Shown in pieces: positions 1-64,000 of a stretch of DNA of 64,000 nucleotides. This DNA comes from Euhalothece natronophila Z-M001 (lineage in GTDB: Bacteria; Cyanobacteriota; Cyanobacteriia; Cyanobacteriales; Rubidibacteraceae), in assembly GCF_007904085.1 (NCBI RefSeq), contig NZ_CP042326.1, positions 1,984,001 to 2,048,000 on the forward strand. Reading direction: 5' to 3'. The number at the start of each line of letters is the position of its first letter. The first letter of the stretch is position 1. The notes below the pieces were generated by a model that was given only the letters and a program-made list of their open reading frames with translations, searched no databases and was not told the DNA's origin. The position numbers and the translations under genes were made by a program.

Positions 1-522
1 GGAGATTGGGTTGTTATTTCTGGCATTGGCGGACTTGGTCATTTAGGAGTGCAATATGCCAAAGCGATGGGGCTTCATGTTATTGCCTTATCTCGTACCC
101 CAGAGAAGTTAGAATTAGCGAGACAATTGGGGGCTGAAGAAACAATTAATGTCACTGAAACTGACCCCGGTCAAGCAGTTCAAGACAAAATTGGTGGCGC
201 TCATGGGGCATTGGTAACTGCGGTTTCAACACAGGCTTTTCAACAAGCTGTGAGTACTCTTCGGCGAGGTGGAACTCTTTCTATGGTGGGATTACCGCCC
301 GGTGAATTTCCCCTTTCTATTTTTGAGATGATTTTAAAGGGAATTGATATTCGCGGTTCTATTGTCGGAACTCGTACTGATTTACGTGAGGCTTTACAAT
401 TTGGAGCGGAAGGAAAAGTTAAAGCTCAAATCGAGACGCAACCTTTAGATCATGTCAATACAATTATGGAACGTCTGAAAAATGGAGATGTTAATGGACG
501 GGTGGTATTAAGTATTACCTAG
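1..522 (+). CDS. Zinc-type alcohol dehydrogenase, C-terminal part (partial)
   Basis: The reading frame is open from the first base, so the gene begins outside the window; about 173 residues are visible. They form the NAD(P)-binding Rossmann half of a medium-chain dehydrogenase: a glycine-rich GIGGLGHLGVQYAK turn at the start, then the SRTPEKLELARQLGA segment that follows the second beta strand, and a C-terminal domain ending RVVLSIT. The catalytic zinc ligands would lie in the missing N-terminal half, so substrate cannot be judged. Such enzymes interconvert alcohols and aldehydes in the cytoplasm. The ORF-internal GTG at 49 is not a real start. No downstream gene is closely coupled; 139 bp separate it from the cytochrome gene. 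Confidence 0.88.
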   Translation, partial: GDWVVISGIGGLGHLGVQYAKAMGLHVIALSRTPEKLELARQLGAEETINVTETDPGQAVQDKIGGAHGALVTAVSTQAFQQAVSTLRRGGTLSMVGLPPGEFPLSIFEMILKGIDIRGSIVGTRTDLREALQFGAEGKVKAQIETQPLDHVNTIMERLKNGDVNGRVVLSIT

Positions 523-607
523 AGCATGACTAGCCATAAAAAAAATTCATACAACTTTTAAGAAGAGTGAATGGTTTTGGTGAGGGGTGATTGTCTTCTA
601 TTATAAG

Positions 608-649
608 TTGCATTAATGCTTTGCTTGTAATAGAATGATAATCGTTTTA
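608..649 (+). promoter_or_regulatory. Sigma-70-type promoter overlapping a Fur-box-like sequence
   Basis: TTGCAT at 608-613 and TAGAAT at 631-636 are spaced by exactly 17 bp, 26 bp before the cytochrome start codon. The -10 lies inside 631-649, which matches 14 of 19 positions of the classical Fur consensus (core AATGATAATC). Overlap of the -10 with such a site suggests repression when iron is plentiful. This is inferred from sequence alone. Confidence 0.5.
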
Positions 650-661
650 TAAATAAGGAAC

Positions 662-1189
662 ATGACCCGCTTATTTAAGATTAGTTTAATTTTCCTCCTG
701 ACGATCGCTGTAATTATCCCGATTAGTAGTTGCGAGCTAGACCAACAAACTCAAGACATCACTCCCATTTCTGAACTATCTCCTCCTGAAAATGAAGCAG
801 TAGCCGAGGAAATCATTAACTATCGTCGTGAACAAATGCAAGGGTTATCCGCTCATTACCGCTCTTTAGAAGCAATTATTGATGAAAATGCTCCTTTTTC
901 CGATCAAGCTCTGATTCATGTTGAAAGTCTGATGGCAATTAACCAATTTCTTACCCAAGGGTTTCCGCCAGAAACAGCCATGGAGGAAGGAGAATGGGGA
1001 GCAAAGCCTTTAATTTGGGATGAACCAGACGAGTTCACTGCAATTGTAGTTGCCTTTCAGGATCGCCTAGCGTCTCTAAAATCAGCAATTACTGAACAGG
1101 CTTCTCAAGAAGAAGTTTCTGAGGCTTTAAATCAAGCTCGTCAGCAATGTTTGGACTGTCATCAAGTTTATCGTGTGCGACAACCATAA
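662..1189 (+). CDS. Lipoprotein with a C-terminal class II-type cytochrome c motif
   Basis: The 175-residue product has a lipoprotein signal peptide: basic start, hydrophobic run at about 7-20, and ISSC with the lipid-bearing Cys at 24. The mature part is helical and charged. A single heme-binding motif, CLDCH at 163-167, sits only eight residues from the C-terminus, which is the arrangement of cytochrome c' and related four-helix class II c-type cytochromes. An axial Met cannot be assigned. It is predicted to be a lipid-anchored heme protein in the periplasm or thylakoid lumen. The start at 662 follows AAGGAA at a short distance. A Crp/Fnr regulator lies 83 bp downstream. The partner or electron donor is unknown. 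Confidence 0.7.
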   Translation: MTRLFKISLIFLLTIAVIIPISSCELDQQTQDITPISELSPPENEAVAEEIINYRREQMQGLSAHYRSLEAIIDENAPFSDQALIHVESLMAINQFLTQGFPPETAMEEGEWGAKPLIWDEPDEFTAIVVAFQDRLASLKSAITEQASQEEVSEALNQARQQCLDCHQVYRVRQP

Positions 1190-1272
1190 ATTTCACTGAC
1201 TCTTCATTTGCCATGATTACAATAACGAGAAATAAAGCGCGATCGCGACAGTAATCACTTAAAGCAAGGCTT

Positions 1273-1854
1273 ATGTCCAATTCTAACCTGCAGCTATCCA
1301 CGATTGACCGTTTTGCCGTTCATACTTTTAGCCGACGAGACAAAATTCCCTGCAACCCAAATATTTTGTGGAAAATCGAAGAGGGGGCGGTTCGTAGTTT
1401 TGCCCTCTCTGAAAATCGCAGTATAATTCCTTTAGGCTTTTGGGGAAAACGAGATGTTATAGGACAACCTCTGACTTATGTACAACCATGTTACCTAGAA
1501 TGTTTAACTGAAACAAAAGTAATGAGCATAGAATCTAATCAATATTGGGAAATTGAACCAATTATGCTTGCTCATATTCAACAAATGCAGGAACTGTTAC
1601 GAATTAGACATGGGCAAATTCGTCGTCGCTTAGAATGTTTTCTCAACTGGTTGGGCTATAAATTCGGTTGTCTTTATGACCAGAAAGTGATCATTGAGCT
1701 AAGATTAACCCATCGAGAAATAGCAGAAGCTATTGGAACGACTCGCGTAACTGCAACACGAGTATTGCAAGAATTGGAAGAGGAATCCTTAATTAGCTAT
1801 TCTCCTCATAACTACTTAGTGCTACATCGCTTTTCCCCTTTTCGCTGTCATTAA
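1273..1854 (+). CDS. Crp/Fnr-family transcriptional regulator
   Basis: The 193-residue protein has the length and order of the family: an N-terminal cyclic-nucleotide-binding-like beta domain (about 10-95, containing GAVRSFALSENRSIIPLGFW), a dimer helix (about 96-125) and a C-terminal winged helix-turn-helix with THREIAEAIGTTRVTATRVL at about 146-165, the recognition helix. Residues that bind cAMP in Crp are not evident, and the Cys pattern of an Fnr iron-sulfur cluster is absent, so the signal is unknown. The DNA-reading TTRVTATRVL resembles other cyanobacterial Crp-like regulators, but it is too divergent to call NtcA. It may regulate the preceding cytochrome gene, which is on the same strand; that is inference. 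Confidence 0.85.
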   Translation: MSNSNLQLSTIDRFAVHTFSRRDKIPCNPNILWKIEEGAVRSFALSENRSIIPLGFWGKRDVIGQPLTYVQPCYLECLTETKVMSIESNQYWEIEPIMLAHIQQMQELLRIRHGQIRRRLECFLNWLGYKFGCLYDQKVIIELRLTHREIAEAIGTTRVTATRVLQELEEESLISYSPHNYLVLHRFSPFRCH

Positions 1855-2132
1855 TCAAAGAGAAACAAAATCCTTAGCTTTTGCACAAAGTTGCTGTTCG
1901 ATTCTTTCCCATTCTGCTGCTAAGGTATCTTGACTGGGTGAATTTCCCGCACGTCAGTACCAGTAATTTGCATTTCCGATATCCCGTTCTTCACGCTTGC
2001 TCTCGGGAATTTTGCACAATTTGGTGGGCTTGATTCCAGTTGCCTTGTTAATCAATCCATAATCCTTCTAATGCTGGAAAATGGGCAAGGTTGCCCTTGC
2101 GCGATCGCGCTTTTAATAGCTTGTAAGTTCAT
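1855..2132 (-). pseudogene. Decayed small conserved gene, frameshifted
   Basis: On the minus strand a strong ribosome site (GGAGGTGA) precedes ATG at 2132-2130. Reading on gives MNLQAIKSAIAQGQPCP, then, after a frame change, PALEGLWID, a stop, QGNWNQAHQIVQNS, another stop, and finally, in a third stretch, NSPSQDTLAAEWERIEQQL up to TGA at 1855. The pieces in order fit a short cyanobacterial protein (about 90 residues) that I recognise by its pattern of LWxDAKGDWxxAHxxVQ and AEWExI, with no known function. At least two frame changes and two in-frame stops show that it is dead. The intact ribosome site suggests recent loss. It abuts the Crp/Fnr gene tail to tail. Confidence 0.6.
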
Positions 2133-2270
2133 TCTAACTCACCTCCTGTATCAGGGCACTACAAAGCCATTAGAAGTGCAAGTTTATAGGTGTAGCCAGC
2201 CAAAATATTAGTATCTATGTTAAAGTTCATGTAGGAAAAAGTAATAATTCCACTCATAACCCTCCCTAAA

Positions 2271-2311
2271 AATCCTCTTCCCTGAGTGGGAACTCACGGC
2301 AGAAGGGGATT
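2271..2311. other. Nested hairpin upstream of petB
   Basis: AATCCTCTTC (2271-2280) can pair with GAAGGGGATT (2302-2311), with a second stem TGAGT/ACTCA (2283-2296) inside. It lies 64 bp before petB. Read on the minus strand the stem runs into TTTTT, which is terminator-like, but no active minus-strand gene ends here. It may be a leader structure of the petBD transcript or a relic of a mobile element. The rest of 2133-2375 shows nothing further. Confidence 0.35.
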
Positions 2312-2375
2312 ATGATTGTCAAAATTGTCAAGGGAACGCAAAATAATACGCTTTTAGTCTAGGAACTCTGGCTTC

Positions 2376-3044
2376 ATGTTCACAAAACAAGTAACGGATT
2401 CTAAAATTTATCAATGGTTTGACGAGCGTCTGGAAGTTCAGGCGATCTCAGATGACATTGCTAGTAAATACGTTCCGCCTCACGTTAACATCTTTTACTG
2501 TCTCGGTGGAATTACACTCACCTGCTTTTTAATTCAGTTTGCAACGGGCTTTGCAATGACCTTTTATTATAAGCCCACGGTCACCGAAGCCTTTTCTTCT
2601 GTCCAATATCTAATGACTGAGGTCAACTTTGGTTGGCTTATTCGCTCAATCCATCGCTGGTCAGCCAGCATGATGGTATTAATGATGATTCTTCATACTT
2701 TCCGAGTTTATCTCACTGGTGGCTTCAAAAAGCCTCGGGAATTAACTTGGATTACTGGAGTTGTCTTAGCCGTAATTACTGTTTCCTTTGGTGTAACCGG
2801 CTATTCTCTCCCTTGGGATCAAATTGGTTATTGGGCAGTGAAAATTGTTTCTGGTGTCCCCGAAGCTATTCCTGGGGTTGGTCCTTTAATTGTTGAATTG
2901 ATCCGCGGTGGTGCAAGTGTGGGACAAGGAACACTCACCCGTTACTATAGTTTGCATACCTTCGTTTTACCCTGGTTGATTGCAGTGTTTATGCTACTGC
3001 ACTTTATCATGATTCGGAAACAAGGTATTTCGGGTCCTTTATAA
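2376..3044 (+). CDS. petB: Cytochrome b6 of the cytochrome b6f complex
   Basis: At 222 residues this is the standard cyanobacterial length. Four transmembrane helices carry the two b hemes through His93 and His107 in the second helix and His194 and His209 in the fourth; Cys42 in NIFYCLGG is the thioether ligand of the extra heme c(i). The protein passes electrons from plastoquinol across the thylakoid membrane in linear and cyclic photosynthetic transport. The start [10 protein letters not shown] agrees with the family. petD follows after 54 bp with its own ribosome site (AGAGGAGAAC), so the two form the usual petBD operon, ended by a terminator at 3612-3640. Confidence 0.98.
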
Positions 3045-3098
3045 ACCAAACCTCATCAGAAGCTGTCTTTAACACTGTCAAGAGGAGAACAAGAAATA

Positions 3099-3581
3099 AT
3101 GTCCACCTTAAAAAAACCTGATTTAAGTGATCCCAAACTGCGGGCAAAATTAGCCGAAGGAATGGGTCATAACTACTATGGCGAACCTGCTTGGCCCAAT
3201 GACCTACTTTATACATTTCCTATTGTTATTTTAGGCACAATTGGCTTGTGTGTAGGGCTAGCAGTTCTTGACCCTGCAATGATTGGCGAACCTGCTGATC
3301 CGTTTGCTACGCCGTTAGAAATTCTTCCTGAATGGTATCTTTACCCTGTTTTCCAAATTTTACGGATTGTTCCCAACAAACTGTTAGGAATTGCCGCGAT
3401 GGGTGCGATTCCTTTAGGGTTAATCCTGGTTCCGTTCATTGAAAATGTCAATAAGTTCCAAAACCCTTTCCGTCGTCCTGTCGCAACTGCAGTATTCTTA
3501 TTCGGTACAGTTGTGACTCTCTGGTTAGGTATTGGTGCAACTTATCCATTAGATGAATCTCTAACTTTAGGCTTGTTCTAA
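3099..3581 (+). CDS. petD: Cytochrome b6f complex subunit IV
   Basis: The 160-residue protein has the normal length and three transmembrane helices (about 35-57, 95-115, 127-150). [22 protein letters not shown] at the N-terminus and the quinol-site PEWY (in [15 protein letters not shown], about 76-90) are diagnostic. With PetB it makes the equivalent of mitochondrial cytochrome b and forms the plastoquinol oxidation pocket. It is co-transcribed with petB, 54 bp upstream. The stop is followed within 31 bp by a rho-independent terminator. Confidence 0.98.
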
Positions 3582-3611
3582 AATTAAGTTTCTTGCTTAA
3601 TTAGATTTAAT

Positions 3612-3640
3612 ATCCTCCCTTTTTTGGGGGGATTTTTTTT
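3612..3640 (+). terminator. Rho-independent terminator of petBD
   Basis: ATCCTCCC (3612-3619), a T-rich loop, GGGGGGAT (3626-3633, one G-T pair) and then a run of T to 3640 form a classical intrinsic terminator 30 bp after the petD stop codon. Confidence 0.88.
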
Positions 3641-3653
3641 AAGAAAAAGGAGA

Positions 3654-3760
3654 TATAGTCGTTCCAATTCAGTTCCGTAGTGCAGCCATCTTGGCTGCTA
3701 CTAGGGAGCAAGATGCTCCCACTACTTTTAAGTTGCTGTTTTTTATTTGGAATGACTATA
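3654..3760 (+). mobile_element. 107-bp MITE, copy 1
   Basis: The element begins TATAGTCGTTCCAAT and ends with the near-complement ATTTGGAATGACTATA, so it has terminal inverted repeats of about 15 bp and TA at each edge, the target duplication of IS630/mariner-type transposases. Inside are two perfect hairpins, GCAGCCATC..GGCTGC and GGGAGCATC-type (GGGAGCAAGATGCTCCC). An inverted copy at 33388-33494 differs at only 3 of 107 positions. It carries no gene and would need a transposase in trans. Its right end supplies the TAG stop codon of chrA. Confidence 0.85.
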
Positions 3761-4907
3761 ATATTAATCCCAACATTGCCCCGCCTAAGACAAGCCATAA
3801 CGCACCAATTTGAAAGCAAAACTGCGCGATCGCGCTGACAGCAAAAATTAACATTGCGATATAGTCTAAAGGTTCTAAAAATAAGGTTTGGGCAAGTTGT
3901 AGAGTAACAATAGCCATTAACGCGACGGCACTAACATTAATCGCATCTAAAAAGGCACTACTCCATTTAGATTTTCGTAATTTAGGGATAATGGGATTGA
4001 GAAGTCCCACTAATACAAAAGAAAGGAAAAAGATAGAAATTGTTGAAACAATTGCCCCCGAAATACCAGCAACAAGATAACCAATAAAAGTCGAAGTGGT
4101 TAACACAGGGCCTGGGGTAAATTGCCCGATCGCGATCGCGTCTAATAACTCACCTTGGGTTAGCCAGCCATATTGATTCACTAACTCTCGTTCAATAAAA
4201 GCAATTAACACATAACCACTACCAAACAAAATACAACTCACCTTAAAGAAAAAAAAGCCTAGATTCCAAAGAGTTGGTTGTCTAGTTGTCTCTGTAGCAG
4301 TGGCAGTCGGTAGCAGACTTGCCATGGTTATTCCAGCAATTAATCCCTCAATTCGGTTTTTGGCTAAATAATCCCGTAATCTTAGTAGTAACATTCCCCC
4401 AATTCCCCCAAGGAGTAACGCCACTACTTCATCTATTCCCAGTAGTAATAAAATGGCAACAGCGACACCAATAAGAAAAATTTGATAGCTTTTAACTGCC
4501 TTTTTTCCCAGTTTCCATAACGCGCCGAGAATCACAGCTAACACGGCAGGTTTAATCCCGTAAAATAGGGGTTCAATTTGTGGCAAATCTCCAAACGAAA
4601 CATAAATCCAAGCCAATATTCCTGTAATGAGGGCTGCTGGCATTAAAAAGGCAACCCCTGATAAAATTAACCCGAATAGCCCCCCATGAATATAGCCGAC
4701 ATGAATCACCATTTGCGTAGAATTAGGGCCAGGAACTAAATTCGTCGCCCCCATTAAATCGAGAAAGCGCGATCGATTTAGCCACCCTCGCCGTGTCACT
4801 ACTTCTTCCTCTAGCATGGCAATATGGGCAGCAGGTCCTCCAAAACCAATCACGCCTAATTTGAGAAAAAGTTGGGTAATATCTTTTAAGCGTTGTCTTG
4901 GAGTCAT
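3756..4907 (-). CDS. chrA: ChrA-family chromate/anion transporter
   Basis: This 383-residue membrane protein is a long-chain ChrA made of two homologous halves. Each has the family signature: FGGPAAHIAMLEEEVV with LVPGPNSTQ in the first half (about 22-63), and FGSGYVLIAFIERELV with FTPGPVLTT in the second (about 225-270). About ten hydrophobic segments are predicted. The family exports chromate, with sulfate as a likely related substrate. The start at 4907 gives the expected MTPRQRLKDITQLFLKLG. The last codons LIL are followed by a TAG that belongs to the MITE at 3654-3760, so the C-terminus may be shortened or changed compared with the ancestor. It is transcribed alone and ends facing petD. 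Confidence 0.9.
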   Translation of the reverse strand: MTPRQRLKDITQLFLKLGVIGFGGPAAHIAMLEEEVVTRRGWLNRSRFLDLMGATNLVPGPNSTQMVIHVGYIHGGLFGLILSGVAFLMPAALITGILAWIYVSFGDLPQIEPLFYGIKPAVLAVILGALWKLGKKAVKSYQIFLIGVAVAILLLLGIDEVVALLLGGIGGMLLLRLRDYLAKNRIEGLIAGITMASLLPTATATETTRQPTLWNLGFFFFKVSCILFGSGYVLIAFIERELVNQYGWLTQGELLDAIAIGQFTPGPVLTTSTFIGYLVAGISGAIVSTISIFFLSFVLVGLLNPIIPKLRKSKWSSAFLDAINVSAVALMAIVTLQLAQTLFLEPLDYIAMLIFAVSAIAQFCFQIGALWLVLGGAMLGLIL

Positions 4908-4933
4908 TGACCTAGATTAAATGAATCATAGCT

Positions 4934-5060
4934 GATCAAACTATAATCGGTGAATTACCCACAACCAATTCCTACGGAATGTGGTTGGACGGGGCGTATA
5001 AACATCTGAGGAAACCTCAGATGACAGCCCCTCAGCTTCTCAGGAGCACCAGCTTGCGCT
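4934..5060 (-). ncRNA. Putative omega (right-end) RNA of TnpB copy 1 with its guide
   Basis: In characterised TnpB elements the guide RNA overlaps the 3' end of tnpB, runs through the right end and finishes in flanking host DNA. Here the right-end hairpin lies at about 4960-4988 and the element ends at 4950; bases below 4950, read on the minus strand as CGATTATAGTTTGATC, would be the guide. Position and length are inferred by analogy, and the 5' boundary is arbitrary. Confidence 0.35.
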
Positions 5061-6253
5061 TCGGTTCGTGACTGAGCTTTACTACTGACGGAAATCCCTG
5101 CCGCCAAATTTCTTATATTTATGGCTGCGTTTTGATCTCGATCTATAGAAAGACCACAATGAGGACAATTATGGATTCTTTCTGATAGCTTCTTCGGAAC
5201 TTTCTTGCCACAGCCTGAGCAATTTTGTGATGTATTTTTGGGATTAACTTCTACCGTTAACTGCCCAGCATTCTCGGCTTTGACAGCTAACCTGCTTAGA
5301 AATGTCCCCCAACCAGCATCATAGATGGATTTGGCTAGTTTGGTTTTGGCAAGTCCCTTAATGTTGAGTTTTTCATGGGCAATTACATCTCCTTTGCTGA
5401 GAATTGATTTAATGGTGTTAAAGTGAAAATCTTTTCTCTGTCTAGCAACCTTCTGATGGTGTTTTCCTAGTTGCTTGACTGCTTTTTGATAGCGTTTACT
5501 TCCTTTCTGACGACGAGAAACCTTCTGCTGTAGCTTTTTGAGTCTATCTTGTCCTTTTCGATAAAACTGAGGAATTTCTACTTTTTCACCTTCAGAACTC
5601 ACCAAAAAGTCCTTCAATCCCAGATCAATTCCCAACGTATTTTCTGAGGTGGGAACAATGTCAATGGTTGACTCTGGAACTGAGATATCTTCTAGAGAAA
5701 GCGTTAAGTAGTAACCATCAGCTTTCCTTGTTACCTGAGCGGTTTTAATCTTGAACCCATCGGGTAGAGGACGATGTTTAATCAACCGAATTGTCTTAAA
5801 CTTAGGTAAGGTGATGTAATCACCTTGAACGCAATCAGGTTTGACTTGTGGAAAAAGAATTGTTCGATAACGTCCTTTTCCCTTAAATCTTGGCTTACCT
5901 GATTTCTTCCCATTCTTATCCCCTCTAAGCCAACGCTGAAAAGCTAAGTCAACTCTTTTTACACAATCTTGAAGGACTTGTGACTGAACCTCTTTGTACC
6001 AAGGTCTATCCTTTTTCAGTTGAGTTAGCCTTTGTTTTTGCGAAAAATAAGTGGGACGGTCAGATAACTCTGGGAGATGACAGATTAAAAGGCATGAGTT
6101 AACAGCCGTGCGATGAGTTTCCCACCAATCAAACCTTTGACCTAACAAGTAATTATATTGACACCTTAATAATTCTAGCCATTTCTCAATTTTGGCTATT
6201 TGGTCTTTGTCAGGTTTGAGGCGATATTGATAGGAAACTCGCATTGCTTTCAT
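4955..6253 (-). CDS. tnpB: RNA-guided nuclease TnpB (IS605 OrfB family), copy 1
   Basis: The protein of 432 residues has an N-terminal OrfB helical domain (about 4-110), a split RuvC nuclease and a zinc ribbon. Catalytic candidates are Asp in LGIDLGLKDF (about 210), Glu in AHEKLNIKGL (about 294) and Asp in IDRDQNAAINI (about 371-373). The zinc ribbon is CSGCG (about 345-348) and CPHCG (about 363-366). All catalytic motifs look intact. ATG at 6253 was chosen; MRVSYQYRLK at 6244 is an alternative and matches copy 2. TnpB proteins cleave DNA using an RNA made from the element's right end. The last 30 residues are encoded by the right-end hairpin region and differ from copy 2. Confidence 0.9.
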   Translation of the reverse strand: MKAMRVSYQYRLKPDKDQIAKIEKWLELLRCQYNYLLGQRFDWWETHRTAVNSCLLICHLPELSDRPTYFSQKQRLTQLKKDRPWYKEVQSQVLQDCVKRVDLAFQRWLRGDKNGKKSGKPRFKGKGRYRTILFPQVKPDCVQGDYITLPKFKTIRLIKHRPLPDGFKIKTAQVTRKADGYYLTLSLEDISVPESTIDIVPTSENTLGIDLGLKDFLVSSEGEKVEIPQFYRKGQDRLKKLQQKVSRRQKGSKRYQKAVKQLGKHHQKVARQRKDFHFNTIKSILSKGDVIAHEKLNIKGLAKTKLAKSIYDAGWGTFLSRLAVKAENAGQLTVEVNPKNTSQNCSGCGKKVPKKLSERIHNCPHCGLSIDRDQNAAINIRNLAAGISVSSKAQSRTEAQAGAPEKLRGCHLRFPQMFIRPVQPHSVGIGCG

Positions 6254-6309
6254 CAATTAACCCGTATTACCTTTAATATAATACATAACTTTCACATTGA
6301 CATTAATTA

Positions 6310-6457
6310 ATGAAACAAATAACCATAAGATGTACTGAGGAAGAATATCAGCAACTTCTCTCTTACTGTAAACATAAGGGTAGAAGCCACGCACGAAGTA
6401 ATAAGAGAACAGATCAGAAAGTTATCAATTTCAGGGGTGTTGAACCTCCTCGATTGA
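6310..6457 (+). pseudogene. Small ribbon-helix-helix protein of TnpB element 1, broken by a +1 frame change
   Basis: MKQITIRCTEEEYQQLLSYC plus KHKGR is encoded from 6310, divergently from tnpB, 56 bp from its start. The N-terminal strand and helix resemble Arc/CopG-type DNA-binding proteins. After KGRS the meaningful frame shifts by +1 and continues THEVIREQIRKLSISGVLNL to a stop at 6455-6457, giving a product of about 50 residues with the expected second helix. The other frame, which stays open to 6519, reads into the terminal hairpin and has no family likeness. The same frame change occurs at the same codon in copy 2. It is either an inherited lesion or a programmed frameshift. Confidence 0.55.
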
Positions 6458-6527
6458 TAGCGATTCATCCCCACCCAAATCAAAGATTGTGGATGGGGGA
6501 TTCTCGCTTATTATGCTAAACAAGTTG

Positions 6528-7430
6528 CTAACGTTGCGCGGTTTGGTACTCCTCTAAAAGTTCTTGGGCAAGCCGGCGTTCTCTTTCAAAAGGACCACTT
6601 ACAGATTCGGGAAGCTGATCCGATCGCGCGATCGCTTCATCAAAGTGTTTCACTGCTTTTTGTAATAAGTCAGTATCTTTGGCTTCCTGTCCTCGATGAT
6701 ACAGAATTTGTCCCTTAAGATAATGAATTTCAGGATTATCAGGCGTGGCGCTAATGGCTTTTTTTACTGCATCATGGGCTCGATCATATCTTTCTAAGTC
6801 CCGATAAGCAACTGCTAATCCGCGATCTACTAAATAACTAGGAGCGGCGTTATTCTGAAACTGCGCGATCGCGCTATCAATGTTGATAAAGGGCAAATTA
6901 ACTGCCAGCATTAAATCCATATACCCTTTCACCAAATTCAACTCAGGGTCACTAGAATCATGTCTTTCTGCTGCATCTAAATGGTGAAATACTTGTTGGA
7001 CTTTCCGCATAACTTGAAAAGGACCTCGGACTTGATACAGATAACTCCCCTCTAAAAAATGACCAACCGCTAAATATAATTCCCTACGTAGGGGATCATC
7101 ATCGCCAATTCTTTGCGCTGCTGCTGTTGTTTGATCCGCTGCTCTTTTCACCTCTTCCCACTCTTCATTCGTATAAGCCAGAGAAGCCATTAAAGCATAA
7201 GCTAGGGGATCAGCATCATTTCCAACTTGTCCCAATATGGTTCTAGCTTCGTTATAGTTACCATCTTTAAACATGGCTTCAAACGCAGCTTCTGTGTTAT
7301 CGCTAATAGAACGGGGGTTACTCGTCCGAAAGGGATCCCCGGCAAACGCTGGGTTAATATTGATGACAAGAAGCAAGCCAGCAACGGTAGCAACACTACC
7401 CTTTTTAACATGAGACAGTAAACTTTTCAT
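6528..7430 (-). CDS. Sll0314/Alr1548-family TPR protein, exported
   Basis: This 300-residue protein begins with a Sec signal peptide (MKSLLSHVKKG, hydrophobic run to ININPAFAG, cleavage near residue 30). The mature part is all helical, with TPR-like repeats that are clearest at about 200-265 (LVDRGLAVAYRDLERYDRAHDAVKKAI and PEIHYLKGQILYHRGQEA). The pattern matches a conserved cyanobacterial family of unknown function. It is predicted to lie in the periplasm or lumen and to hold other proteins. Its stop codon is 8 bp from the left end of TnpB element 1, so the insertion just missed the gene. Confidence 0.8.
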   Translation of the reverse strand: MKSLLSHVKKGSVATVAGLLLVININPAFAGDPFRTSNPRSISDNTEAAFEAMFKDGNYNEARTILGQVGNDADPLAYALMASLAYTNEEWEEVKRAADQTTAAAQRIGDDDPLRRELYLAVGHFLEGSYLYQVRGPFQVMRKVQQVFHHLDAAERHDSSDPELNLVKGYMDLMLAVNLPFINIDSAIAQFQNNAAPSYLVDRGLAVAYRDLERYDRAHDAVKKAISATPDNPEIHYLKGQILYHRGQEAKDTDLLQKAVKHFDEAIARSDQLPESVSGPFERERRLAQELLEEYQTAQR

Positions 7431-7453
7431 GGTTATAAAAATCCATCATTAAA

Positions 7454-7720
7454 GTGACATACTCCCCAACCAATCTTTCGATGTGGTTGGGGCTTCTCAC
7501 CAACTCCACCTATCGGTTCGGATACTCGATGAGCTTTATTTTACTTCTCCCGGATGCCCCTCGGTTGAAGGTTTCTCAGAAATTAATTCTGTATCAATTA
7601 GTAGGTGGCGATTAGCTCTTGAATATAAGGCCTACTTGATTTATCTTACTACAACTGGGCTGATTCATCTACCGACTAAATTAAAATTGTAGTCGTAGGA
7701 TTCTCAGCCCTTCTGCTAAA
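7454..7720 (-). mobile_element. Internally deleted derivative of the TnpB element (267 bp)
   Basis: The sequence starts GTGACATACTCCCCAACCAATC and forms the hairpin CCCCAACCAATC/GATGTGGTTGGGG followed by GGCTTCTCA, matching the right end of copy 2. It finishes with hairpin CTACCGACTA/TAGTCGTAG, then GATTCTCAGC and TGCTAAA, matching the left ends of both full copies. The stem bases differ from those in the full copies, but pairing is kept. The core, including tnpB, is gone; the remaining 150 bp between the ends do not code for a recognisable protein. It is a palindrome-bearing non-autonomous element between the TPR gene and the ABC gene. Confidence 0.7.
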
Positions 7721-7743
7721 ACAAGTAATGGTCAATTAACCCT

Positions 7744-8376
7744 ATGTTACAACTAAACCAAATTAGTTATCACCCTGCAGCAACGCCACAGCCAATTTTA
7801 AGAGATATTAACCTGAAACTTCCGCCGCAACAACTAGGATTAATTATTGGCCCCAGTGGGTCTGGAAAAAGTACCCTCCTTGAAATTTTATCTGGTTTAG
7901 CCGAACACACTTCAGGGGAAATTTACTGGGGCAACCAAAGTCTAATATCCTATAATTTACAAGAAATTGCAGGCTTAGTGTTCCAGTTTCCAGAACGTCA
8001 TTTTTGCGGTAATACAATTCTAGAAGAATTACGCTTTGGTCATCCTGAATTGAGTATGAACCAAGTTAAGGATGCGTTAGCAGAAGTGGGATTAGATCAT
8101 CTCTCTTTTAGCACCTCTCCTAATGCCCTTAGCGGTGGGCAACAAAGGCGATTAGCCTTAGCGGTTCAATTAATCCGTAGCCCCAATATTCTGATGTTAG
8201 ACGAACCCACAGCTGGTTTAGATTGGTCCATGCGCGGTCAACTTGCGAAGTTATTAGTCAAACTGAAGGAACATTGGACATTATTAGTGGTCACTCACGA
8301 TGCCAAAGAATTAACCCCTGTTGCTGATAACTGTTGGCATATTCAAAATGGGCAACTATCCGAGGTTGAAATGTGA
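7744..8376 (+). CDS. ABC transporter ATP-binding protein, short cyanobacterial/plastid type
   Basis: The 210-residue ATPase has Walker A GPSGSGKST (36-44), Q-loop in VFQFPERHF (about 82-90), signature LSGGQQRR (about 130), Walker B ILMLDEPTAGLD (about 150-161) and the switch His in VVTHDAKE. The VFQFPERHF segment resembles cobalt/energy-coupling type ATPases (CbiO-like). No membrane subunit is encoded beside it, so the partner must lie elsewhere. The length is short but complete. The downstream 125 bp before map hold a heptamer-type repeat. The cargo is unknown. Confidence 0.85.
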   Translation: MLQLNQISYHPAATPQPILRDINLKLPPQQLGLIIGPSGSGKSTLLEILSGLAEHTSGEIYWGNQSLISYNLQEIAGLVFQFPERHFCGNTILEELRFGHPELSMNQVKDALAEVGLDHLSFSTSPNALSGGQQRRLALAVQLIRSPNILMLDEPTAGLDWSMRGQLAKLLVKLKEHWTLLVVTHDAKELTPVADNCWHIQNGQLSEVEM

Positions 8377-8379
8377 TAT

Positions 8380-8454
8380 TTAGTCATTAGTTATTGGTCA
8401 TTAGTCATTAGTCATTAGTCATTGGTCATTGGTTTACAAACAACGAAGGACAAA
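8380..8454 (-). repeat. Head-and-heptamer repeat, copy A
   Basis: Read on the minus strand, this begins TTTGTCCTTCGTTGTTTGTA, continues with AACC and then a tail of ATGACTA/ATGACCA heptamers. Copies B (20331-20373) and C (47189-47281) share the head and carry different numbers of heptamers. It lies between the ABC gene and map. Heptamer repeats of this sequence type are known from cyanobacteria; the conserved head is read from this window. Confidence 0.7.
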
Positions 8455-8501
8455 TAACATTATTTGATACCATAGAAAAGGCTCAGTTACCGTTAGGACG
8501 C

Positions 8502-9269
8502 ATGGGAAGCGAAAGGATTACTCTTTTATCGAGTCGAGAAATCGACAAAATGCGCGAAGCAGGTCGTTTAGCGGCTGCCCTTTTAGATCACTTAGAACCT
8601 CTTGTTAAACCGGGAGTTAGTACCCTAGAACTGAACGATGAAGCAGAACGTTGGACACAAGCCCATGGGGCAACCAGTGCGCCTTTAGGCTATCATGGCT
8701 TTCCCAAGTCTATTTGTACCAGTGTCAATGAAGTAATTTGTCATGGTATCCCCAATGAAAAGCAAATTCTCAAAGATGGGGATATTATTAACATTGATGT
8801 TACCCCAATTTTAGATGGCTATCATGGGGATACTTCGCGGATGTTTATGGTGGGAACGCCCCCTCCCAATGCACAAAAGCTGGTTGAAACGACCAAAGAA
8901 TGTTTAATGCGGGGAATTAAGGCAGTTGAACCAGGGGGAAGAATTGGTGATATTGGGGCAGCGATTCAAGAATATGCTGAAGCCCAAGGCTTTTCTGTCG
9001 TTAGAGATTTTGTGGGACATGGCATTAACCGTGTCTTTCACACTGCGCCACAGGTTTTCCATTATGGCACGCGAGGAAAAGGAAAACGGATTCGCCCTGG
9101 AATGGTCTTTACAATTGAGCCCATGATTAATGAGGGAACTCACGAAGCAAAAATGTTACCTGATAAATGGACAGCGGTTACTAAAGATGGCAAACTTTCG
9201 GCACAATTTGAACATACCATTGCGGTAACTAAAGAGGGAGTAGAAATTTTAACCTTACCCGAAAGATAG
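8502..9269 (+). CDS. map: Methionine aminopeptidase, type I
   Basis: This 255-residue enzyme removes the initiator Met from new proteins in the cytoplasm. The pita-bread fold is complete: substrate His in [11 protein letters not shown], metal ligands in [16 protein letters not shown] (two Asp), GHGINRVFH (His), FTIEPM (Glu) and QFEHTIAVT (Glu). The start at 8502 gives [20 protein letters not shown], typical for the family. Its last 15 bp overlap the end of the convergent fmt gene, so the enzymes that add and remove features of the initiator Met lie end to end. Confidence 0.97.
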
Positions 9270-10256
9270 TTTTTCTCCCACAGTTAAGCGCATTCCATTA
9301 ACAAAATCCCAACCTGACTGGGGGCGTTTACCAGAACGTTGTACTTGTGAGAGTAACAGGAAACCTTCTCCAGTTTGTACAACAGCCCCCCATTTTTTTA
9401 TTACTGCGACAATTTCTCCTGCTTCTCCTGTTTGGAGGGTGAGATTGTCCCATTTTTCTTGTAAGGACTTATAATCAGGGGGAAGTTCTGACCAGTAAGG
9501 TTCACCTAGGGGAATGGTGGCAAGAATTTTTAACGGTTCACCGCGTAAAGAGGTAGTACAAGAAGGATAAAAGCCTCGAATTTGATTATGGAGCGCGATC
9601 GCGCTTTTTGACCAATCTAACTCATAATCCTGCTTGCCAATTAAGGGCGCATAAGTGGCTTCTGCCTCATTTTGGGGAGTTGCTTCAATATTTCCCTGAT
9701 CCCATTGCCAAAGGGTTGTAACTAATAACTCTCCCCCAATATTAGCTAATCTTTCCCCGACTGTTTCTGCATTATCCAACAGAGACACAGGCGTTGAGGC
9801 AGTTAATAACATCGCGCCCGTATCCATCCCCGTATCCATCAACATCGTTGTCACCCCCACTTCAGCTTCTCCGTTATATAAACTCCACTGAATGGGGGCA
9901 GCCCCACGATATTGGGGTAAAATTGAGCCATGAACATTAATACAACCAAGACGAGGCATTTCTAAAATTTCTGCTGAGAGAATTTGCCCATAGGCTGTTA
10001 CCACAAACGCATCAGCCTCCATTTCTCGTAGTTGCTGTAAGGTGGCTTGATCTTTCTTGACTCGCTTCGGTTGTAAAACAGGAATGTTATTGCTAGTTGC
10101 CATTTCCTTAACAGGAGAAGGAATCAATTTTTTCCCTCTCCCTTTTGGTTTATCTGGCTGAGTTACCACAGCTAAAACCTCAATTTCTGAGTCTTGAATT
10201 AAGGCTTCAAGGGTGGGAATCGCAAAATTAGGTGTGCCAAAAAAAACAACTTTCAT
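9255..10256 (-). CDS. fmt: Methionyl-tRNA formyltransferase
   Basis: The 333-residue enzyme transfers a formyl group from 10-formyl-tetrahydrofolate to initiator Met-tRNA. The N-terminal [19 protein letters not shown], the folate-site [20 protein letters not shown] (about 107-126, catalytic Asn and His) and [11 protein letters not shown] (catalytic Asp) are all present, followed by the OB-fold C-terminal domain that binds tRNA. The start at 10256 is the only sensible one. It overlaps map by 15 bp at the 3' ends. Confidence 0.97.
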
Positions 10257-10357
10257 GTCGATTTCACTTATGTTATTGCCATTACAAATCTATTAAATAA
10301 CCAGAGAAATTTATAGTTTAAGTATTATATAATAGTCTTTAATTATGAGTAGAAAAA

Positions 10358-10639
10358 GTGATCCGAAACTTTAAGGATAAAGAAACAGAAAAAATATTTA
10401 ATCGTCGTAAGTCGCGTAAATTGCCATCCGAGATTCAACAAGTAGCCCTCCGAAAGCTAAGAATGTTGAACCGCGCAGAAACACTTCAAGACTTACGAGT
10501 TCCACCAGCAAATCGTTTAGAACGCTTAACTGGTGATCGCCAAAACCAATATAGCATCCGAGTTAATAACCAGTGGCGAATTTGCTTTAAATGGGAAGAA
10601 GGTAATGCTATAGATGTAGAAATTGTTGATTATCATTGA
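10358..10639 (+). CDS. higB: HigB-type toxin (RelE fold)
   Basis: This 93-residue protein has the HigB/plasmid-killer pattern: MIRNFKDKETEKIFNRR at the start, LRMLNRAETLQDLRVPPANR in the middle and the catalytic-strand QYSIRVNNQWRICFKWEEG near the end. Members cleave mRNA on the ribosome. The start is GTG; an ATG 13 bp upstream is in another frame and soon stops. The antitoxin gene follows after 9 bp, the toxin-first order typical of HigBA. Confidence 0.9.
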   Translation: MIRNFKDKETEKIFNRRKSRKLPSEIQQVALRKLRMLNRAETLQDLRVPPANRLERLTGDRQNQYSIRVNNQWRICFKWEEGNAIDVEIVDYH

Positions 10640-10648
10640 GGTAAGCAA

Positions 10649-10963
10649 ATGAAAGAAGATAAATTGTATGCTGTCCATCCTGGGGAAGTTTTATTGGAAG
10701 AATTCTTAAAGCCAATGAATCTTAATCCTAGTGAAGTTGCTTTGGCGTTAAACATTCCAACTCAGCAGATGAAAGATATTGTTAATCATAAACAGGGAAT
10801 AACAGCCGATGTCGCCTTGCGGTTAGCTTATTTTTTCAATATGTCACCTCGCTTTTGGCTAGGATTACAAATGGATTACGATTTAGATATAGTGGAGGAT
10901 CGAATAGGAGAACAATTGAAAAAAGAAATAACGGTTCGCAGCTTCCACTCCCATGAATCATAA
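10649..10963 (+). CDS. higA: HigA-type antitoxin (XRE HTH)
   Basis: This 104-residue protein belongs to the HigA family: VHPGEVLLEEFLKPMNLNPS followed by a helix-turn-helix (EVALALNIPTQQMKDIVNHK, about 33-52) and ITADVALRLAYFFNMSPRFW, where substrate-like dimer contacts lie. It would bind HigB and repress the operon. The ribosome site GAGGTAA overlaps the end of higB, so the two are translationally linked. Confidence 0.92.
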   Translation: MKEDKLYAVHPGEVLLEEFLKPMNLNPSEVALALNIPTQQMKDIVNHKQGITADVALRLAYFFNMSPRFWLGLQMDYDLDIVEDRIGEQLKKEITVRSFHSHES

Positions 10964-11059
10964 CAAGAAAGGGCTAATTACCCCTCCTTGTGGGGATTCC
11001 TTGTGGGGATAATAAAAATCGTTGAAAAGGCAAACTAGAGAGTGCCAATGACTAATTAG

Positions 11060-11413
11060 CTACGATTGATTTTGAGACGAACCAATTAGCGGGCGTTCAG
11101 TTGTTTCTCGGAAACGTTCCACATTTTCACTATAAGCAATGGGTAACACACATTCCACATTTTCGTGGGGACGGGGAATAATGACCCAAGTTTCTAAAAC
11201 ACCGCCATAGGCTTTATCAACAGCATGAATCCCTGCATCCATAGCTGTTTTCACTTCTGAGACATCACCGCGAATAATAATCGTAAACCGCGCACTACCA
11301 GCTCGAATATATCCTACTAACGTTACTCTTCCTGTTTTGACCATGGCATCTGCTGCCGCCAAAACTCCCGGAAATCCTCTCGTTTCAAGACTACCAACCG
11401 CATCTAGAGACAT
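11060..11413 (-). CDS. ccmK4: Carboxysome shell hexamer protein CcmK4-like
   Basis: The 117-residue protein is one BMC domain. LETRGFPGVLAAADAMVKTG and GSARFTIIIRGDVSEVKTAMDAG are the family core, and the pore loop reads RAGSAR. The C-terminal tail after FRETTERPLIG is the longer tail of CcmK4 rather than CcmK3. It builds hexagonal facets of the beta-carboxysome, and its pore may pass bicarbonate or sugar phosphates. It lies 52 bp downstream of ccmK3 on the same strand, the satellite pair found away from the main ccm operon in many cyanobacteria. Confidence 0.9.
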   Translation of the reverse strand: MSLDAVGSLETRGFPGVLAAADAMVKTGRVTLVGYIRAGSARFTIIIRGDVSEVKTAMDAGIHAVDKAYGGVLETWVIIPRPHENVECVLPIAYSENVERFRETTERPLIGSSQNQS

Positions 11414-11465
11414 TCACATCGCTCCTTAATGTTTAATTACGTTTTAAAATGATTTTAGACTAATT

Positions 11466-11777
11466 TTAAACTCTAAATTGTTCTACTTCGTCACTATAAG
11501 CAATGGGCATCACTGCTTCTAAATTATCAGGGGGATTGGGAATCATGTAATGAGTAAGCACTTTTCCGTTGTAGGCTTGTTTTTCCGCTGCTTCAATCCC
11601 TGCTTCCATAGAACGTTCCACTTCCGAAACTACTCCACGCACAGCCACAAAAAATTGACCCCGTTCGGCTTTATCGAAAGAAACGAGGGTAACGGAAGCT
11701 GCTTTCACCATCGCATCCGCTGCCGCTAAAACAGGCGGAAACCCATCAGTTTGTATTACTCCCACAGCAACTGGCAT
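11466..11777 (-). CDS. ccmK3: Carboxysome shell protein CcmK3-like
   Basis: The 103-residue BMC protein has MPVAVGVIQTDGFPPVLAAA and the pore segment AERGQFFVAVRG that marks CcmK3 rather than CcmK1/K2/K4. The length equals that of known CcmK3. CcmK3 is thought to assemble only together with CcmK4 into mixed hexamers, in line with their pairing here. It is the first gene of the two; a ribosome-site-like GGAGACAAGG lies just upstream of the start. Confidence 0.9.
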   Translation of the reverse strand: MPVAVGVIQTDGFPPVLAAADAMVKAASVTLVSFDKAERGQFFVAVRGVVSEVERSMEAGIEAAEKQAYNGKVLTHYMIPNPPDNLEAVMPIAYSDEVEQFRV

Positions 11778-11829
11778 TTTCCTTGTCTCCTCTTCAAAAT
11801 ACGCTTTAGACTTATGCTTACTATTGTAG

Positions 11830-12420
11830 CTAATCTATGGGTTCAACTTTTGCCCGATATAAGAGCTTATTACCTTTTTGATAGCCTACATAACGCACTC
11901 GCACTGTTTCACCTGCTGTTACATTCCCTGATAACAATTGGTGCTTCTGAGGATTATAAGGCATTTCTTCCCCCACCTGTCCAATTTTGGAGACTCCCCA
12001 CGATTGAATTAACTTTTCTACGGGATTAAGTAATTTTATTACTCGTTGTGCTGGTAAATCAGGATTTTGCGCGATCGCGCTTACAGCAGTGGGCCATTGT
12101 AAAAGCCATGATTCAAGGATTTCTAAACTTTCCAGTTCAAATTTTTCTCGCGATGATTGCTTCTCCCTAGATGGGGAAATACTTTCAGGGGAAAATTGTC
12201 GCACTAACTCCTCTAACGAAATTGATAAAGTCGAAGCAAGAGCAAGCAAGACCTCTAAACGCATTTGTTTAATTTTACCCCGCCTTAAGTGCAAAATTTG
12301 TTTTTCCGACACCCCTGCTTGCTGACTAAGTTGCTTAAAATTAGAAATTTTTACCTCTACCATTAATTTTTTCAATGTAGGAGTATAGTCAGAGGTATAA
12401 GAATTTAATTCACTCATCAA
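11830..12420 (-). CDS. Helix-turn-helix protein with GrpE-like C-terminal domain
   Basis: This 196-residue protein starts with an XRE-type helix-turn-helix (about 15-67: FKQLSQQAGVSEKQILHLRR, then a helix through LEELVRQF). A charged linker follows. The C-terminal part contains LIQSWGVSKIGQVGEEMPYN, QKHQLLSG and VRVRYVGYQKGNKLLYRAKV, a pattern seen in the beta domain of GrpE-like proteins of cyanobacteria. It could be a DNA-binding protein that also touches DnaK, but neither role is shown. The start MMSELN at 12420 lies only 5 bp from the divergent ATG at 12426. Confidence 0.7.
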   Translation of the reverse strand: MMSELNSYTSDYTPTLKKLMVEVKISNFKQLSQQAGVSEKQILHLRRGKIKQMRLEVLLALASTLSISLEELVRQFSPESISPSREKQSSREKFELESLEILESWLLQWPTAVSAIAQNPDLPAQRVIKLLNPVEKLIQSWGVSKIGQVGEEMPYNPQKHQLLSGNVTAGETVRVRYVGYQKGNKLLYRAKVEPID

Positions 12421-12425
12421 TCACT

Positions 12426-12605
12426 ATGAATTCTGTCTTAATTTTACTGGTCATCATCTACGGTTTAAGCCTCATTGGGTCATTTCTTGGCATTACTCTA
12501 GCCCTTCCCATAGAACAACGACAAGAGAGTTTAACGCTTTTAATTACCGTGCAAGCGGTTCTCATCGCTAGTATTTTAGGCTTTTATTTAGGGAAAAAAA
12601 GTTAA
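12426..12605 (+). CDS. Small two-helix membrane protein, unrecognised
   Basis: An open frame of 59 residues starts MNSVLILLVIIYGLSLIGSF and ends LGFYLGKKS. It has two hydrophobic segments (about 3-27 and 36-55) split by the polar EQRQES turn, and a basic C-terminal end. Hydrophobic codon choice throughout, with no in-frame break, supports a true gene, although there is no clear ribosome site and only 5 bp to the divergent gene. I do not recognise a family. The alternative is chance. Confidence 0.5.
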   Translation: MNSVLILLVIIYGLSLIGSFLGITLALPIEQRQESLTLLITVQAVLIASILGFYLGKKS

Positions 12606-12612
12606 ACATTGT

Positions 12613-12625
12613 GTTCAAATTGAAC
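12613..12625. promoter_or_regulatory. Dyad GTTCAA-A-TTGAAC downstream of the small membrane ORF
   Basis: A perfect 6+1+6 dyad lies 8 bp after the small ORF stop and about 160 bp before nblA. It has no T-run, so it is an operator candidate rather than a terminator. No regulator can be named. Confidence 0.3.
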
Positions 12626-12731
12626 AATTTATTCTAGTTCAGGTTCGCTATATTAACCAGAAATCCACTTTGTGGAAGAAAAACTATTTCCAAAGGAAGA
12701 TTGAAATAAATGTCAAGCATTCTTTATAATT

Positions 12732-12746
12732 GTTAACAAAGTTAAC
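12732..12746. promoter_or_regulatory. Dyad GTTAAC-AAA-GTTAAC in the nblA leader region
   Basis: Two self-complementary GTTAAC hexamers spaced by AAA lie 37 bp before nblA. nblA is sharply induced by nutrient loss in cyanobacteria, so an operator or promoter element is likely in this 178-bp gap. No GTA-N8-TAC NtcA site was seen in the gap. Confidence 0.4.
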
Positions 12747-12783
12747 TGCTTTGCCCTAAACCTGAAAAATTGTGAGGTAAGCT

Positions 12784-12966
12784 ATGGAACTATCTTTAGA
12801 ACAAGAATTCAACCTACGTTCATTTGAGAGCCAAGTGCAACACATGAGCCGTGAACAAGCCCAAGAGTTCTTAGTCAAGCTCTATGAGCAAATGTTAACG
12901 CGAGAAAATATGTATAAGGAGTTTATTAAGCACGAATGGGGAATTGATCAAGGCTATTCTGCGTAG
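12784..12966 (+). CDS. nblA: Phycobilisome degradation protein NblA
   Basis: The 60-residue protein has the NblA length and pattern: LSLEQEFNLRSFESQVQHMS, then QAQEFLVKLYEQMLTRENMY and a C-terminal KEFIKHEWGI. NblA binds phycobiliproteins and ClpC and feeds phycobilisomes to the Clp protease during nitrogen or sulfur starvation. The start follows GTGAGGTAAGCT, a good ribosome site. An NblB-like gene is found at 25440, far away. The clpR gene that opens at 63686 could be part of the protease acting on the same substrates, although that is inference. Confidence 0.95.
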   Translation: MELSLEQEFNLRSFESQVQHMSREQAQEFLVKLYEQMLTRENMYKEFIKHEWGIDQGYSA

Positions 12967-13165
12967 TCTCTACTAGACTCGTATAAAAGCTGATCGACCT
13001 CTCTCTCTTGCTTGGTCTCTAAAAGCTGAACAAGCTGGGGAAAACGGGGCGTTTCAGTTAATAGTTATTGATGGAGCAACCATTATCAGATTTCCTATGG
13101 TAAAGTTAGGGTAATTGAGCCAGATTAGCAATGAATTTTTCCAGAATTTATTCAAGCCCTTCTTT

Positions 13166-14047
13166 ATGTTTAAGCGTTGTCTGATTTGCACTGATTTTAC
13201 CGATGGTCTAGATCGTTTTGCTTCTTATGTCTCGAGTCTGAGCGCGTCAGGCTTAAATTATATTGTCTTTCTTCATAGTGTTCCTTATTGGGAAGAAGGA
13301 GAAATTCCCCACGTTGATGAAGAAAAAGTAGAAGCCGCTAAAAAAAGGTTACAAGTGGCTTTAGAGAACATTCCAGAAGGCGTAGAGGTAAAAGTAGAAG
13401 TTCCCAATGGAAAACCTAGTGATACAATTCCTCGGATTGTTCAGCAGGAAAAAATTGATGTGGTTTTAGCAGGAACACCGATTCGCAGTTTTCTACAAGA
13501 AAAAGTATTTGGTAGCACCAGTTTAACTTTAGCTCGTTCTACTTCCGCCCCGTTAATGATTTTCCGCCCTAATCATATTTCAGTTTATACCAAAGAAGAG
13601 CTAGAGTTACGATGTCAGCATTTATGGCGATCGCTGTTAATTCCCTACAATGACAGTGCAGCTGCTCAATATTTAGTGAAACAAATTAAGAAATATGTGC
13701 AACAGGATGGGACTTCAGCACTTAAAAAATGTTTCCTCTTTTGGGTGATTCAAGAAGGGGGCAGATTACCCCGAGAAACTCTCGAAGCCCGTAAACAGGA
13801 AGCAGAAAAGCGGATTACTGAAGTTCAAAAAGACTTAGAAAGTGTGGGCTTAACGGTGGAGACTCGAGTAGAAATAGGGACTCCTTTATTGGAGATTGTG
13901 AAAGGTGTCATTAATGAAGATGTAAGCGCGATCGCGGTAGGTTCAGATGATCGGGGAGGCTTACTCCAGTGGACACTTCCCAGTTTTGCTAATGAAGTTC
14001 TTCGTAGTAGCTGGTATCCCGTGTTATTTTTCTCCCAAGCGCGATAA
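13166..14047 (+). CDS. Tandem universal stress protein (UspA) domains
   Basis: The 293-residue product has two Usp domains. The first begins MFKRCLICTDFTDGLDRF and continues through VVLAGTPIRSFLQEKVFGST (about 108-127), a degenerate nucleotide loop. The second ends AIAVGSDDRGGLLQWTLPSF, again a divergent form of the G-x2-G-x9-G motif, so ATP binding is doubtful. The frame extends upstream to a TTG at 13115, but the fold starts at ATG 13166, so that start was chosen; there is no strong ribosome site at either. The next gene converges. Confidence 0.78.
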   Translation: MFKRCLICTDFTDGLDRFASYVSSLSASGLNYIVFLHSVPYWEEGEIPHVDEEKVEAAKKRLQVALENIPEGVEVKVEVPNGKPSDTIPRIVQQEKIDVVLAGTPIRSFLQEKVFGSTSLTLARSTSAPLMIFRPNHISVYTKEELELRCQHLWRSLLIPYNDSAAAQYLVKQIKKYVQQDGTSALKKCFLFWVIQEGGRLPRETLEARKQEAEKRITEVQKDLESVGLTVETRVEIGTPLLEIVKGVINEDVSAIAVGSDDRGGLLQWTLPSFANEVLRSSWYPVLFFSQAR

Positions 14048-14050
14048 GAA

Positions 14051-15313
14051 TTAATCCGTATTAATCACACTATCCTCAGGATTGACAACCCGTAAGAGCT
14101 TCTGTTTAATCTGAGTATCAAACACTTCCCACTTTAACTTCGCATATTCAGAATGTTCATTAAAGCCGTATAAAAAGCCTAACGGAACTTCAAATCCCCC
14201 CGCCATATAACGTCCACCACCAAAATATCGTCCTTGGGTATCGCGACCAAAAGCCTCTTTAATAAACTCATCCGGATCAAGGGTTAACTTCGTGGTTCGT
14301 AGGGATCCAATCACCACCTCTAACTCCTCATGTTCGTTGTGGACAATCCCATAAACCACTGCGGTGTGAACATTCTCCTCTGTCACCAAAAAATCTGCCG
14401 CTTGGGGAATGGCATCGCGGTCATCGTAGCGTAAATACCCAACCCCAGCAATAGAAAAATTATTTTTCACAATGCGGTTACGTAAAGAACGCTCAATCAC
14501 ATCCATGACTCGCTTAGAGCGGGACATCTGAAGGACTGCATCTAGTAATTGGGCATCATAAAATCGACTCAGATAAGCGGCTGCTAAAAAATCTTCCTCT
14601 TGAGCTTGCATTAATCGATTCGTATCAGATCGCAAACCGTGCATTAAAGCTGTAGCACATTTAACGTGCTTGCTATTACTGGGATTAAATTTTAAGAGCC
14701 CCGCTTGAATGTACTGGGTTAAAATCGTTGCTGTTGCCCTAGTATGCCCTCGTACATCCATAAACTCTGCACCAACATCCCCTTGATCACTATGGTGATC
14801 AATAATAATTGTAATGGGCAGTTTTTGCTCACGAACTAAAGGCATTAATTGACTGGTTGTTCCTTGAGTATCTAGTAAAACGCAACCCTGATAAACTGAT
14901 AAATCTCTTTCTTTAAGGGTTTGAATTCCCCATCGTTTGGCAGGTAATCCAGTGAGCTTAACCAGAGCAATATTTTCTTGATGGGAAAGAATCCCCGCAT
15001 AGACCACATCACACTGAATTTCGTATTGTTGTGCGATCAGTTGATAAGCCCAAGCACTAGATAGAGCATCAGGATCAGGGAAGTCTTGAATAATGACTAG
15101 CTGTCTCTCTCCACGATGACGTTCTAGGGTTTTTTGGAATGCTTCTATAACCTCATCAAGGGAGGCATCAGCATCATTGGTATAACTGGATGTGGATTGA
15201 GTGACTTGTGCCGAAGAAACATGATTAGCTTCGGAAGCATTTTCTGCTCTTAAACTATTGCCATTGCCTTGGGGATAAATAGAATTGTTCTCTGTAATTA
15301 AATTAGATGACAT
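14051..15313 (-). CDS. DHH/DHHA1 phosphoesterase (NrnA-like)
   Basis: The 420-residue protein has a low-complexity N-terminal 70 residues, then the DHH catalytic domain: QDFPDPDALSSAWA (motif I, about 81-94), LLDTQG (about 147-152), the name-giving IIDHHSDQGD (about 171-180) and the DHHA1 domain with FGGGRYMAGGFEVPLG near 375-390. Members hydrolyse short oligonucleotides or 3'-phosphoadenosine phosphate, clearing the ends of RNA decay. The Asp and His metal ligands look intact. The exact substrate is not determined by sequence. The gene stands alone, converging on the stress-protein gene with a 3-bp gap. Confidence 0.85.
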   Translation of the reverse strand: MSSNLITENNSIYPQGNGNSLRAENASEANHVSSAQVTQSTSSYTNDADASLDEVIEAFQKTLERHRGERQLVIIQDFPDPDALSSAWAYQLIAQQYEIQCDVVYAGILSHQENIALVKLTGLPAKRWGIQTLKERDLSVYQGCVLLDTQGTTSQLMPLVREQKLPITIIIDHHSDQGDVGAEFMDVRGHTRATATILTQYIQAGLLKFNPSNSKHVKCATALMHGLRSDTNRLMQAQEEDFLAAAYLSRFYDAQLLDAVLQMSRSKRVMDVIERSLRNRIVKNNFSIAGVGYLRYDDRDAIPQAADFLVTEENVHTAVVYGIVHNEHEELEVVIGSLRTTKLTLDPDEFIKEAFGRDTQGRYFGGGRYMAGGFEVPLGFLYGFNEHSEYAKLKWEVFDTQIKQKLLRVVNPEDSVINTD

Positions 15314-15456
15314 ATTACCGCCAGCAAGTTGTTGTTAATTGCTATCTTATCAAGCGCAAATTAACATGATCCGATTCTGACCAAGAGAAGTCAAACGAAT
15401 TGCTGATGGTCTAATACTTATGTTACTATTAGCCAGTGCTATCTAAGGGAAAGGCT

Positions 15457-15957
15457 TTAAGGAATGCCAATCACATATTTGCGCCATTCTTGATTACGAT
15501 TACCTTGAATATGTCTAGCCAGTTCAAAGTGGAGACTACTGTAGGGACGGCGAGGTGGACGAGCTAGGGGCATTTCTGCTTCTTTTGGGGTGCGATTCCC
15601 TTTTTTAACATTACAACGGACACAAGCTGCCACCATATTTTCCCAACTATCACCACCACCGCGAGAACGAGGAATCACATGATCAAGGGTTAGTTGCTCT
15701 CCCTTATAACCGCAATATTGGCAACGATTGCTATCTCGCTCTAAGATATTACGACGGGTTAAAGGAATTTCTTTGTAAGGGACTCGAACATAGTACCGTA
15801 AACGGATTACGGTGGGTAACGGAAAGTTGGTATAAATGAAGGTTCCGTTATATTCAAGCTGTTCAGCTTTCCCTTTGAGCAACAAAACCACCGCCCTTCG
15901 CCAGCTGGTAAGGTTGAGCGGTTCGTAAGAGGCGTTTAGCACCAAAACCTTGCTCAT
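15457..15957 (-). CDS. HNH endonuclease-fold protein, conserved in cyanobacteria
   Basis: This 166-residue protein contains a typical zinc-HNH module: CQYCG (about 78-82), LDHVIPRSRGGGDSWENMV (about 90-108) and CVRCNVKKGNRTP. The flanks MSKVLVLNASYEPLNLTSWR and the RARPP-like tail are conserved in many cyanobacteria where it is a single-copy chromosomal gene. It is unlikely to be part of a restriction system, as no methyltransferase is nearby (the closest is 3.4 kb away). Its target is unknown. Confidence 0.85.
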   Translation of the reverse strand: MSKVLVLNASYEPLNLTSWRRAVVLLLKGKAEQLEYNGTFIYTNFPLPTVIRLRYYVRVPYKEIPLTRRNILERDSNRCQYCGYKGEQLTLDHVIPRSRGGGDSWENMVAACVRCNVKKGNRTPKEAEMPLARPPRRPYSSLHFELARHIQGNRNQEWRKYVIGIP

Positions 15958-16121
15958 TAGCTCAATCTAAAATTAACTTAATATTACTGAAGATGTTAAC
16001 ATAACCACTTTTGAGTTGAGCAAGTTTTGCTTAAATTTAAAATGTAACAGTAATGTTAAATCTCTAACCAGATGCACCGAGTAATTGTCCGCGAATTATT
16101 CATTCTACCGTTCCAGAGTTA

Positions 16122-16240
16122 ACCCCCTTAGCGTTAAAAACGTGAATTACCCACAACCAATCACTTCGTGATGTGGTTGGGGCTTCTCAGCAGCACCAGC
16201 TTGCGCTTCGGTTCGTAACTGAGCTTTACTACTGGCGTTC
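16122..16240 (-). ncRNA. Putative omega (right-end) RNA of TnpB copy 2 with its guide
   Basis: By analogy with known TnpB systems the RNA would run through the right-end hairpin (16152-16181) and end in flank below 16142, read on the minus strand as GTTTTTAACGCTAAGGGGGT. Its flank differs from that of copy 1, so the two would carry different guides. The 5' limit is not known. Confidence 0.35.
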
Positions 16241-17391
16241 ATCCCTACCGCCAAATTTCTTATATTTCTAGCTGCGTTTTGATCTCTATCCATTGATAAC
16301 CCACAATGAGGACAGTTATGGATTCTTTCTGATAGCTTTTTCGGAACTTTCTTGCCACAACCTGAACAATTCTGTGATGTATTTTTGGGGTTAACTTCTA
16401 TCGTTAACTGTCCAGCATTTTCGGCTTTGACAGCTAATCTACTCAGAAAATTTCCCCAACCAGCATCATAGATTGATTTGCTTAGTCTAGTTTTAGCAAG
16501 TCCCTTAATGTTGAGTTTTTCATGGGCAATGACATCTCCTTGATTAAGAATTAATTTAATAGTGTTAAAGTGGAAATCTTTTCTCTGTCTAGCAACTTTT
16601 TGATGATGTTTTCCAAGTTGCTTGACTGCTTTTTGATAGCGTTTACTTCCTTTGTGACGACGAGATACCTTCTGCTGTAGCTTTTTGAGTCTTTCTTGTC
16701 CTTTTCGATAAAACTGAGGGATTTCTACTTTTTCACCTTCAGAAGTTACCAAAAAATCTTTTAAGCCCATATCAATACCTAGCGTATTCTCTGAGGTGGG
16801 AGTTATATCTATAGTTGATTCTGGGACGTTTGTATCTTCGAGAGAAAGTGTCAAGTAATAGCCATCAGCTTTCCTAGTTATTTGTGCTGTTTTAATCTTA
16901 AAAACATCAGGAATCGGGCGGTGCTTAATGAACTTAACTGTCCCAAATTTAGGTAAATTAATCTGATTATCTTGGACACAATTAGCTTTAACTTGCGGAA
17001 AAAGTATAGTCCGATAACGTCCTTTTCCTTTGAATCTAGGTTTTCCTGATTTCTTCCCACTCTTATCCCCCCTAAGCCAACGTTGAAAAGCCAAATCAAC
17101 TCTTTTAACACAGTCTTGAAGGACTTGTGACTGGATTTGGCAATACCAAGGTCTATCTTTTTTAAGCTGAGTTAGACTTTGTTTTTGAGAGAAATAGGTG
17201 GGACGGTCAGATAATTCTGGAAGATGACAGATTAAAGGACAAGAATTGACAGCCGTTCTATGAGTTTCCCACCAATCAAAGCGTTGACCTAACAGGTAGT
17301 TGTATTGACACCTTAATAATTCTAGCCATTTCTCCATCTTGGCTATTTGCTCTTTGTCAGGTTTTAGGCGATACTGATAGGAAAATCGCAT
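16147..17391 (-). CDS. tnpB: RNA-guided nuclease TnpB (IS605 OrfB family), copy 2
   Basis: This copy has 414 residues when started at ATG 17391 (MRFSYQYRLKPDKEQ), the start shared with copy 1; the open frame upstream to 17442 adds 17 unrelated residues. RuvC candidates are Asp in LGIDMGLKDF (about 207), Glu in AHEKLNIKGL (about 291) and Asp in MDRDQNAARNI (about 368). Zinc-ribbon pairs CSGCG and CPHCG are intact. It is close to copy 1 over the shared length, with changes scattered, and differs mainly at the C-terminus, where it lacks the extra hairpin-coded insert. It is predicted to be an active nuclease guided by its right-end RNA. Confidence 0.9.
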   Translation of the reverse strand: MRFSYQYRLKPDKEQIAKMEKWLELLRCQYNYLLGQRFDWWETHRTAVNSCPLICHLPELSDRPTYFSQKQSLTQLKKDRPWYCQIQSQVLQDCVKRVDLAFQRWLRGDKSGKKSGKPRFKGKGRYRTILFPQVKANCVQDNQINLPKFGTVKFIKHRPIPDVFKIKTAQITRKADGYYLTLSLEDTNVPESTIDITPTSENTLGIDMGLKDFLVTSEGEKVEIPQFYRKGQERLKKLQQKVSRRHKGSKRYQKAVKQLGKHHQKVARQRKDFHFNTIKLILNQGDVIAHEKLNIKGLAKTRLSKSIYDAGWGNFLSRLAVKAENAGQLTIEVNPKNTSQNCSGCGKKVPKKLSERIHNCPHCGLSMDRDQNAARNIRNLAVGMNASSKAQLRTEAQAGAAEKPQPHHEVIGCG

Positions 17392-17454
17392 TGCGGTATC
17401 TGTCTTTTCTGTGATCAATTGATTATAACATAATGCCACCATCTCGACACCACT

Positions 17455-17617
17455 ATGAAAAAAATGACTTTAAGATGTACTGAAGAAGAACATCAACAGC
17501 TTCTCTCTTACTGCAAACATAAGGGAAGAAGCCACGCAGGAAGTAATAAGAGAACAGATCAGGAAGTTATCAATCTCAGCCGGAGCTTTAGTGAGGATAT
17601 TGAACCCCCTCGATTGA
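17455..17617 (+). pseudogene. Small ribbon-helix-helix protein of TnpB element 2, broken by a +1 frame change
   Basis: MKKMTLRCTEEEHQQLLSYC plus KHKGR begins at 17455, divergent from tnpB. After KGRS the sensible frame moves by +1 and gives TQEVIREQIRKLSISAG and ALVRILNPLD up to a stop at 17615-17617, about 53 residues in total. Conservation with copy 1 is clear in both halves in their separate frames. The alternative open frame (to 18012) only reads through the element's left end and into the neighbouring minus-strand stress gene, so it is not the product. Confidence 0.55.
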
Positions 17618-17792
17618 TGGCGATTCATCCCCACCTAATCGCAGGCGATGTAGATGGGGGATTCTCGCCCATCTTGCTAAAAATTGGTCAAACTATTCCT
17701 GATCTAGAGTTTGAACGTTCTAATAATACCACCGCTTGCCGAGTTGTACGGAAACGGGGAAACTTACGAGTTATTATTGAAGCCTACATTAG

Positions 17793-18314
17793 TCATGACA
17801 TCCGCGCAGGAAAATATAAATTCGCTTCTTCTCCACTTTGTACCACAATAGTTTCACAAGGAGCATTATCAGTAACATACTTACTGACACTCCCTAAGAA
17901 AAATTGTTGCCAAGCCTGTTTGCCATTTGATCCCATAATAATAGCCCTTACTGGAAAATTTTGGGCAGTTCGACAAATCACTGGCCCAGGTGCCCCAGTC
18001 AAAGAAATTTGATAATCGGTATTTACTCCTTCAACCCTGGCAATATTACATAAATTGTGTAGCCAAGCATTGAGTCGATTTAAATCATTTTCCACCGCCA
18101 ATTCATGCTTTTTTTCAATTAATCGGCGACTACTTAACCCTGTTCCCGCATCAATCATTGAGCTTAAATTTTGCCACGTTTTGACCTCAATACAATGCAA
18201 GATGCGTAAACTTCCTCTGTTTTCACTTGCTATTTTGAGTGCTTGCTCAAAAACTTTATCACTAAGAGGAGATTCATCAAGGGCGACTAAAAAAGTTGGA
18301 TATTCAGTTTCCAT
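17793..18314 (-). CDS. Universal stress protein, single domain
   Basis: The 173-residue protein starts METEYPTFLVALDESPLSDKV and ends with AIIMGSNGKQAWQQFFLGSV (about 135-154), which keeps the G-x2-G-x9-G-[ST] ATP-binding motif (G-S-N-G, then GS). A longer insert at about 45-75 is common in cyanobacterial members. It is probably an ATP-binding stress protein in the cytoplasm. Its 3' end lies 112 bp from the left end of TnpB element 2, which did not interrupt it. Confidence 0.88.
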   Translation of the reverse strand: METEYPTFLVALDESPLSDKVFEQALKIASENRGSLRILHCIEVKTWQNLSSMIDAGTGLSSRRLIEKKHELAVENDLNRLNAWLHNLCNIARVEGVNTDYQISLTGAPGPVICRTAQNFPVRAIIMGSNGKQAWQQFFLGSVSKYVTDNAPCETIVVQSGEEANLYFPARMS

Positions 18315-18385
18315 AATTTGTGATTTCTTATTCGTGATTGATTACCTTGTTTCCCCAACTGATCTATACTAAAAATTGCTCCATT

Positions 18386-19216
18386 TCATTTGACCTCTGC
18401 TATTAGTTGATCTAGTTGAGATTGCATTTGATTTAAAACTAACTGGTAACAATGATCAACATAAGCCAAATCTTGAGCTGCTTTTCTTCCATAATGCTCA
18501 AAAATAATCGGTTCGCCAATTCGTAAATGAATTTTTGCGGGTAGAGGGAAATTAATTAGAGGACCAATGGCAATTCCCCAAGGAAGTCCTAAATAAATGG
18601 GAAAGACCTCTGGATCAAGATTAAATAACCACGGAAGATTAAATGTTTCAAGAAAGGCTTTCATCGGTTCATAAATATCAGCGAGAACAATTAAAGTTTC
18701 ATGGGCTCCCCAAGACACTAGGGGGACAATAGGAACATTCTCTCGCAAAGCAAGTTTAATAAACCCTTTCCGCCCATAAAATTTAACTTGATCTCGTTCC
18801 CAGTAGGGGCGAAATACCTCTTTTCCCCCACCAGGATAAACTAATACATGAGCCTGCCGTCGCAGAGCAGGAATTGCTATCCGTGGATCAGCTTGAATTG
18901 CTCCTAGTTTACTTGCAATTTGTGCTAAGGGCGTATAAGCCTTCCACACATGAGGGTGCATTAGTCCATAAGCTGGTTTTTCTGTCCCAAACCGACAAAA
19001 CCACTCATAAAGGGTCATCATCATGTCAGGGGTAGCTAACCCACCGTTGTGTGAACCGACAACTAAAGCTGCTTCATTAGCGGAAAGATTCTCCCAGCCC
19101 TCACTTTCGGCTTGGAAGTAGTGATCATGAAACCACTGAGCTTGTTTTAACCAGTTTTTTATCGTTTCTGGGTCACGGTCATCAAGTGACCAACCCGAGA
19201 GAGGGGGATATTTCAC
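18386..19216 (-). CDS. Lysophospholipid/glycerol acyltransferase family protein
   Basis: The 276-residue protein belongs to the PlsC-like group often annotated as diacylglycerol acyltransferase-like in cyanobacteria. The catalytic box reads VVGSHNGGLATPDMM (about 53-67), i.e. His-x5-6-Asp in the SHNG form. HVLVYPGGGKEVFRPYWERD (about 122-141) and VPIVPLVSWGAHETL are further family blocks. It lacks an obvious signal and is probably membrane-associated, adding an acyl chain to a lipid. The precise acceptor is unknown. Confidence 0.82.
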   Translation of the reverse strand: MKYPPLSGWSLDDRDPETIKNWLKQAQWFHDHYFQAESEGWENLSANEAALVVGSHNGGLATPDMMMTLYEWFCRFGTEKPAYGLMHPHVWKAYTPLAQIASKLGAIQADPRIAIPALRRQAHVLVYPGGGKEVFRPYWERDQVKFYGRKGFIKLALRENVPIVPLVSWGAHETLIVLADIYEPMKAFLETFNLPWLFNLDPEVFPIYLGLPWGIAIGPLINFPLPAKIHLRIGEPIIFEHYGRKAAQDLAYVDHCYQLVLNQMQSQLDQLIAEVK

Positions 19217-19328
19217 GCTATTACCTTGTTTTTAATTCGTTTGAGTAGGGGCTTGAAATTTTTATTTGAAAAAATCGCTTTACTATATCTTCTTATAATG
19301 TATCTAATTGATAAGGGATTGGCTAAAA

Positions 19329-20321
19329 TTAACTTAATTGAATCGAAGAATTAGGAACTTTGATTTTACGAGTAGATTCAATACTCTTGATAACTTCTAT
19401 GGCGATATCTTTAACAACAGGCGGAACAACTGCATTGCCAAATTGCTTATAGGCTTGGTTATCAGAAACAGGGATTTTAAAATCTTCTGGAAATCCCATT
19501 AATCTAGAACATTCTTTTGGTGTTAGTCGCCGAGGATTTTTCTGATCTTGAGGAACTAAAATTTCAGAACCATCTTTATAATATCTAGCACTTAATGTAC
19601 GAGTAATTCCTTCCAAGTTGACAAGACCATAGCCAAAACCGTTTCCTTTAGATTGATGCTTTTTCGCATAGTTTTTTAAGTATAGCCATAATTTATCGCT
19701 TAGAGTATATTTATCTGGAACATTTGGTTCTAGAATATCCTTGATTTTCGGTTTTTGATCTTTAAAATCAGGAAATTGAAACTCTAATGGTAGTTTAAAT
19801 CCCACAATAAAAACTCTTTGTCTATTTTGTGGAACAACGTAAGAAGCATTAATAACTTGATAGTAAATTTGGTAATTTAATTCATTTGATAATGTATTTT
19901 TAATAATCTCAAAAGTTTGCTTTTTATTATGACTTAATAGATTTTTGACGTTTTCTAGAATAAATGCTCGTGGTTGCTTCTCTTTGAGAATTCTGACAAT
20001 ATGAAAGAAAAGATTGCCTTGCGCGGTATGTTGAAAGCCATGTTTAATGTTTAGGGAGTTATTTTTACTCACTCCTGCAATACTAAAGGGCTGACAAGGG
20101 AAACCGCCCACTAAAAGATCATGATCTGGGATATCGTTTTCTGCAATTTCGGTAATATCTCCCTGGGGGATTTCGTTAAAGTTAGCGAGATATGTTTGCT
20201 GACAAAATTTATCCCATTCAGAAGAAAAAACACATTCACATCCTAACTGTTCAAGGGCAATTCTAAATCCTCCTATTCCTGCAAATAAATCTATGAATTT
20301 GTAATCTTTTGAATGATCCAT
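19329..20321 (-). CDS. DNA (cytosine-5) methyltransferase, no adjacent nuclease
   Basis: All major motifs of m5C methyltransferases are present in 330 residues: I FIDLFAGIGGFRIALEQLG (about 9-27), IV GGFPCQPFSIAG with catalytic Cys at about 76, VI ENVKNL, VIII QNRQRVFIVG, IX RRLTPKECSRLMGFP and X QFGNAVVPPVV. The target-recognition region between VIII and IX is short (about 190-260), including GNGFGYGLVNLEGITRTLSA. No restriction endonuclease is coded beside it, so it is an orphan or a remnant of a system. Its recognition site cannot be read from sequence. Confidence 0.92.
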   Translation of the reverse strand: MDHSKDYKFIDLFAGIGGFRIALEQLGCECVFSSEWDKFCQQTYLANFNEIPQGDITEIAENDIPDHDLLVGGFPCQPFSIAGVSKNNSLNIKHGFQHTAQGNLFFHIVRILKEKQPRAFILENVKNLLSHNKKQTFEIIKNTLSNELNYQIYYQVINASYVVPQNRQRVFIVGFKLPLEFQFPDFKDQKPKIKDILEPNVPDKYTLSDKLWLYLKNYAKKHQSKGNGFGYGLVNLEGITRTLSARYYKDGSEILVPQDQKNPRRLTPKECSRLMGFPEDFKIPVSDNQAYKQFGNAVVPPVVKDIAIEVIKSIESTRKIKVPNSSIQLS

Positions 20322-20330
20322 TCACCTATA

Positions 20331-20373
20331 TTTGTCCTTTGTTATTTGTAAACCAATGACTAATGACTAATGA
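20331..20373 (+). repeat. Head-and-heptamer repeat, copy B (short tail)
   Basis: TTTGTCCTTTGTTATTTGTA and AACC head, then three ATGACTA-type units. It lies just upstream of the methyltransferase start on the other strand, and 28 bp from the dxr stop. See copies A (8380-8454) and C (47189-47281). Confidence 0.65.
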
Positions 20374-20400
20374 AGAATACAGACTAAGAAACACTATATG

Positions 20401-21582
20401 TCAGGCTGTCGCTGTTTTTAATGATTTCGCCGCGGTTAAAACTTCTTGTCTTGCGGTTTGATTCACTTCTAAAATCTGTTCAAGAGTGGGATTAGGAGTA
20501 TTATAACTAGAAGCGCGATCGCAGACAGTTTCAATTAGACGAGGAATATCTAAAAAGCCCACTTTCTCTTCTAAAAATAGAGCAACTGCTTGTTCATTGG
20601 CAGCATTTAAAACGGCGGGCATTAAGCCACCTTCTCTTCCCACAGCATAAGCGAGTTGCATACAGGGATATTTTTCGTGATCAGGTTCTTTGAAGGTTAA
20701 ACTCCCTGCTTTCACTAAGTCTAAGGGTTCCCAGTCAGTATAAAGGCGATCAGGGTAGGATAGGGCATAGAGTAGGGGTAAACGCATATCTGCCCAGCCT
20801 AACTGGGCTAACACTGAGGTATCTTGTAACTCAATGAGAGAGTGAATAATACTCTGAGGATGGATGACAATATCAATTTGGTCATAATCAACCCCAAACA
20901 GATAATGAGCTTCAATCACTTCTAAGCCTTTATTCATGAGGGTTGCTGAATCAATGGTAATTTTTTGACCCATTGACCAATTAGGATGTTTGAGGGCATC
21001 TGCAACGGTAACTTCAGGTAACTGTTCTACAGGTAAATCACGAAAAGCCCCACCAGATGCAGTTAAGAGAATACGACGTAATCCCTTTTCAGGAACACCT
21101 TGTAAACATTGGAAAATTGCGGAATGCTCGGAGTCAGCAGGAAGTAATTTCACGCCATATTTTTCCACTAAGGGCAATACCACAGGCGCACCAGCGATGA
21201 GGGTTTCTTTATTGGCTAAGGCAATATTTTTTCCCGCTTTTATAGCGGCAATCGTGGGAAGCAAGCCAGCACAACCGACAATTCCTGTAACTACACTTTC
21301 CGCATCACCGTATCTGGCGACTTCAGCCACTCCCTCTTCCCCAGCAAGAATAATTGGAGAATAATCGAGATTTTCTAAAGCAGTTTTTAATTCGGGTAAA
21401 TTATCTTCATAGCAAGTAGCCACAATTTCGGGGCGAAATTCCGCTACCTGTCGCGCTAATAACTCAATGTTACGCCCAGCTGCTAATCCCACAATCCTAA
21501 ATTCGTCTGGGTATTGGGTGGCAATTTCTAAGGTTTGGGTTCCGATTGAACCTGTTGATCCAATGACGGTAATTGCTTTCAC
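20401..21582 (-). CDS. dxr: 1-deoxy-D-xylulose 5-phosphate reductoisomerase
   Basis: The 393-residue enzyme makes 2-C-methyl-D-erythritol 4-phosphate, the committed step of the plastid-type isoprenoid pathway that feeds carotenoids, phytol and quinones. The NADPH site [14 protein letters not shown] (8-21), metal and substrate residues in [14 protein letters not shown] (about 148-161), TASGGAF and [14 protein letters not shown] (about 215-228) are intact. The start at 21582 fits the family. It is a single gene, upstream of which lies an unrelated surface-protein gene on the same strand. Confidence 0.98.
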
Positions 21583-21646
21583 GGTTCTTTACACCTAGCT
21601 TACAGTTTGTTTCCTATTTTCTCCTCTCCTCATGATTTTGTCACGG

Positions 21647-23440
21647 TTAGTTATTATTCATCGGAATTACCCGTACTTGTAGCCCTTCTTCGCGTAGCTT
21701 TTGCCCTATTTCTTCAGCGTTTTCCTGACTTTGGAAAATACCCACTTGCATAACAGAACGTCCTTCATAGCGACTTCTAAAAGCATCAGGAACAATCTCT
21801 TTTACTTTATCTTGATCGCTGTTTGTGCTAATTTCGACAATTACACGATATTCTCCTCCCACAATGGCGGCGCGCTCTTCGGGAGAAGTTCCGGGGCGAA
21901 ATTGATCCCCACTGGGAATATTACCGCTAGGAACGGGTAAGGAGTTGGAATTGCGCTGGGGAGGAGGATTATTATTCCTCGAAGTATTAGCCCTTTCTTG
22001 AGATGAGTTGGAATGTAAGGAAAGGATATCATCAAGGCTCGCTCTTCCTCCATTGCTAGGTTGAGAATCACGAGACGCTGGAGGCTGACTAGGAGTATTA
22101 TTATTATCTTGAGAGCTACTAGAAGCTGGAGAGTTATTAGGAGAATTATTGCTCGTTCTATTATTTTCAGTGGAACGATTGGGGGGAGCCGTTAATTGAA
22201 TCTCTCCTCTCACAGCATTACCACTAGAACCATTATCTTGAGGGGGAAGTAGTTCCGAGGAACTCACTGGGGTGGGAATATCCCCATCAAGGCGTAAAGG
22301 GGGATTATTTCGATCAGTAGATAAAGACGAGGAAGACTCAGGAGTGGGAGCTGTCCAAATTTGTTCTGTGCTAGAAGAGGGGGTAGGACGAGGACTTCGC
22401 TGTTGTCTAGTGATTTGCAAACGTGGAGGAGAGGGTTCTTCTGGCATGGGGTTGGCAACTGTTCCTGTGAGATCAATTTCCCCTTCTGTGCTGCCAGCAA
22501 TTTCATTGCCATGGGCTGGAATAACAAAGTTTTTAGCACTATTTTTAATCGCCCCTTGACCATTTTGGCGAAACACGTTGCCTCCGGGTTCTTGATCTGT
22601 TCCTAAGTCGGGACGAGAATTGCTAATAGCCACTAATCCTTGTTGGCGAGAGAGGGTAATAGTGTTATTTCTGAGAATGGGTTGGGCGTTTCCTTCGATG
22701 ACAATTCCAATACGATTATTTTTGATTTCGTTATCGAGGAGTTGTGGTTTTGTGTGCTGGGTCATGCTAATGCCAAAACCAGTGCTGTCAAAGGTGTTAT
22801 TTTCGATAATGGGTTCACTACGCCCATAAATCACTATGCCATTACCAGCATTCTGATTAAAGTAGTTGTCACTAATTCTGGGTTTACCAAAGCCATTGAC
22901 AGAAAGACCAGTGCTATCATTGCCACGGAAGCTACTATGAGTGACAGTGGGACTTGCTCCTTCTACCCAAACACCATGACCGCGATCGCGCTGATTCGTT
23001 ACACTAACTCCAGTCAACGTGGCATCTGCTAATAGGGCAATCCCAACCTGTTGACCGGCTCCTGTCGGGCTGCGAAATAAGCCACCCCCTTTAATTTGGA
23101 CATCATTTCCCTGATTGTTAGGAGTCCCACGAATTTCTACATTTCTTCTCACTACTATGGGAAATTGTTCTCCTGTTTCCTCACTATAGGTTCCTGGGGC
23201 AAGTTTAATTACCGCATTTCTTTGGGCGGCGGCAAGAGCTTCTGTTAAAGTTTGATAAGGCTGTTCTTTGCTACCATCGGCACTGTCATCGTTACCACTG
23301 TCAGGGTTAACGTGGATAATCGTTTCTGTTTCTTGAGCCTGTACTGATGGCGCGATCGCAGAAACCATTATCGTTGGCATGAAACTCGCTAAAGCCAGTC
23401 CTAAATAAAGTTTAGTAGAAAATGATACTCCTAAATTCAC
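21647..23440 (-). CDS. Exported beta-helix protein (DUF1565) with Pro/Ser/Asn linker and SPOR-like end
   Basis: The 597-residue protein has a signal peptide (hydrophobic core about 10-34, ending VQAQ), then a DUF1565 segment (HVNPDSGNDDSADGSKEQPY, TLTEALAAAQ) and about ten parallel beta-helix turns (about 120-325) with ENN, DN and GIVIYG patterns. Residues 330-520 are low-complexity Ser, Pro and Asn, probably a surface spacer. The last 80 residues contain VMQVGIFQSQENAEEIGQKL, like a SPOR peptidoglycan-binding fold. It is likely an outer surface or periplasmic protein; ligand unknown. Confidence 0.85.
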   Translation of the reverse strand: MNLGVSFSTKLYLGLALASFMPTIMVSAIAPSVQAQETETIIHVNPDSGNDDSADGSKEQPYQTLTEALAAAQRNAVIKLAPGTYSEETGEQFPIVVRRNVEIRGTPNNQGNDVQIKGGGLFRSPTGAGQQVGIALLADATLTGVSVTNQRDRGHGVWVEGASPTVTHSSFRGNDSTGLSVNGFGKPRISDNYFNQNAGNGIVIYGRSEPIIENNTFDSTGFGISMTQHTKPQLLDNEIKNNRIGIVIEGNAQPILRNNTITLSRQQGLVAISNSRPDLGTDQEPGGNVFRQNGQGAIKNSAKNFVIPAHGNEIAGSTEGEIDLTGTVANPMPEEPSPPRLQITRQQRSPRPTPSSSTEQIWTAPTPESSSSLSTDRNNPPLRLDGDIPTPVSSSELLPPQDNGSSGNAVRGEIQLTAPPNRSTENNRTSNNSPNNSPASSSSQDNNNTPSQPPASRDSQPSNGGRASLDDILSLHSNSSQERANTSRNNNPPPQRNSNSLPVPSGNIPSGDQFRPGTSPEERAAIVGGEYRVIVEISTNSDQDKVKEIVPDAFRSRYEGRSVMQVGIFQSQENAEEIGQKLREEGLQVRVIPMNNN

Positions 23441-23462
23441 CGTCTTTCTCTCCTCAATACAG

Positions 23463-23897
23463 TTAATGTGTCCGATCTCCTACCGCCGTTAATTCTTGTC
23501 CGCCAAAAATTGCTTCGGGATAAGAATAATGCTTAAATTCTAGAAGATTATAAAAGGGGTCTTGTAAAAAGAAGGTACGATGTTCAGTTAGTTCCCCTGG
23601 GAAACGATGTTTTGCATTTTGGTAAAATTGCAGTTGTTTGCTAGTGGCTCGTTGCCAAATTGTTTCCCATTCTTTTTGGGTGGGAAAAATCATCCCAAAG
23701 TGACGGGGATAAATTCCTTTTTGAGGAATTAATTCTTCGTTGGTAACATGAGCTACCACTTGATGACCATAGAAGTTGAGAATAACTGCTTGCTCAGTTT
23801 CTCGTCCTACCTCACAACCGAGTCCATTCACATAAAAGGCTTTAGCATCGGTGATGTTTTTAATGGGAATGGCAAGATGAAAAATTGGCTGTTTCAT
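23463..23897 (-). CDS. VOC (glyoxalase/bleomycin-resistance fold) protein
   Basis: The 144-residue protein has two beta-alpha-beta-beta-beta modules: IFHLAIPIKNITDAKAFYVN with metal-ligand His at 7 and FFLQDPFYNLLEFKHYS with the Glu ligand at about 119. The pattern is that of a ring-cleaving dioxygenase-like VOC member of cyanobacteria, with no assigned reaction. It lies upstream of the divergent eno gene with an 87-bp gap. Confidence 0.85.
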   Translation of the reverse strand: MKQPIFHLAIPIKNITDAKAFYVNGLGCEVGRETEQAVILNFYGHQVVAHVTNEELIPQKGIYPRHFGMIFPTQKEWETIWQRATSKQLQFYQNAKHRFPGELTEHRTFFLQDPFYNLLEFKHYSYPEAIFGGQELTAVGDRTH

Positions 23898-23984
23898 AGC
23901 TACTAACAGTAAACGTGATCAGATAGTCACTCGTTATTATTAAAGATATCTTAAAATCTGATGGGTTAAGGAGAGCAAAACTAA

Positions 23985-25277
<1,293 letters not shown>

Positions 25278-25439
25278 TTTCAGTGATTACTGAGACAGGG
25301 AAAAAGGAAGCATTAAGAATTAATAATGATGAATTGATTGTTCCTAAAAAATTCATTACTCTAACCTTAACTGCTTCTTGATCCCTCCCTACTTAGTAGC
25401 AGGTAACAATAAATATTTCACCCCTGTTGAGCAACGCTT

Positions 25440-26099
25440 ATGGATATTACCCCTGATTCAGTAGCAACCCTTTTAAACTCAGAGGATTATGGTGATCGCC
25501 TTACTGGGATTAACCAATTGCGCCAATTAGACCCCAAAGACGCTTTTCCCCTCATTGAACCCCTAGTTAATGATACCAATGTGAGAGTGCGCTATGCGGC
25601 GGTTAGTCAATTGAGTAGTTTGGGCGAAGTGAATCGGGAAAAATCCTTGGCGTTACTGCGCGATCGATTGCACAATGAGCCAGAAGCAGATGTACAAGCG
25701 GCGGCAGCAGATGCCCTTGGAGGGTTAAAACTAACTGAAACCCTCGATGATCTAATTCAACTCTATCGCCAAACTGAAGAATGGTTAGTTGAATTTAGTA
25801 TTATTGCTTGTTTAGGGGAAATGGGCGACCCTAAGGCTTATGATGTCTTAATTGAAGCCCTCAATTCTGAGAATAATTTAGTGAAAACTGTTGCCATTGG
25901 CTCATTAGGAGAATTAGGAGAACCGCAAGCGGTAGAAGCCCTGAAACCGTTTATTAATGATCCAGACTGGCAAGTCCGATCGCGCTTAGTACAAGCCTTT
26001 AGTCGTCTCGGTGGCGAACAAGCCCAAGCCCTTTTACAACAGTTAAGCAACGATGAAGCCGAACAAGTTGCCGAAGAAGCGAAAAAAGCTCTGAATTAA
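25440..26099 (+). CDS. nblB: HEAT-repeat protein, NblB-like
   Basis: The 219-residue protein consists of five to six HEAT-like repeats such as FPLIEPLVNDTNVRVRYAAV and YDVLIEALNSENNLVKTVAI and VEALKPFINDPDWQVRSRLV. Bilin-lyase-like repeat proteins of this size and pattern are known as NblB, which acts in phycobilisome breakdown or tetrapyrrole handling. It lies 81 bp before chlI, supporting a link with pigment metabolism. The start at 25440 precedes MDITPDSVATLLNSEDYGDR, typical for the family. A general HEAT protein of other role remains possible. Confidence 0.75.
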   Translation: MDITPDSVATLLNSEDYGDRLTGINQLRQLDPKDAFPLIEPLVNDTNVRVRYAAVSQLSSLGEVNREKSLALLRDRLHNEPEADVQAAAADALGGLKLTETLDDLIQLYRQTEEWLVEFSIIACLGEMGDPKAYDVLIEALNSENNLVKTVAIGSLGELGEPQAVEALKPFINDPDWQVRSRLVQAFSRLGGEQAQALLQQLSNDEAEQVAEEAKKALN

Positions 26100-26180
26100 T
26101 GATTTCCTCTCCAGAGCCAGCAAAGATTAAGTTAAAGTAGAAGGTTAGTGGTTAATAAAAATTTAGAATAAACATTAAAT

Positions 26181-27281
26181 ATGACTGTTACTGCCGAAAC
26201 GCCTCCTCTCACTCAAAAAAATCGTCGTCGCGTGGTCTTCCCTTTTACCGCAATTATTGGTCAAGACGATATGAAATTGGCATTATTGCTCAATGTCATT
26301 GATCCGAAAATTGGTGGCGTGATGATTATGGGCGATCGCGGCACAGGAAAATCCACCACTATTCGGGCTTTAGCCGATCTTCTCCCCGAAATTGACGTAG
26401 TAGAAGGGGATCCTTTCAATAGCCATCCCGATGATCCCGATTTAATGAGTGAAGAAGTGCGGCAAAAATGGGAACAGGAAATGCCTCTCAATACCGTTAA
26501 GCATAAAGTTCCCATGATTGACCTGCCCTTAGGAGCAACCGAAGACCGCGTTTGTGGGACGATTGACATTGAAAAAGCCCTTGCAGAAGGGATTAAAGCC
26601 TTTGAACCCGGGTTATTAGCCAAAGCTAATCGGGGGTTACTGTATGTGGATGAGGTGAACTTACTCGATGATCACCTTGTGGATGTTTTATTAGACTCCG
26701 CTGCCAGTGGCTGGAATACAGTAGAACGGGAAGGAATTTCCATTCGTCACCCCGCGCGTTTTGTTTTAGTCGGTTCAGGAAACCCTGAAGAAGGGGAACT
26801 CCGTCCACAATTATTAGACCGCTTTGGGATGAATGTCGAAGTGCGAACAGTGCGCGATCCTGAATTGCGAGTTAAAATCGTTGAACAGCGATCGCAGTTT
26901 GATCAAACCCCGCAAGAGTTTAGTCAGCAATACGAAGAAGAACAAACGAAACTCCAGCAAACCATTGTTAAAGCTCAAGAACTATTATCACAAGTGCAAA
27001 TGGACTATGATTTGCGAGTTAAAGTCTCTCAAGTTTGCGGTGAATTAGATGTAGATGGCTTGCGAGGGGATATTGTTACCAATCGGGCAGCGAAAGCTCT
27101 AGCTGCGTTAGAAGAGCGCACAGAAGTTAATGTGGAAGATATTCGTCGAGTGATGCCCTTATGTCTCCGTCATCGCCTACGGAAAGATCCCTTAGAATCA
27201 GTTGATTCTGGTTATAAAGTGGAAAAAGCGATCGCGCAGGTGTTTGGTTTGGAATTAGACGAGGAAGAATCATCATCCTAA
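26181..27281 (+). CDS. chlI: Magnesium chelatase ATPase subunit I
   Basis: The 366-residue AAA+ protein hydrolyses ATP to drive Mg insertion into protoporphyrin IX with ChlD and ChlH, the first step of chlorophyll synthesis. Walker A is GDRGTGKST (about 51-59), Walker [15 protein letters not shown] (about 150-163) and sensor/arginine-finger segments are [20 protein letters not shown]. The full family length is present. The last 4 bp overlap the convergent larE gene. Confidence 0.98.
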
Positions 27282-28072
27282 ATCCCTCGATTGAGTTTGC
27301 CACTTTTGTAGCCTTCTAAATCAAGGGTGACAAACAAAAATCCTAACTCCTGAAACTTCTCTGTTAACACCTCTAAATTAATTTCGTTAACAAAGTGTTT
27401 AATCTGGTGGGGAGAAACTTCAATGCGAGCTGTCTCACCTTGTGATCGCACACGGATATTTGTCCATCCCAACTGGCGGAGATAAACTTCGGCTCTCCCC
27501 ACCCGTTGTAATTTTGCCACTGTAATTTCTTCTCCATAGGGAAAACGGGAACTTAAACAGGGTTGAGATGGCTTATCCCACCAAGGCAGATGGAGTTGTT
27601 GGGAGATTTCTCTAACTTCTGCCTTGGTAATTCCTACTTCAGCTAACAGCGATCGCGCTCCCCGTTCTTTTGCCGCTTGAATGCCAGGACGATAATCTTG
27701 TAAATCATCAGCATTGACTCCATCCACCACATAAGGATATCCTTTTGCTATCGCGAGCGGTTTGAGAGTATCGTGCAATTCACTTTTACAAAAGTAGCAA
27801 CGATTAACAGGATTTGAGGTATAGTTGGGATTATCCATTTCATGGGTAGAAATCAGTTCATGGGGAATGCCGATTGTCTTCGCTTGTTCTTGGGCTTCGT
27901 CTAATTCTTCAGGAAGCAGAGAAGGAGAAACCGCAGTAACAGCTAACGCCTTATCTCCTAAAACATCATAGGCAACTTTTGCTATGAGCGTGCTATCAAT
28001 GCCCCCAGAATAGGCAATCAAGGCTTTCTCCATTTCTTGAAATAGCGTTTTTAATTGACTAAGTTTCTCCAT
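27278..28072 (-). CDS. larE: ATP-dependent sacrificial sulfur transferase LarE
   Basis: The 264-residue protein has an N-terminal PP-loop [20 protein letters not shown] (17-36) and C-terminal [17 protein letters not shown] (about 174-190) holding the Cys that donates its sulfur in the known enzyme. [10 protein letters not shown] (about 91-100) is a second conserved Cys cluster. LarE builds the nickel-pincer cofactor of lactate racemase with LarB and LarC; neither is in the window, so its real substrate here may differ. Confidence 0.9.
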
Positions 28073-28216
28073 GATTTATTTTTTGTCTCCTGAAAATAGT
28101 AAGCTGAATCCTTAACCTGCCTTTTCTGTGACAGAAGGTGTAATCTCTGACCTAATTTAACTTAGTTAACCCTACTTCTGAAGAACTCAAAAACGCAATA
28201 TCAAAAAGTTTCAGCT

Positions 28217-29707
28217 ATGTCTTATGATTTGGCGCGATCGCCGCAAAAACTGCTCACCCCCGCCTTGATCTTTAATATCTATCTCCCCTTAATATTTATT
28301 AGCTTTGTCATTCTTTTCATGCCCCTAGAAGCAGTATTTCAATATGATACTGATGAAGGGATCCAATTAGCCAAAGCAATGCTCTATCAAGAGGGATTTC
28401 AACTCTACAGCGAGGTCTGGAATGATCAACCGCCTCTCTCTACTGTGGTTTTAGCAGGATGGTTACAAGTCTTTGGACATTCCATTATCGCCGCTCGATT
28501 GCTCACTTTGGTTTGGGCAACGGTGTTAATTTGGACGGTGGGACAGTTAGTTCGCCATAGCGCAGGTACAATTCCAGCTTTACTGGCAGTTGTCTGGTTA
28601 ACATTATCTTCTAATTTTCTGCAACTTAGTGTCTCAGTGATGATTGGTTTACCCGCGATCGCGCTAGCCCTTCTCTCTCTCTTTTTCATTAATCACTACC
28701 TACAGGGAGGGCATTGGGCTTACTTATTAGTTGCAGGGGCGAGTTTTGCCCTATCTTTGCAAACGAAAGCCTTTACTGCGTTTTTATTGCCCCTTTTCGT
28801 GCTGCCCATTTTTCTACCCCAATTGCAGTTTCCCTCTTATAAGGGGAGAAAACTCACGCTTACCCAACGCTGGCAAGCCGTTTTAATCACATTACTCTCC
28901 TTTGCGGTGGTTTTATTCCTAACTTGGTTGCTGCTTCCCTCGCCAACCCTAGAACAAATTATAGGCGCTCACTTTAATTCGGAATTACGGGAAGAACTAT
29001 CAGAACATCGGGGACAGGTTTTAGTGTTCTTGAGTTGGGATTATGAGTATTTAGGACTTTTATTGATTGGGTTAGGAATCTCTTTGTGGCGCGATCGCGG
29101 ACTTTATCTCCCCTCTCTTTGGTGGGTAACGGCTCTAATTTTACTGTTGAATCATCACCCTGTCTGGTATCATCATTACCTTCTTCTCACTATTCCTATG
29201 GCATTTATCATGGCCGAAGCTGCTAAAACCGTTATTGTTCACTTCCGCAAAACGCCTTGGCGAGAACGAAGCTGGTTTTCACAGGGCATCCTTGCTTTCG
29301 CGCTTGTTCTGGTCTTCTTCCCGATTGTGGGAATTCCGATCCGCGCCAATATTCTCAACGATTATTATCACAGATTTGTTCAGCAATCTCAACGTGACTT
29401 TGAAATGCTAGAGCAAGTTCTCGCTTATCAAGAGGAAACGGAATGGTTATTTACTGACTTTCCGATCTATTCCTTCTATGCTAACTTACAGGTTCCTCCT
29501 GAAATTGCTGTATTTTCTCGCAAGCGTTTAGAATCAGAAAATATCACAGAGAATGAGTTGCAAGCAGTAGTTGAAAATTATCAACCCAAACAAATTCTTA
29601 TGGGACGCTTTGGGCAATTACCATCAATTTTAGAAGATCATTTAAACGAGAATTATACAAAAGCCTATGAACATGAAGAGCTGGCCCAATATTTGCGTGA
29701 TTCCTAA
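28217..29707 (+). CDS. Integral membrane glycosyltransferase, GT39/ArnT-like
   Basis: This 496-residue protein has about ten to eleven transmembrane helices, starting at about 20-37. The loop after helix 1 has YDTDEGIQLAKAMLYQEGF and WNDQPPLS (about 45-75), the Asp/Glu and DQPP features of polyprenyl-phosphate-sugar dependent glycosyltransferases of the PMT/ArnT fold. The C-terminal 100 residues are soluble. It would move a sugar from a lipid donor to an acceptor at the outer face of the membrane. Donor and acceptor are unknown. Confidence 0.82.
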   Translation: MSYDLARSPQKLLTPALIFNIYLPLIFISFVILFMPLEAVFQYDTDEGIQLAKAMLYQEGFQLYSEVWNDQPPLSTVVLAGWLQVFGHSIIAARLLTLVWATVLIWTVGQLVRHSAGTIPALLAVVWLTLSSNFLQLSVSVMIGLPAIALALLSLFFINHYLQGGHWAYLLVAGASFALSLQTKAFTAFLLPLFVLPIFLPQLQFPSYKGRKLTLTQRWQAVLITLLSFAVVLFLTWLLLPSPTLEQIIGAHFNSELREELSEHRGQVLVFLSWDYEYLGLLLIGLGISLWRDRGLYLPSLWWVTALILLLNHHPVWYHHYLLLTIPMAFIMAEAAKTVIVHFRKTPWRERSWFSQGILAFALVLVFFPIVGIPIRANILNDYYHRFVQQSQRDFEMLEQVLAYQEETEWLFTDFPIYSFYANLQVPPEIAVFSRKRLESENITENELQAVVENYQPKQILMGRFGQLPSILEDHLNENYTKAYEHEELAQYLRDS

Positions 29708-29743
29708 CAACTGTCAATTCATTATTTAAAACACTTAGTATCA

Positions 29744-30259
29744 ATGTTCGATCTCTATATTTCTTGGTCAGAATACTATCAAGCCATTGAAGAACTTGCC
29801 ATCAAAATTTATCAATCTGGTTGGGAATTTAATCAAATTGTTTGTATTGCTAAGGGGGGATTACGAGTGGGAGATATTCTTTCTCGAATCTTTGAAAAAC
29901 CTTTGGCAATTATTTCAGCAACTTCTTATGGGGGTAAAAATAACCAAGTTCGAGGAGAAATTAAACTATCTCAATACCTTTCAATGACCACTCCCCAATT
30001 AGGTGATAAAGTTTTACTGGTTGATGATTTAGTTGATTCTGGAAATAGCTTAAAAGCAACTTTAGAGTGGTTAAAACAACATAATAAAGGCGAAATTAAC
30101 GAAATAAGAACTGCTGTTTTATGGCGGAAACAATGTTCTGTAATTATTCCTGATTATTATGTTCATTATTTACCCGAAAATCCTTGGATTCATCAGCCAT
30201 TTGAAATATATGAGCAACTAAATATTGTTGATTTAAGTGAAAGAAAACATAATAGGTAA
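29744..30259 (+). CDS. Phosphoribosyltransferase-fold protein
   Basis: The 171-residue protein has the type I PRTase core. The PRPP loop is LLVDDLVDSGNSLKATLEWL (about 91-110), and IVCIAKGGLRVGDILSR (about 32-48) is the pyrophosphate loop. The C-terminal WIHQPFEI is typical of xanthine-guanine-type members. It is probably a purine salvage enzyme, but the base is not certain. It sits immediately upstream of the mgtE remnant on the same strand. Confidence 0.85.
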   Translation: MFDLYISWSEYYQAIEELAIKIYQSGWEFNQIVCIAKGGLRVGDILSRIFEKPLAIISATSYGGKNNQVRGEIKLSQYLSMTTPQLGDKVLLVDDLVDSGNSLKATLEWLKQHNKGEINEIRTAVLWRKQCSVIIPDYYVHYLPENPWIHQPFEIYEQLNIVDLSERKHNR

Positions 30260-30271
30260 TAAAAATGATAA

Positions 30272-30635
30272 TCCTTTATCCCTCTTCTGGCTGATACAGG
30301 AGGAAATGTTGGAGCGCAATCTTCGACTGTGGTGATTCGAGGATTTAGCACTGATGAAATTCGCTCTATAGGGGCAGTTAAAGTAATTCTTCGAGAGGCT
30401 TTGGCTGGAGCTTTACTGGGATTGATGTTAGGCGTAGTCGCTACCGTTTGGGCTTTTTGGTTACAGAATGACTTACAAGTGGCTATGACGGTAGGACTCA
30501 GCTTATTTGCAATTTCTATTTTATCTACCGTTGCTGGCTCAGGTTTACCCTTCTTATTCCGTTTTCTGGGTCGTGATCCAGCTTTAATGTCTGCTCCCTT
30601 TATTATGACAATTGTCTTCTATATTGCGCGATTAG
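30272..30635 (+). pseudogene. 3' remnant of the Mg2+ transporter gene mgtE, interrupted by mobile elements
   Basis: From 30272 the frame reads SFIPLLADTGGNVGAQSST, then VVIRGFSTDEIRS and transmembrane helices to ALMSAPFIMTIVFYIARL. This is the end of the MgtE membrane domain; the N domain and CBS pair (about 330 residues) are missing, and about 12 residues of the last loop (between TIV and FYIARL) also seem lost. The gene then meets mobile elements at 30636. Joining 30632-30634 (TTA), 33384-33387 (CTTT) and TA plus GATTTAGCTTAA (33495-33506) restores a clean end, YIARLLLDLA, so the elements lie in its last five codons. The ATG-start at 30329 is not a real start. Confidence 0.8.
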
Positions 30636-32087
30636 CCCTCTTTTGTCATTTTCCGAGATAAAATGATAAGAAAGGAAAAGTAAGAATAAAGAGGGAAGCG
30701 ACTGCTCATGATGGATGTAGCTTTACAGATTCGTCAACACCTACCGCGAGACCCAGAACCTACTAGCGCGATCGTAGACAACTATTGTGGTTACTATCAA
30801 GACCTGTTTCAAGATGTGAGAAATTATGAATGCTTTAAATTTTTACATTTAGGACTCATCGCACCGATTAAACGAAAATCTCTACCAGAAATTGCCAAAG
30901 TCGTCGGGATTACTTCTGCACAATCTCTACATCACTTCCTTGCTAACTCACCTTGGTCAGTAGAACAATTAAGAGAAAGAAGATTACAAAAAACTAAAGA
31001 AGCCTTAAAGGGAAAAGCAATCACCGTCATTATTGATGAAACTGGAGATAGAAAGAAGGGAAATCGTACCGATTATGTCGCTAGACAATACTTAGGAAGT
31101 TTGGGCAAAATTGACCAAGGAATCGTCTCGGTCAATGCTTATGGAGTGTATCAAGATATCACTTTCCCCTTAAAGTTTAAGGTATTTAAGCCCAAAGGAA
31201 CTCTCAAACCAGGGGATAAATACCAAACCAAGATTGAATTAGCCATAGAACTGATTCAAGAGTTAATTGATTTTGGCTTTAACATTGACCTAGTTTTAGC
31301 AGATAGCTTGTATGGAGAAAGTAGCAATTTCATCAATACTTTAACTCACTATCAGCTCTCCTATGTAGTAGCAATTAGAAGTAATCATAGTGTCCTACTG
31401 CCCCCAGGACAAAGGGTAAGAGCCAATAAATGGTGTCAATTTACTCGCACCTTTAGTGATAACAGTTCCGAAACCAGATACATTCGAGAAATTGTTTATG
31501 GCAAGAGACGAAAAATCACTTATTGGGATCTCACCACTGACCCAGAAACTTTGCCCAGTAATGGGACCTCTTTTGTTATGACCAATCTTCAAGGGAAGGT
31601 CAAGAAAAAACTAGGAGACCTTTACGGTTTAAGAACTTGGGTGGAATATGGATTTCGCCAATGTAAGCAAGAATTGGGTTGGAAAGATTATCGTTTCACC
31701 AAGTTTTCTGAGATCGAGAAGTGGTGGGAAATCATTTACTGTGTTTATTTAATGGTGAGCTTACAAACGCCAGGTTTTAGCTCTTTTGAGCAAGATGAAG
31801 ACAGTGATGATAAGACACAACCATCAACAAGTAATAATTCTCCTCAACATCCCAATTGGAGGAAGGGAAATAGCTGGAAAGATGCCTTACATAACCTACG
31901 TTTAGTTATGGAACCATGGTTCTTATTTTGGTTAGTTGTCCCTTGGCTAGAGATGTTTAATAATGACCACTTATTATTGGGGTTTCAGCATTTATTTTCT
32001 TCTGTTCATCAAGTTAAAATAGGTTTTTAAGAGTTGATTAGAACTCATTATTTTTTACTTCTTGCTTCGGAAAGTGACAAAAGAGGG
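30636..32087 (+). mobile_element. IS701-family insertion sequence, 1452 bp
   Basis: Terminal inverted repeats are CCCTCTTTTGTCATTTTCCGA at the left (30636) and the same with one change at the right (ending 32087). The flanks carry TTAG at 30632-30635 and 32088-32091, a 4-bp target duplication as in IS701. One transposase gene fills the element. It is complete and may be active. The right TTAG includes the first base of the next element. Confidence 0.92.
30708..32030 (+). CDS. IS701-family DDE transposase
   Basis: The 440-residue transposase has an N-terminal DNA-binding part and a DDE domain. TVIIDETGDRKKGNRTDYVA (about 105-124) carries the first Asp, LVLADSLYG (about 203-211) the second, and LRTWVEYGFRQCKQELGWKD (about 305-324) the Glu. 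The transposase has no frameshift. A start at 30711 (MDVALQIRQHLPRD) is equally possible. Confidence 0.93.
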   Translation: MMDVALQIRQHLPRDPEPTSAIVDNYCGYYQDLFQDVRNYECFKFLHLGLIAPIKRKSLPEIAKVVGITSAQSLHHFLANSPWSVEQLRERRLQKTKEALKGKAITVIIDETGDRKKGNRTDYVARQYLGSLGKIDQGIVSVNAYGVYQDITFPLKFKVFKPKGTLKPGDKYQTKIELAIELIQELIDFGFNIDLVLADSLYGESSNFINTLTHYQLSYVVAIRSNHSVLLPPGQRVRANKWCQFTRTFSDNSSETRYIREIVYGKRRKITYWDLTTDPETLPSNGTSFVMTNLQGKVKKKLGDLYGLRTWVEYGFRQCKQELGWKDYRFTKFSEIEKWWEIIYCVYLMVSLQTPGFSSFEQDEDSDDKTQPSTSNNSPQHPNWRKGNSWKDALHNLRLVMEPWFLFWLVVPWLEMFNNDHLLLGFQHLFSSVHQVKIGF

Positions 32088-32090
32088 TTA

Positions 32091-33380
32091 GGGACTTGCA
32101 AGAAAAAAGAATACCCATCAGAACGAACCAACAGTAACTGACCATTTGGGCAGAGATTCTGAAGGATACCAATCAACCCGATAGTCTGCTAAAGACTCAG
32201 GGTCAACTTTGACACCAGTTTGATAAAGCTTAGTGACATGGTGAACCACAGGCTGAGAACCTTTCCAACTCATCTTACTTGCCCATCTCAGAGCCGTGTC
32301 AATAGAGTCCAGAATCGCTCCGTTCCAGAATTGTTCAAGGGCAGCCCAACAACGCTCAATGGGATTGTATTTACTATGATAGGGAGGATAGTAAATTAAG
32401 CGAATCTGGAGCTGGTAATGACGAGAAAATTCTACAATCCTTTTGATGAACTGAGTGCGATTGGAACGGGTAGCACTGCCGCCATCCAAGTTAATGGCTA
32501 AGGTGTTAACCTCGGGAAAGTTTCCTTGATTGCTTTTCCACCAGTGCTCTAGACAATCAACAATGAAATCTGAGGTTTCAGGGGACTCACTCATGTAAAG
32601 AGCTAAGTTGTCTGTACGGAGGTTAAGAATCCCAAAGGGAAGTAGAGTCGTGTGCCATTGAGTATCATGGTCATCGGCTTGAGGGGGAGCTTGGCGACGG
32701 TCTTTCCCACCCCGTGAGAGGTTTCCTAGTTTGACTTTGGCTTTCGAGTCAATTGAGATGCGTAAGACGGTTGGGTCATCATCGGCCGCTTGATTAGCTG
32801 TTGCCACTTGTTCAAAAATAGCATCAGTTTCAGGGATTTTCTTCAATGGCTTGGTTTTTAAGGTTTTTTTAAACGGTAGCCGAGGCGATTTAACATTGCT
32901 CCAATTGTTTGTCGGGTTGGTAATTGTTCATCGCTGTATCCTTTTTCCCTAATCAGAGCATTTCTCACCGCTTGAGCACTCATGCGGCTATACTGAAATG
33001 TGGTTTGGAATTTTGGGTCGGCTTGAGATTGTTCCTCTACTAGGTCGCGAATCTCCTTTCCTAAATTGGGCAAGTTTTCTTCGCTTTTTTTCCGACCCCG
33101 CTCCTGATACTTGTCCTGATAGGAGATTCCCCTTTCCAGATGGTCAAGACCTCTTTGAACACACACTCTCCCCCAACCCATTTGCCTTTCTGTCCGACGG
33201 GCTGAACCTTGAAAGTAGTCAAGGCACACCTGAGCGACAAACACTCGTTTTTTCTCTCCTGTTAATTTTCTCGCTGCATCTTTAAGAGTTCTTTTGAACT
33301 GTTCGTTTAACTCTTGCATCCTCTTTTTACCAATATCATCTCTTCTAGTTTCCTGGGTAATTCATTTTTTCGCAAGTCCC
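32091..33380 (-). mobile_element. ISAzo13-family insertion sequence, 1290 bp
   Basis: Imperfect terminal repeats begin GGGACTTGCAAGAAAAAAGA at 32091 and GGGACTTGCGAAAAAATGAA at 33380 (reverse strand) and extend to ACCCA. TTA flanks both sides (32088-32090 and 33381-33383), so a target duplication of TTA or TA. The element holds a two-frame transposase gene. The IS701 element sits directly against its left end. Confidence 0.85.
32118..33319 (-). CDS. ISAzo13-family transposase, read through a -1 frameshift
   Basis: Two overlapping frames make one protein of about 400 residues. The first, 33319-32858, reads MQELNEQFKRTLKDAARKLT to GYRLKKP and stops. The second, upstream-open in the -1 frame, continues TLKTKPLKKIPETDAIFEQV and includes ISIDSKAKVKLGNLSRGG, INLDGGSATRSNRTQFIKRI and IRLIYYPPYHSKYNPIERCW, the DDE-type core. 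The join lies at TTTAAAAAAACC (A-run at 32864-32870); in frame 0 this gives T TTA AAA and A AAA AAA, both slippery heptamers. The second frame alone would start at 32846 (MKKIPETD), with no good ribosome site. It could also be a simple lesion. Confidence 0.8.
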
Positions 33381-33387
33381 TTACTTT

Positions 33388-33494
33388 TATAGTGATTCCA
33401 AATAAAAAACAGCAACCTAAAAGTAGTGGGAGCATCTTGCTCCCTAGTAGCAGCCAAGATGGCTGCCCTACGGAACTGAATTGGAACGACTATA
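33388..33494 (-). mobile_element. 107-bp MITE, copy 2 (inverted relative to copy 1)
   Basis: The complement of this stretch matches 3654-3760 with 3 differences in 107 bases. It starts TATAGTGATTCCAAAT and ends AATTGGAACGACTATA, with TA at both edges. It lies inside the last codons of the mgtE remnant, 4 bp from the ISAzo13 duplication. As in copy 1, its edge creates a TAG in the frame it interrupts (33390-33392). Confidence 0.85.
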
Positions 33495-33515
33495 GATTTA
33501 GCTTAAGGGTTTCAT

Positions 33516-34145
33516 CTAATCAAGATAAGTGATGGCTTCTTCAGTGGAGACTTGAGAAAACTTCTTATAGAATCGCCCAACATTGAAAAAGGGATCAGGG
33601 GTTTCGAGAATAATGGCGCGATCGCTGTTTTGCTCAATTTTTTCCTTCATTTCTGGCGGTGCTACCGGAGCCGCCACCCAAATTTGGGCAGGTTCTTGTT
33701 TTCGGAGGGCTTTAATTGCGGTCATCATTGTCATTCCCGTAGCAATGCCATCATCAACAATAATGACAATGGTATTTTCCACTGCTAACTGAAGACAATG
33801 GGGGTTAAACTGTTCTTGAAGCGCGATCGCGCTCTGATAAGCCTCTTCTCTAGCTTGTTCTAGTTCTTGAGAGTTCTTTCTCTTGCTAAAAGAAGATTTC
33901 GCCCAAGCCGTCGTACCATCTGGGGTAATTGCCCCTAAAGCCAACTCAGGATTATTAGGAAGAGCAATTTTTTTCGCTGCCAACACCTCTAACGGGCAAT
34001 GGAGACGTTGGGCAATAGGAAATGCCACAGGAATCCCCCCTCGGGGAAGAGCATAAACCCTAATCGGCAACTCTACCCCCTCTAAACCAATAGCCACCTC
34101 TGTAGCTAATAACTCTCCCGCTTGTAAGCGATCTTCATACAACAC
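33516..34145 (-). CDS. Phosphoribosyltransferase-domain protein
   Basis: The 209-residue protein has the PRPP loop VIIVDDGIATGMTMMTAIKA (about 127-146) and an N-terminal YALPRGGIPVAFPIAQRL (about 32-49) as pyrophosphate loop. It belongs to the group of predicted phosphoribosyltransferases with LPRGG that are often encoded near hydrolases. The substrate is unknown. It is preceded by cimA, whose stop is 2 bp upstream, so the two are likely one transcript. Confidence 0.85.
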   Translation of the reverse strand: MLYEDRLQAGELLATEVAIGLEGVELPIRVYALPRGGIPVAFPIAQRLHCPLEVLAAKKIALPNNPELALGAITPDGTTAWAKSSFSKRKNSQELEQAREEAYQSAIALQEQFNPHCLQLAVENTIVIIVDDGIATGMTMMTAIKALRKQEPAQIWVAAPVAPPEMKEKIEQNSDRAIILETPDPFFNVGRFYKKFSQVSTEEAITYLD

Positions 34146-34147
34146 AG

Positions 34148-35812
34148 TTATTCTCGAGGACTAATGAGTTCTGTTGGAGACTTCTCTGAAAAGAGTCCCT
34201 CACCTGTTTGTTTTAGCAAACCATATTCAATTCCTTCTACCACTGCTTGATAAGAGGCATCCAAAATATTGGGAGAAACTCCAATCGTCGTCCAACGATC
34301 TTTTCCATCACTAGATTCCACTAATACTCTAGTGGTAGCATCGGTTCCCGAAGTACTATCTAAAATCCTTACCTTATAGTCAGTTAAATGGAAATCAGAA
34401 ATTTCAGGATAAAACTTCGCTAGCGCCTTCCGTAATGCAGCATCTAATGCCGAAACCGGCCCATTGCCTTCTGCTGCTTCTAAAATGCCCTCTCCATTGA
34501 CACTCACCTTAATCGTCGCCACCGCATCACTGAGTAAGGAGTCTCCTCCTCGCAACATATCGCAGTTTACTTGAAAGCCCTTTAATTGGAAAAATTCCTG
34601 ACGATGGTGAAGCATTTCATAAATTAATAACTCAAAGCTCGCTTCAGCAACTTCAAACTGATAACCTTGATTTTCCAATTCTTTAGTGCGCTGTAGGATA
34701 TCCTTACAGATCGAGTCGCTCTTATCAAGATTCATGCCAAAGGAACGAGCTTTTGCCACGATATTACTGAGTCCAGCTTGATCAGAAATTACGATGCGCC
34801 GTTGATTGCCAATAACCGTGGGATCAATATGTTCATAGGTTAAAGGATTCTTTTCTACTGCCGAAACATGAATCCCGCCTTTATGGGCAAAGGAAGATAA
34901 TCCCACAAAGGGGGCATGAGGATTAGGGGCAAAATTAACAATCTCGTTAATCAGATGGCTAGTAGGGGTTAGTTTCGCTAATTGTTCCGACTCTAGACAA
35001 TGGTAGTTAAGTTTTAACTGTAAATTAGGAATCACAGAACATAAGTTGGCATTACCGCAGCGTTCCCCATAGCCATTCATCGTGCCTTGCACCATGGTTG
35101 CCCCCTGTTCTACCGCCACGAGAGAACTTGCCACGGCAGTATCAGAATCATTATGGGTGTGAATGCCTAACTTAGGCGTAGAATCATCATGGGGATTAAT
35201 GCCAAAATGCTGCACCACATCTTGAATAATACTGCTAATTTGGTGGGGTAATGTTCCGCCATTGGTATCGCATAGAACTAACCATTCGGCACCAGCTTCC
35301 ACAGCCGTTTCTAGGGTTTTTAGGGCATAGTCACGGTTATTTAAGTAGCCATCAAACCAATGTTCTGCATCATAAATAACGCGGCGATTTTGAGAACGTA
35401 AAAGCGCGATCGTATCCCGAATCATCGCACAGTTTTCTTCTAACGTGGTTTTTAAGCCTTCTTTAACGTGCAAATCCCACGATTTTCCAAAAATAGTTAC
35501 CCATCGCGTTCCTGCTGCTAAAATCGCCTGTAACATCGGATCATTTTCCGCAGATTTATGAGGGCGACGAGTGGAACAAAATGTCACTATCTCTGCTTGC
35601 GACAATGGTTCTTCTTTCAATTGCCAGAAAAACTGCACATCTTTGGGGTTTGCACCGGGCCATCCCCCTTCAATAAAGGGAACACCTAATTGATCTAACT
35701 TATGGGCAATTTTTAGCTTATCTTCCAAAGACAGAGAAATGCCTTCTTGCTGAGAACCATCTCGCAGGGTCGTATCATAAATCCAGACGCGATTATTTGA
35801 GGGTAAATTCAT
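34148..35812 (-). CDS. cimA: Citramalate synthase
   Basis: The 554-residue protein condenses pyruvate and acetyl-CoA to citramalate, an isoleucine precursor. It starts with the HMGL-like TIM barrel: YDTTLRDGSQQEGISLSLED (12-31), LVLCDTNGGTLPHQ, LGIHTHNDSDTAVASSLVAV and GTMNGYGERCGNANLCSVIP, all metal and substrate motifs. The C-terminal LeuA dimer domain is complete. Citramalate synthase differs from isopropylmalate synthase in this GYGERCGNANL form. Confidence 0.93.
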   Translation of the reverse strand: MNLPSNNRVWIYDTTLRDGSQQEGISLSLEDKLKIAHKLDQLGVPFIEGGWPGANPKDVQFFWQLKEEPLSQAEIVTFCSTRRPHKSAENDPMLQAILAAGTRWVTIFGKSWDLHVKEGLKTTLEENCAMIRDTIALLRSQNRRVIYDAEHWFDGYLNNRDYALKTLETAVEAGAEWLVLCDTNGGTLPHQISSIIQDVVQHFGINPHDDSTPKLGIHTHNDSDTAVASSLVAVEQGATMVQGTMNGYGERCGNANLCSVIPNLQLKLNYHCLESEQLAKLTPTSHLINEIVNFAPNPHAPFVGLSSFAHKGGIHVSAVEKNPLTYEHIDPTVIGNQRRIVISDQAGLSNIVAKARSFGMNLDKSDSICKDILQRTKELENQGYQFEVAEASFELLIYEMLHHRQEFFQLKGFQVNCDMLRGGDSLLSDAVATIKVSVNGEGILEAAEGNGPVSALDAALRKALAKFYPEISDFHLTDYKVRILDSTSGTDATTRVLVESSDGKDRWTTIGVSPNILDASYQAVVEGIEYGLLKQTGEGLFSEKSPTELISPRE

Positions 35813-35876
35813 TCCTAAAAATATTTAAAACTTCACCTTGAGCAATCGTGATTAATCCGACTAGACTCATTTTACC

Positions 35877-36296
35877 TTATGGCTCAAGCAAAGCCTCTCG
35901 AAATTGGTTAGGAAAGGGAAAACGTTGTCGCGTTTGAGGATTAATACAAACATGCTTAGTTTGCCCCTTCGCTAAAACTTTCTCCCTGTTTGTTTCCGTC
36001 ACCAGTTCATAACTAATCACTAACTCAGTTTCCGAGGAAAATTGGGGAGTCAAAGTAATTGTTACTAAGTCCCCCCAATAGATCGGACGCAAGCAATCTA
36101 TCTCTCCATGAAGAATCGGAATAGCAATTGTTCCTTCTTTCACCCATTCTTGTAGATTAATCCCACGAGTAATCAGTGTTTCCTCATACGCAAAGTGGCA
36201 GATGCTCATTAAATTAGCAAAGTAAACGACTCCTGCGGCATCCGTATCTGTAAGCCGCACGCGATACCGATAAGTTAGCTTCTGATTCATCATCAC
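35877..36296 (-). CDS. Hotdog-fold acyl-CoA thioesterase (DHNA-CoA hydrolase type)
   Basis: This 139-residue enzyme has the 4HBT signature VRLTDTDAAGVVYFANLMSI (13-32) with catalytic Asp, followed by the family pattern CHFAYEETL. It resembles 1,4-dihydroxy-2-naphthoyl-CoA hydrolase of cyanobacteria, which releases the phylloquinone precursor. Two start codons (MMMNQ) compete; the first is used here. Its stop is 64 bp from cimA, and its start is directly after the SPOR gene stop. Confidence 0.85.
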   Translation of the reverse strand: MMMNQKLTYRYRVRLTDTDAAGVVYFANLMSICHFAYEETLITRGINLQEWVKEGTIAIPILHGEIDCLRPIYWGDLVTITLTPQFSSETELVISYELVTETNREKVLAKGQTKHVCINPQTRQRFPFPNQFREALLEP

Positions 36297-37184
36297 TTAC
36301 GGTTTATAAATAGTGGCGGAAATGCCTTGCTCCTCTAACCTTTGTAATAGTTCTTCAGCGCGAGCTTCGGTATCAAAGGCTCCCACTTGTAAAACTTCAC
36401 CTACTTCTGGAAACTCTCGCATATAACCATCACCAGTGATTTGTAAAGTTTGATTATATTCGCTTTCACTGGGATTCTCAATCATGACACAGTAAAAATT
36501 TGCTCCACAGCTTGGCGTTTCAACTGGTGCAGCATCTGGTGAGGATTCTGCTTCCACTAAATTATCAGTATTAAGTTCAGCAAAGTGATCATTGGCTAAG
36601 TTAGGACGATCAGCAATCTCTGGGGGGGATGATGATTCGGCAGTTGATTCTTGTTCTTCAGTAGAGGGAGAAAGAGACTCATCGTCAGCAGTTTCTGTTG
36701 GAGTAGAGGCTTGACGAGATGTAATTTCCCCGACGTTAATGAAAATTAGACTTAAAAGCGTTCCTGAAAGGATAAAAATTAGAATCCCTGCGATACCTAA
36801 GGGGGTTAGTAAATAAGTGCGCCAAGAACTTTCTGTTTTTTCAGGTGATTCTTCCACGGTTGATTCAATGTTATAGTTTCCTGAGTTATTGAGCTCTCGC
36901 AATAATTCCTCAGAAGATTGAAGATAATCTTGAGGAGTTTCCTCTTGTGAGTGATCTTCAACATGATTATCGCTCGCGATCGCAGATTTTTCTAAATCAG
37001 AGCTGGTCACTGCTGAAGCATCATCTTCACCTTCTACCTTCGAGATAGTACTATGATTTTTCGGTTTTTGCGATTGCTCAAAGCGAGTTAGTTCTTCTTC
37101 TAAATCAATATTGAGGCTTGTTAAGGCAGCTTGTAGCTTAGGATGCAACATTTCGTCCTCTTTTTGGGAAGAATTTGGATTCAT
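36297..37184 (-). CDS. Single-pass membrane protein with C-terminal SPOR-like domain
   Basis: The protein of 295 residues starts MNPNSSQKEDEMLHPKLQAA. The open frame extends 15 residues upstream to 37229, but those residues do not fit the family start. A cytoplasmic acidic part (about 20-125) is followed by one transmembrane helix (about 127-149), a Ser/Glu-rich linker and a last 80 residues (GANFYCVMIENPSESEYNQT and VLQVGAFDTEARAEELLQRL) of SPOR type, which binds denuded peptidoglycan. It is predicted to act at the septum or cell wall. It ends next to the thioesterase start. Confidence 0.78.
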   Translation of the reverse strand: MNPNSSQKEDEMLHPKLQAALTSLNIDLEEELTRFEQSQKPKNHSTISKVEGEDDASAVTSSDLEKSAIASDNHVEDHSQEETPQDYLQSSEELLRELNNSGNYNIESTVEESPEKTESSWRTYLLTPLGIAGILIFILSGTLLSLIFINVGEITSRQASTPTETADDESLSPSTEEQESTAESSSPPEIADRPNLANDHFAELNTDNLVEAESSPDAAPVETPSCGANFYCVMIENPSESEYNQTLQITGDGYMREFPEVGEVLQVGAFDTEARAEELLQRLEEQGISATIYKP

Positions 37185-37229
37185 ATACCTTAATTGAACT
37201 GAATTATTGACGATTTTCGAGTATCCCAA

Positions 37230-37646
37230 TTTTTAGGGGGCTAGAGAATTATATTTTTATTTTTCAAAATTAGCAATGATTTTTATCAACTATAAATTAA
37301 TATAACGACAATTTAGTTAGTTTTAACAAGAAAATTTGAAACATCAACTAATTAAATAGTAATTTATAATCAATTTTTTTTGGTATCAGGAATAGTTTTT
37401 AATGGTGAGTATAAATGCGAAAGCAATTGTACTTAATCACCCAATGAGTAATTATATTCAGAGTTTTTTTTGTAATTATTTATATTCATTAAGCAAATAT
37501 AAAGAAAAAATAAAATAAACTAATCTTAGCTAAATCACCAAGAGAAGACAGAGCAAGACTTTGAGGGGATCAATGAAAAAAACAGAGAAATGGATAATAA
37601 AAGCATAAGATTTAAAATAAAAATAGATTCGATTTAGGAAAAGGCT
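37230..37646. other. AT-rich 417-bp gap, no recognised feature
   Basis: The stretch is very rich in A and T, with many T runs. A 38-codon open frame from about 37401 (MVSINAKAIVLNHP) has no family support. Short T-rich pieces suggest promoters on both sides, but no -35/-10 pair is convincing. I see no RNA gene. Confidence 0.4.
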
Positions 37647-37934
37647 ATGAGAACCACAAATAATTTTCCTTCGGCTTGCAGATACTGTCGCCATTATGCC
37701 CCTCAAGGCCACAGAGGCGGTATGTGCCAAAAACTAAGTGCCCCCGTCAGGGGGGATTGGCAAGCCTGTTCGTTAGCTCATTCACCATTTATGCCCACCT
37801 GGGAGACTTGGGAAACGATCACGCTATTGGAAAGCTCAAGCTTTAAGGCGGTAAAAGTGGCAGAAACCAAAGACTCTGAAACAACGGTAAATTCAGAAAT
37901 TGAAAAGAAGTCAAAGACAGTTCTGAGTGCCTAA
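37647..37934 (+). CDS. Cys-rich small conserved cyanobacterial protein
   Basis: The first 55 of 95 residues are conserved across cyanobacteria by my recognition of the pattern: NFPSACRYCRHYAPQGHRGG, then MCQKLSAPVRGDWQACSLAH. Four Cys (11, 14, 27, 41) in C-x2-C-x12-C-x13-C could bind zinc or an iron-sulfur cluster. The Ser/Lys tail (56-95) is variable. GAAAAGG precedes the start. The function is unknown. Confidence 0.75.
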   Translation: MRTTNNFPSACRYCRHYAPQGHRGGMCQKLSAPVRGDWQACSLAHSPFMPTWETWETITLLESSSFKAVKVAETKDSETTVNSEIEKKSKTVLSA

Positions 37935-38000
37935 TCTGAGAATTAAATATTTCTTCTTTTATTTAAGAATCACGTTTTAGATCCAATTTTTAATGATCAA

Positions 38001-38115
38001 GCACGACCTCTCTTTACGAAGCTTAATGAAAAGTACAGCTCTTACTTTATCCTTATAAAAAAAGATTTTAATGACAGCTGTTTAATTTTCTAATTGAATT
38101 TTAGAGAGGTTGTGC
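38001..38115. repeat. Inverted repeat 13 bp with 89-bp spacer
   Basis: GCACGACCTCTCT (38001-38013) is the complement of AGAGAGGTTGTGC (38103-38115) with one mismatch. The spacer is AT-rich and codes for nothing. It could be a small mobile relic or a transcript structure between two convergent genes. No target duplication is seen. Confidence 0.35.
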
Positions 38116-38149
38116 AGTTTTTATACCCACTTAAAGCAGCGTTCTGTCT

Positions 38150-38551
38150 TTAGCTACTTTTATCTAAGCCTGCTTCATAAGTCCAAAATACACTCATAAA
38201 TCCGACTGTTTTGGAACTATAACTGGGTAATCTATTATTTAGAGAGACTTCCGTTTCATAAACAGTGAATAACAAGTAATTATGTTGTCGTGTTGAAACA
38301 TTGATTGCTTGCTTGAAATAAGGCTTTCCTTCTTTTACAAGATCACTACATTGCTCATGTAAGAAACCACTCAAAGTGTCTGGTAGTTTAGTGCAAGCAT
38401 TATTTTGAAGGTAAGATATAGTTTGTCGTGCCGCATAAGTCTGATAGTCTTGGCGAGAAGGATTGGTAATTGCCATAATATTCCCCATGCCAAAAACGCT
38501 GATTACGCCAATGATGCCACTAATTTGCCAGGGTTTAAGTTTAGTACTCAT
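38150..38551 (-). CDS. DUF4359-family protein
   Basis: The 133-residue protein has an N-terminal membrane anchor or signal (WQISGIIGVISVFGMGNIMA, 8-27), NPSRQDYQTYAARQTISYL, Cys pair (53 and 67) for a likely disulfide, and a C-terminal FLLYTVYETEV-like hydrophobic part. It fits DUF4359, a short exported family in cyanobacteria. The function is unknown. Confidence 0.7.
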   Translation of the reverse strand: MSTKLKPWQISGIIGVISVFGMGNIMAITNPSRQDYQTYAARQTISYLQNNACTKLPDTLSGFLHEQCSDLVKEGKPYFKQAINVSTRQHNYLLFTVYETEVSLNNRLPSYSSKTVGFMSVFWTYEAGLDKSS

Positions 38552-38788
38552 CTTTCACAGTAAATAGCTGATTGCTCTCGACTTTAACTGTATTTTACAG
38601 TGCCGTTGCTGAATAGAAGGCTTATTGCTCAAGTTGATCAATAACAGGGCGCAGTTTTAGTGAGAATCCTCTCATCACATTAAGATAAAATGTAGTAGTT
38701 GCTGTAACATTGTTCTTACATTTGTGCTTAAGATAAAAGTAGAGCATAACTGCTTAAGTTGTTAGATATAGCTAATCTTCAAATTACA

Positions 38789-40618
38789 ATGTCTAGTGTA
38801 GAATCCCCCGTAAGCCAAGAAAAATCAGAAGCCATTCATCTGCCAAAAACCAGTGAATCAGAAAAACTAAAGCGCATTCGTCATACTGCATCTCACGTTA
38901 TGGCGATGGCTGTGCAACGGCTATTTCCAGAAGCACAAGTGACAATTGGCCCTTGGACAGAAACTGGATTTTACTATGACTTTGATAAGCCAGAACCCTT
39001 TACAGACGAGGATTTAAAAGCCATCAAAAAAGAGATGGTGAAAATTATTAAGAAAAAATTACCAGTAATTCGAGAAGAAGTCAGCCGTGAAGAAGCCAAG
39101 CAACGGATTGAAGAATTACAAGAACCCTACAAACTAGAAATTTTAGACGATATAGAAGGGGGCCCCATTAGCATTTATCATCTAGGGGAACAATGGTGGG
39201 ATTTATGTGCTGGCCCTCATGTGGAAACGACAGGAGATTTAAACCCCAAGGCGATTGATGTAGAAAGTGTTGCTGGAGCGTATTGGCGCGGTGATGAAAA
39301 TAACCCCCAACTACAACGGATTTATGGGACAGCTTGGGAAACCCCGGAACAGTTAGCAGAATATAAACGTCGTAAAGAGGAAGCCTTAAAACGAGATCAC
39401 CGCCGTCTCGGAAAAGAGTTAGGATTATTTTTATTTACAGATCCAGTGGGCCCAGGTTTACCTTTATGGACTCCCAAAGGAACGATGTTACGGAGTCTTT
39501 TAGAGGATTTTCTCAAGCAAGAACAACTTAAACGCGGCTATTCCCCTGTGGTAACGCCTCATATTGCGCGAGTGGATTTATTTAAGACTTCTGGACATTG
39601 GCAGAATTATCAAGAGGATATGTTTCCCTTGATGGCGGAAGATGAAAAAGCGGCGGCGGAAGAACAAGGGTTTGTGATGAAACCCATGAATTGTCCGTTC
39701 CATATTCAAATTTATAAGAATGAGTTACATTCCTATCGCGATTTACCTATTCGCTTGGCGGAGTTTGGCACAGTTTATCGTTATGAACAGTCGGGAGAAT
39801 TAGGGGGATTAACCCGTGTCCGTGGATTTACAGTGGATGATTCCCATTTATTTGTCACGCCTGATCAACTTGATGATGAATTTCTCAGTGTTGTGGATTT
39901 AATTCTGTCAGTGTTCAGAAGTCTCCATTTGGATAATTTTCGGGCGCGGTTAAGTTTTCGGGATCCTGAGTCGGATAAGTATATTGGTTCGGAGGAGGCT
40001 TGGAATAAGTCTGAAAATGCCATTCGTCGTGCAGTTGAGAAACTGGGGATGGATTATTTTGAAGGCATTGGTGAGGCGGCATTCTATGGTCCAAAATTAG
40101 ATTTCATCTTTGAGGATGTGTTAGGACGAGAATGGCAATTGGGAACGGTACAGGTGGATTATAATTTACCTGAACGGTTTGATCTCACCTATACGGCTGA
40201 AGATGGCACTCGCAAGCGTCCTGTGATGATTCACCGAGCGCCATTTGGTTCGCTGGAACGGTTGATTGGGATTCTGATTGAACAGTATGCTGGTGATTTT
40301 CCTTTATGGTTAGCCCCTGAACAAGTGCGCTTGTTACCTGTCACTAATGAACAGTATGAGTTTACCCAAAAGGTAGCCAGTCAAATGCAACAAGCCGGGA
40401 TTCGGGCAAAAGCGGATCTCAGTGGGGAACGGTTAGGCAAACTGATTCGCAATGCCGAGAAACAGAAAGTGCCTGTCATGGCAGTTGTGGGGGCAAAAGA
40501 AGTAGAAGCAAATAGCCTCAGTGTGAGAACTCGTGCTTCTGGTGAGTTGGGTGCAATGGAAGTGTCGCAGGTGATAGAGAAGCTAAAAAGCGCGATCGCG
40601 CAGTATGAAGATTTCTAG
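38789..40618 (+). CDS. thrS: Threonyl-tRNA synthetase without TGS domain
   Basis: The 609-residue enzyme is class II. It begins directly with the editing domain: RHTASHVMAMAVQRLFPEAQ (HxxxH) and WWDLCAGPHVETTG (about 140-153), and lacks the N-terminal TGS domain of the E. coli enzyme. The core contains MKPMNCPFHIQIYKN (zinc Cys), LAEFGTVYRYEQSGELGGLT and RAPFGSLERLIGILIEQYAG, then the anticodon domain. A TTG-started frame at 38759 exists, but ATG 38789 matches the family. It is a single gene. Confidence 0.96.
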   Translation: MSSVESPVSQEKSEAIHLPKTSESEKLKRIRHTASHVMAMAVQRLFPEAQVTIGPWTETGFYYDFDKPEPFTDEDLKAIKKEMVKIIKKKLPVIREEVSREEAKQRIEELQEPYKLEILDDIEGGPISIYHLGEQWWDLCAGPHVETTGDLNPKAIDVESVAGAYWRGDENNPQLQRIYGTAWETPEQLAEYKRRKEEALKRDHRRLGKELGLFLFTDPVGPGLPLWTPKGTMLRSLLEDFLKQEQLKRGYSPVVTPHIARVDLFKTSGHWQNYQEDMFPLMAEDEKAAAEEQGFVMKPMNCPFHIQIYKNELHSYRDLPIRLAEFGTVYRYEQSGELGGLTRVRGFTVDDSHLFVTPDQLDDEFLSVVDLILSVFRSLHLDNFRARLSFRDPESDKYIGSEEAWNKSENAIRRAVEKLGMDYFEGIGEAAFYGPKLDFIFEDVLGREWQLGTVQVDYNLPERFDLTYTAEDGTRKRPVMIHRAPFGSLERLIGILIEQYAGDFPLWLAPEQVRLLPVTNEQYEFTQKVASQMQQAGIRAKADLSGERLGKLIRNAEKQKVPVMAVVGAKEVEANSLSVRTRASGELGAMEVSQVIEKLKSAIAQYEDF

Positions 40619-40627
40619 CTTCTTTGA

Positions 40628-41005
40628 TTAGGTTGCGGGCAATTTCAGTAATTGTCGATAAAACTCTTTGGGGAAATCAATTACCCCTTCCCGCTGGTAG
40701 TTCCTAATCACTTCGATAAGGTAGCCAATAAAGTCCTCGTTTTTGAGGACTACTTCATAATTGAGGTCGGGACTACCATCAAATTGTAACCGACACCGAG
40801 TTTGTTCAAGCGGAAGAGAGGAAACCGTCCAAGTAGCAATAAAGGGAATGGCTTTCCCCCCTTCAATGGGGCGTTGCCCTTCTAGTTTTCCTTCTCGATA
40901 AAGGCTAATTGCTAAAGGTAGCCAACTACGTTTTGCCCCTGGATAATAAGGATTATAAGGGATAATGTCTTGTTGATTAACGGGTTTGAGATTATCAATT
41001 GGCAT
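40628..41005 (-). CDS. Conserved cyanobacterial protein of unknown function
   Basis: The 125-residue protein begins MPIDNLKPVNQQDIIPYNPY, then YPGAKRSWLPLAISLYREGK and ATWTVSSLPLEQTRCRLQFD, and ends with a helix FPKEFYRQLLKLP. The mixed alpha-beta pattern and the single Cys give no hint of catalysis. It lies divergent from dusA with a 30-bp gap and converges with thrS. I do not recognise the family beyond its cyanobacterial flavour. Confidence 0.6.
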   Translation of the reverse strand: MPIDNLKPVNQQDIIPYNPYYPGAKRSWLPLAISLYREGKLEGQRPIEGGKAIPFIATWTVSSLPLEQTRCRLQFDGSPDLNYEVVLKNEDFIGYLIEVIRNYQREGVIDFPKEFYRQLLKLPAT

Positions 41006-41035
41006 TGTTGTTAGTTAAGTTATTATTGATTTTTT

Positions 41036-42052
41036 ATGGTTTCTACTGACCTTGTTAAGTCACCACCAACTTTTGATTATGCCACAGGGAATCCTCTCAG
41101 TGTTGCGCCAATGATGGATCGCACGGATCGTCATTTTCGCTATTTAATGCGATTGATTACCCGTAAGACTTTACTTTATACAGAAATGGTAACTATTCCA
41201 GCGATTATTAACGGCGATCGCGCGAAACTTTTAGATTTCTCTCCTGAAGAACATCCCTTAGCGTTACAAATTGGTGGCGATGATCCTGAAAAAGCAGCGG
41301 AATGCGCTCGCATTGCAGCCGATTGGGGGTATGATGAGATTAATCTTAATGTGGGGTGTCCCAGTGATCGCGTTAAAAGTGGCAATTTTGGGGCTTGTCT
41401 CATGGCGCAACCTGAAATTGTGGCAAAGGTGGTAGAAGCGATGCAGGAAGCAGTTAATATTCCTGTAACGGTTAAACATCGCATTGGTATTGATGAGCGC
41501 GATCGTTATGAGGATATGGTAGAGTTTGTGCGAGTAGTGTCGGAGGCAGGATGTCAACGGTTTACAGTTCATGCACGGAAAGCATGGTTAAAGGGGTTAA
41601 GCCCAAAAGAAAACCGCAATGTTCCTCCTTTACGTTATGAGGATATTTATCGTCTCAAACAAGATTTTCCCCATCTCTTTATTGAAATAAATGGGGGGAT
41701 TAAAACCCTCAGTGAAATTAAAGAACATTTATCCCATGTGGATGCGGTAATGATTGGACGGGCTGCCTATGATAATCCTGCTTTATTTGCCACAGTTGAT
41801 CAAGAAATTTATGGGAAAGAATCTACATCAATTACGATGAAAGAAGTCGTAAGAAAAATGTTTCCTTATATTGATTATTGGGTTAGTCGAGGGGTGAAGT
41901 TGAATCGGATTACCCGCCATTTAATTCATTTATTTAATGGGCAACCAGGGGCAAGATTATGGCGACAATATTTGACCGAAAAAGGTTGTGGTGTTGATGT
42001 TGGGGTAGAAGTTGTGGAAGAAGCATTAAAGTTAGTTGAAGAGCGAGTTTAA
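41036..42052 (+). CDS. dusA: tRNA-dihydrouridine synthase A
   Basis: This 338-residue FMN enzyme reduces uridines in the tRNA D-loop. Motifs: SVAPMMDRTDRHFRYLMRLI (21-40), EINLNVGCPSDRVKSGNFGA with the catalytic Cys just after (CLM), TVKHRIGIDERDRYE and EINGGIKTLSEIKEH. DRTDRHFR marks the DusA subfamily. Its end overlaps the convergent comEC gene by 21 bp. Confidence 0.95.
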   Translation: MVSTDLVKSPPTFDYATGNPLSVAPMMDRTDRHFRYLMRLITRKTLLYTEMVTIPAIINGDRAKLLDFSPEEHPLALQIGGDDPEKAAECARIAADWGYDEINLNVGCPSDRVKSGNFGACLMAQPEIVAKVVEAMQEAVNIPVTVKHRIGIDERDRYEDMVEFVRVVSEAGCQRFTVHARKAWLKGLSPKENRNVPPLRYEDIYRLKQDFPHLFIEINGGIKTLSEIKEHLSHVDAVMIGRAAYDNPALFATVDQEIYGKESTSITMKEVVRKMFPYIDYWVSRGVKLNRITRHLIHLFNGQPGARLWRQYLTEKGCGVDVGVEVVEEALKLVEERV

Positions 42053-44212
42053 GCCTTGTTTAGGAGTCCATTGAATCGCTCCATTTTTAGAGGTACTATA
42101 AAAGTTAATATTGGTTTGATTCATGTTTCTTTCTAGTTCCTCTGTAGATTGATTAGTAATCGTGATCGCGCTTTCTGGGGTTAATTGATTAAGCCAATTT
42201 TGATTAATTTCTGTTCCTTCCCATAAAAGAATATCTGCATTAGTCTCTGGATTTAAACTCGGTAAATTTTGAGTGGGATGGCTGAGAATTAACCATTGTT
42301 GATTCCCCATCGTAATTGTGATTAAATTTTCCTCAGTTCGTTTAATTTGTAATCCTGTCTCATTAATAATTGTGTTACCTGTAGAGATGGCTTGAGTATT
42401 GACATTAGAAAGATTTTCTACTGTATTTTCTAACTGCGGCTTAAACCATAAGTGTTGGACATTAAATTGATCATGTAAGTTTCGCCATTGATTATTGGAA
42501 TGAAGCGCGATCGCGTGATTAATCCTTTGAATCCCCTCAGCTTCTAAAAACGGAGAAAGAACATAACTAATAGTATTGTCATTACCGCAATTAATTAATG
42601 TAATATTTCCCCGATTTTGGATTAAAATAGTTGCTGGAGGAGGGGTGGCAAAAACGGTTATTTGTCTTTGGGTTAATTGTTGATAAGTGATGGGAACAAT
42701 TAAAAGCGCGATCGCGCCGAAAGTAGCATATTTCCAATACTGTTGAACAAGGGCTGATTTCCAGATAAAAATCATTAATGTATAGGTTGCTAAAACTTGC
42801 CATAATGCAATTTGACCGAATAATAGATAAAAACCTGGTAATTGATTAACCAGTTTCACCACTGCTATTAAAAGTTGTACAAAGGGAGAGAGAAAAAGCG
42901 CGATCGTACTGCCTAAGGGAACAAATATTAACCCAACTCCTGCACTGAGCATTCCGCCAAAAATAATGAATACCACAAATGGCATCAATAAAATATTGAG
43001 GATAATACTATAAGTTGCGACTGTGCCAAAATGAAATAACTGTAACGGAAATATCCACGGAAAAACTGCAACAGGAACAGCAATGAGAGAAGCAATAGTT
43101 GGCGGAATAAACTCTAGCTGACGAATGATAATAGGAGTAGTAATAATTAACCCTAATGTGGCAAGAAAACTAAACTGAAAGCCCAAATCAATAACCCATA
43201 AGGGATTAATTAGGAGTAAAATTGTGGCAATTACTAACAGCGATCGTAGTGAATTTACTTTGCGTTCAGTTAATATTCCTAATAAAACAGCCACTCCCAT
43301 TAAACTTGCTCTTAAAATAGATGGCTGTAACCCAGTTAACCCGATATAAAGAATTAAAATCAGGATTCCCACCCCAAACCGAGTTAATTTTTGAAAACGT
43401 TGCGTAACCGCTAAAACTACTCCCAATAATAAAGAAACATGAAACCCAGAAGCAGCTAAAATATGCGCTAATCCTGCTCTTAAAAACTGTTCTTGTAGAT
43501 CAAAGGGCAAACTAACAACTCGCCTTCCCAAAACCATAGCACTTACTAAAGTTCCTTGAGGACTTCCTAACCCCTCAAAGTGAACCTTAATAATGCGTTC
43601 CCGTAACCACCACAATCCCCAATTATTTTCTTCAATTACAGTTACTTGTTGCCCACTAATTCCTGCAAATGCCCCATGACGTTGAAGATAATCTTTAAAG
43701 TTAAATTGTCCGGGATTATTAGGACTTTTAGGCTGATAAACATAGCCTCTAATTTCTACAACTGACCCTGGGGTTAAAGTGTTTTCTAACTCTCTTGGAA
43801 GAGTAACATAGAGTTTTCCTGTAACATGAGATTGCTTCTCTGCGTCTTGAACTGATAACCAGAATCTTAACCTTTCCTCACGGTTTAGTGTAGGGGAGTT
43901 TAAAACTTTTCCCACAACCGTTATTTGAATTCCATTTGCATCTGAAGGAATGATATGGCTAACATCATGAGTCGTGGCTGTAGGGAAGCGAAAATTAAAA
44001 GAAATAACTCCAATTAGAGCAATTATAATAATAAGAAAAGTAGAGCGCGATCGGAATTTCCATTGATAGTCAGGAAGTAAAAACTTCCAACTAATTCCCC
44101 CAAGGATGCCCCCAAAAATAAGAATAGTCAGCCAGTATTGCTCTATTCCTGCTGCAATTAAAAGACCTGCAATATAAGCTAAACAAAAAAGTGAAACCTC
44201 TTTGCCATACAT
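42032..44212 (-). CDS. comEC: ComEC/Rec2-family DNA uptake channel
   Basis: The 726-residue protein has an N-terminal pair of helices (1-75), a DUF4131 OB-like periplasmic part (about 75-195, containing GKLYVTLPRELENTLTPGSV), and the Competence domain of about ten helices with LAHILAASGFHVSLLLGVVL (about 245-264) as family block. The C-terminal 200 residues correspond to the metallo-beta-lactamase domain, but no HxHxDH metal site is present; the expected region reads NHAIALHSNNQWRNLH. It would transport single-stranded DNA through the inner membrane for natural transformation. The C-terminal domain seems degenerate. Confidence 0.88.
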   Translation of the reverse strand: MYGKEVSLFCLAYIAGLLIAAGIEQYWLTILIFGGILGGISWKFLLPDYQWKFRSRSTFLIIIIALIGVISFNFRFPTATTHDVSHIIPSDANGIQITVVGKVLNSPTLNREERLRFWLSVQDAEKQSHVTGKLYVTLPRELENTLTPGSVVEIRGYVYQPKSPNNPGQFNFKDYLQRHGAFAGISGQQVTVIEENNWGLWWLRERIIKVHFEGLGSPQGTLVSAMVLGRRVVSLPFDLQEQFLRAGLAHILAASGFHVSLLLGVVLAVTQRFQKLTRFGVGILILILYIGLTGLQPSILRASLMGVAVLLGILTERKVNSLRSLLVIATILLLINPLWVIDLGFQFSFLATLGLIITTPIIIRQLEFIPPTIASLIAVPVAVFPWIFPLQLFHFGTVATYSIILNILLMPFVVFIIFGGMLSAGVGLIFVPLGSTIALFLSPFVQLLIAVVKLVNQLPGFYLLFGQIALWQVLATYTLMIFIWKSALVQQYWKYATFGAIALLIVPITYQQLTQRQITVFATPPPATILIQNRGNITLINCGNDNTISYVLSPFLEAEGIQRINHAIALHSNNQWRNLHDQFNVQHLWFKPQLENTVENLSNVNTQAISTGNTIINETGLQIKRTEENLITITMGNQQWLILSHPTQNLPSLNPETNADILLWEGTEINQNWLNQLTPESAITITNQSTEELERNMNQTNINFYSTSKNGAIQWTPKQGLNSLFN

Positions 44213-44258
44213 CTGGTTTATGGGTTATTGATTAACCACTTAGTTTAGCATGACTTAA

Positions 44259-44933
44259 TTAGCTTTTCTGCTGAACTTCCTCAGTATCAGGATCAAAGAA
44301 CCAGCGATCGCCGTTTACTTGAAAGAGTAATCTACCGTTGCGCCACCCTACAGCCTCATAGATCTGTTCAGTGGGGGGCTGCGCTTCATGATTAGGAGTA
44401 CGCACTGGCATCGCGCTTTCCTCTACAGTTTCCCCAAGTTGCTTGCGATCAACAACAGTCAGTGTGCGATCACCTGCGGGGCCTTTTTCTACAAAAACAA
44501 CGTATTGTGAATCTTCACTCCAAGGTCCAATGGTAATATTTCCCCCATACTGGAAGGTAGCAGGTTGGAGTTGCTGGGTATGTGGTTTGACTAGCCAGCC
44601 AGCACTATGGGCGGCTCCCGAAGTTACCAGTGCTAGCCAGCTATTATTAGGAGCAACTGATCCCTCCGAAAAACGCTCGGAAGCCCCAAACTGGGTATCT
44701 CTATCAACAGGAATTTGGTTGGGAATCTCGTCTATTTCCAAGATTATGGCTTCGTCCCCTGAACGGATTTCCTGATCAGTGACATTGAGGGGTGAAAGAT
44801 TTTCCTCAGACTGAGAATTATCAGGAGTTTCAGGGGAAGATTCCTCGATTTCTGTTGATCGACAACTACTAAGGAAAAAGGCAACTGTAGCGATTGCAAT
44901 GAGAGACAATCTAGTTTTTTTAGGCATCATCAA
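44259..44933 (-). CDS. Lipoprotein with a partial beta-propeller-like domain
   Basis: The 224-residue protein has a lipoprotein signal: basic MMMPKKTR, hydrophobic run and LSSC with lipid Cys at 24. Residues 30-55 are acidic and low-complexity. The rest contains NSWLALVTSGAAHSAGWLVK, WSEDSQYVVFVEKGPAGD and GWRNGRLLFQVNGDRWFFDP, which look like WD40/TolB-type blades, only about three and so incomplete. It is predicted at the cytoplasmic membrane's outer side. Function unknown. Confidence 0.7.
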   Translation of the reverse strand: MMMPKKTRLSLIAIATVAFFLSSCRSTEIEESSPETPDNSQSEENLSPLNVTDQEIRSGDEAIILEIDEIPNQIPVDRDTQFGASERFSEGSVAPNNSWLALVTSGAAHSAGWLVKPHTQQLQPATFQYGGNITIGPWSEDSQYVVFVEKGPAGDRTLTVVDRKQLGETVEESAMPVRTPNHEAQPPTEQIYEAVGWRNGRLLFQVNGDRWFFDPDTEEVQQKS

Positions 44934-44953
44934 ATCTCTTAAGTGAGATGATT

Positions 44954-45163
44954 CTAAGTACAGGATAAAAATTGTAAAAACTCAAGAAAATGACGGTGTT
45001 TGAGATCTACATCATTAATAACCGAACGGAGATAATCAAGACCATAGCGAAAAAGACTGTTTTCTCTTCGTCCATGTTTTCTAACCTTAACAGGCGTGTG
45101 AGAATGTAACCACTCCCAGCGTACAGCGAAAGCGACGAGAGTTAACAGTGTAGCTATTAGCAT
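44954..45163 (-). pseudogene. C-terminal fragment of an IS4-type transposase
   Basis: The 69-residue frame reads LIATLLTLVAFAVRWEWLHS, then KVRKHGRRENSLFRYGLDYL, RSVINDVDLKHRHFLEFLQF and LSCT. This KHGR-x-SLFRYGLDYLR end is the C-terminal tail of IS4-type transposases. The DDE core is missing. A stop codon lies in the frame directly upstream, so no full gene remains. Upstream bases to about 45260 are probably further relic in another frame (NWVNKHLSSLNLVGGRAFNL), though that is unproven. Confidence 0.72.
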
Positions 45164-45287
45164 CGGCAGCTAAAGCGTCTTTTCCCAAGATGAGGTTAAA
45201 TGCTCTACCACCGACTAAGTTGAGAGAAGACAAATGTTTGTTGACCCAGTTGGTAAAATATTCTTAGTTAGTTATTGAGAAATTATT

Positions 45288-45728
45288 ATGGAAAATACGA
45301 TCGCGCTTTCTCCAGAATTTACCATTGCTGGACAAATTACTCCTGAACAGCTACAAGCTGCAAAAGCAGAAGGCTATCAAGCGGTGATTAATTTACGAGT
45401 GCCAGGAGAAGAGGGCTTTTTGGATACTGAACAGTCAGAAGCGGAAAAAGCTGGACTCAATTACGTTAATATTCCAGTCTCTCCCCAAGAACTTAACCAA
45501 GTCGCTGATCAGGTGGTCTCTCAATTAGATCAGTTGCCAAAACCAGTTCTTGTTCATTGTGGGAGTGCTTTAAGAGCAGGCGTTATGGTCTTAGCTTACT
45601 TAGGAACACGGGAAGGAAAGAGTGCAGAAGAAGTCTTAGAACAAGGAAGACAAGCAGGGTTTACAGTGATTGATAGCAAACCCCCGCTCAAGCAATTTGT
45701 TGAGGATTATATTAAGAGCCATTCGTAA
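45288..45728 (+). CDS. DUF442 / phosphatase-like protein
   Basis: The 146-residue protein has EFTIAGQITPEQLQAAKAEG at the N-terminus and VLVHCGSALRAGVMVLAYLG (about 86-105) as a Cys-x4-Arg loop. This is the DUF442 group, which uses the dual-specificity phosphatase fold with a one-residue-shorter loop than classical C-x5-R enzymes. Activity is doubtful or unusual. Its last 17 bp overlap the convergent zur gene. Confidence 0.8.
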   Translation: MENTIALSPEFTIAGQITPEQLQAAKAEGYQAVINLRVPGEEGFLDTEQSEAEKAGLNYVNIPVSPQELNQVADQVVSQLDQLPKPVLVHCGSALRAGVMVLAYLGTREGKSAEEVLEQGRQAGFTVIDSKPPLKQFVEDYIKSHS

Positions 45729-46107
45729 AGGCTTGACATTTGGCACAGAGTCCGAAAAATTCTAAGCTGTGGTAAAAGACTTGAAACTTATGAGAGGTCT
45801 CTAGCTGTTCTTCTAGCTGATGTACAGGACATTCCTTAATAGGAACCGATGCACCACAGTTAAGACAGGTTAAATAATGTTGATCTCGTTCAATAGACTC
45901 ATATAATGATTCTCCTGTAGGAAGAGTGCGGGCTTGCACTGCCCCTTCTAATTTTAGGCTGTCGAGGGCGCGATAAACTGTGGCAAGTCCCAGTGCTTGG
46001 TTGCGCTGGCGTAGTTCCATATAAATTTCTTGTGCCGATAAAGGTTTGTTAACCTCATAAAGCAGTTTAATAATGCGCTGTTGAGAACGATTCCGTTGCG
46101 CTTTCAT
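45712..46107 (-). CDS. zur: Fur-family regulator, Zur type
   Basis: The 131-residue protein has the winged helix (RIIKLLYEVNKPLSAQEIYM and LGLATVYRALDSLKLEGAVQ) and a dimer domain with two zinc pairs, CLNCG (about 80-84) and CAKCQ (about 120-124). YLTCLNCGASVPIKECPVHQ and FQVFYHSLEFFGLC match cyanobacterial Zur rather than Fur or PerR. It would repress zinc-uptake genes when zinc is plentiful. A minus-strand TATAAT (46127-46122) fits its own promoter, with a very short leader. It is divergent from purS. Confidence 0.85.
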   Translation of the reverse strand: MKAQRNRSQQRIIKLLYEVNKPLSAQEIYMELRQRNQALGLATVYRALDSLKLEGAVQARTLPTGESLYESIERDQHYLTCLNCGASVPIKECPVHQLEEQLETSHKFQVFYHSLEFFGLCAKCQAFTNGS

Positions 46108-46152
46108 TATTATGGTCAGTAATTATATTTGGTGTCAGTTAAACAATATCAA

Positions 46153-46166
46153 GTACAATGTTGTAC
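46153..46166. promoter_or_regulatory. GTA-N8-TAC dyad between zur and purS (NtcA-type site)
   Basis: GTACAATGTTGTAC is a perfect 14-bp dyad with GTA-N8-TAC, the consensus of NtcA, the nitrogen regulator. On the minus strand it lies 25 bp before TATAAT of zur, close to the usual 20-24 bp for NtcA activation. Toward purS the spacing to the start is about 36-50 bp, too short for an activating site, so repression of purS or activation of zur are the options. Confidence 0.5.
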
Positions 46167-46201
46167 TCTAGGAATGCCAACGGTTGTTAAAAAAGAAAAC
46201 A

Positions 46202-46480
46202 GTGAGTCAGCAAACCTATAAAGCTCAAGTCTATGTTACCTTACGTCCTTCAGTTTTAGATCCTGCTGGGACAGCAGTTGCTTCAGGATTACAACAGTTA
46301 GGTTATACGGGCGTAGAGGATGTGAGAATTGGTAAATATATTCAATTAACCCTTACCACCGATAGTGAGGAAAAAGCGCGAGAACAAGTGCATCAAATGT
46401 GTGACCAATTATTGGCTAATCCCGTAATTGAAGATTATTCTTTTGACTTAGAACAGTTAGCAACCATTGTGGGAGGGTAA
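46202..46480 (+). CDS. purS: FGAM synthase subunit PurS
   Basis: PurS is the small subunit that links PurL and PurQ in the fourth step of purine synthesis. The protein has 92 residues from GTG at 46202 (MSQQTYKAQVYVTLRPSVLD), a TTG at 46184 adds six; the GTG was chosen because the family starts about ten residues before the VYVTLRPSVLDPAG block. VEDVRIGKYIQLTL is the second family block. purQ starts 4 bp after the stop. Confidence 0.93.
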   Translation: MSQQTYKAQVYVTLRPSVLDPAGTAVASGLQQLGYTGVEDVRIGKYIQLTLTTDSEEKAREQVHQMCDQLLANPVIEDYSFDLEQLATIVGG

Positions 46481-46483
46481 AGG

Positions 46484-47179
46484 ATGAAGTTTGGTGTGGT
46501 TGTTTTCCCTGGATCAAACTGCGATCGCGATGTTGCTTATGTTACGGCTGATATTTTAGGGCAACCGACTCGTTTGGTTTGGCATCAAGAAACGGAAATT
46601 ACTGATCTAGATGTCATTGTGATTCCAGGGGGATTTAGTTATGGGGATTATTTAAGATGTGGCGCGATCGCGCAATTTTCCCCCATTATGAAAGCCGTCA
46701 AAGAACACGCAACCAAGGGAAAGTTTGTCTTAGGCATCTGTAATGGGTTTCAAGTTTTAACAGAAGTCGGTTTATTAGACGGTGCATTAATTCGCAATCG
46801 GGATTTACATTTTATCTGCGATCGCGTTTTTTTAAGAGTCGAAAATAGTCAACTGACTTGGACAAATAACTATCAAGAGAAATCAGTTATTACCCTACCG
46901 ATTGCCCATGGCGAGGGGCGATATTTTGCTGATGCTGATACCTTAAAATCCTTAGAAGATCACGGACAAATTCTCTTCCGTTACTGTAATTTCAAAGGAG
47001 AAATAACTGAAGAAAGTAACCCCAATGGTTCATTAAAAAATATTGCAGGAATTACCAATAAAAAAGGCAATGTGCTAGGAATGATGCCTCATCCAGAACG
47101 TGCCTCTGATGACGTTTTAGGAGCGAGTGATGGCTTAAAGTTATTTCAAGGATTATTAAAAGGAACAATTGCAGTTTAA
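46484..47179 (+). CDS. purQ: FGAM synthase glutaminase subunit PurQ
   Basis: The 231-residue class I glutamine amidotransferase releases ammonia for FGAM synthesis. Motifs: VVFPGSNCDRDVAYV, VIPGGFSYGDYLRCGAIAQF, catalytic Cys in GICNGFQVLTEVGLL (about 86) and His/Glu in MMPHPERASDD near the end. The tight spacing (4 bp) with purS shows an operon; PurL is encoded elsewhere. GGATGAAG ribosome site overlaps the gap. Confidence 0.97.
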   Translation: MKFGVVVFPGSNCDRDVAYVTADILGQPTRLVWHQETEITDLDVIVIPGGFSYGDYLRCGAIAQFSPIMKAVKEHATKGKFVLGICNGFQVLTEVGLLDGALIRNRDLHFICDRVFLRVENSQLTWTNNYQEKSVITLPIAHGEGRYFADADTLKSLEDHGQILFRYCNFKGEITEESNPNGSLKNIAGITNKKGNVLGMMPHPERASDDVLGASDGLKLFQGLLKGTIAV

Positions 47180-47188
47180 ATGTGGTTA

Positions 47189-47281
47189 TTTGTCCTCTGT
47201 CCTCTGTCCTTCGTAAACCAATGACTAATGACCAATGACCAATGACTAATGACTAATGACTAATAACTAATAACCAATGAC
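47189..47281 (+). repeat. Head-and-heptamer repeat, copy C (long tail)
   Basis: TTTGTCCTCTGTCCTCTGTC and CTTCGTAAACC form the head, itself with a tandem TGTCCTC. About nine ATGACTA/ATGACCA-type heptamers follow, up to the end of the convergent methyltransferase gene. It fills the gap between purQ and that gene. Confidence 0.7.
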
Positions 47282-47283
47282 AG

Positions 47284-48111
47284 TTATCTTTTCTGCACTA
47301 GATGAAATGTAGAAAGGTAATGAGTGTTGAGACTATCTCCAACATGATGCTGTAATGACTCCTTTAAAGCTGTTAATAGATTGTTTCTCTGGGTTTCTTC
47401 TAATCTCATATAAGGAGATAACGTGCTTAAAAGCATTATGTACTCATCAACTGAGTAACTTAATTCCTTTACGAATTGCCCAGTGGATAAATTTTCAAAA
47501 TCCCCTGAATTAATTAACTGTTCTCCAAATTGATCTAAATGTTCTTGATAGCGACTTAACTCTTCATATCCAATTAAATTGGGCGCGTAAGTTTGATAAA
47601 TTTCTTTTAAAAAAGAATCATAAATCTCCTTACTCGGTTGTGGTGGCGTATTCCAAAGGAGAATTAAAAATCCATTTGCTTTGAGAGCGGCAGCCGATTT
47701 TGAAGTGGCTAAATTGCGATCTAGCCAGTGAAAAGATGTAGTAGCAACAACAGCATCAAATGTTTCTGGCTGTAATTTCCACTCTTCAAAGGTCGTATTA
47801 AGTATCTCAACCTGAGAATAGTTTTGACACCTAGCTTTGGCTAAATCTGCTGATTCTGCACTGGGTTCAATGCTGACAATAGAAAACCCCCGTTCTGCTA
47901 ACTGCGTAGTGGCAATTCCTGGACCGCAGCCAATTTCAAGAATAAAGGAATTGGGCTTTAATTGTGCTTTCTTAATAATCTCATCAATGACTTGAGAGGG
48001 ATAACGGGGTCTGCTTTTATCATACGCGATCGCGACTTGAGAATACCAATTTTTTTTACTTTCTAAACTCTGAGATTGGATCTGTTGAAGTTGTTGCTGA
48101 AATTGATTCAT
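47284..48111 (-). CDS. Class I SAM-dependent methyltransferase
   Basis: This 275-residue protein has the Rossmann methyltransferase core: motif I FILEIGCGPGIATTQLAERG (about 55-74), acidic end of strand 2 IVSIEPSAESADLAKA, and motif IV FDAVVATTSFHWLDRN (about 118-133). SFHW is found in small-molecule methyltransferases. The first 30 residues are helical. The acceptor is unknown. It precedes pyrR in reverse order, with a 12-bp gap, so pyrR and this gene may be co-transcribed. Confidence 0.86.
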   Translation of the reverse strand: MNQFQQQLQQIQSQSLESKKNWYSQVAIAYDKSRPRYPSQVIDEIIKKAQLKPNSFILEIGCGPGIATTQLAERGFSIVSIEPSAESADLAKARCQNYSQVEILNTTFEEWKLQPETFDAVVATTSFHWLDRNLATSKSAAALKANGFLILLWNTPPQPSKEIYDSFLKEIYQTYAPNLIGYEELSRYQEHLDQFGEQLINSGDFENLSTGQFVKELSYSVDEYIMLLSTLSPYMRLEETQRNNLLTALKESLQHHVGDSLNTHYLSTFHLVQKR

Positions 48112-48123
48112 TTTGTATTTCTT

Positions 48124-48663
48124 TTAAGTAGGACGAGTCAATTCAACAGCATCTCGTCCATCGTAACTTTTGAGATAGACAGTTACTCTCTCTTGGGTAG
48201 CGGTGGGTAAAGTTTTTCCCACTAAGTCAGGATGAATGGGAAGTTGGCGATGACCACGATCAACTAAAACTACTAACCAGATAGTTTCTGGTCGTCCATA
48301 TTCAGTAACGGCATTGAGGGCAGCGCGGGCAGTGCGTCCCTTATAGATGACATCATCTACTAAAATTACTACTTTATCGGTTAAATCAAAGGGAATATCG
48401 GTTTCAGCAGGAGTACGAGTTTTAATTTGGTCTAAATCATCGCGATAAAAGGTAATATCGATCGCGCCTACTGGAATCGCAACCCCTTCTAAGGCTTCTA
48501 CTTGTTGGGCTAAGAACTGGGCTAAAGGAACGCCTCGGCTTTGAATCCCTAAAAATACTAACTGCGATAAGTCATCCGCTTTTTCAATAATTTGGCAAGC
48601 CAGCCGCGTAATCGCCCGTCTGATTTCTTCTGCTGAGAGAATTTCAACCACTTGTGAAGACAT
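48124..48663 (-). CDS. pyrR: PyrR bifunctional regulator / uracil phosphoribosyltransferase
   Basis: The 179-residue protein has the PRPP loop [20 protein letters not shown] (about 98-117), the pyrophosphate loop [16 protein letters not shown] (about 37-52) and the PyrR-specific [15 protein letters not shown]. In other bacteria PyrR controls pyr transcripts by RNA binding and has weak uracil phosphoribosyltransferase activity. No pyr leader was seen in the window. Confidence 0.92.
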
Positions 48664-48679
48664 TTTTCTTGCTGATTAA

Positions 48680-49165
48680 TTATTCCTTAGCTGAGTAATT
48701 TCTGATACGGGGAATTAGCCATAGTCCGAGAAAATAACTTAAAATACCAGCGATCGCGCCGACAACGAAACATCCGAATATGAGGGTAATACCAAACTCC
48801 CATCCTGCTTTGAGAAGTTGTTGGGTAGAAGTCCAATCGATATCACTGGAGGCCTCATCAGTGCCAAGAATCAACTGTCCCACATTAAAATTAAAGATAT
48901 AAATGGGAACATAGGTGAGAGGATTACTAATCCAAGTACCAACCGCAGCCGTTAACTTATTACCTCGTACTGCCATGGCAAGCACTAACCCGAGAATGGT
49001 TTGCGCTCCAAAAAAAGGAAATAAGCCAGCAAACACCCCCACTGCTAACCCACGGGCAATTGCTGGGGTGGTACTACGTAACCGAATTAAACGGAGATAG
49101 AGATAGCGTAGTTGTCGTTTCCACAAAGATGGTTTTCTCTTATTGATAAAAGATGTGGGTTGCAT
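48680..49165 (-). CDS. DUF2062 membrane protein
   Basis: The 161-residue protein has the family block ARGLAVGVFAGLFPFFGAQT (about 38-57) and GTWISNPLTYVPIYIFNFNV, with three hydrophobic helices (about 35-60, 70-95, 125-150). Members are small inner-membrane proteins of unknown function. The positively charged N-terminus (KRKPSLWKRQLRYLYLRLIR) stays in the cytoplasm. It is 16 bp upstream of pyrR and likely shares its transcript. Confidence 0.85.
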   Translation of the reverse strand: MQPTSFINKRKPSLWKRQLRYLYLRLIRLRSTTPAIARGLAVGVFAGLFPFFGAQTILGLVLAMAVRGNKLTAAVGTWISNPLTYVPIYIFNFNVGQLILGTDEASSDIDWTSTQQLLKAGWEFGITLIFGCFVVGAIAGILSYFLGLWLIPRIRNYSAKE

Positions 49166-49310
49166 GAATTGATGTTAACTTATCCGAAAGATTGCAATGA
49201 ATGCTAGTTTTATCTTAACTTGTGATTCTTGTCTTGGGAGGATTGCAGTGAAATGGACGATAATGAGATCATTAATTTAGCACACCCACTGCTTTGGAGG
49301 AACATTGATC

Positions 49311-50243
49311 ATGCGGATTTTAATTATGGGAGGCACTCGCTTTATTGGCGTTGCCCTAACCGAACTTTTAGTAGAACAAGGGCATGAAGTCACGTTATTT
49401 AATCGGGGGAATAAACCCTCTCCTATAAAAGAAGTCAGAGAAATTCATGGAGATCGTAAAGATGCTAACCAACTGAAAGACAAGCTCGCTTCTGAACATT
49501 TTGATGCTATTTTTGATAATAATGGTCGGGAATTAAGCGATACCCAACCCTTAGTGGAAATATTTAAAGATCAATTACAACATTTTGTTTATGTCAGTTC
49601 CGCTGGTGTTTACCAGAAATCGGATCAAATGCCCCATTATGAAACTGATGCCATTGATCCCAAGAGCCGTCATAAAGGCAAACATGATACCGAAAAATAC
49701 TTAAATGAAATGGGAATGCCTTGGACTTCTGTGCGCCCTGTGTATATTTATGGAGCAGGAAATTATAATGATTTAGAAGCCTGGTTCTTTGATCGAATTG
49801 TGCGCGATCGCGCTCTCCCTATTCCTGATCATGGAGAGTATATCACCCAATTGGGTCATGTGCAAGACTTAGCCCGAGCCATGGCTAGCATTTTAGGCAA
49901 TCAAAACGCGATCGGACAAGTTTATAATATTTCAGGAGAACGGTATATTACTTTTAATGGAATTGCCCGAGCTTGTGCGAAAGCCATTGGAAAATCTCCC
50001 GATCAATTAAACTTAGTTCACTATAACCCTAAGAATTTTGATTTTGGAAAACGGAAGGCGTTTCCTCTAAGAGCGCAGCATTTCTTTGCTGATATTCATA
50101 AAGCCAAAGCTGACTTAAATTGGCTTCCTCAATATGATTTAATTAGTGGCTTAAAAGACTCTTTTGAAAAGGATTATTTAGCCAAAGATCGCCAAAATGC
50201 AGACATTGATTTCTCCATTGACGATCAAATTATTAAAGGATAG
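49311..50243 (+). CDS. NAD-binding epimerase-like protein, CSP41-type
   Basis: The 310-residue short-chain dehydrogenase-like protein starts MRILIMGGTRFIGVALTELL with the GGTRFIG dinucleotide loop. Downstream VYVSSAGVYQ and EKYLNEMGMPWTSVRPVYIY are family blocks; the Tyr-x3-Lys of true epimerases is not clear. The pattern is that of the chloroplast CSP41 RNA-binding group. An upstream TTG (49305) exists, but the Shine-Dalgarno TTGGAGGA fits ATG 49311. RNA cleavage or ribosome-associated roles are known for relatives. Confidence 0.85.
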   Translation: MRILIMGGTRFIGVALTELLVEQGHEVTLFNRGNKPSPIKEVREIHGDRKDANQLKDKLASEHFDAIFDNNGRELSDTQPLVEIFKDQLQHFVYVSSAGVYQKSDQMPHYETDAIDPKSRHKGKHDTEKYLNEMGMPWTSVRPVYIYGAGNYNDLEAWFFDRIVRDRALPIPDHGEYITQLGHVQDLARAMASILGNQNAIGQVYNISGERYITFNGIARACAKAIGKSPDQLNLVHYNPKNFDFGKRKAFPLRAQHFFADIHKAKADLNWLPQYDLISGLKDSFEKDYLAKDRQNADIDFSIDDQIIKG

Positions 50244-50250
50244 AGAAAAC

Positions 50251-50583
50251 TTAAAAAATTAAAGGTTCTAGTTTTGCCATTACCTCTTCTATGACAGCTG
50301 ATGGAGCATCTTCAATGTATTGCACATTTCTTGCTTTCCAGTCGATACTTTTGAGGTGGTGAACTAAGACAACTCCATAAACTCTCCCAGGGTTATCTCT
50401 AATTTTCACTTCTAAAGAAAAACCTTTACTTTTTGTGGTAATTGGGCAGGTAAAAGCTAAGGAAGAAATTTTATTGAACTTTTGAGGCGAAATAATAAGC
50501 CCAAAACGCTCCCCGCATTGCTCTCGTCCAGTGCGGGGGTTGAGGTTTAGATGAACAAAATCTCCACGAGCTGGAATATACAT
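50251..50583 (-). CDS. mazF: MazF/PemK-type toxin
   Basis: The 110-residue toxin starts MYIPARGDFVHLNLNPRTGR, the usual PARGDIVWV-like strand and loop, with FGLIISPQKFN, CPITTKSKGFSLEV and VLVHHLKSIDWKARN. Members are mRNA interferases. The key Arg in the first loop and the Thr in CPITT are present. It lies 6 bp downstream of its antitoxin gene. Confidence 0.92.
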   Translation of the reverse strand: MYIPARGDFVHLNLNPRTGREQCGERFGLIISPQKFNKISSLAFTCPITTKSKGFSLEVKIRDNPGRVYGVVLVHHLKSIDWKARNVQYIEDAPSAVIEEVMAKLEPLIF

Positions 50584-50589
50584 TAAACC

Positions 50590-50829
50590 CTACCAGACCT
50601 CTTTACCAACTGGTTCTCCCCATTCTGTCTCTCCTTCAAAATGTTCTGGGGAAACCCCTTCGAGTAATTCATCCAAAGTATATTTGGGCTTGGGACTCAG
50701 AATAATTGATCCTTCCTCAGAAACAGTAAAAGATACATTAACGCCTTCTTTTAAATTAGCCTGTTCCGCGATCGGTTGCGGAATCCGAACTGCTAAACTA
50801 TTGCCCCATTTTCTTACTGAGGTTGTCAT
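50590..50829 (-). CDS. mazE: MazE-type antitoxin (AbrB fold)
   Basis: The 79-residue antitoxin starts MTTSVRKWGNSLAVRIPQPI, a clear swapped-hairpin DNA-binding motif, and ends with an acidic tail (LLEGVSPEHFEGETEWGEPV) that would wrap the toxin. It is the first gene of the pair. The operon is convergent to the epimerase gene. Confidence 0.92.
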   Translation of the reverse strand: MTTSVRKWGNSLAVRIPQPIAEQANLKEGVNVSFTVSEEGSIILSPKPKYTLDELLEGVSPEHFEGETEWGEPVGKEVW

Positions 50830-50901
50830 AATCCAGTTCCTTCATCATTACTTGTATATTCTATGTAGATACTAATTTAAAAAATATCAAACGTCAAATA
50901 C

Positions 50902-50932
50902 AAAAATTCCCCCCTCACAGATTAAGGGGGGA
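50902..50932 (-). terminator. Rho-independent terminator of groES-groEL
   Basis: On the minus strand TCCCCCCT (50932-50925) pairs with AGGGGGGA (50915-50908), followed by ATTTTTG. It lies 18 bp after the groEL stop. Confidence 0.85.
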
Positions 50933-50949
50933 GCAGCTTAGATTAGAGA

Positions 50950-52572
50950 TTAGTAATCAAAATCATCACCAGCACCAGCGCCAGCTTTATCTTTCTCAGC
51001 CTTGTCCGCTACGATACATTCGGTCGTTAAGACCATCGAAGCAATAGAAGCTGCATTTTGTAGTGCTGAACGAGTTACCTTCGCAGGGTCAACAATGCCC
51101 GCTTCTAACATATCCGTAAAGGTGTCATCCGCAGCATTATAGCCAATATTGAAGTCTTTTTCTTTCACTCGTTCCGCAATAACAGCCCCGTTTGCACCAG
51201 CATTTTCAGCAATGCGTTTTAGGGGTGCTGTTAAGGAGCGCATTACCAGCATTGCACCAGTAAGGGCTTCTCCTGTGAGGTTGTCTTTTGCCCATTTTTC
51301 TAAGTCTGGGGCTAAGTGGGCTAAGGTTGTCCCACCACCAGGAACAATGCCTTCTTCTACCGCCGCTTTGGTAGCGTTGATCGCGTCTTCTAAGCGGAGT
51401 TTGCGATCTTTCATTTCGGTTTCAGTGGCAGCACCCACTTTGATTACTGCAACCCCACCAGAGAGCTTACCGAGACGCTCTTGTAATTTTTCTTTGTCGT
51501 AGCTGGACTCGCTTTCTTCAATTTGACGGCGAATTTGGTCGCAACGGGTTTTAACCGCTTGTTCGTTTCCTTCTGCAACTAAGGTGGTGTTGTCTTTAGT
51601 AATAGTTGCGCGACGGGCAACACCGAGCATATCTTGGGTGGCGTTTTCGAGTTTTAGCCCAGCGTCTTCAGTGATAACTTGACCGCCTGTTAGCACTGCA
51701 ATGTCTTCTAACATTTGCTTACGGCGATCACCAAAGCCAGGCGCTTTTACAGCTGCTACGTTTAATACGCCACGGAGACGGTTAACAACGAGGGTAGCTA
51801 GGGCTTCTTTCTCGATGTCTTCAGCAATGATTAATAAGGGCTTACCAGAGCGAGAGACTTGTTCTAAGATGGGAACAATGTCTTGAATAACCGTAATTTT
51901 CTTATCAGTGAGAAGGATATAGGGATCATCTAATACCGCTTCCATCCGCTCGGTATCAGTGGCGAAATACGGGGAAATATAGCCTTTATCAAAGCGCATT
52001 CCCTCGGTAATTTCTAATTCAGTGGTCATGGATTTCCCTTCTTCTAGGGAGATGACCCCTTCTTTGCCCACTTTTTCCATTGCTTGGGCAATCATGTCTC
52101 CCACTTCTGAGTCATTACCAGCGGAGATAGTTCCCACTTGGGCAATGGATTTGGGATCGCTAATGTCAGTAGAATGCTGTTGAATTTGTTCTACTAAGAA
52201 GCCCACTGCTTTGTCGATGCCGCGTTTGAGCGCGATCGCGTTTGCACCAGCAGCAACGTTTTTCAGCCCTTCTTTAACTAAAGCATGAGCTAAGATAATG
52301 GAAGTGGTTGTCCCGTCACCAGCGGCATCATTAGTTTTAGATGCAGCCTGACGAATGAGAGACACACCCGTATTCTCAATGTGATCTTCTAATTCGATTT
52401 CTTTGGCAATGGTGACACCATCATTAATAATCTGTGGTGCGCCATATTTTTTTTCGAGAACGACGTTGCGTCCTTTTGGTCCCAAAGTAACTGCAACGGA
52501 TTCGGTAAGGAGGTCAATACCACGTTCTAAAGCGCGACGGGCTTGATCGTTGTAAATGATTGATTTAGCCAT
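50950..52572 (-). CDS. groL: Chaperonin GroEL
   Basis: The 540-residue chaperonin has [20 protein letters not shown] (28-47), [31 protein letters not shown] (ATP site about 86-103) and [14 protein letters not shown] (about 413-426). It folds proteins inside the double ring together with GroES. The C-terminus ends [10 protein letters not shown] and lacks the GGM tail. As it is paired with groES and a CIRCE, it corresponds to the groEL1 of cyanobacteria. The gap to groES is 36 bp. Confidence 0.98.
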
Positions 52573-52608
52573 AATAATTTCCCTTTTCTGAGTCGAAGTC
52601 AGATAGTT

Positions 52609-52920
52609 TTAGTTAACAACTGCAAGAATGTCTTTTTCGGATAAAAGAACGTAGTCTTCGTTACCGAGTTTGATATCAGTTCCAGCGTATTTAGAATAGA
52701 GAACTTTATCACCGACTTTTACTTCTGGTTCGGTACGGCTACCATCGTCATTACGTTTTCCAGGTCCGACAGCAACAATTTCACCGACTTGTGGTTTTTC
52801 TTTGGCGGTGTCAGGAAGAAGAATACCGCCTGCGGTTTTTTCCTCTTGAGGACTGATTTTTACGAATACGCGGTCTGCTAAGGGTTTGACTGTAGAGACA
52901 CTAAGGGATACAGTTGCCAT
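52609..52920 (-). CDS. groS: Co-chaperonin GroES
   Basis: The 103-residue protein has the mobile-loop sequence [20 protein letters not shown] (26-45) and [35 protein letters not shown] and ILAVV at the end. It caps the GroEL ring. It is the first gene of the operon, and the CIRCE lies 20 bp before its start. Confidence 0.98.
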
Positions 52921-52939
52921 AAGTTAATTTCCTTTTTTT

Positions 52940-52966
52940 TAGCACTCTCTTGTTCTGAGTGCTAAT
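52940..52966 (-). promoter_or_regulatory. CIRCE operator of groES-groEL
   Basis: TTAGCACTC (52940-52948), nine bases and GAGTGCTAA (52958-52966) make a perfect CIRCE, the binding site of the repressor HrcA. It shows that the operon is heat-inducible through HrcA. Confidence 0.97.
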
Positions 52967-53084
52967 TTATCCGAATTAACCAGTGCTTGGCAACTAAGAA
53001 ATAAGTGTGGGTTTCCGTACCTGCTTTTCTGGTGCAGACGGATCAGCTATTCTAGTGCTTAGATAGTTTTGGCAAAATCACGTG

Positions 53085-53495
53085 ATGTCAGAAGTTAGTA
53101 GGTTACAAGAAACCGTTAATAATCTCGCATTACAGAAAATTCAACGTCATATTTTTCTGTGCGCGGATCAAACCAAGCCCAAATGTTGTTCCCATGAAGC
53201 AGGAGTAGAGTCTTGGAACTACTTGAAACGACGTTTAAGTGAATTAAAGCTGGATCAGCCTAACAGTGATCCCAGTTGCTTAGTCTTTCGCACAAAAGCC
53301 AATTGTCTGCGCGTTTGTTGTTCTGGACCTATTTTGTTGATTTATCCTGAGGGGGTATGGTACCAAAAAGCAACACCAGAGGTAATTGAACGGATTATCC
53401 AAGAACATTTATTAAATAACTGTTTAGTGGAGGAATATTTATTCTTACACCGTTGTTTACCCAATTCTGAATTACAAACAGATCAAGTGCCATGA
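53085..53495 (+). CDS. Thioredoxin-like 2Fe-2S ferredoxin-domain protein
   Basis: The 136-residue protein has HIFLCADQTKPKCCSHEAGV (about 22-41) and CLRVCCSGPILLIYPEGVWY (about 76-95). This is the Cys pattern of (2Fe-2S) thioredoxin-like ferredoxins, and the following YQKATPEVIERIIQEHLL is the usual helix. The start MSEVSRLQETVNNLA at 53085 is preferred over GTG at 53082. It is probably a soluble electron carrier or sensor. Confidence 0.85.
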   Translation: MSEVSRLQETVNNLALQKIQRHIFLCADQTKPKCCSHEAGVESWNYLKRRLSELKLDQPNSDPSCLVFRTKANCLRVCCSGPILLIYPEGVWYQKATPEVIERIIQEHLLNNCLVEEYLFLHRCLPNSELQTDQVP

Positions 53496-53579
53496 TAAGG
53501 TATTATAGTTCGCGATATAATACTTAGGTACAACTAATTTCTTAAGATAGCTTTATCGTGCTACTGGGAATAATAACAA

Positions 53580-54239
53580 ATGAAAGAAACTGTGGAACAA
53601 GAAGCCCCAAAATTACTCTTAATTGATGATGACCCGAATTTAATTCTGCTGGTACAAGACTATTTAGAATTTCAAGGATATCAAGTTACAACCGTCGATA
53701 ATGGTAAAGAAGCCCTCGAAACGTTAGAGGAAGAAATTCCTGACTTAATTATTTGTGACATCATGATGCCAGAAATGGATGGCTACGAATTAGTGGAGCG
53801 CATTCGTGAAGATAGTCGCATTAGTTGGATTCCAGTTATCTTTTTATCAGCTAAAGGACAGCCTAATGATCGCGTTAAAGGCTTAAATACTGGTGCAGAT
53901 GTTTATTTAATTAAACCCTTTGAACCTGAAGAATTAGTCGCACAAGTGGAATCTTCTTTGAGACAAGCCAATCGCTTTTTAGAGAGAAGTCAATCTAATG
54001 GTGGCTTTGCAGAAGAAGGAGAGAAAATAGAAGTTCCTGAAGGAGTCACTTTAACGCGCACTGAAACCAAAGTGGTGCAGTTTGTTGCCCAAGGATTAGC
54101 GAATCGCGAGATTGCTGAGAAACTCGATGTCAGTCAGCGCACTGTGGAATCTCATGTCTCTAATATGTTGAATAAAACTCGCCTCCATAATCGGACAGAG
54201 TTAGCACGTTGGGCAATTCAAAGCCATTTAGCTCACTAG
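53580..54239 (+). CDS. NarL/LuxR-type response regulator
   Basis: The 219-residue protein begins with a receiver domain: acidic pair in LLIDDDPNLI (about 13-22), phosphoacceptor Asp in LIICDIMMPEMDGYE (about 59) and Lys in VYLIKPFEPEE (about 111). The C-terminal helix-turn-helix LANREIAEKLDVSQRTVESH with VSNMLNKTRLHNR (about 175-205) is LuxR type. The architecture is like that of Ycf29 of red-algal plastids. No histidine kinase is adjacent. Confidence 0.9.
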   Translation: MKETVEQEAPKLLLIDDDPNLILLVQDYLEFQGYQVTTVDNGKEALETLEEEIPDLIICDIMMPEMDGYELVERIREDSRISWIPVIFLSAKGQPNDRVKGLNTGADVYLIKPFEPEELVAQVESSLRQANRFLERSQSNGGFAEEGEKIEVPEGVTLTRTETKVVQFVAQGLANREIAEKLDVSQRTVESHVSNMLNKTRLHNRTELARWAIQSHLAH

Positions 54240-55517
54240 TTTTTTTCCGAGAATTAAATGGCGGTAGTTATGGCTAACCCCATGAATCATGGCAAAGAGT
54301 AGCCATCCCAGAAGGTTAAGCCTGAGATCAAAGAGGGTAACATCAGCAAAATTAAAAATTGTCAGGGCTAAAAACGCAACAATAAAGGTGAAAAAAATCA
54401 GCTTGTCTTGTTGCCATTGCTGTGCACCCGGAGTTGGTGTTAATTCTGACCAAATAGTTAATAAAACTATAGATCGCGCGATCGCGCTGCCCACTAAGAT
54501 CAGGAAAAATAATAGTCCGGGAATCCCAATTTCAGTGCTGAGCATCAAGGGAAGACTATGAGGATGCCCTAGCCAAGTCCCTGCTGCTTGCTCATAAATG
54601 GGAGTAAAATTTCGTAATCCCCAACCAAACAGAGGACGCTGTTGAGTTAACTCCCAAGCAAATTGCCAGATTGTAGTGCGGAGTCTTTCAAAATCGCGAT
54701 TGTATATTTCACCATTAACACGCCCCCAAATATAATAGGGAATAATCCAACGTAACCAATGATTCAAGGGAGACGGAGCAAACGCAGCACCAAGAATAGT
54801 GATTACTACAGTACTTCCGAAAGCAATTAACCAGTACCAGCGTAGATAAAAAACAAACGTTGTTATTACTAATAGAAGTCCGATCCAACCATTACGAGAA
54901 CCCGTTAAAAATAAAGCCCCTGCTAGTAAAAAAACAATTGCTGTTAAGCCCAACCATTCCCATAATTGCTTTTTTCGCCAACGATAGGCTTCTACCCATA
55001 ATCCTAAAGCAAGGGTAAACATGACTAATAAATAGGCAGCAGCGGTATTGGCGTTGAGTAAAATACTTTCCAATCTATTTGAGGGAGCGATATGCCACCC
55101 TAACATCGGTTGTAAACCCTCTGGTGTTGTCCAATTTGCTGTAATTTGTCCAATCCCTAAAATCGCGATCGGAATTGCCGCTGCTACCCCTAGCCAAGCC
55201 AAACGTCTTAACTGTGCGGGCGTTTCCACCAGCACACTCATTCCCATCAAAACAATAAAAAAGGGAACAAAATTAGCAATTCCTAACCAAGCCTCCTGTG
55301 GATATGCTGCGGTGGTTGAAGTTACGCATAGCCAAAGCGTAAAAGCCAATAATCCCCACACTAAAGGTCGTTTCAGGAGTTCCTGTTTTTCTTTTATCAC
55401 CACCACACTGGCAATGATTAGTAAACCGATAGAGCCAAACGTGGGCAAAAAAGGGAAAATCAAAAACATCCCTTGTCCCCAACGCCATAACCGAGGTAAA
55501 CGTTCTGAAGTTAGCAT
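54228..55517 (-). CDS. O-antigen ligase-family membrane protein (IctB-like)
   Basis: The 429-residue protein has about ten to twelve helices. The Wzy-type block LFLTGSRNGWIGLLLVITTF (about 200-219) and the large loop RLRTTIWQFAWELTQQRPLF with GWGLRNFTPIYEQ, then HPHSLPLMLSTEIGIPGLLF near 317-336 are family marks. Cyanobacterial relatives are called IctB, once thought a bicarbonate transporter, but ligase function is more likely. Its end overlaps the response-regulator gene by 12 bp. Confidence 0.85.
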   Translation of the reverse strand: MLTSERLPRLWRWGQGMFLIFPFLPTFGSIGLLIIASVVVIKEKQELLKRPLVWGLLAFTLWLCVTSTTAAYPQEAWLGIANFVPFFIVLMGMSVLVETPAQLRRLAWLGVAAAIPIAILGIGQITANWTTPEGLQPMLGWHIAPSNRLESILLNANTAAAYLLVMFTLALGLWVEAYRWRKKQLWEWLGLTAIVFLLAGALFLTGSRNGWIGLLLVITTFVFYLRWYWLIAFGSTVVITILGAAFAPSPLNHWLRWIIPYYIWGRVNGEIYNRDFERLRTTIWQFAWELTQQRPLFGWGLRNFTPIYEQAAGTWLGHPHSLPLMLSTEIGIPGLLFFLILVGSAIARSIVLLTIWSELTPTPGAQQWQQDKLIFFTFIVAFLALTIFNFADVTLFDLRLNLLGWLLFAMIHGVSHNYRHLILGKKLVS

Positions 55518-56402
55518 TTAAGCAAATTGCCAGTCAGCCTCATCTGCACGGATTAGGCGAATTTGGGCTAATGCAAAAACCGTTGGGATAATCCGCCCAT
55601 AATTGGTCGCAATTGTTTTCCAGCCTAAATCTGCCACCAAGCAACCCCATAAAATAGGCCCTAAAAAAGAAAATACTGTACGAGTCGCCCCATAACGCGC
55701 TGCATTTAAAGCCATTCCTTGTTGAGCCGCTTTCAGGGTAAGATGACTTTGGAATTGAGCAGCGGCTGCTGTTCCGCCACGAATTACAGCATTTTTGGCT
55801 ACTTGATAACGAGCAAAATGAAAAGCAAACTGACGGGCAATTTGTTGCAAGAGCCAAGGACGTAGAATAGAACTAACTGCAACGACACTCCCTCCTTTAA
55901 GAAGGAAATTAATCGGATTGTGTTGAATTTGAGGGGGTAAAGGTTCTGGGGCTTTTGCCTCGGTTAGAGACTCTTGAATTTTAGCGTTAAGGGAGGCTTT
56001 CTCCTGAGCAGGTAGTTGCTTCCAAGCCCGACTCATCAAGTGGAGAAAAATCTCAGCTTCAAGATCAGTGGTAGAAAGTTGATTAGAAAAAGAGATTTTT
56101 AGGTAGCTACATACCCGAATTAAAACTTGGCGATAACTTAGTTGTTGACTGCGCTGACGTAACACGGTAAACCCATCTGCTGCTAAAAACCGAAATCGAT
56201 GCTCGATCGCGTCTAGCCATGCTGAATGCTCTTTACTTTGAATATCTGCTGGTTCTGGTGTCCCAAAATAATCAAGGGGATTAAATCGACGACAAAAAAG
56301 GATTTCCGTAATCTGTTTTAATTCTTCTTCTGTGGCTAATTCCAAAGCCATTCTTAATTCATCCAAGGATCCAACCCTCCGCACAAGCAAGCTCGTTCCC
56401 AT
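55518..56402 (-). CDS. YaaW-family protein
   Basis: The 294-residue protein has DELRMALELATEEELKQITE (14-33), ILFCRRFNPLDYFGTPEP, FRFLAADGFTVLRQRSQQLS and LEAEIFLHLMSRAWKQLP, the pattern of YaaW-like proteins that are frequent in cyanobacteria. The second half has hydrophobic stretches (LLKGGSVVAVSSILRPWLLQ and FSFLGPILWGCLVADLGWK), possibly membrane-active. The function is unknown. Its stop codon touches the start of the ligase gene, so both are one unit. Confidence 0.75.
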   Translation of the reverse strand: MGTSLLVRRVGSLDELRMALELATEEELKQITEILFCRRFNPLDYFGTPEPADIQSKEHSAWLDAIEHRFRFLAADGFTVLRQRSQQLSYRQVLIRVCSYLKISFSNQLSTTDLEAEIFLHLMSRAWKQLPAQEKASLNAKIQESLTEAKAPEPLPPQIQHNPINFLLKGGSVVAVSSILRPWLLQQIARQFAFHFARYQVAKNAVIRGGTAAAAQFQSHLTLKAAQQGMALNAARYGATRTVFSFLGPILWGCLVADLGWKTIATNYGRIIPTVFALAQIRLIRADEADWQFA

Positions 56403-56546
56403 TTAATTCTAATTCATCTCACAAAAAAAACATTGTTATCTTCTGAAGTTCTGCTTTTTAGCAAGAGTGAAAAAGATTGAGCTAATCGGGGGGATTGCTT
56501 GTTAATCTAGGGATACTTAGGATCTCCTAAAAATGGATTAAACATT

Positions 56547-57596
56547 ATGGAATATCGTCAGCTTGGAAAGAGTAATATCGAAGTCAGTCTCATCTGTTTA
56601 GGAACAATGACTTGGGGAGAACAAAACACTCCCGAAGAAGCATTTGAACAGATGGATTATGCCCTCGAACAGGGGATTAATTTTTTTGATACGGCGGAAA
56701 TGTATGCAGTTCCCCCAAGGGCGGAAACTTATGGGCGCACTGAAGAAATTATTGGTGACTGGTTTCAAAGTCGGAAAACGCGCGATCGCGTCATTCTTGC
56801 CAGTAAAGTTGCTGGAAAAACCAGCATGGATTGGATTAGAGGCGGAAAAAACCAGCTTGATCGCCCGAACATTACAGAAGCCCTCGATAATAGTCTCAAA
56901 CGCCTCAAAACAGACTATATTGACCTTTATCAACTCCATTGGCCAGATCGCCCGAATAATCGCTTTGGGAAACTCGGCTTTAACCTGTCTCAGGATGAAC
57001 TTCCCCCCGATGAAGTCGAAAAAATGCACGAAATCTTAACAGTTTTAGGAGAATTTGTAGAAGCAGGAAAAATTCGTACCATTGGGTTATCTAATGAAAG
57101 CCCTTGGGGAGTAATGACCTATTTATATCTAGCAGAAAAATATAATTTACCGCGTATGGTGAGTGTTCAAAATGCGTATAACCTTATCAACCGTAAATTT
57201 GAGATCGGCTTATCAGAAGTGGCGGTTTGGGAAGACTGTGGCTTGCTTGCTTATTCTCCCCTTGGTGGCGGCACCTTAACTGGAAAATATCTTGGCGGCA
57301 ATATTCCCCCTGGAAGTCGGCGCAGTCTGGATTCTCGTTCCTCTCGCTATGATAATCCTCGTACCGAAAGTGCCACTAAAGCCTATGTGGAGGTGGCAAA
57401 ACGTCATAATCTAGATCCTGCACAGATGGCGCTTGCATTTGTCAATCAACAACCCTTTGTAACTTCAAACATTATTGGAGCGACTACAATGGAACAATTA
57501 GAAACGAACATTGGGGCAATTAACTTAAAATTATCAGAGGAGGCTTTAAAAGATATTGAAGCTGTCCATAATGATAATCCTAATCCTGCCCCCTAA
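56547..57596 (+). CDS. Aldo/keto reductase
   Basis: The 349-residue enzyme begins MEYRQLGKSNIEVSLICLGT with FDTAEMYAVPPRAETYGRTE (Asp and Tyr of the tetrad, about 47-66), VILASKVAG (Lys) and LYQLHWPDR (His). This long Tas-like subfamily uses NADPH to reduce aldehydes or ketones. TNIIGATTMEQLETNI is the cofactor end. Five bp separate it from the DUF4230 gene, so they are likely co-transcribed. Confidence 0.92.
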   Translation: MEYRQLGKSNIEVSLICLGTMTWGEQNTPEEAFEQMDYALEQGINFFDTAEMYAVPPRAETYGRTEEIIGDWFQSRKTRDRVILASKVAGKTSMDWIRGGKNQLDRPNITEALDNSLKRLKTDYIDLYQLHWPDRPNNRFGKLGFNLSQDELPPDEVEKMHEILTVLGEFVEAGKIRTIGLSNESPWGVMTYLYLAEKYNLPRMVSVQNAYNLINRKFEIGLSEVAVWEDCGLLAYSPLGGGTLTGKYLGGNIPPGSRRSLDSRSSRYDNPRTESATKAYVEVAKRHNLDPAQMALAFVNQQPFVTSNIIGATTMEQLETNIGAINLKLSEEALKDIEAVHNDNPNPAP

Positions 57597-57601
57597 ATTG
57601 C

Positions 57602-58399
57602 ATGATAGAAACTAAAGAACATTCTCCCTCTCTAATTAGTGATCGTAATGATGAATCCAACTTAAATCCTCAACAACCTATTACTCCCCCCACTCGTCAG
57701 TCTCACCCGGCTGTGTCTTTTCTCAAAATATTGGTCTTACTGAGTCTGGGGGGAATTGGCATGGTAACCCTATTAATTCTCTATAGCATCTGGCGCACCG
57801 GCGATCGCGCTTTTACCTTAGTTGAAAACTTTTTAACCGCCCCCCCTCCAGAACCAGAAGTGTCTGTTCCCACCATGATTGTGAGTCAAGTGCAAGAAGT
57901 CAGTGAGTTAACCACCTCTGTTTTTACCATGGAATCCATTGTTCCCACCCAACAAGATCGCAAAGTGGGGAATTTAACGGTGGGAACCACTCGCCTTCTC
58001 TATATTGCCCAAGGAGAAGTTCGCGCAGGTGTCGATTTAAGCCAGATGAGTACCGATGATGTGGTAGTCAATGAAGACAGTGTGACTGTTACCTTGCCGC
58101 CAGCCAAAATTCTTGATCATAAACTGGATGTTTCAGAATCTAAGGTTTATGACTACGATCGCGGTTTTCTGAATTTAGGGCCTGATGTTGCCCCCGAATT
58201 ACAAACCTTAGCCCAACAAAAAACTTTAGACAAAGTCGTTACCGCCGCCTGTGAAGAAGGGATTTTAGATCAAGCGCGCGATCGCGCTGAAATAACCGTG
58301 ACTGAGTTATTAAAAGCCAGTAGCAAAAACCATGAGGCTTACAGTAATATACAAGTTGTTTCTGAATCCTCTCCCAGTTCTACTTGCACGGTAAAATAG
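57602..58399 (+). CDS. DUF4230 membrane-anchored protein
   Basis: This 265-residue protein has a cytoplasmic Pro-rich N-terminus, a helix at about 41-62 (FLKILVLLSLGGIGMVTLLI) and an exposed DUF4230 domain with VGTTRLLYIAQGEVRAGVDL, VTVTLPPAKILDHKLDVSES and VYDYDRGFLN. The family is of unknown function and is common in cyanobacteria and Firmicutes. It starts 5 bp after the aldo/keto reductase. Confidence 0.85.
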   Translation: MIETKEHSPSLISDRNDESNLNPQQPITPPTRQSHPAVSFLKILVLLSLGGIGMVTLLILYSIWRTGDRAFTLVENFLTAPPPEPEVSVPTMIVSQVQEVSELTTSVFTMESIVPTQQDRKVGNLTVGTTRLLYIAQGEVRAGVDLSQMSTDDVVVNEDSVTVTLPPAKILDHKLDVSESKVYDYDRGFLNLGPDVAPELQTLAQQKTLDKVVTAACEEGILDQARDRAEITVTELLKASSKNHEAYSNIQVVSESSPSSTCTVK

Positions 58400-58425
58400 C
58401 ATTAATTTATTGTTTTAAGAGAATT

Positions 58426-59046
58426 ATGACCAACTCAGAAACTCAACTCTCTTCCGAAGCCTATAAACAGAAAATGCAACGGCGGAAGGAAGTGCAAGAA
58501 CAAAGACTGCAAGCCCGATCCAAAGAAAAGGGCTTAGTTATCATTAATACTGGCCCGGGAAAAGGCAAAACCAGTGCCGCATTAGGAATGGTAGTACGTT
58601 CCCTTGGGCATGGCTTTAAAGTTGCCATCATTCAGTTTATCAAAGGGGCTTGGGAACCCGCAGAAAGAAGAGTCTTTGAACAGTGGCAAGATCAACTTGT
58701 CTTTCACGCCATGGGAGAAGGCTTTACTTGGGAAACTCAAGATCGAGAAAGAGATACCGAAAAAGCCCAAGAAGCATGGAATACCAGCTTAACTTATATC
58801 CATGATCCCAACTATCGCCTAGTATTACTGGATGAAATTAATGTTGCCCTGAAATTAGGCTATCTTGATGTGCAAAGTGTCATAGAAGGCTTAGAAGGCA
58901 AACCAGAAGACTCTCATGTTATCTTAACGGGTCGAGGGGCAAAAGATGAGTTAATTGAAGCTGCGGATTTAGTCACAGAAATGAACTTAATTAAACATCC
59001 TTTTCGGGAACAAGGGGTTAAAGCCCAAGCTGGAATTGAGTTTTAA
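58426..59046 (+). CDS. cobO: Cob(I)yrinic acid a,c-diamide adenosyltransferase
   Basis: The 206-residue enzyme attaches the adenosyl group to the cobalt of corrinoids. The P-loop is NTGPGKGKTSAALGMVVRSL (about 44-63), and VAIIQFIKGAWEPAERR and VLLDEINVALKLGYL are further CobA/BtuR blocks. The frame extends to 58384 overlapping the previous gene, but ATG 58426 with AAGAGAATT is the start that fits. No B12 riboswitch was seen. Confidence 0.93.
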   Translation: MTNSETQLSSEAYKQKMQRRKEVQEQRLQARSKEKGLVIINTGPGKGKTSAALGMVVRSLGHGFKVAIIQFIKGAWEPAERRVFEQWQDQLVFHAMGEGFTWETQDRERDTEKAQEAWNTSLTYIHDPNYRLVLLDEINVALKLGYLDVQSVIEGLEGKPEDSHVILTGRGAKDELIEAADLVTEMNLIKHPFREQGVKAQAGIEF

Positions 59047-59061
59047 TAAGGAGGAAATAAT

Positions 59062-59622
59062 ATGATTAAACTGTACGGTGGAAAAAGAAGTCGGGCCGCG
59101 ATCGCGCAATGGTACTTAGAAGAACTGCAAGTTCCCTATGAATTTATTACCCTTGATATGGAAAATGGGGAACACCGCAAGCCCGAATTTCTGGCGATTA
59201 ATCCCATGGGAAAAGTGCCAGCAATTGAGGATAATGGCTTTTATTTGTGGGAATCTGGAGCAATTTTATCTTATTTATCGGATCAATACGCTAAAGAACA
59301 ATCCACTCCACAAAAACGCGCTGAAATTAATCAATGGATTCTATTTGCTAATGCTACTCTTGGCCCAGGAATTTTCATCGAAAGCAGTCGCGAAACAGAA
59401 AAATCTAAACTTTTTCCTCCGTTAAATGATCATCTCAGCAAGCATGATTATTTAGTTGATAATCAATTTACCGCAGCCGATGTTGCTGTGGGCGCTTATT
59501 TAGCCTATATGCCAATGATGCTACAATTAGACTTTTCTGATTATCCTGCCATTGCTAATTATGTTAAAAGATTATCAGAACGGGATGGTTTTAAGGCCAG
59601 TCTTGGTAGTCGTAGCAATTAG
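59062..59622 (+). CDS. Glutathione S-transferase family protein
   Basis: The 186-residue protein has the thioredoxin-fold half (IKLYGGKRSRAAIAQWYLEE, NPMGKVPAIEDNGFYLWESG) with Ser10 as possible catalytic residue and the helical half with FTAADVAVGAYLAYMPMM (about 133-150). TAAGGAGGAAATAAT just before the start is a strong ribosome site. It is in line with cobO (15-bp gap) and radC (19-bp gap). Confidence 0.88.
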   Translation: MIKLYGGKRSRAAIAQWYLEELQVPYEFITLDMENGEHRKPEFLAINPMGKVPAIEDNGFYLWESGAILSYLSDQYAKEQSTPQKRAEINQWILFANATLGPGIFIESSRETEKSKLFPPLNDHLSKHDYLVDNQFTAADVAVGAYLAYMPMMLQLDFSDYPAIANYVKRLSERDGFKASLGSRSN

Positions 59623-59641
59623 GAATTAATCTTTTTTTTCA

Positions 59642-60373
59642 ATGAACTATTCCTTAAGAATTGCTGACTTACCCCCAACCGAAAGACCCCGTGAACGACT
59701 ATTACAAATGGGGGCAAAGCATCTTAGTGCAGCCGAACTTATTGCCATTTTACTCGGAACAGGACAAGGTGCTGGTAAACTTTCTGCTGTGGGGTTAGGT
59801 CAATATATTTTACAACAATTAGGGGAAGATCAACGAGAACCCTTAGAAGTTTTAAGAGAAATTACTCCCCAAGAATTAATGCAAATTTCGGGAGTGGGGC
59901 CAGCAAAAGCAACCACGATTTCCGCTGCAGTAGAATTAGGAAAACGTGCCTTTCAAATCCGCCCTAATGATAGAACCGTTATTGATAGCCCTGAAGCTGC
60001 TGTTGCTGCCTTAAGTCAAGATTTAATGTGGCAAAGTGCCGAACGGTTTGCAGTTTTATTATTAGATGTCAAAAATCAATTATTAGGCTTAAAAGTCATT
60101 ACCATAGGCACAGCAACTGAAACCATTGCCCATCCCCGAGACATTTTTCGGGAGGTCATTCGCCACGGGGCGACTCGCGCCATTATTGCCCATAATCATC
60201 CCACTGGCAATGTCGAGCCAAGTAAAGAAGATATTAACTTAACTGAACAAATATTACAAGGTGGGCAAATGTTGAATTTACCGATTGTTGATCATTTAAT
60301 TTTAGGGAATGGCAAATACCAAAGTTTAAGAAAAATTACTAAAATTTGGGAGGAGTTTCCTCAAGGAGATTAA
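59642..60373 (+). CDS. radC: RadC-family JAB domain protein
   Basis: The 243-residue protein has an N-terminal helix-hairpin-helix ([20 protein letters not shown], about 80-99) and a JAB domain with Glu (about 164) and [18 protein letters not shown] (about 182-199) of the zinc peptidase motif. The name comes from an old repair locus; the true role is not known. The start at 59642 gives [20 protein letters not shown], typical. Confidence 0.93.
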
Positions 60374-60377
60374 ATTA

Positions 60378-60689
60378 ATGAATGTGGCAAACATTGCTGT
60401 AATTGTCTATGGTGTCCTTGCAATTGTTGGCGGTGTGATGGGTTATAAAAGCGCAGGGAGTAAAGTTTCTTTAATTTCTGGTAGTATTAGTGGCGTTATT
60501 CTGTTACTAGCAGGAATTGCCAGTTTACTAGAACAAGATTGGGGATTAATCCTTGGTAGTATTGTTAGTGCTGTTCTAATTATCGTCTTTCTCTCTCGCC
60601 TCTGGAAAACCCGAAAATTTATGCCTGCAGGGTTAATGATTATTGCAGGAGCAGTGGTTTTAGTGCTAACTGTGCCAGCAGTTATTTAG
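60378..60689 (+). CDS. TMEM14-family small membrane protein
   Basis: The 103-residue protein has four hydrophobic helices with IVGGVMGYKSAGSKVSLISG (17-36) and FMPAGLMIIAGAVVLVLTVP near the end. It is related to TMEM14/FAX proteins, which export fatty acids from plastids. It follows radC after 4 bp. Confidence 0.88.
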   Translation: MNVANIAVIVYGVLAIVGGVMGYKSAGSKVSLISGSISGVILLLAGIASLLEQDWGLILGSIVSAVLIIVFLSRLWKTRKFMPAGLMIIAGAVVLVLTVPAVI

Positions 60690-60848
60690 GGAAAAATGCA
60701 GGGGTTTCCCTTGCCCTTGCCACTCTTAAACATTCTTAATGAAAATTATCCTCAATTTCGTTTAACGTATTGTAATTAAGACCTTTTTTAATACTTTTAG
60801 AAACGTTAAAAGTAATCCTGTCGTTTACACAAGCCAAGCGTCTTTAAT

Positions 60849-61586
60849 ATGAGCGTAGAATTAGCCACAATGTTAAAAGAGGGGACAAAGAAGTCCCACA
60901 CAATGGCAGAAAATGTTGGGTTTGTCAAGTGTTTCTTGAAAGGAGTAGTCGAAAAGAACTCCTATCGCAACTTAGTTGCCAATCTCTACTTTGTCTATTC
61001 GGCAATGGAAGAGGAAATGGCAAAACACACCAACCATCCCATTGTTTCTAAAATTTACTTCCCTGAATTAAACCGTAAAGAAAGCCTAGAGGAAGATTTA
61101 CAATACTACTTTGGCAACAACTGGCAAGAAACCGTTACCCCTTCTCCCGCTGGAGAAAAATATATTCAGCGCATTCGGGAAGTGTCTGAACAATCCCCAG
61201 AATTATTAGTAGCGCATTCTTATACCCGTTATTTAGGGGACTTGTCTGGGGGACAAATTCTTAAAGGAATTGCCCAGCGAGCCATGAATTTAGAAGACGG
61301 TGAAGGAACTTCCTTCTATGAGTTTGATGCGATTTCTGATGAGAAAGCATTTAAGGATAAATATCGGACAGCCTTAAATAATTTACCCATTGAACAAGAA
61401 ACCGCAGATCGCATTGTGGATGAAGCCAATGATGCTTTTGGCTTAAATATGAAGCTGTTTAAGGAACTAGAAGGGAACTTAATCAAAGGTATTGGGGTTA
61501 TGCTATTTAATAGCCTCACTCGTCGCAATCGTTCCGGTAAAAACAAAACTAATGAAGGATTTGCCACTGCCGAGTCAACGAATTAG
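60849..61586 (+). CDS. ho1: Heme oxygenase (biliverdin-forming)
   Basis: The 245-residue enzyme opens heme to biliverdin for phycobilin synthesis. The proximal His is 17 in LKEGTKKSHTMAENVGFVKC. The distal helix reads YTRYLGDLSGGQILKGIAQR (about 131-150) with the GDLSGG glycines. It is the standard cyanobacterial length. The gap upstream (60690-60848) has no clear structure. Confidence 0.96.
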   Translation: MSVELATMLKEGTKKSHTMAENVGFVKCFLKGVVEKNSYRNLVANLYFVYSAMEEEMAKHTNHPIVSKIYFPELNRKESLEEDLQYYFGNNWQETVTPSPAGEKYIQRIREVSEQSPELLVAHSYTRYLGDLSGGQILKGIAQRAMNLEDGEGTSFYEFDAISDEKAFKDKYRTALNNLPIEQETADRIVDEANDAFGLNMKLFKELEGNLIKGIGVMLFNSLTRRNRSGKNKTNEGFATAESTN

Positions 61587-61619
61587 GGTTTGATTCTGGT
61601 ATAGCGAATGCTGATTAAG

Positions 61620-61667
61620 ACAACCCAGTTGGTAGGGTGACATTGGTTATCTTACGGACTGGGTTGT
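61620..61667 (+). terminator. Hairpin between ho1 and the GTPase gene
   Basis: ACAACCCAGT (61620-61629) pairs perfectly with ACTGGGTTGT (61658-61667), with a 28-base loop. It lies 34 bp after the ho1 stop. No strong T-run follows, so it is a weak terminator or a processing site. Confidence 0.5.
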
Positions 61668-61687
61668 TGTAATTACGGGCTTAAGAA

Positions 61688-63598
61688 ATGATACAGTTAA
61701 AACCTTGGCAATGGCTGGTTTTGGGAGCGCCTTTCCTCTCAATTATTTTATTTATTTTAATTGCGGCAGGATTACAAATTCATGCTTGGGGCATTAGTTG
61801 GATTTGGGGCATATTTATCCTAATCTTTCTGGGTTGGCGTTGGCTATTGGCAAAATGGACAAAGCCAGTTTTTGAGGAAGAACTAGAAGCAATTACCTCT
61901 GAGGTAAATCAGGAATTAGAAGCGAGTGCAGAAGAAGACATCTCTGACGATGAGACTCTCAATCAGCAAGTAGAAGAGATTTTAGACAAAATTTTAACTC
62001 AGGCTCAAAATGATCCACCGATTTGGGAAGATTGGCAATTATTTTGGGAACGCTGTCAAGAAGTAGTTAGCGCGATCGCGCTCATTTATAATCCTGACAC
62101 CAAATATCCCCTACTCAATATTTATATTCCCCAAGTTTATAGCTTAATTCGGGGAACTGTAGATGATGTGGATGAGTGGATACAAAAACTGTCTCCTGTT
62201 CTCAATCAGGTAACAGTGGGGCAAGCCTATCGTGCTTATGAAGTATATCAAAAAGTGCAACCTTCGGCTAAAACTGCTCTAAAAGTATGGAGTTTGGCAC
62301 AATGGGTGATTAATCCTGTGGCAGCAGCAGCAAAACAAGTGAGTAAAAAATCTAATCAACAAGCTAATCAACAATTAATCGGTAATTTATCTAAAATCTT
62401 ACGGCAAGTGGCTCTGAGACAGCTAGCTAAACGAGCAATTGCGCTTTATCGGGGCAAAAAAGTAGCAACCCCTTCTCTAGTAGAACAACCGAAACCATCG
62501 GAGTTTCCTGAAGCTAAAACCGAAACCATTCAAGCAATTCTTGAACAAGCTGAACCGCAAGCAGAAGTAGAACAAAAGCCCGTTAATCTTCTACTGGTGG
62601 GGCGCACAGGAGGCGGAAAAAGTAGTGTCATTAATACCTTATTTCAGTCCCATCAAGCTGCTGTGGATGTTTTACCGAGTACTGATGAAATTATCAATTA
62701 TCACTGGGAAAGTATTACTGGCGATGCGTTAACTCTTTGGGATACTCCCGGCTATGAACAGGTAAGTGGAGGAAATTTAAGAGATTTAGTGTTAGATTAT
62801 GCCAGCACTGCCGATTTATTGTTATTAGTTACTCCTGCCACTGATCCCGCTTTGGCAATGGATTCGGAGTTTTTAGCAGATTTGCAAACGGTAGTTAGTG
62901 ATTTACCAACGATTGCCGTAGTTACCCAAGTAGATCGCCTACGCCCGATTAGAGAATGGAATCCTCCCTATGATTGGGAAAATGGTACGCAACCGAAAGA
63001 AAAAAGTATTCGAGAGGCAACTGCTTATCGACAGGAAGAATTAGGAAAATTTTGCCAACAGGTATTTCCGTTAGTGACGTGGGAACAAGATAGTAACCGT
63101 CAGCCTTGGAATGAGCAACAATTATCTCAAGCCCTTGTTAATACCATTTCCCCTGCTAAGGAGTTACGCTTAGCGAGATTTTTGCGCGATCGCGAAACCC
63201 GAAGTGTGGCGGCTGCCAAAATTATTGATCGCTATACGAAACAGATGACTACGACTCAGGGCTTAACTAATTTGGTAAAAACTCCTATTTTGGAGTATCT
63301 TTCTACCTTTTCTACGGGTTCCCCCATGTTAGGAAAACTACTGATGGAGCAAATTCCTGTGGAACAATTGCCCCTTGTTGTGGGTAAATTACAAATGGCA
63401 TATGATCTATTTAATCTTTTAAGCGATGATAGAAATGGTCAAGAATTTGATCTGCGATCGCTGTGGTCATTATTATTAAATAATTCCGCATCCCCAGAAA
63501 AAAATGCTTTTGCCTTTGGTCATGCTTTAGTTACCTATTGGACACAAGGTTTAAGTATCAGTCAACTACGGGAAAAATTTGAAGAATATCTAGACTAA
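61688..63598 (+). CDS. Membrane-anchored GTPase (Era/YcjX-like)
   Basis: The 636-residue protein has two N-terminal transmembrane helices (about 10-30, 35-55), an acidic stretch (60-100), helical parts and a GTPase domain: G1 LLVGRTGGGKSSVINTLF (about 301-318), G3 WDTPGYEQ (about 350-357), G4 TQVDRLRP (about 415-422). The last 130 residues are helical. The family acts at membranes of cyanobacteria and plastids but has no defined role. Confidence 0.85.
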   Translation: MIQLKPWQWLVLGAPFLSIILFILIAAGLQIHAWGISWIWGIFILIFLGWRWLLAKWTKPVFEEELEAITSEVNQELEASAEEDISDDETLNQQVEEILDKILTQAQNDPPIWEDWQLFWERCQEVVSAIALIYNPDTKYPLLNIYIPQVYSLIRGTVDDVDEWIQKLSPVLNQVTVGQAYRAYEVYQKVQPSAKTALKVWSLAQWVINPVAAAAKQVSKKSNQQANQQLIGNLSKILRQVALRQLAKRAIALYRGKKVATPSLVEQPKPSEFPEAKTETIQAILEQAEPQAEVEQKPVNLLLVGRTGGGKSSVINTLFQSHQAAVDVLPSTDEIINYHWESITGDALTLWDTPGYEQVSGGNLRDLVLDYASTADLLLLVTPATDPALAMDSEFLADLQTVVSDLPTIAVVTQVDRLRPIREWNPPYDWENGTQPKEKSIREATAYRQEELGKFCQQVFPLVTWEQDSNRQPWNEQQLSQALVNTISPAKELRLARFLRDRETRSVAAAKIIDRYTKQMTTTQGLTNLVKTPILEYLSTFSTGSPMLGKLLMEQIPVEQLPLVVGKLQMAYDLFNLLSDDRNGQEFDLRSLWSLLLNNSASPEKNAFAFGHALVTYWTQGLSISQLREKFEEYLD

Positions 63599-63685
63599 TC
63601 TAAGGAATCATCTTAAGTCTTGGTCAGGTAAGTTAAGATAGGTTTACAGAAAACCAGTGAAATAGCCCTTTTTTGTCATAATAAG

Positions 63686-64000
63686 ATGAACGCACCAATT
63701 CGAGGAATGCAAGCACCCTATTATGGAGGTGGTAATATGCGTACTCCGCCTCCAGACTTACCCTCTTTGCTTTTAAATGAACGCATCATTTATTTAGGTT
63801 TACCTCTGGTTTCTCCAGATGAGTATAAAGAACAAATTGGGCTTGATGTTACAGAACTAATTATTGCTCAACTGTTGTACTTACAGTTTGAAGATCGCGA
63901 AAAGCCAATTTACATGTACATCAACTCCACAGGAACATCTTGGTATGGTGGAGAAGCTATTGGTTTTGAAACGGAAGCCTTTGCTATTTGCGATACCATC
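63686..64000 (+). CDS. clpR: ClpR-type subunit of the Clp protease (partial)
   Basis: The gene starts at ATG 63686 and runs off the window; 105 residues are visible. MNAPIRGMQAPYYGG is followed by the Clp core: LPSLLLNERIIYLGLPLVSP, LIIAQLLYLQFEDREKPIYM and YINSTGTSWYGGEAIGFETE. The INSTGT loop with a WYGGEA extension is the ClpR hallmark; ClpP has INSPGG. The catalytic Ser and His lie beyond the end. ClpR lacks activity and forms the mixed ClpP3/R core essential in cyanobacteria, which uses ClpC and adaptors such as NblA. Confidence 0.8.
   Translation, partial: MNAPIRGMQAPYYGGGNMRTPPPDLPSLLLNERIIYLGLPLVSPDEYKEQIGLDVTELIIAQLLYLQFEDREKPIYMYINSTGTSWYGGEAIGFETEAFAICDTI

Follow-up and report, generated by a model that had tools for sequence, protein, structure and literature searches.

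Insertion of IS701 at the edge of an ISAzo13-type element in a broken mgtE gene of Euhalothece natronophila, and a probable preference of cyanobacterial IS701 for element edges

Why should three unrelated mobile elements lie almost on top of one another, and in what order did they arrive? This question is raised by the 3' end of a broken mgtE gene in Euhalothece natronophila Z-M001, where an IS701-family insertion sequence, an ISAzo13-type element and a MITE are nearly superposed within the 64,000-nucleotide stretch of DNA analysed here (the window). The original prediction had delimited the three elements and their target duplications (TTAG for IS701, TTA for ISAzo13, TA for the MITE), and both were borne out, the former by the sequence, the repeats and other copies, and the latter as read on the sequence. 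The ends of all three were also verified through their further copies in the genome. The features of the site are as follows.

30272..30634, + strand: mgtE remnant, the C-terminal third of the mgtE native to the genus (PF01769, TIGR00400, alignment with five congeners)
30632..30635: left IS701 target duplication TTAG, formed by TTA of mgtE and the copied first G of ISAzo13
30636..32087, + strand: IS701-family insertion sequence, 1452 bp (NF033540; five full copies 100% identical)
30708..32030, + strand: IS701 transposase, 440 aa (domain and profile matches)
32088..32091: right IS701 target duplication TTAG, formed by the ISAzo13 TTA (32088-32090) and ISAzo13 base 1 (32091)
32091..33380, - strand: ISAzo13-family element, 1290 bp (NF033519 on the fused transposase frames)
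33381..33383: right ISAzo13 target duplication TTA (sequence and other copies)
33384..33389, + strand: mgtE tail piece CTTTTA, of which 33388-33389 are the left MITE duplication TA
33390..33492: MITE body, 103 bp, with ends TAGTGATTCC / GGAACGACTA (sequence; 53 end sites in the genome)
33493..33506, + strand: right MITE duplication TA (33493-33494) and the final mgtE codons GAT TTA GCT TAA (congener alignment)

The mgtE remnant matched PF01769 with 95.2 bits (cut-off 27.6) and residues 328-452 of a congener MgtE, whilst its TIGR00400 score of 125.4 bits fell below the cut-off of 232.75 for a complete protein, only the C-terminal third being present. Two stop codons immediately precede it, and the N-terminal two thirds, which had been claimed as lost, were not found anywhere in the genome with the full congener protein as query. 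The other MgtE matches were an intact paralogue (38% identical), listed twice apparently because of overlapping contig ends, together with another, broken paralogue split into two parts. A loss of about 12 residues near the end had also been proposed; the congener alignment revealed an in-frame deletion before VFYIAR, but of 24 bp, or 8 residues. With the elements removed, the flanks read ...APFIMTIVFYIARLLLDLA followed by the stop codon, and this joined end, predicted to be a continuous MgtE C-terminus, resembles that of all five congeners (...APFITT.VDVLGV.IYF.IAR..L(G/D)L, then stop). The congeners each carry a full-length mgtE with none of the three elements at its 3' end. Apart from mgtE, none of the genes in the window region had a match in the 12-18 kb around the congener mgtE, where the neighbourhood differs; in one congener (G002), a cyclophilin gene and thiL, both identified by eye from their translations, lie 3' of mgtE. 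The targets of the three insertions together comprise 9 bp of original DNA (TTACTTTTA), in agreement with the predicted span of about 10 bp. Placement within the last five codons holds for the inserts, which follow TTA, but not for the duplicated TTA itself, which is the sixth-last codon.

The IS701 element has terminal inverted repeats at 30636-30656 and 32067-32087. Its transposase scored 251.7 bits against NF033540 (cut-off 150) and matched the DDE models PF13546 and PF01609, not the DEDD type associated with IS1111-type end targeting. All five full copies in the genome, that of the window included, are flanked by a 4-bp duplication. Passages of PMC2266710 describe the IS701 family as split from IS4, with a target duplication that in almost all members is ‘exactly four bp’ and a length range of 1400-1550 bp (Table 1 therein); the present element resembles the family in its transposase score above the NCBIfam cut-off, its 1452 bp and its 4-bp duplication. 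Its ends (CCCTCTTTTGTCA) differ from the printed partial consensus ---YACT-Y--YR, which does not represent the whole family (PMC2266710).

The transposase of the ISAzo13-type element is split between frames 33319-32858 and 32846-32118, which join at an A7 run; fused, they scored 241.9 bits against NF033519 (cut-off 200), whereas the separate halves scored 165.8 and 55.8, both below 200. The genome holds eight full copies, with a 3-bp duplication that is exact in six and has one mismatch in two; in the window it is TTA, at 32088-32090 and 33381-33383. The transposase of the ISAzo13 family is generally described as encoded in one uninterrupted frame, but the split was kept in all eight copies. 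Since a frame change was also present in 14 of 18 plasmid relatives and lacking in four, a single frame does not define the family.

The third element has the features of a MITE, namely terminal inverted repeats, a TA duplication (33388-33389 and 33493-33494), no coding capacity and many near-identical copies, the 53 MITE-end sites comprising 43 exact matches and 10 with one mismatch. No autonomous parent was found among 30 DDE_3 loci (31 PF13358 matches); the sole locus with MITE ends on both sides, L180, proved to be a MITE into which a DDE_3 element had inserted. A second copy in the window (3654-3760) is short, with no space for a transposase. In the genome as a whole, 4 of 22 MITE copies contact other repeats no more than six bases from the boundary, and therefore some clustering is general.

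The relative order of the two insertion sequences can be read from a single base. The G that starts the ISAzo13 element is present in both TTAG duplications of IS701, whereas the sequence beyond the far side of ISAzo13 is TTAC, and each of the eight full ISAzo13 copies begins GGG. At its fourth position the IS701 duplication hence matches the neighbouring element and not the far side, which argues that IS701 is the later arrival. Earlier insertion of ISAzo13, as originally predicted, is well supported by this comparison, the order covering the two insertion sequences only and leaving the MITE apart. Had IS701 come first, followed by ISAzo13 and then a G-to-C change beyond it, the substitution would be required at that very base despite copies identical over 2742 bp (the window IS701 has four identical full copies elsewhere in the genome, the window ISAzo13 three). 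That codon position is G in four of the five congeners and C in one, making such a change unlikely without being absurd, and this course of events appears very improbable.

The pile-up exceeds chance. When points for 9 ISAzo13, 7 IS701 (counting fragments) and 53 MITEs were placed at random positions in 20,000 runs, an IS701 lay no more than 10 bp from an ISAzo13 in 0.025% of runs, or in 0.96% when only 5% of the genome was open to insertion; the triple stack never arose (0/20,000 runs under all three settings used).

Similar junctions were present elsewhere in the genome; counting that of the window, three of the five full IS701 copies adjoin another insertion sequence base-exactly, the 4-bp duplication at each of these junctions consisting of the older element's 3 bp and its terminal base. 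At C1:2615636 the IS701 duplication TTAT combines TTA of a DDE_3 element with that element's first base, the far side being TTAC, whilst at C1:2840696 the duplication ATAA combines the terminal A of a DDE_3 copy with TAA, this copy having mismatched duplications (TTA/TAA). In a cyanobacterium from another family of the order (L253), an IS701 with 72% DNA identity adjoins an ISAzo13-family element (43-56% amino acid identity; PF07592, 207 bits); the duplication is CTAG, or CTA and the first G, with CTAT on the far side. There the junction sits in a Uma2 gene, which rejoins as one frame. IS701 also adjoins elements with IS630-type domains (PF13358, PF01710) at L259 and L268, and at L354 and L356 oppositely oriented IS701 copies lie at one edge of the same 129-bp repeat. 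In the G238 pair (L361 and L362) the repeat lies on the same side of IS701, such that IS701 and the repeat may have moved jointly, and several MITE and IS630 neighbours may have landed beside a pre-existing IS701. Three candidate edges were rejected: at L278 IS701 is 15 bp inside the repeat, at L243 it is just upstream of an IS5-type gene, within the leader of that gene, and at L297 there is only a 29-bp match.

A hand tally placed 15 of 37 duplication-validated IS701 sites at the edges of other elements, or 14/36 should the two G238 sites stem from a single event. These are the window, L253, L280, L281, L259, L268, L257, L241, L240, L249, L250, L354, L356, L361 and L362, amongst which L240 holds two IS701 in tandem and enters the count a single time, L241, with a score of 16 that 6.7% of controls attained, is the least convincing, and L250 is estimated, the end of the partner copy in L283 not being found by motif. 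The remaining 22 sites include two doubtful ones (L245 and L366). Exclusions before counting comprised, in the first set, 11 of 38 element pairs with differing 4-bp flanks and 10 of 47 sequences without a pair and, in the second set, 7 of 14 pairs and 5 of 19 sequences, respectively; L242 was removed as a duplicate of L241, L334 lay outside the second scan (flanks differ), and L315 was scored but is outside the 37. The duplications have TA at their centre in 36 of the 37 sites, four of which had been chosen for it; beyond NTAN no strong motif was found across the 37, only a weak AGC that mirrors the MITE ends.

Two scans compared these sites with other NTAN sites of the same neighbourhoods, which are seldom edges. 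An inverted-repeat and duplication score of at least 17 was reached by 7/37 IS701 sites versus 17/1155 controls (Fisher p 4e-6), and a repeat boundary was found at 10/37 versus 39/740 (p 4e-5), a count from which the window's own hits, being copies of the same place, had been removed (11 to 10) and which includes L278, an inexact edge. Without the five sites of the genome itself, the values against the same controls were 6/32 (p 2e-5) and 8/32 (p 4e-4). The inverted-repeat scan misses short terminal repeats such as those of the DDE_3 element (scores of 14 at L281 and 13 at L280), copies that share a genome are only partly independent of one another, the choice of 17 as threshold followed inspection of the first set, and the repeat-boundary test was added later still. 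For the sites that were scored once this threshold had been fixed, the result was 0/5 and 1/7, together 1/12 versus 4/480 controls (p 0.12), and our confidence in the account favoured below was lowered slightly because of it. The 0/5 at an edge came from a replication with 40 further regions, of which four were validated with strict ends and five with relaxed ends.

Taken with these partly post hoc statistics, the junctions suggest that cyanobacterial IS701 probably prefers the edges of other elements. The account we favour, to which we assign a probability of roughly 0.65, is that the mgtE native to the genus was stripped of its 5' two thirds and of 24 bp close to its end, and that an ISAzo13-type element entered a TTA codon and duplicated it, as the sequence shows, its timing relative to the mgtE losses being left aside. 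IS701 later entered the new junction, where, as the sequence also shows, the copied TTA and the first base of ISAzo13 supplied its NTAN target; the MITE, 4 bp beyond at TA, is assigned no place in this order. Every older insertion of this kind copies a site with TA and thereby presents an IS701 target on both its sides, and IS701 appears to use the edges of TA-duplicating elements (ISAzo13, IS630-type elements, MITEs or another IS701) more than ordinary NTAN sites. What attracts it could be a gap or distortion in the DNA where a junction has newly formed, or else contact made with the ends or transposase of the older element. That cyanobacterial IS701 transposases actively seek out junctions made by unrelated elements, recognizing the newly copied TA site together with the terminal base of the older element, of whichever kind this may be, can be put forward only tentatively; if true, it would represent a general strategy of landing on other elements, sparing host genes and building nests.

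A need for TA shared by all the elements might produce such stacks by repeated hits with no recognition of edges, since each insertion restores the motif. The central TA of the IS701 duplications, the predominance of TTA/TAA amongst the ISAzo13 and DDE_3 duplications of the genome and the TA duplication of the MITE are all in keeping with it, but control NTAN sites of the same neighbourhoods are rarely edges and the IS701 sites share little sequence beyond NTAN, hence we regard this explanation as somewhat doubtful. In the original prediction the pile-up was attributed to a decaying gene that had become a landing site; read as neutrality, this would mean that insertions accumulated there without counter-selection. 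The mgtE gene is indeed truncated, the genome encodes a different, intact MgtE (456 aa), and insertion sequences and pseudogenes are reported to cluster in cyanobacteria (PMC4369082). Neutrality would nonetheless leave the base-exact abutment unexplained, as the interiors of dead genes and insertion sequences should be equally neutral and far larger; moreover, the same junction occurs in a Uma2 gene whose frame otherwise runs open through the site, and IS701 adjoins IS630-type elements and MITE-like repeats as well. With IS701 at element edges elsewhere in this genome and in others, the decaying gene is not upheld as the cause, and a neutral landing site seems unlikely.

It could also be argued that other elements generally enter the duplications flanking a resident IS701. 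At C1:713705 an IS701 fragment does contain an ISAzo13 end, which follows a TTA, and L257, L259 and L268 are ambiguous in order. In the window, at C1:2615636 and at L253, however, the IS701 duplication has at its fourth position the terminal base of the other element, which differs from the base on the far side; this comparison indicates that IS701 came later, and as a general rule the reverse order is improbable.

An edge preference of IS701 is probably a variant of known targeting of insertion sequence ends. IS231A, a member of the IS4 family, inserts in the ends of Tn4430 via a sequence motif present in one transposon's end; it thus resembles the present case in its related transposase group and its insertion at a transposon end. 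According to the passages of PMC2266710 on IS231A, it displays a degree of insertion specificity, and its subgroup differs from the present element in having duplications of 10-12 bp (Table 1 therein) rather than 4 bp. IS1111-type elements likewise take the ends of other transposons as targets, but with a DEDD enzyme and a guide RNA, whereas here an element with a DDE transposase lands beside several unrelated elements, which apart from TA have little in common. The local hopping and clustering of insertion sequences in cyanobacteria are comparable in their non-random positions with pseudogenes nearby, yet that clustering is regional and the junctions here are base-exact; the words ‘nested’ and ‘adjacent’ are absent from the main text (PMC4369082). 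The IS701 passages of PMC2266710 are silent on landing at the edges of other elements, and no description of it was found in the titles and abstract openings of the literature searched, a body with most subscription journals outside its scope.

If the preference is real, nests of insertion sequences in cyanobacteria would reflect the target rule of one family rather than passive build-up in dead genes, and the 4-bp duplications would allow relative insertion order to be read at such junctions. A DDE transposase that finds the junctions of TA-duplicating elements would also offer a simple system for studying how gapped or distorted DNA is sensed.

Three mobile elements, their boundaries fixed by other copies within the source genome, separate the C-terminal third of an mgtE remnant from its final codons:

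Window 30272-30634: mgtE remnant, C-terminal third (PF01769, 95.2 bits)
Window 30636-32087: IS701, duplication TTAG
Window 32091-33380: ISAzo13-family element, duplication TTA
Window 33390-33492: MITE of 103 bp, duplication TA
Window 33495-33506: final mgtE codons, 3' of the MITE

The source genome contained five full copies of IS701 (100% identity) and eight of ISAzo13 in two sub-types, four being identical (the window copy among them) and four carrying seven differences; the MITE end was present at 53 sites, 43 of them exact. Another copy of the same MITE family was found in an intergenic region at window 3654-3760. In all eight full copies the ISAzo13 transposase (window 32118-33319, minus strand) occupied two frames, broken at an A7 run (A_AAA_AAA). 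A frame change within the match was also seen in 14 of 18 plasmid relatives (L192-L209; 18 fetched among 24 cyanobacterial matches listed), and in 12 of the 14 the corresponding linker contains A7 or A8. Two of the 18 (L196 and L198) are annotated as a single gene with a length that is not a multiple of three, hence this -1 frameshift seems already familiar to annotators; a literature search on ISAzo13 and frameshifting retrieved only one paper, unrelated judging by its title.

When the mgtE flanks were joined by script, the product ended in ...APFIMTIVFYIARLLLDLA followed by a stop, resembling the MgtE C-termini of all five congeners, for instance APFITTAVDVLGVLIYFNIARIVLDL (G001) and APFITTVVDVLGVIIYFYIARLLLGL (G005), and confirming that the predicted three-element insertion at the mgtE 3' end is real. 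The congeners in the collection, five in all, had one MgtE match apiece, lying in open frames of 466-475 aa. Alignment with these showed the window copy to lack 24 bp without loss of frame, equating to 8 residues and not the approximately 12 originally proposed to be missing near the end, whilst the N-terminal two thirds, also proposed as lost, were not found on searching the source genome. Truncated and internally deleted, the mgtE native to the genus is dead in the source genome, where another MgtE is present, intact and different (456 aa, sharing 38% identity with the congener protein). A second MgtE paralogue, broken into two pieces, was located at G000:C1:1781078-1782168 (L051), compared with the one match per congener. 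Approximately 9 kb appeared to be repeated at the ends of the chromosome contig C1 (L049 and L050; the same mgtE twice, at matching offsets), probably reflecting an untrimmed circular assembly.

The IS701 duplication TTAG closes with G, the base with which all eight full copies of ISAzo13 start; on the far side of the window ISAzo13 the sequence is TTAC. Judged from these junctions, insertion of ISAzo13 before IS701 would require no additional change, and the original prediction had this order correct. Were IS701 the first to arrive, a substitution at exactly that base would be needed; four of the five congeners do carry G at the relevant mgtE codon, hence the case for ISAzo13 first depends on how young the copies are, the window IS701 and ISAzo13 being without differences from their identical sister copies over 2742 bp. 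The MITE lies 4 bp further on, and the order is readable for the two IS only. Elsewhere in the source genome an ISAzo13 end was found within an IS701 fragment, after TTA, and nesting has therefore happened in both directions.

Three of the five full IS701 copies occupied the exact edge of another IS, namely the window copy (on ISAzo13) and those at C1:2615636 and C1:2840696, at the left and right ends, respectively, of a DDE_3 element. In all three, the 4-bp IS701 duplication comprised the 3-bp flank of the older element plus its terminal base. At C1:2615636 IS701 duplicated TTAT and the far side reads TTAC, thus IS701 was second there too. The fourth copy lay 15 bp inside a dispersed repeat, and a search for a repeat abutting the fifth found none. 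The DDE_3 element, of approximately 1.1 kb, had exact 3-bp duplications in eight of nine aligned copies (L174-L182; TTA or TAA in seven, TTC in one), with unequal TTA/TAA in the ninth, at C1:2840696; these differ from the TA duplicated by IS630. One DDE_3 copy (L180) sat within a MITE. A further IS701 copy, at G000:C1:955067-957812 (L081), was by eye split by a transposase-like gene of 379 aa and had non-matching outer flanks.

IS701 was searched for across the order (388 genomes, 172 matching), the family (nine genomes, three matching) and plasmids. Within sequence fetched around individual copies, 37 distinct sites had matching 4-bp duplications on both sides, TA being central in 36 (four of these selected for TA). 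At L253 (genome G341), an IS701 of 72% DNA identity adjoined an ISAzo13-family element (PF07592, 207 bits), with the duplication CTAG formed of CTA and the first G, and a far side of CTAT. Removal of both elements left one uninterrupted reading frame that encodes a Uma2 domain (84.5 bits); this is the window configuration, in identical relative orientation, in an unrelated gene. In other instances IS701 adjoined elements with frames matching IS630-type domains (L259, L268), MITE-like elements (L257, L241), a 106-bp repeat on the same side twice (L361, L362), or repeats also present beside other IS701 copies (L249, L250). At L354 and L356 a single 129-bp repeat was abutted at the same edge by IS701 in opposite orientations, and L240 held two tandem IS701 with one duplication in common. 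G238 and G272 carried shortened IS701 derivatives (L369, L371; 943 and 1053 bp) with an internal deletion, both ends kept and unequal 4-bp flanks; these are possibly IS701-derived MITEs.

By hand tally, IS701 lay at edges of other elements in 15 of the 37 sites, though in several the relative order of the two elements is not readable. Controls were other NTAN sites (TA central) from the same neighbourhoods. A scan for inverted repeats plus duplications (score at least 17) identified 7/37 IS701 sites against 17/1155 controls (Fisher p 4e-6), and a repeat-boundary test 10/37 against 39/740 (p 4e-5), one of the ten (L278) not being an exact edge. With the five sites of the source genome, where the pattern was first sighted, removed, the values were 6/32 (p 2e-5) and 8/32 (p 4e-4) against the same controls; IS701 copies sharing one genome are only partially independent. 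The threshold of 17 was chosen after the first set of sites, and those scored subsequently gave 0/5 and 1/7, pooled 1/12 against 4/480 controls (p 0.12). Four of 22 MITE copies in the source genome also contacted other repeats at their boundary, hence part of the clustering is general.

In cyanobacteria, local hopping is the name given to the clustering of IS with pseudogenes (PMC4369082), and the original prediction had cast the decaying mgtE as the cause of the pile-up. Passive accumulation of insertions in dead genes is the less favoured explanation, since it gives no reason to expect junctions exact to the base; IS701 target choice is a better place to look for the cause than the condition of mgtE. 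IS701 duplicates 4 bp at NTAN, in keeping with the exactly 4-bp duplications of almost all members (PMC2266710), and was the younger partner in three cases. The older elements duplicate TA, TTA or TAA, therefore NTAN is present at their edges. IS701 probably favours these over other NTAN sites, drawn perhaps by distortion or gaps in newly formed junctions, by contact with the ends or transposase of the older element, or by cruciforms at MITE ends. Among titles and abstract openings retrieved for IS701 with ISAzo13, nesting, MITE or target preference, none described IS701 on the edges of other elements. IS4321/IS5075 target Tn21-type ends (from a title cited in PMC11187229). The edge preference of IS701, short of established, is plausible as a new variant of IS-end targeting.
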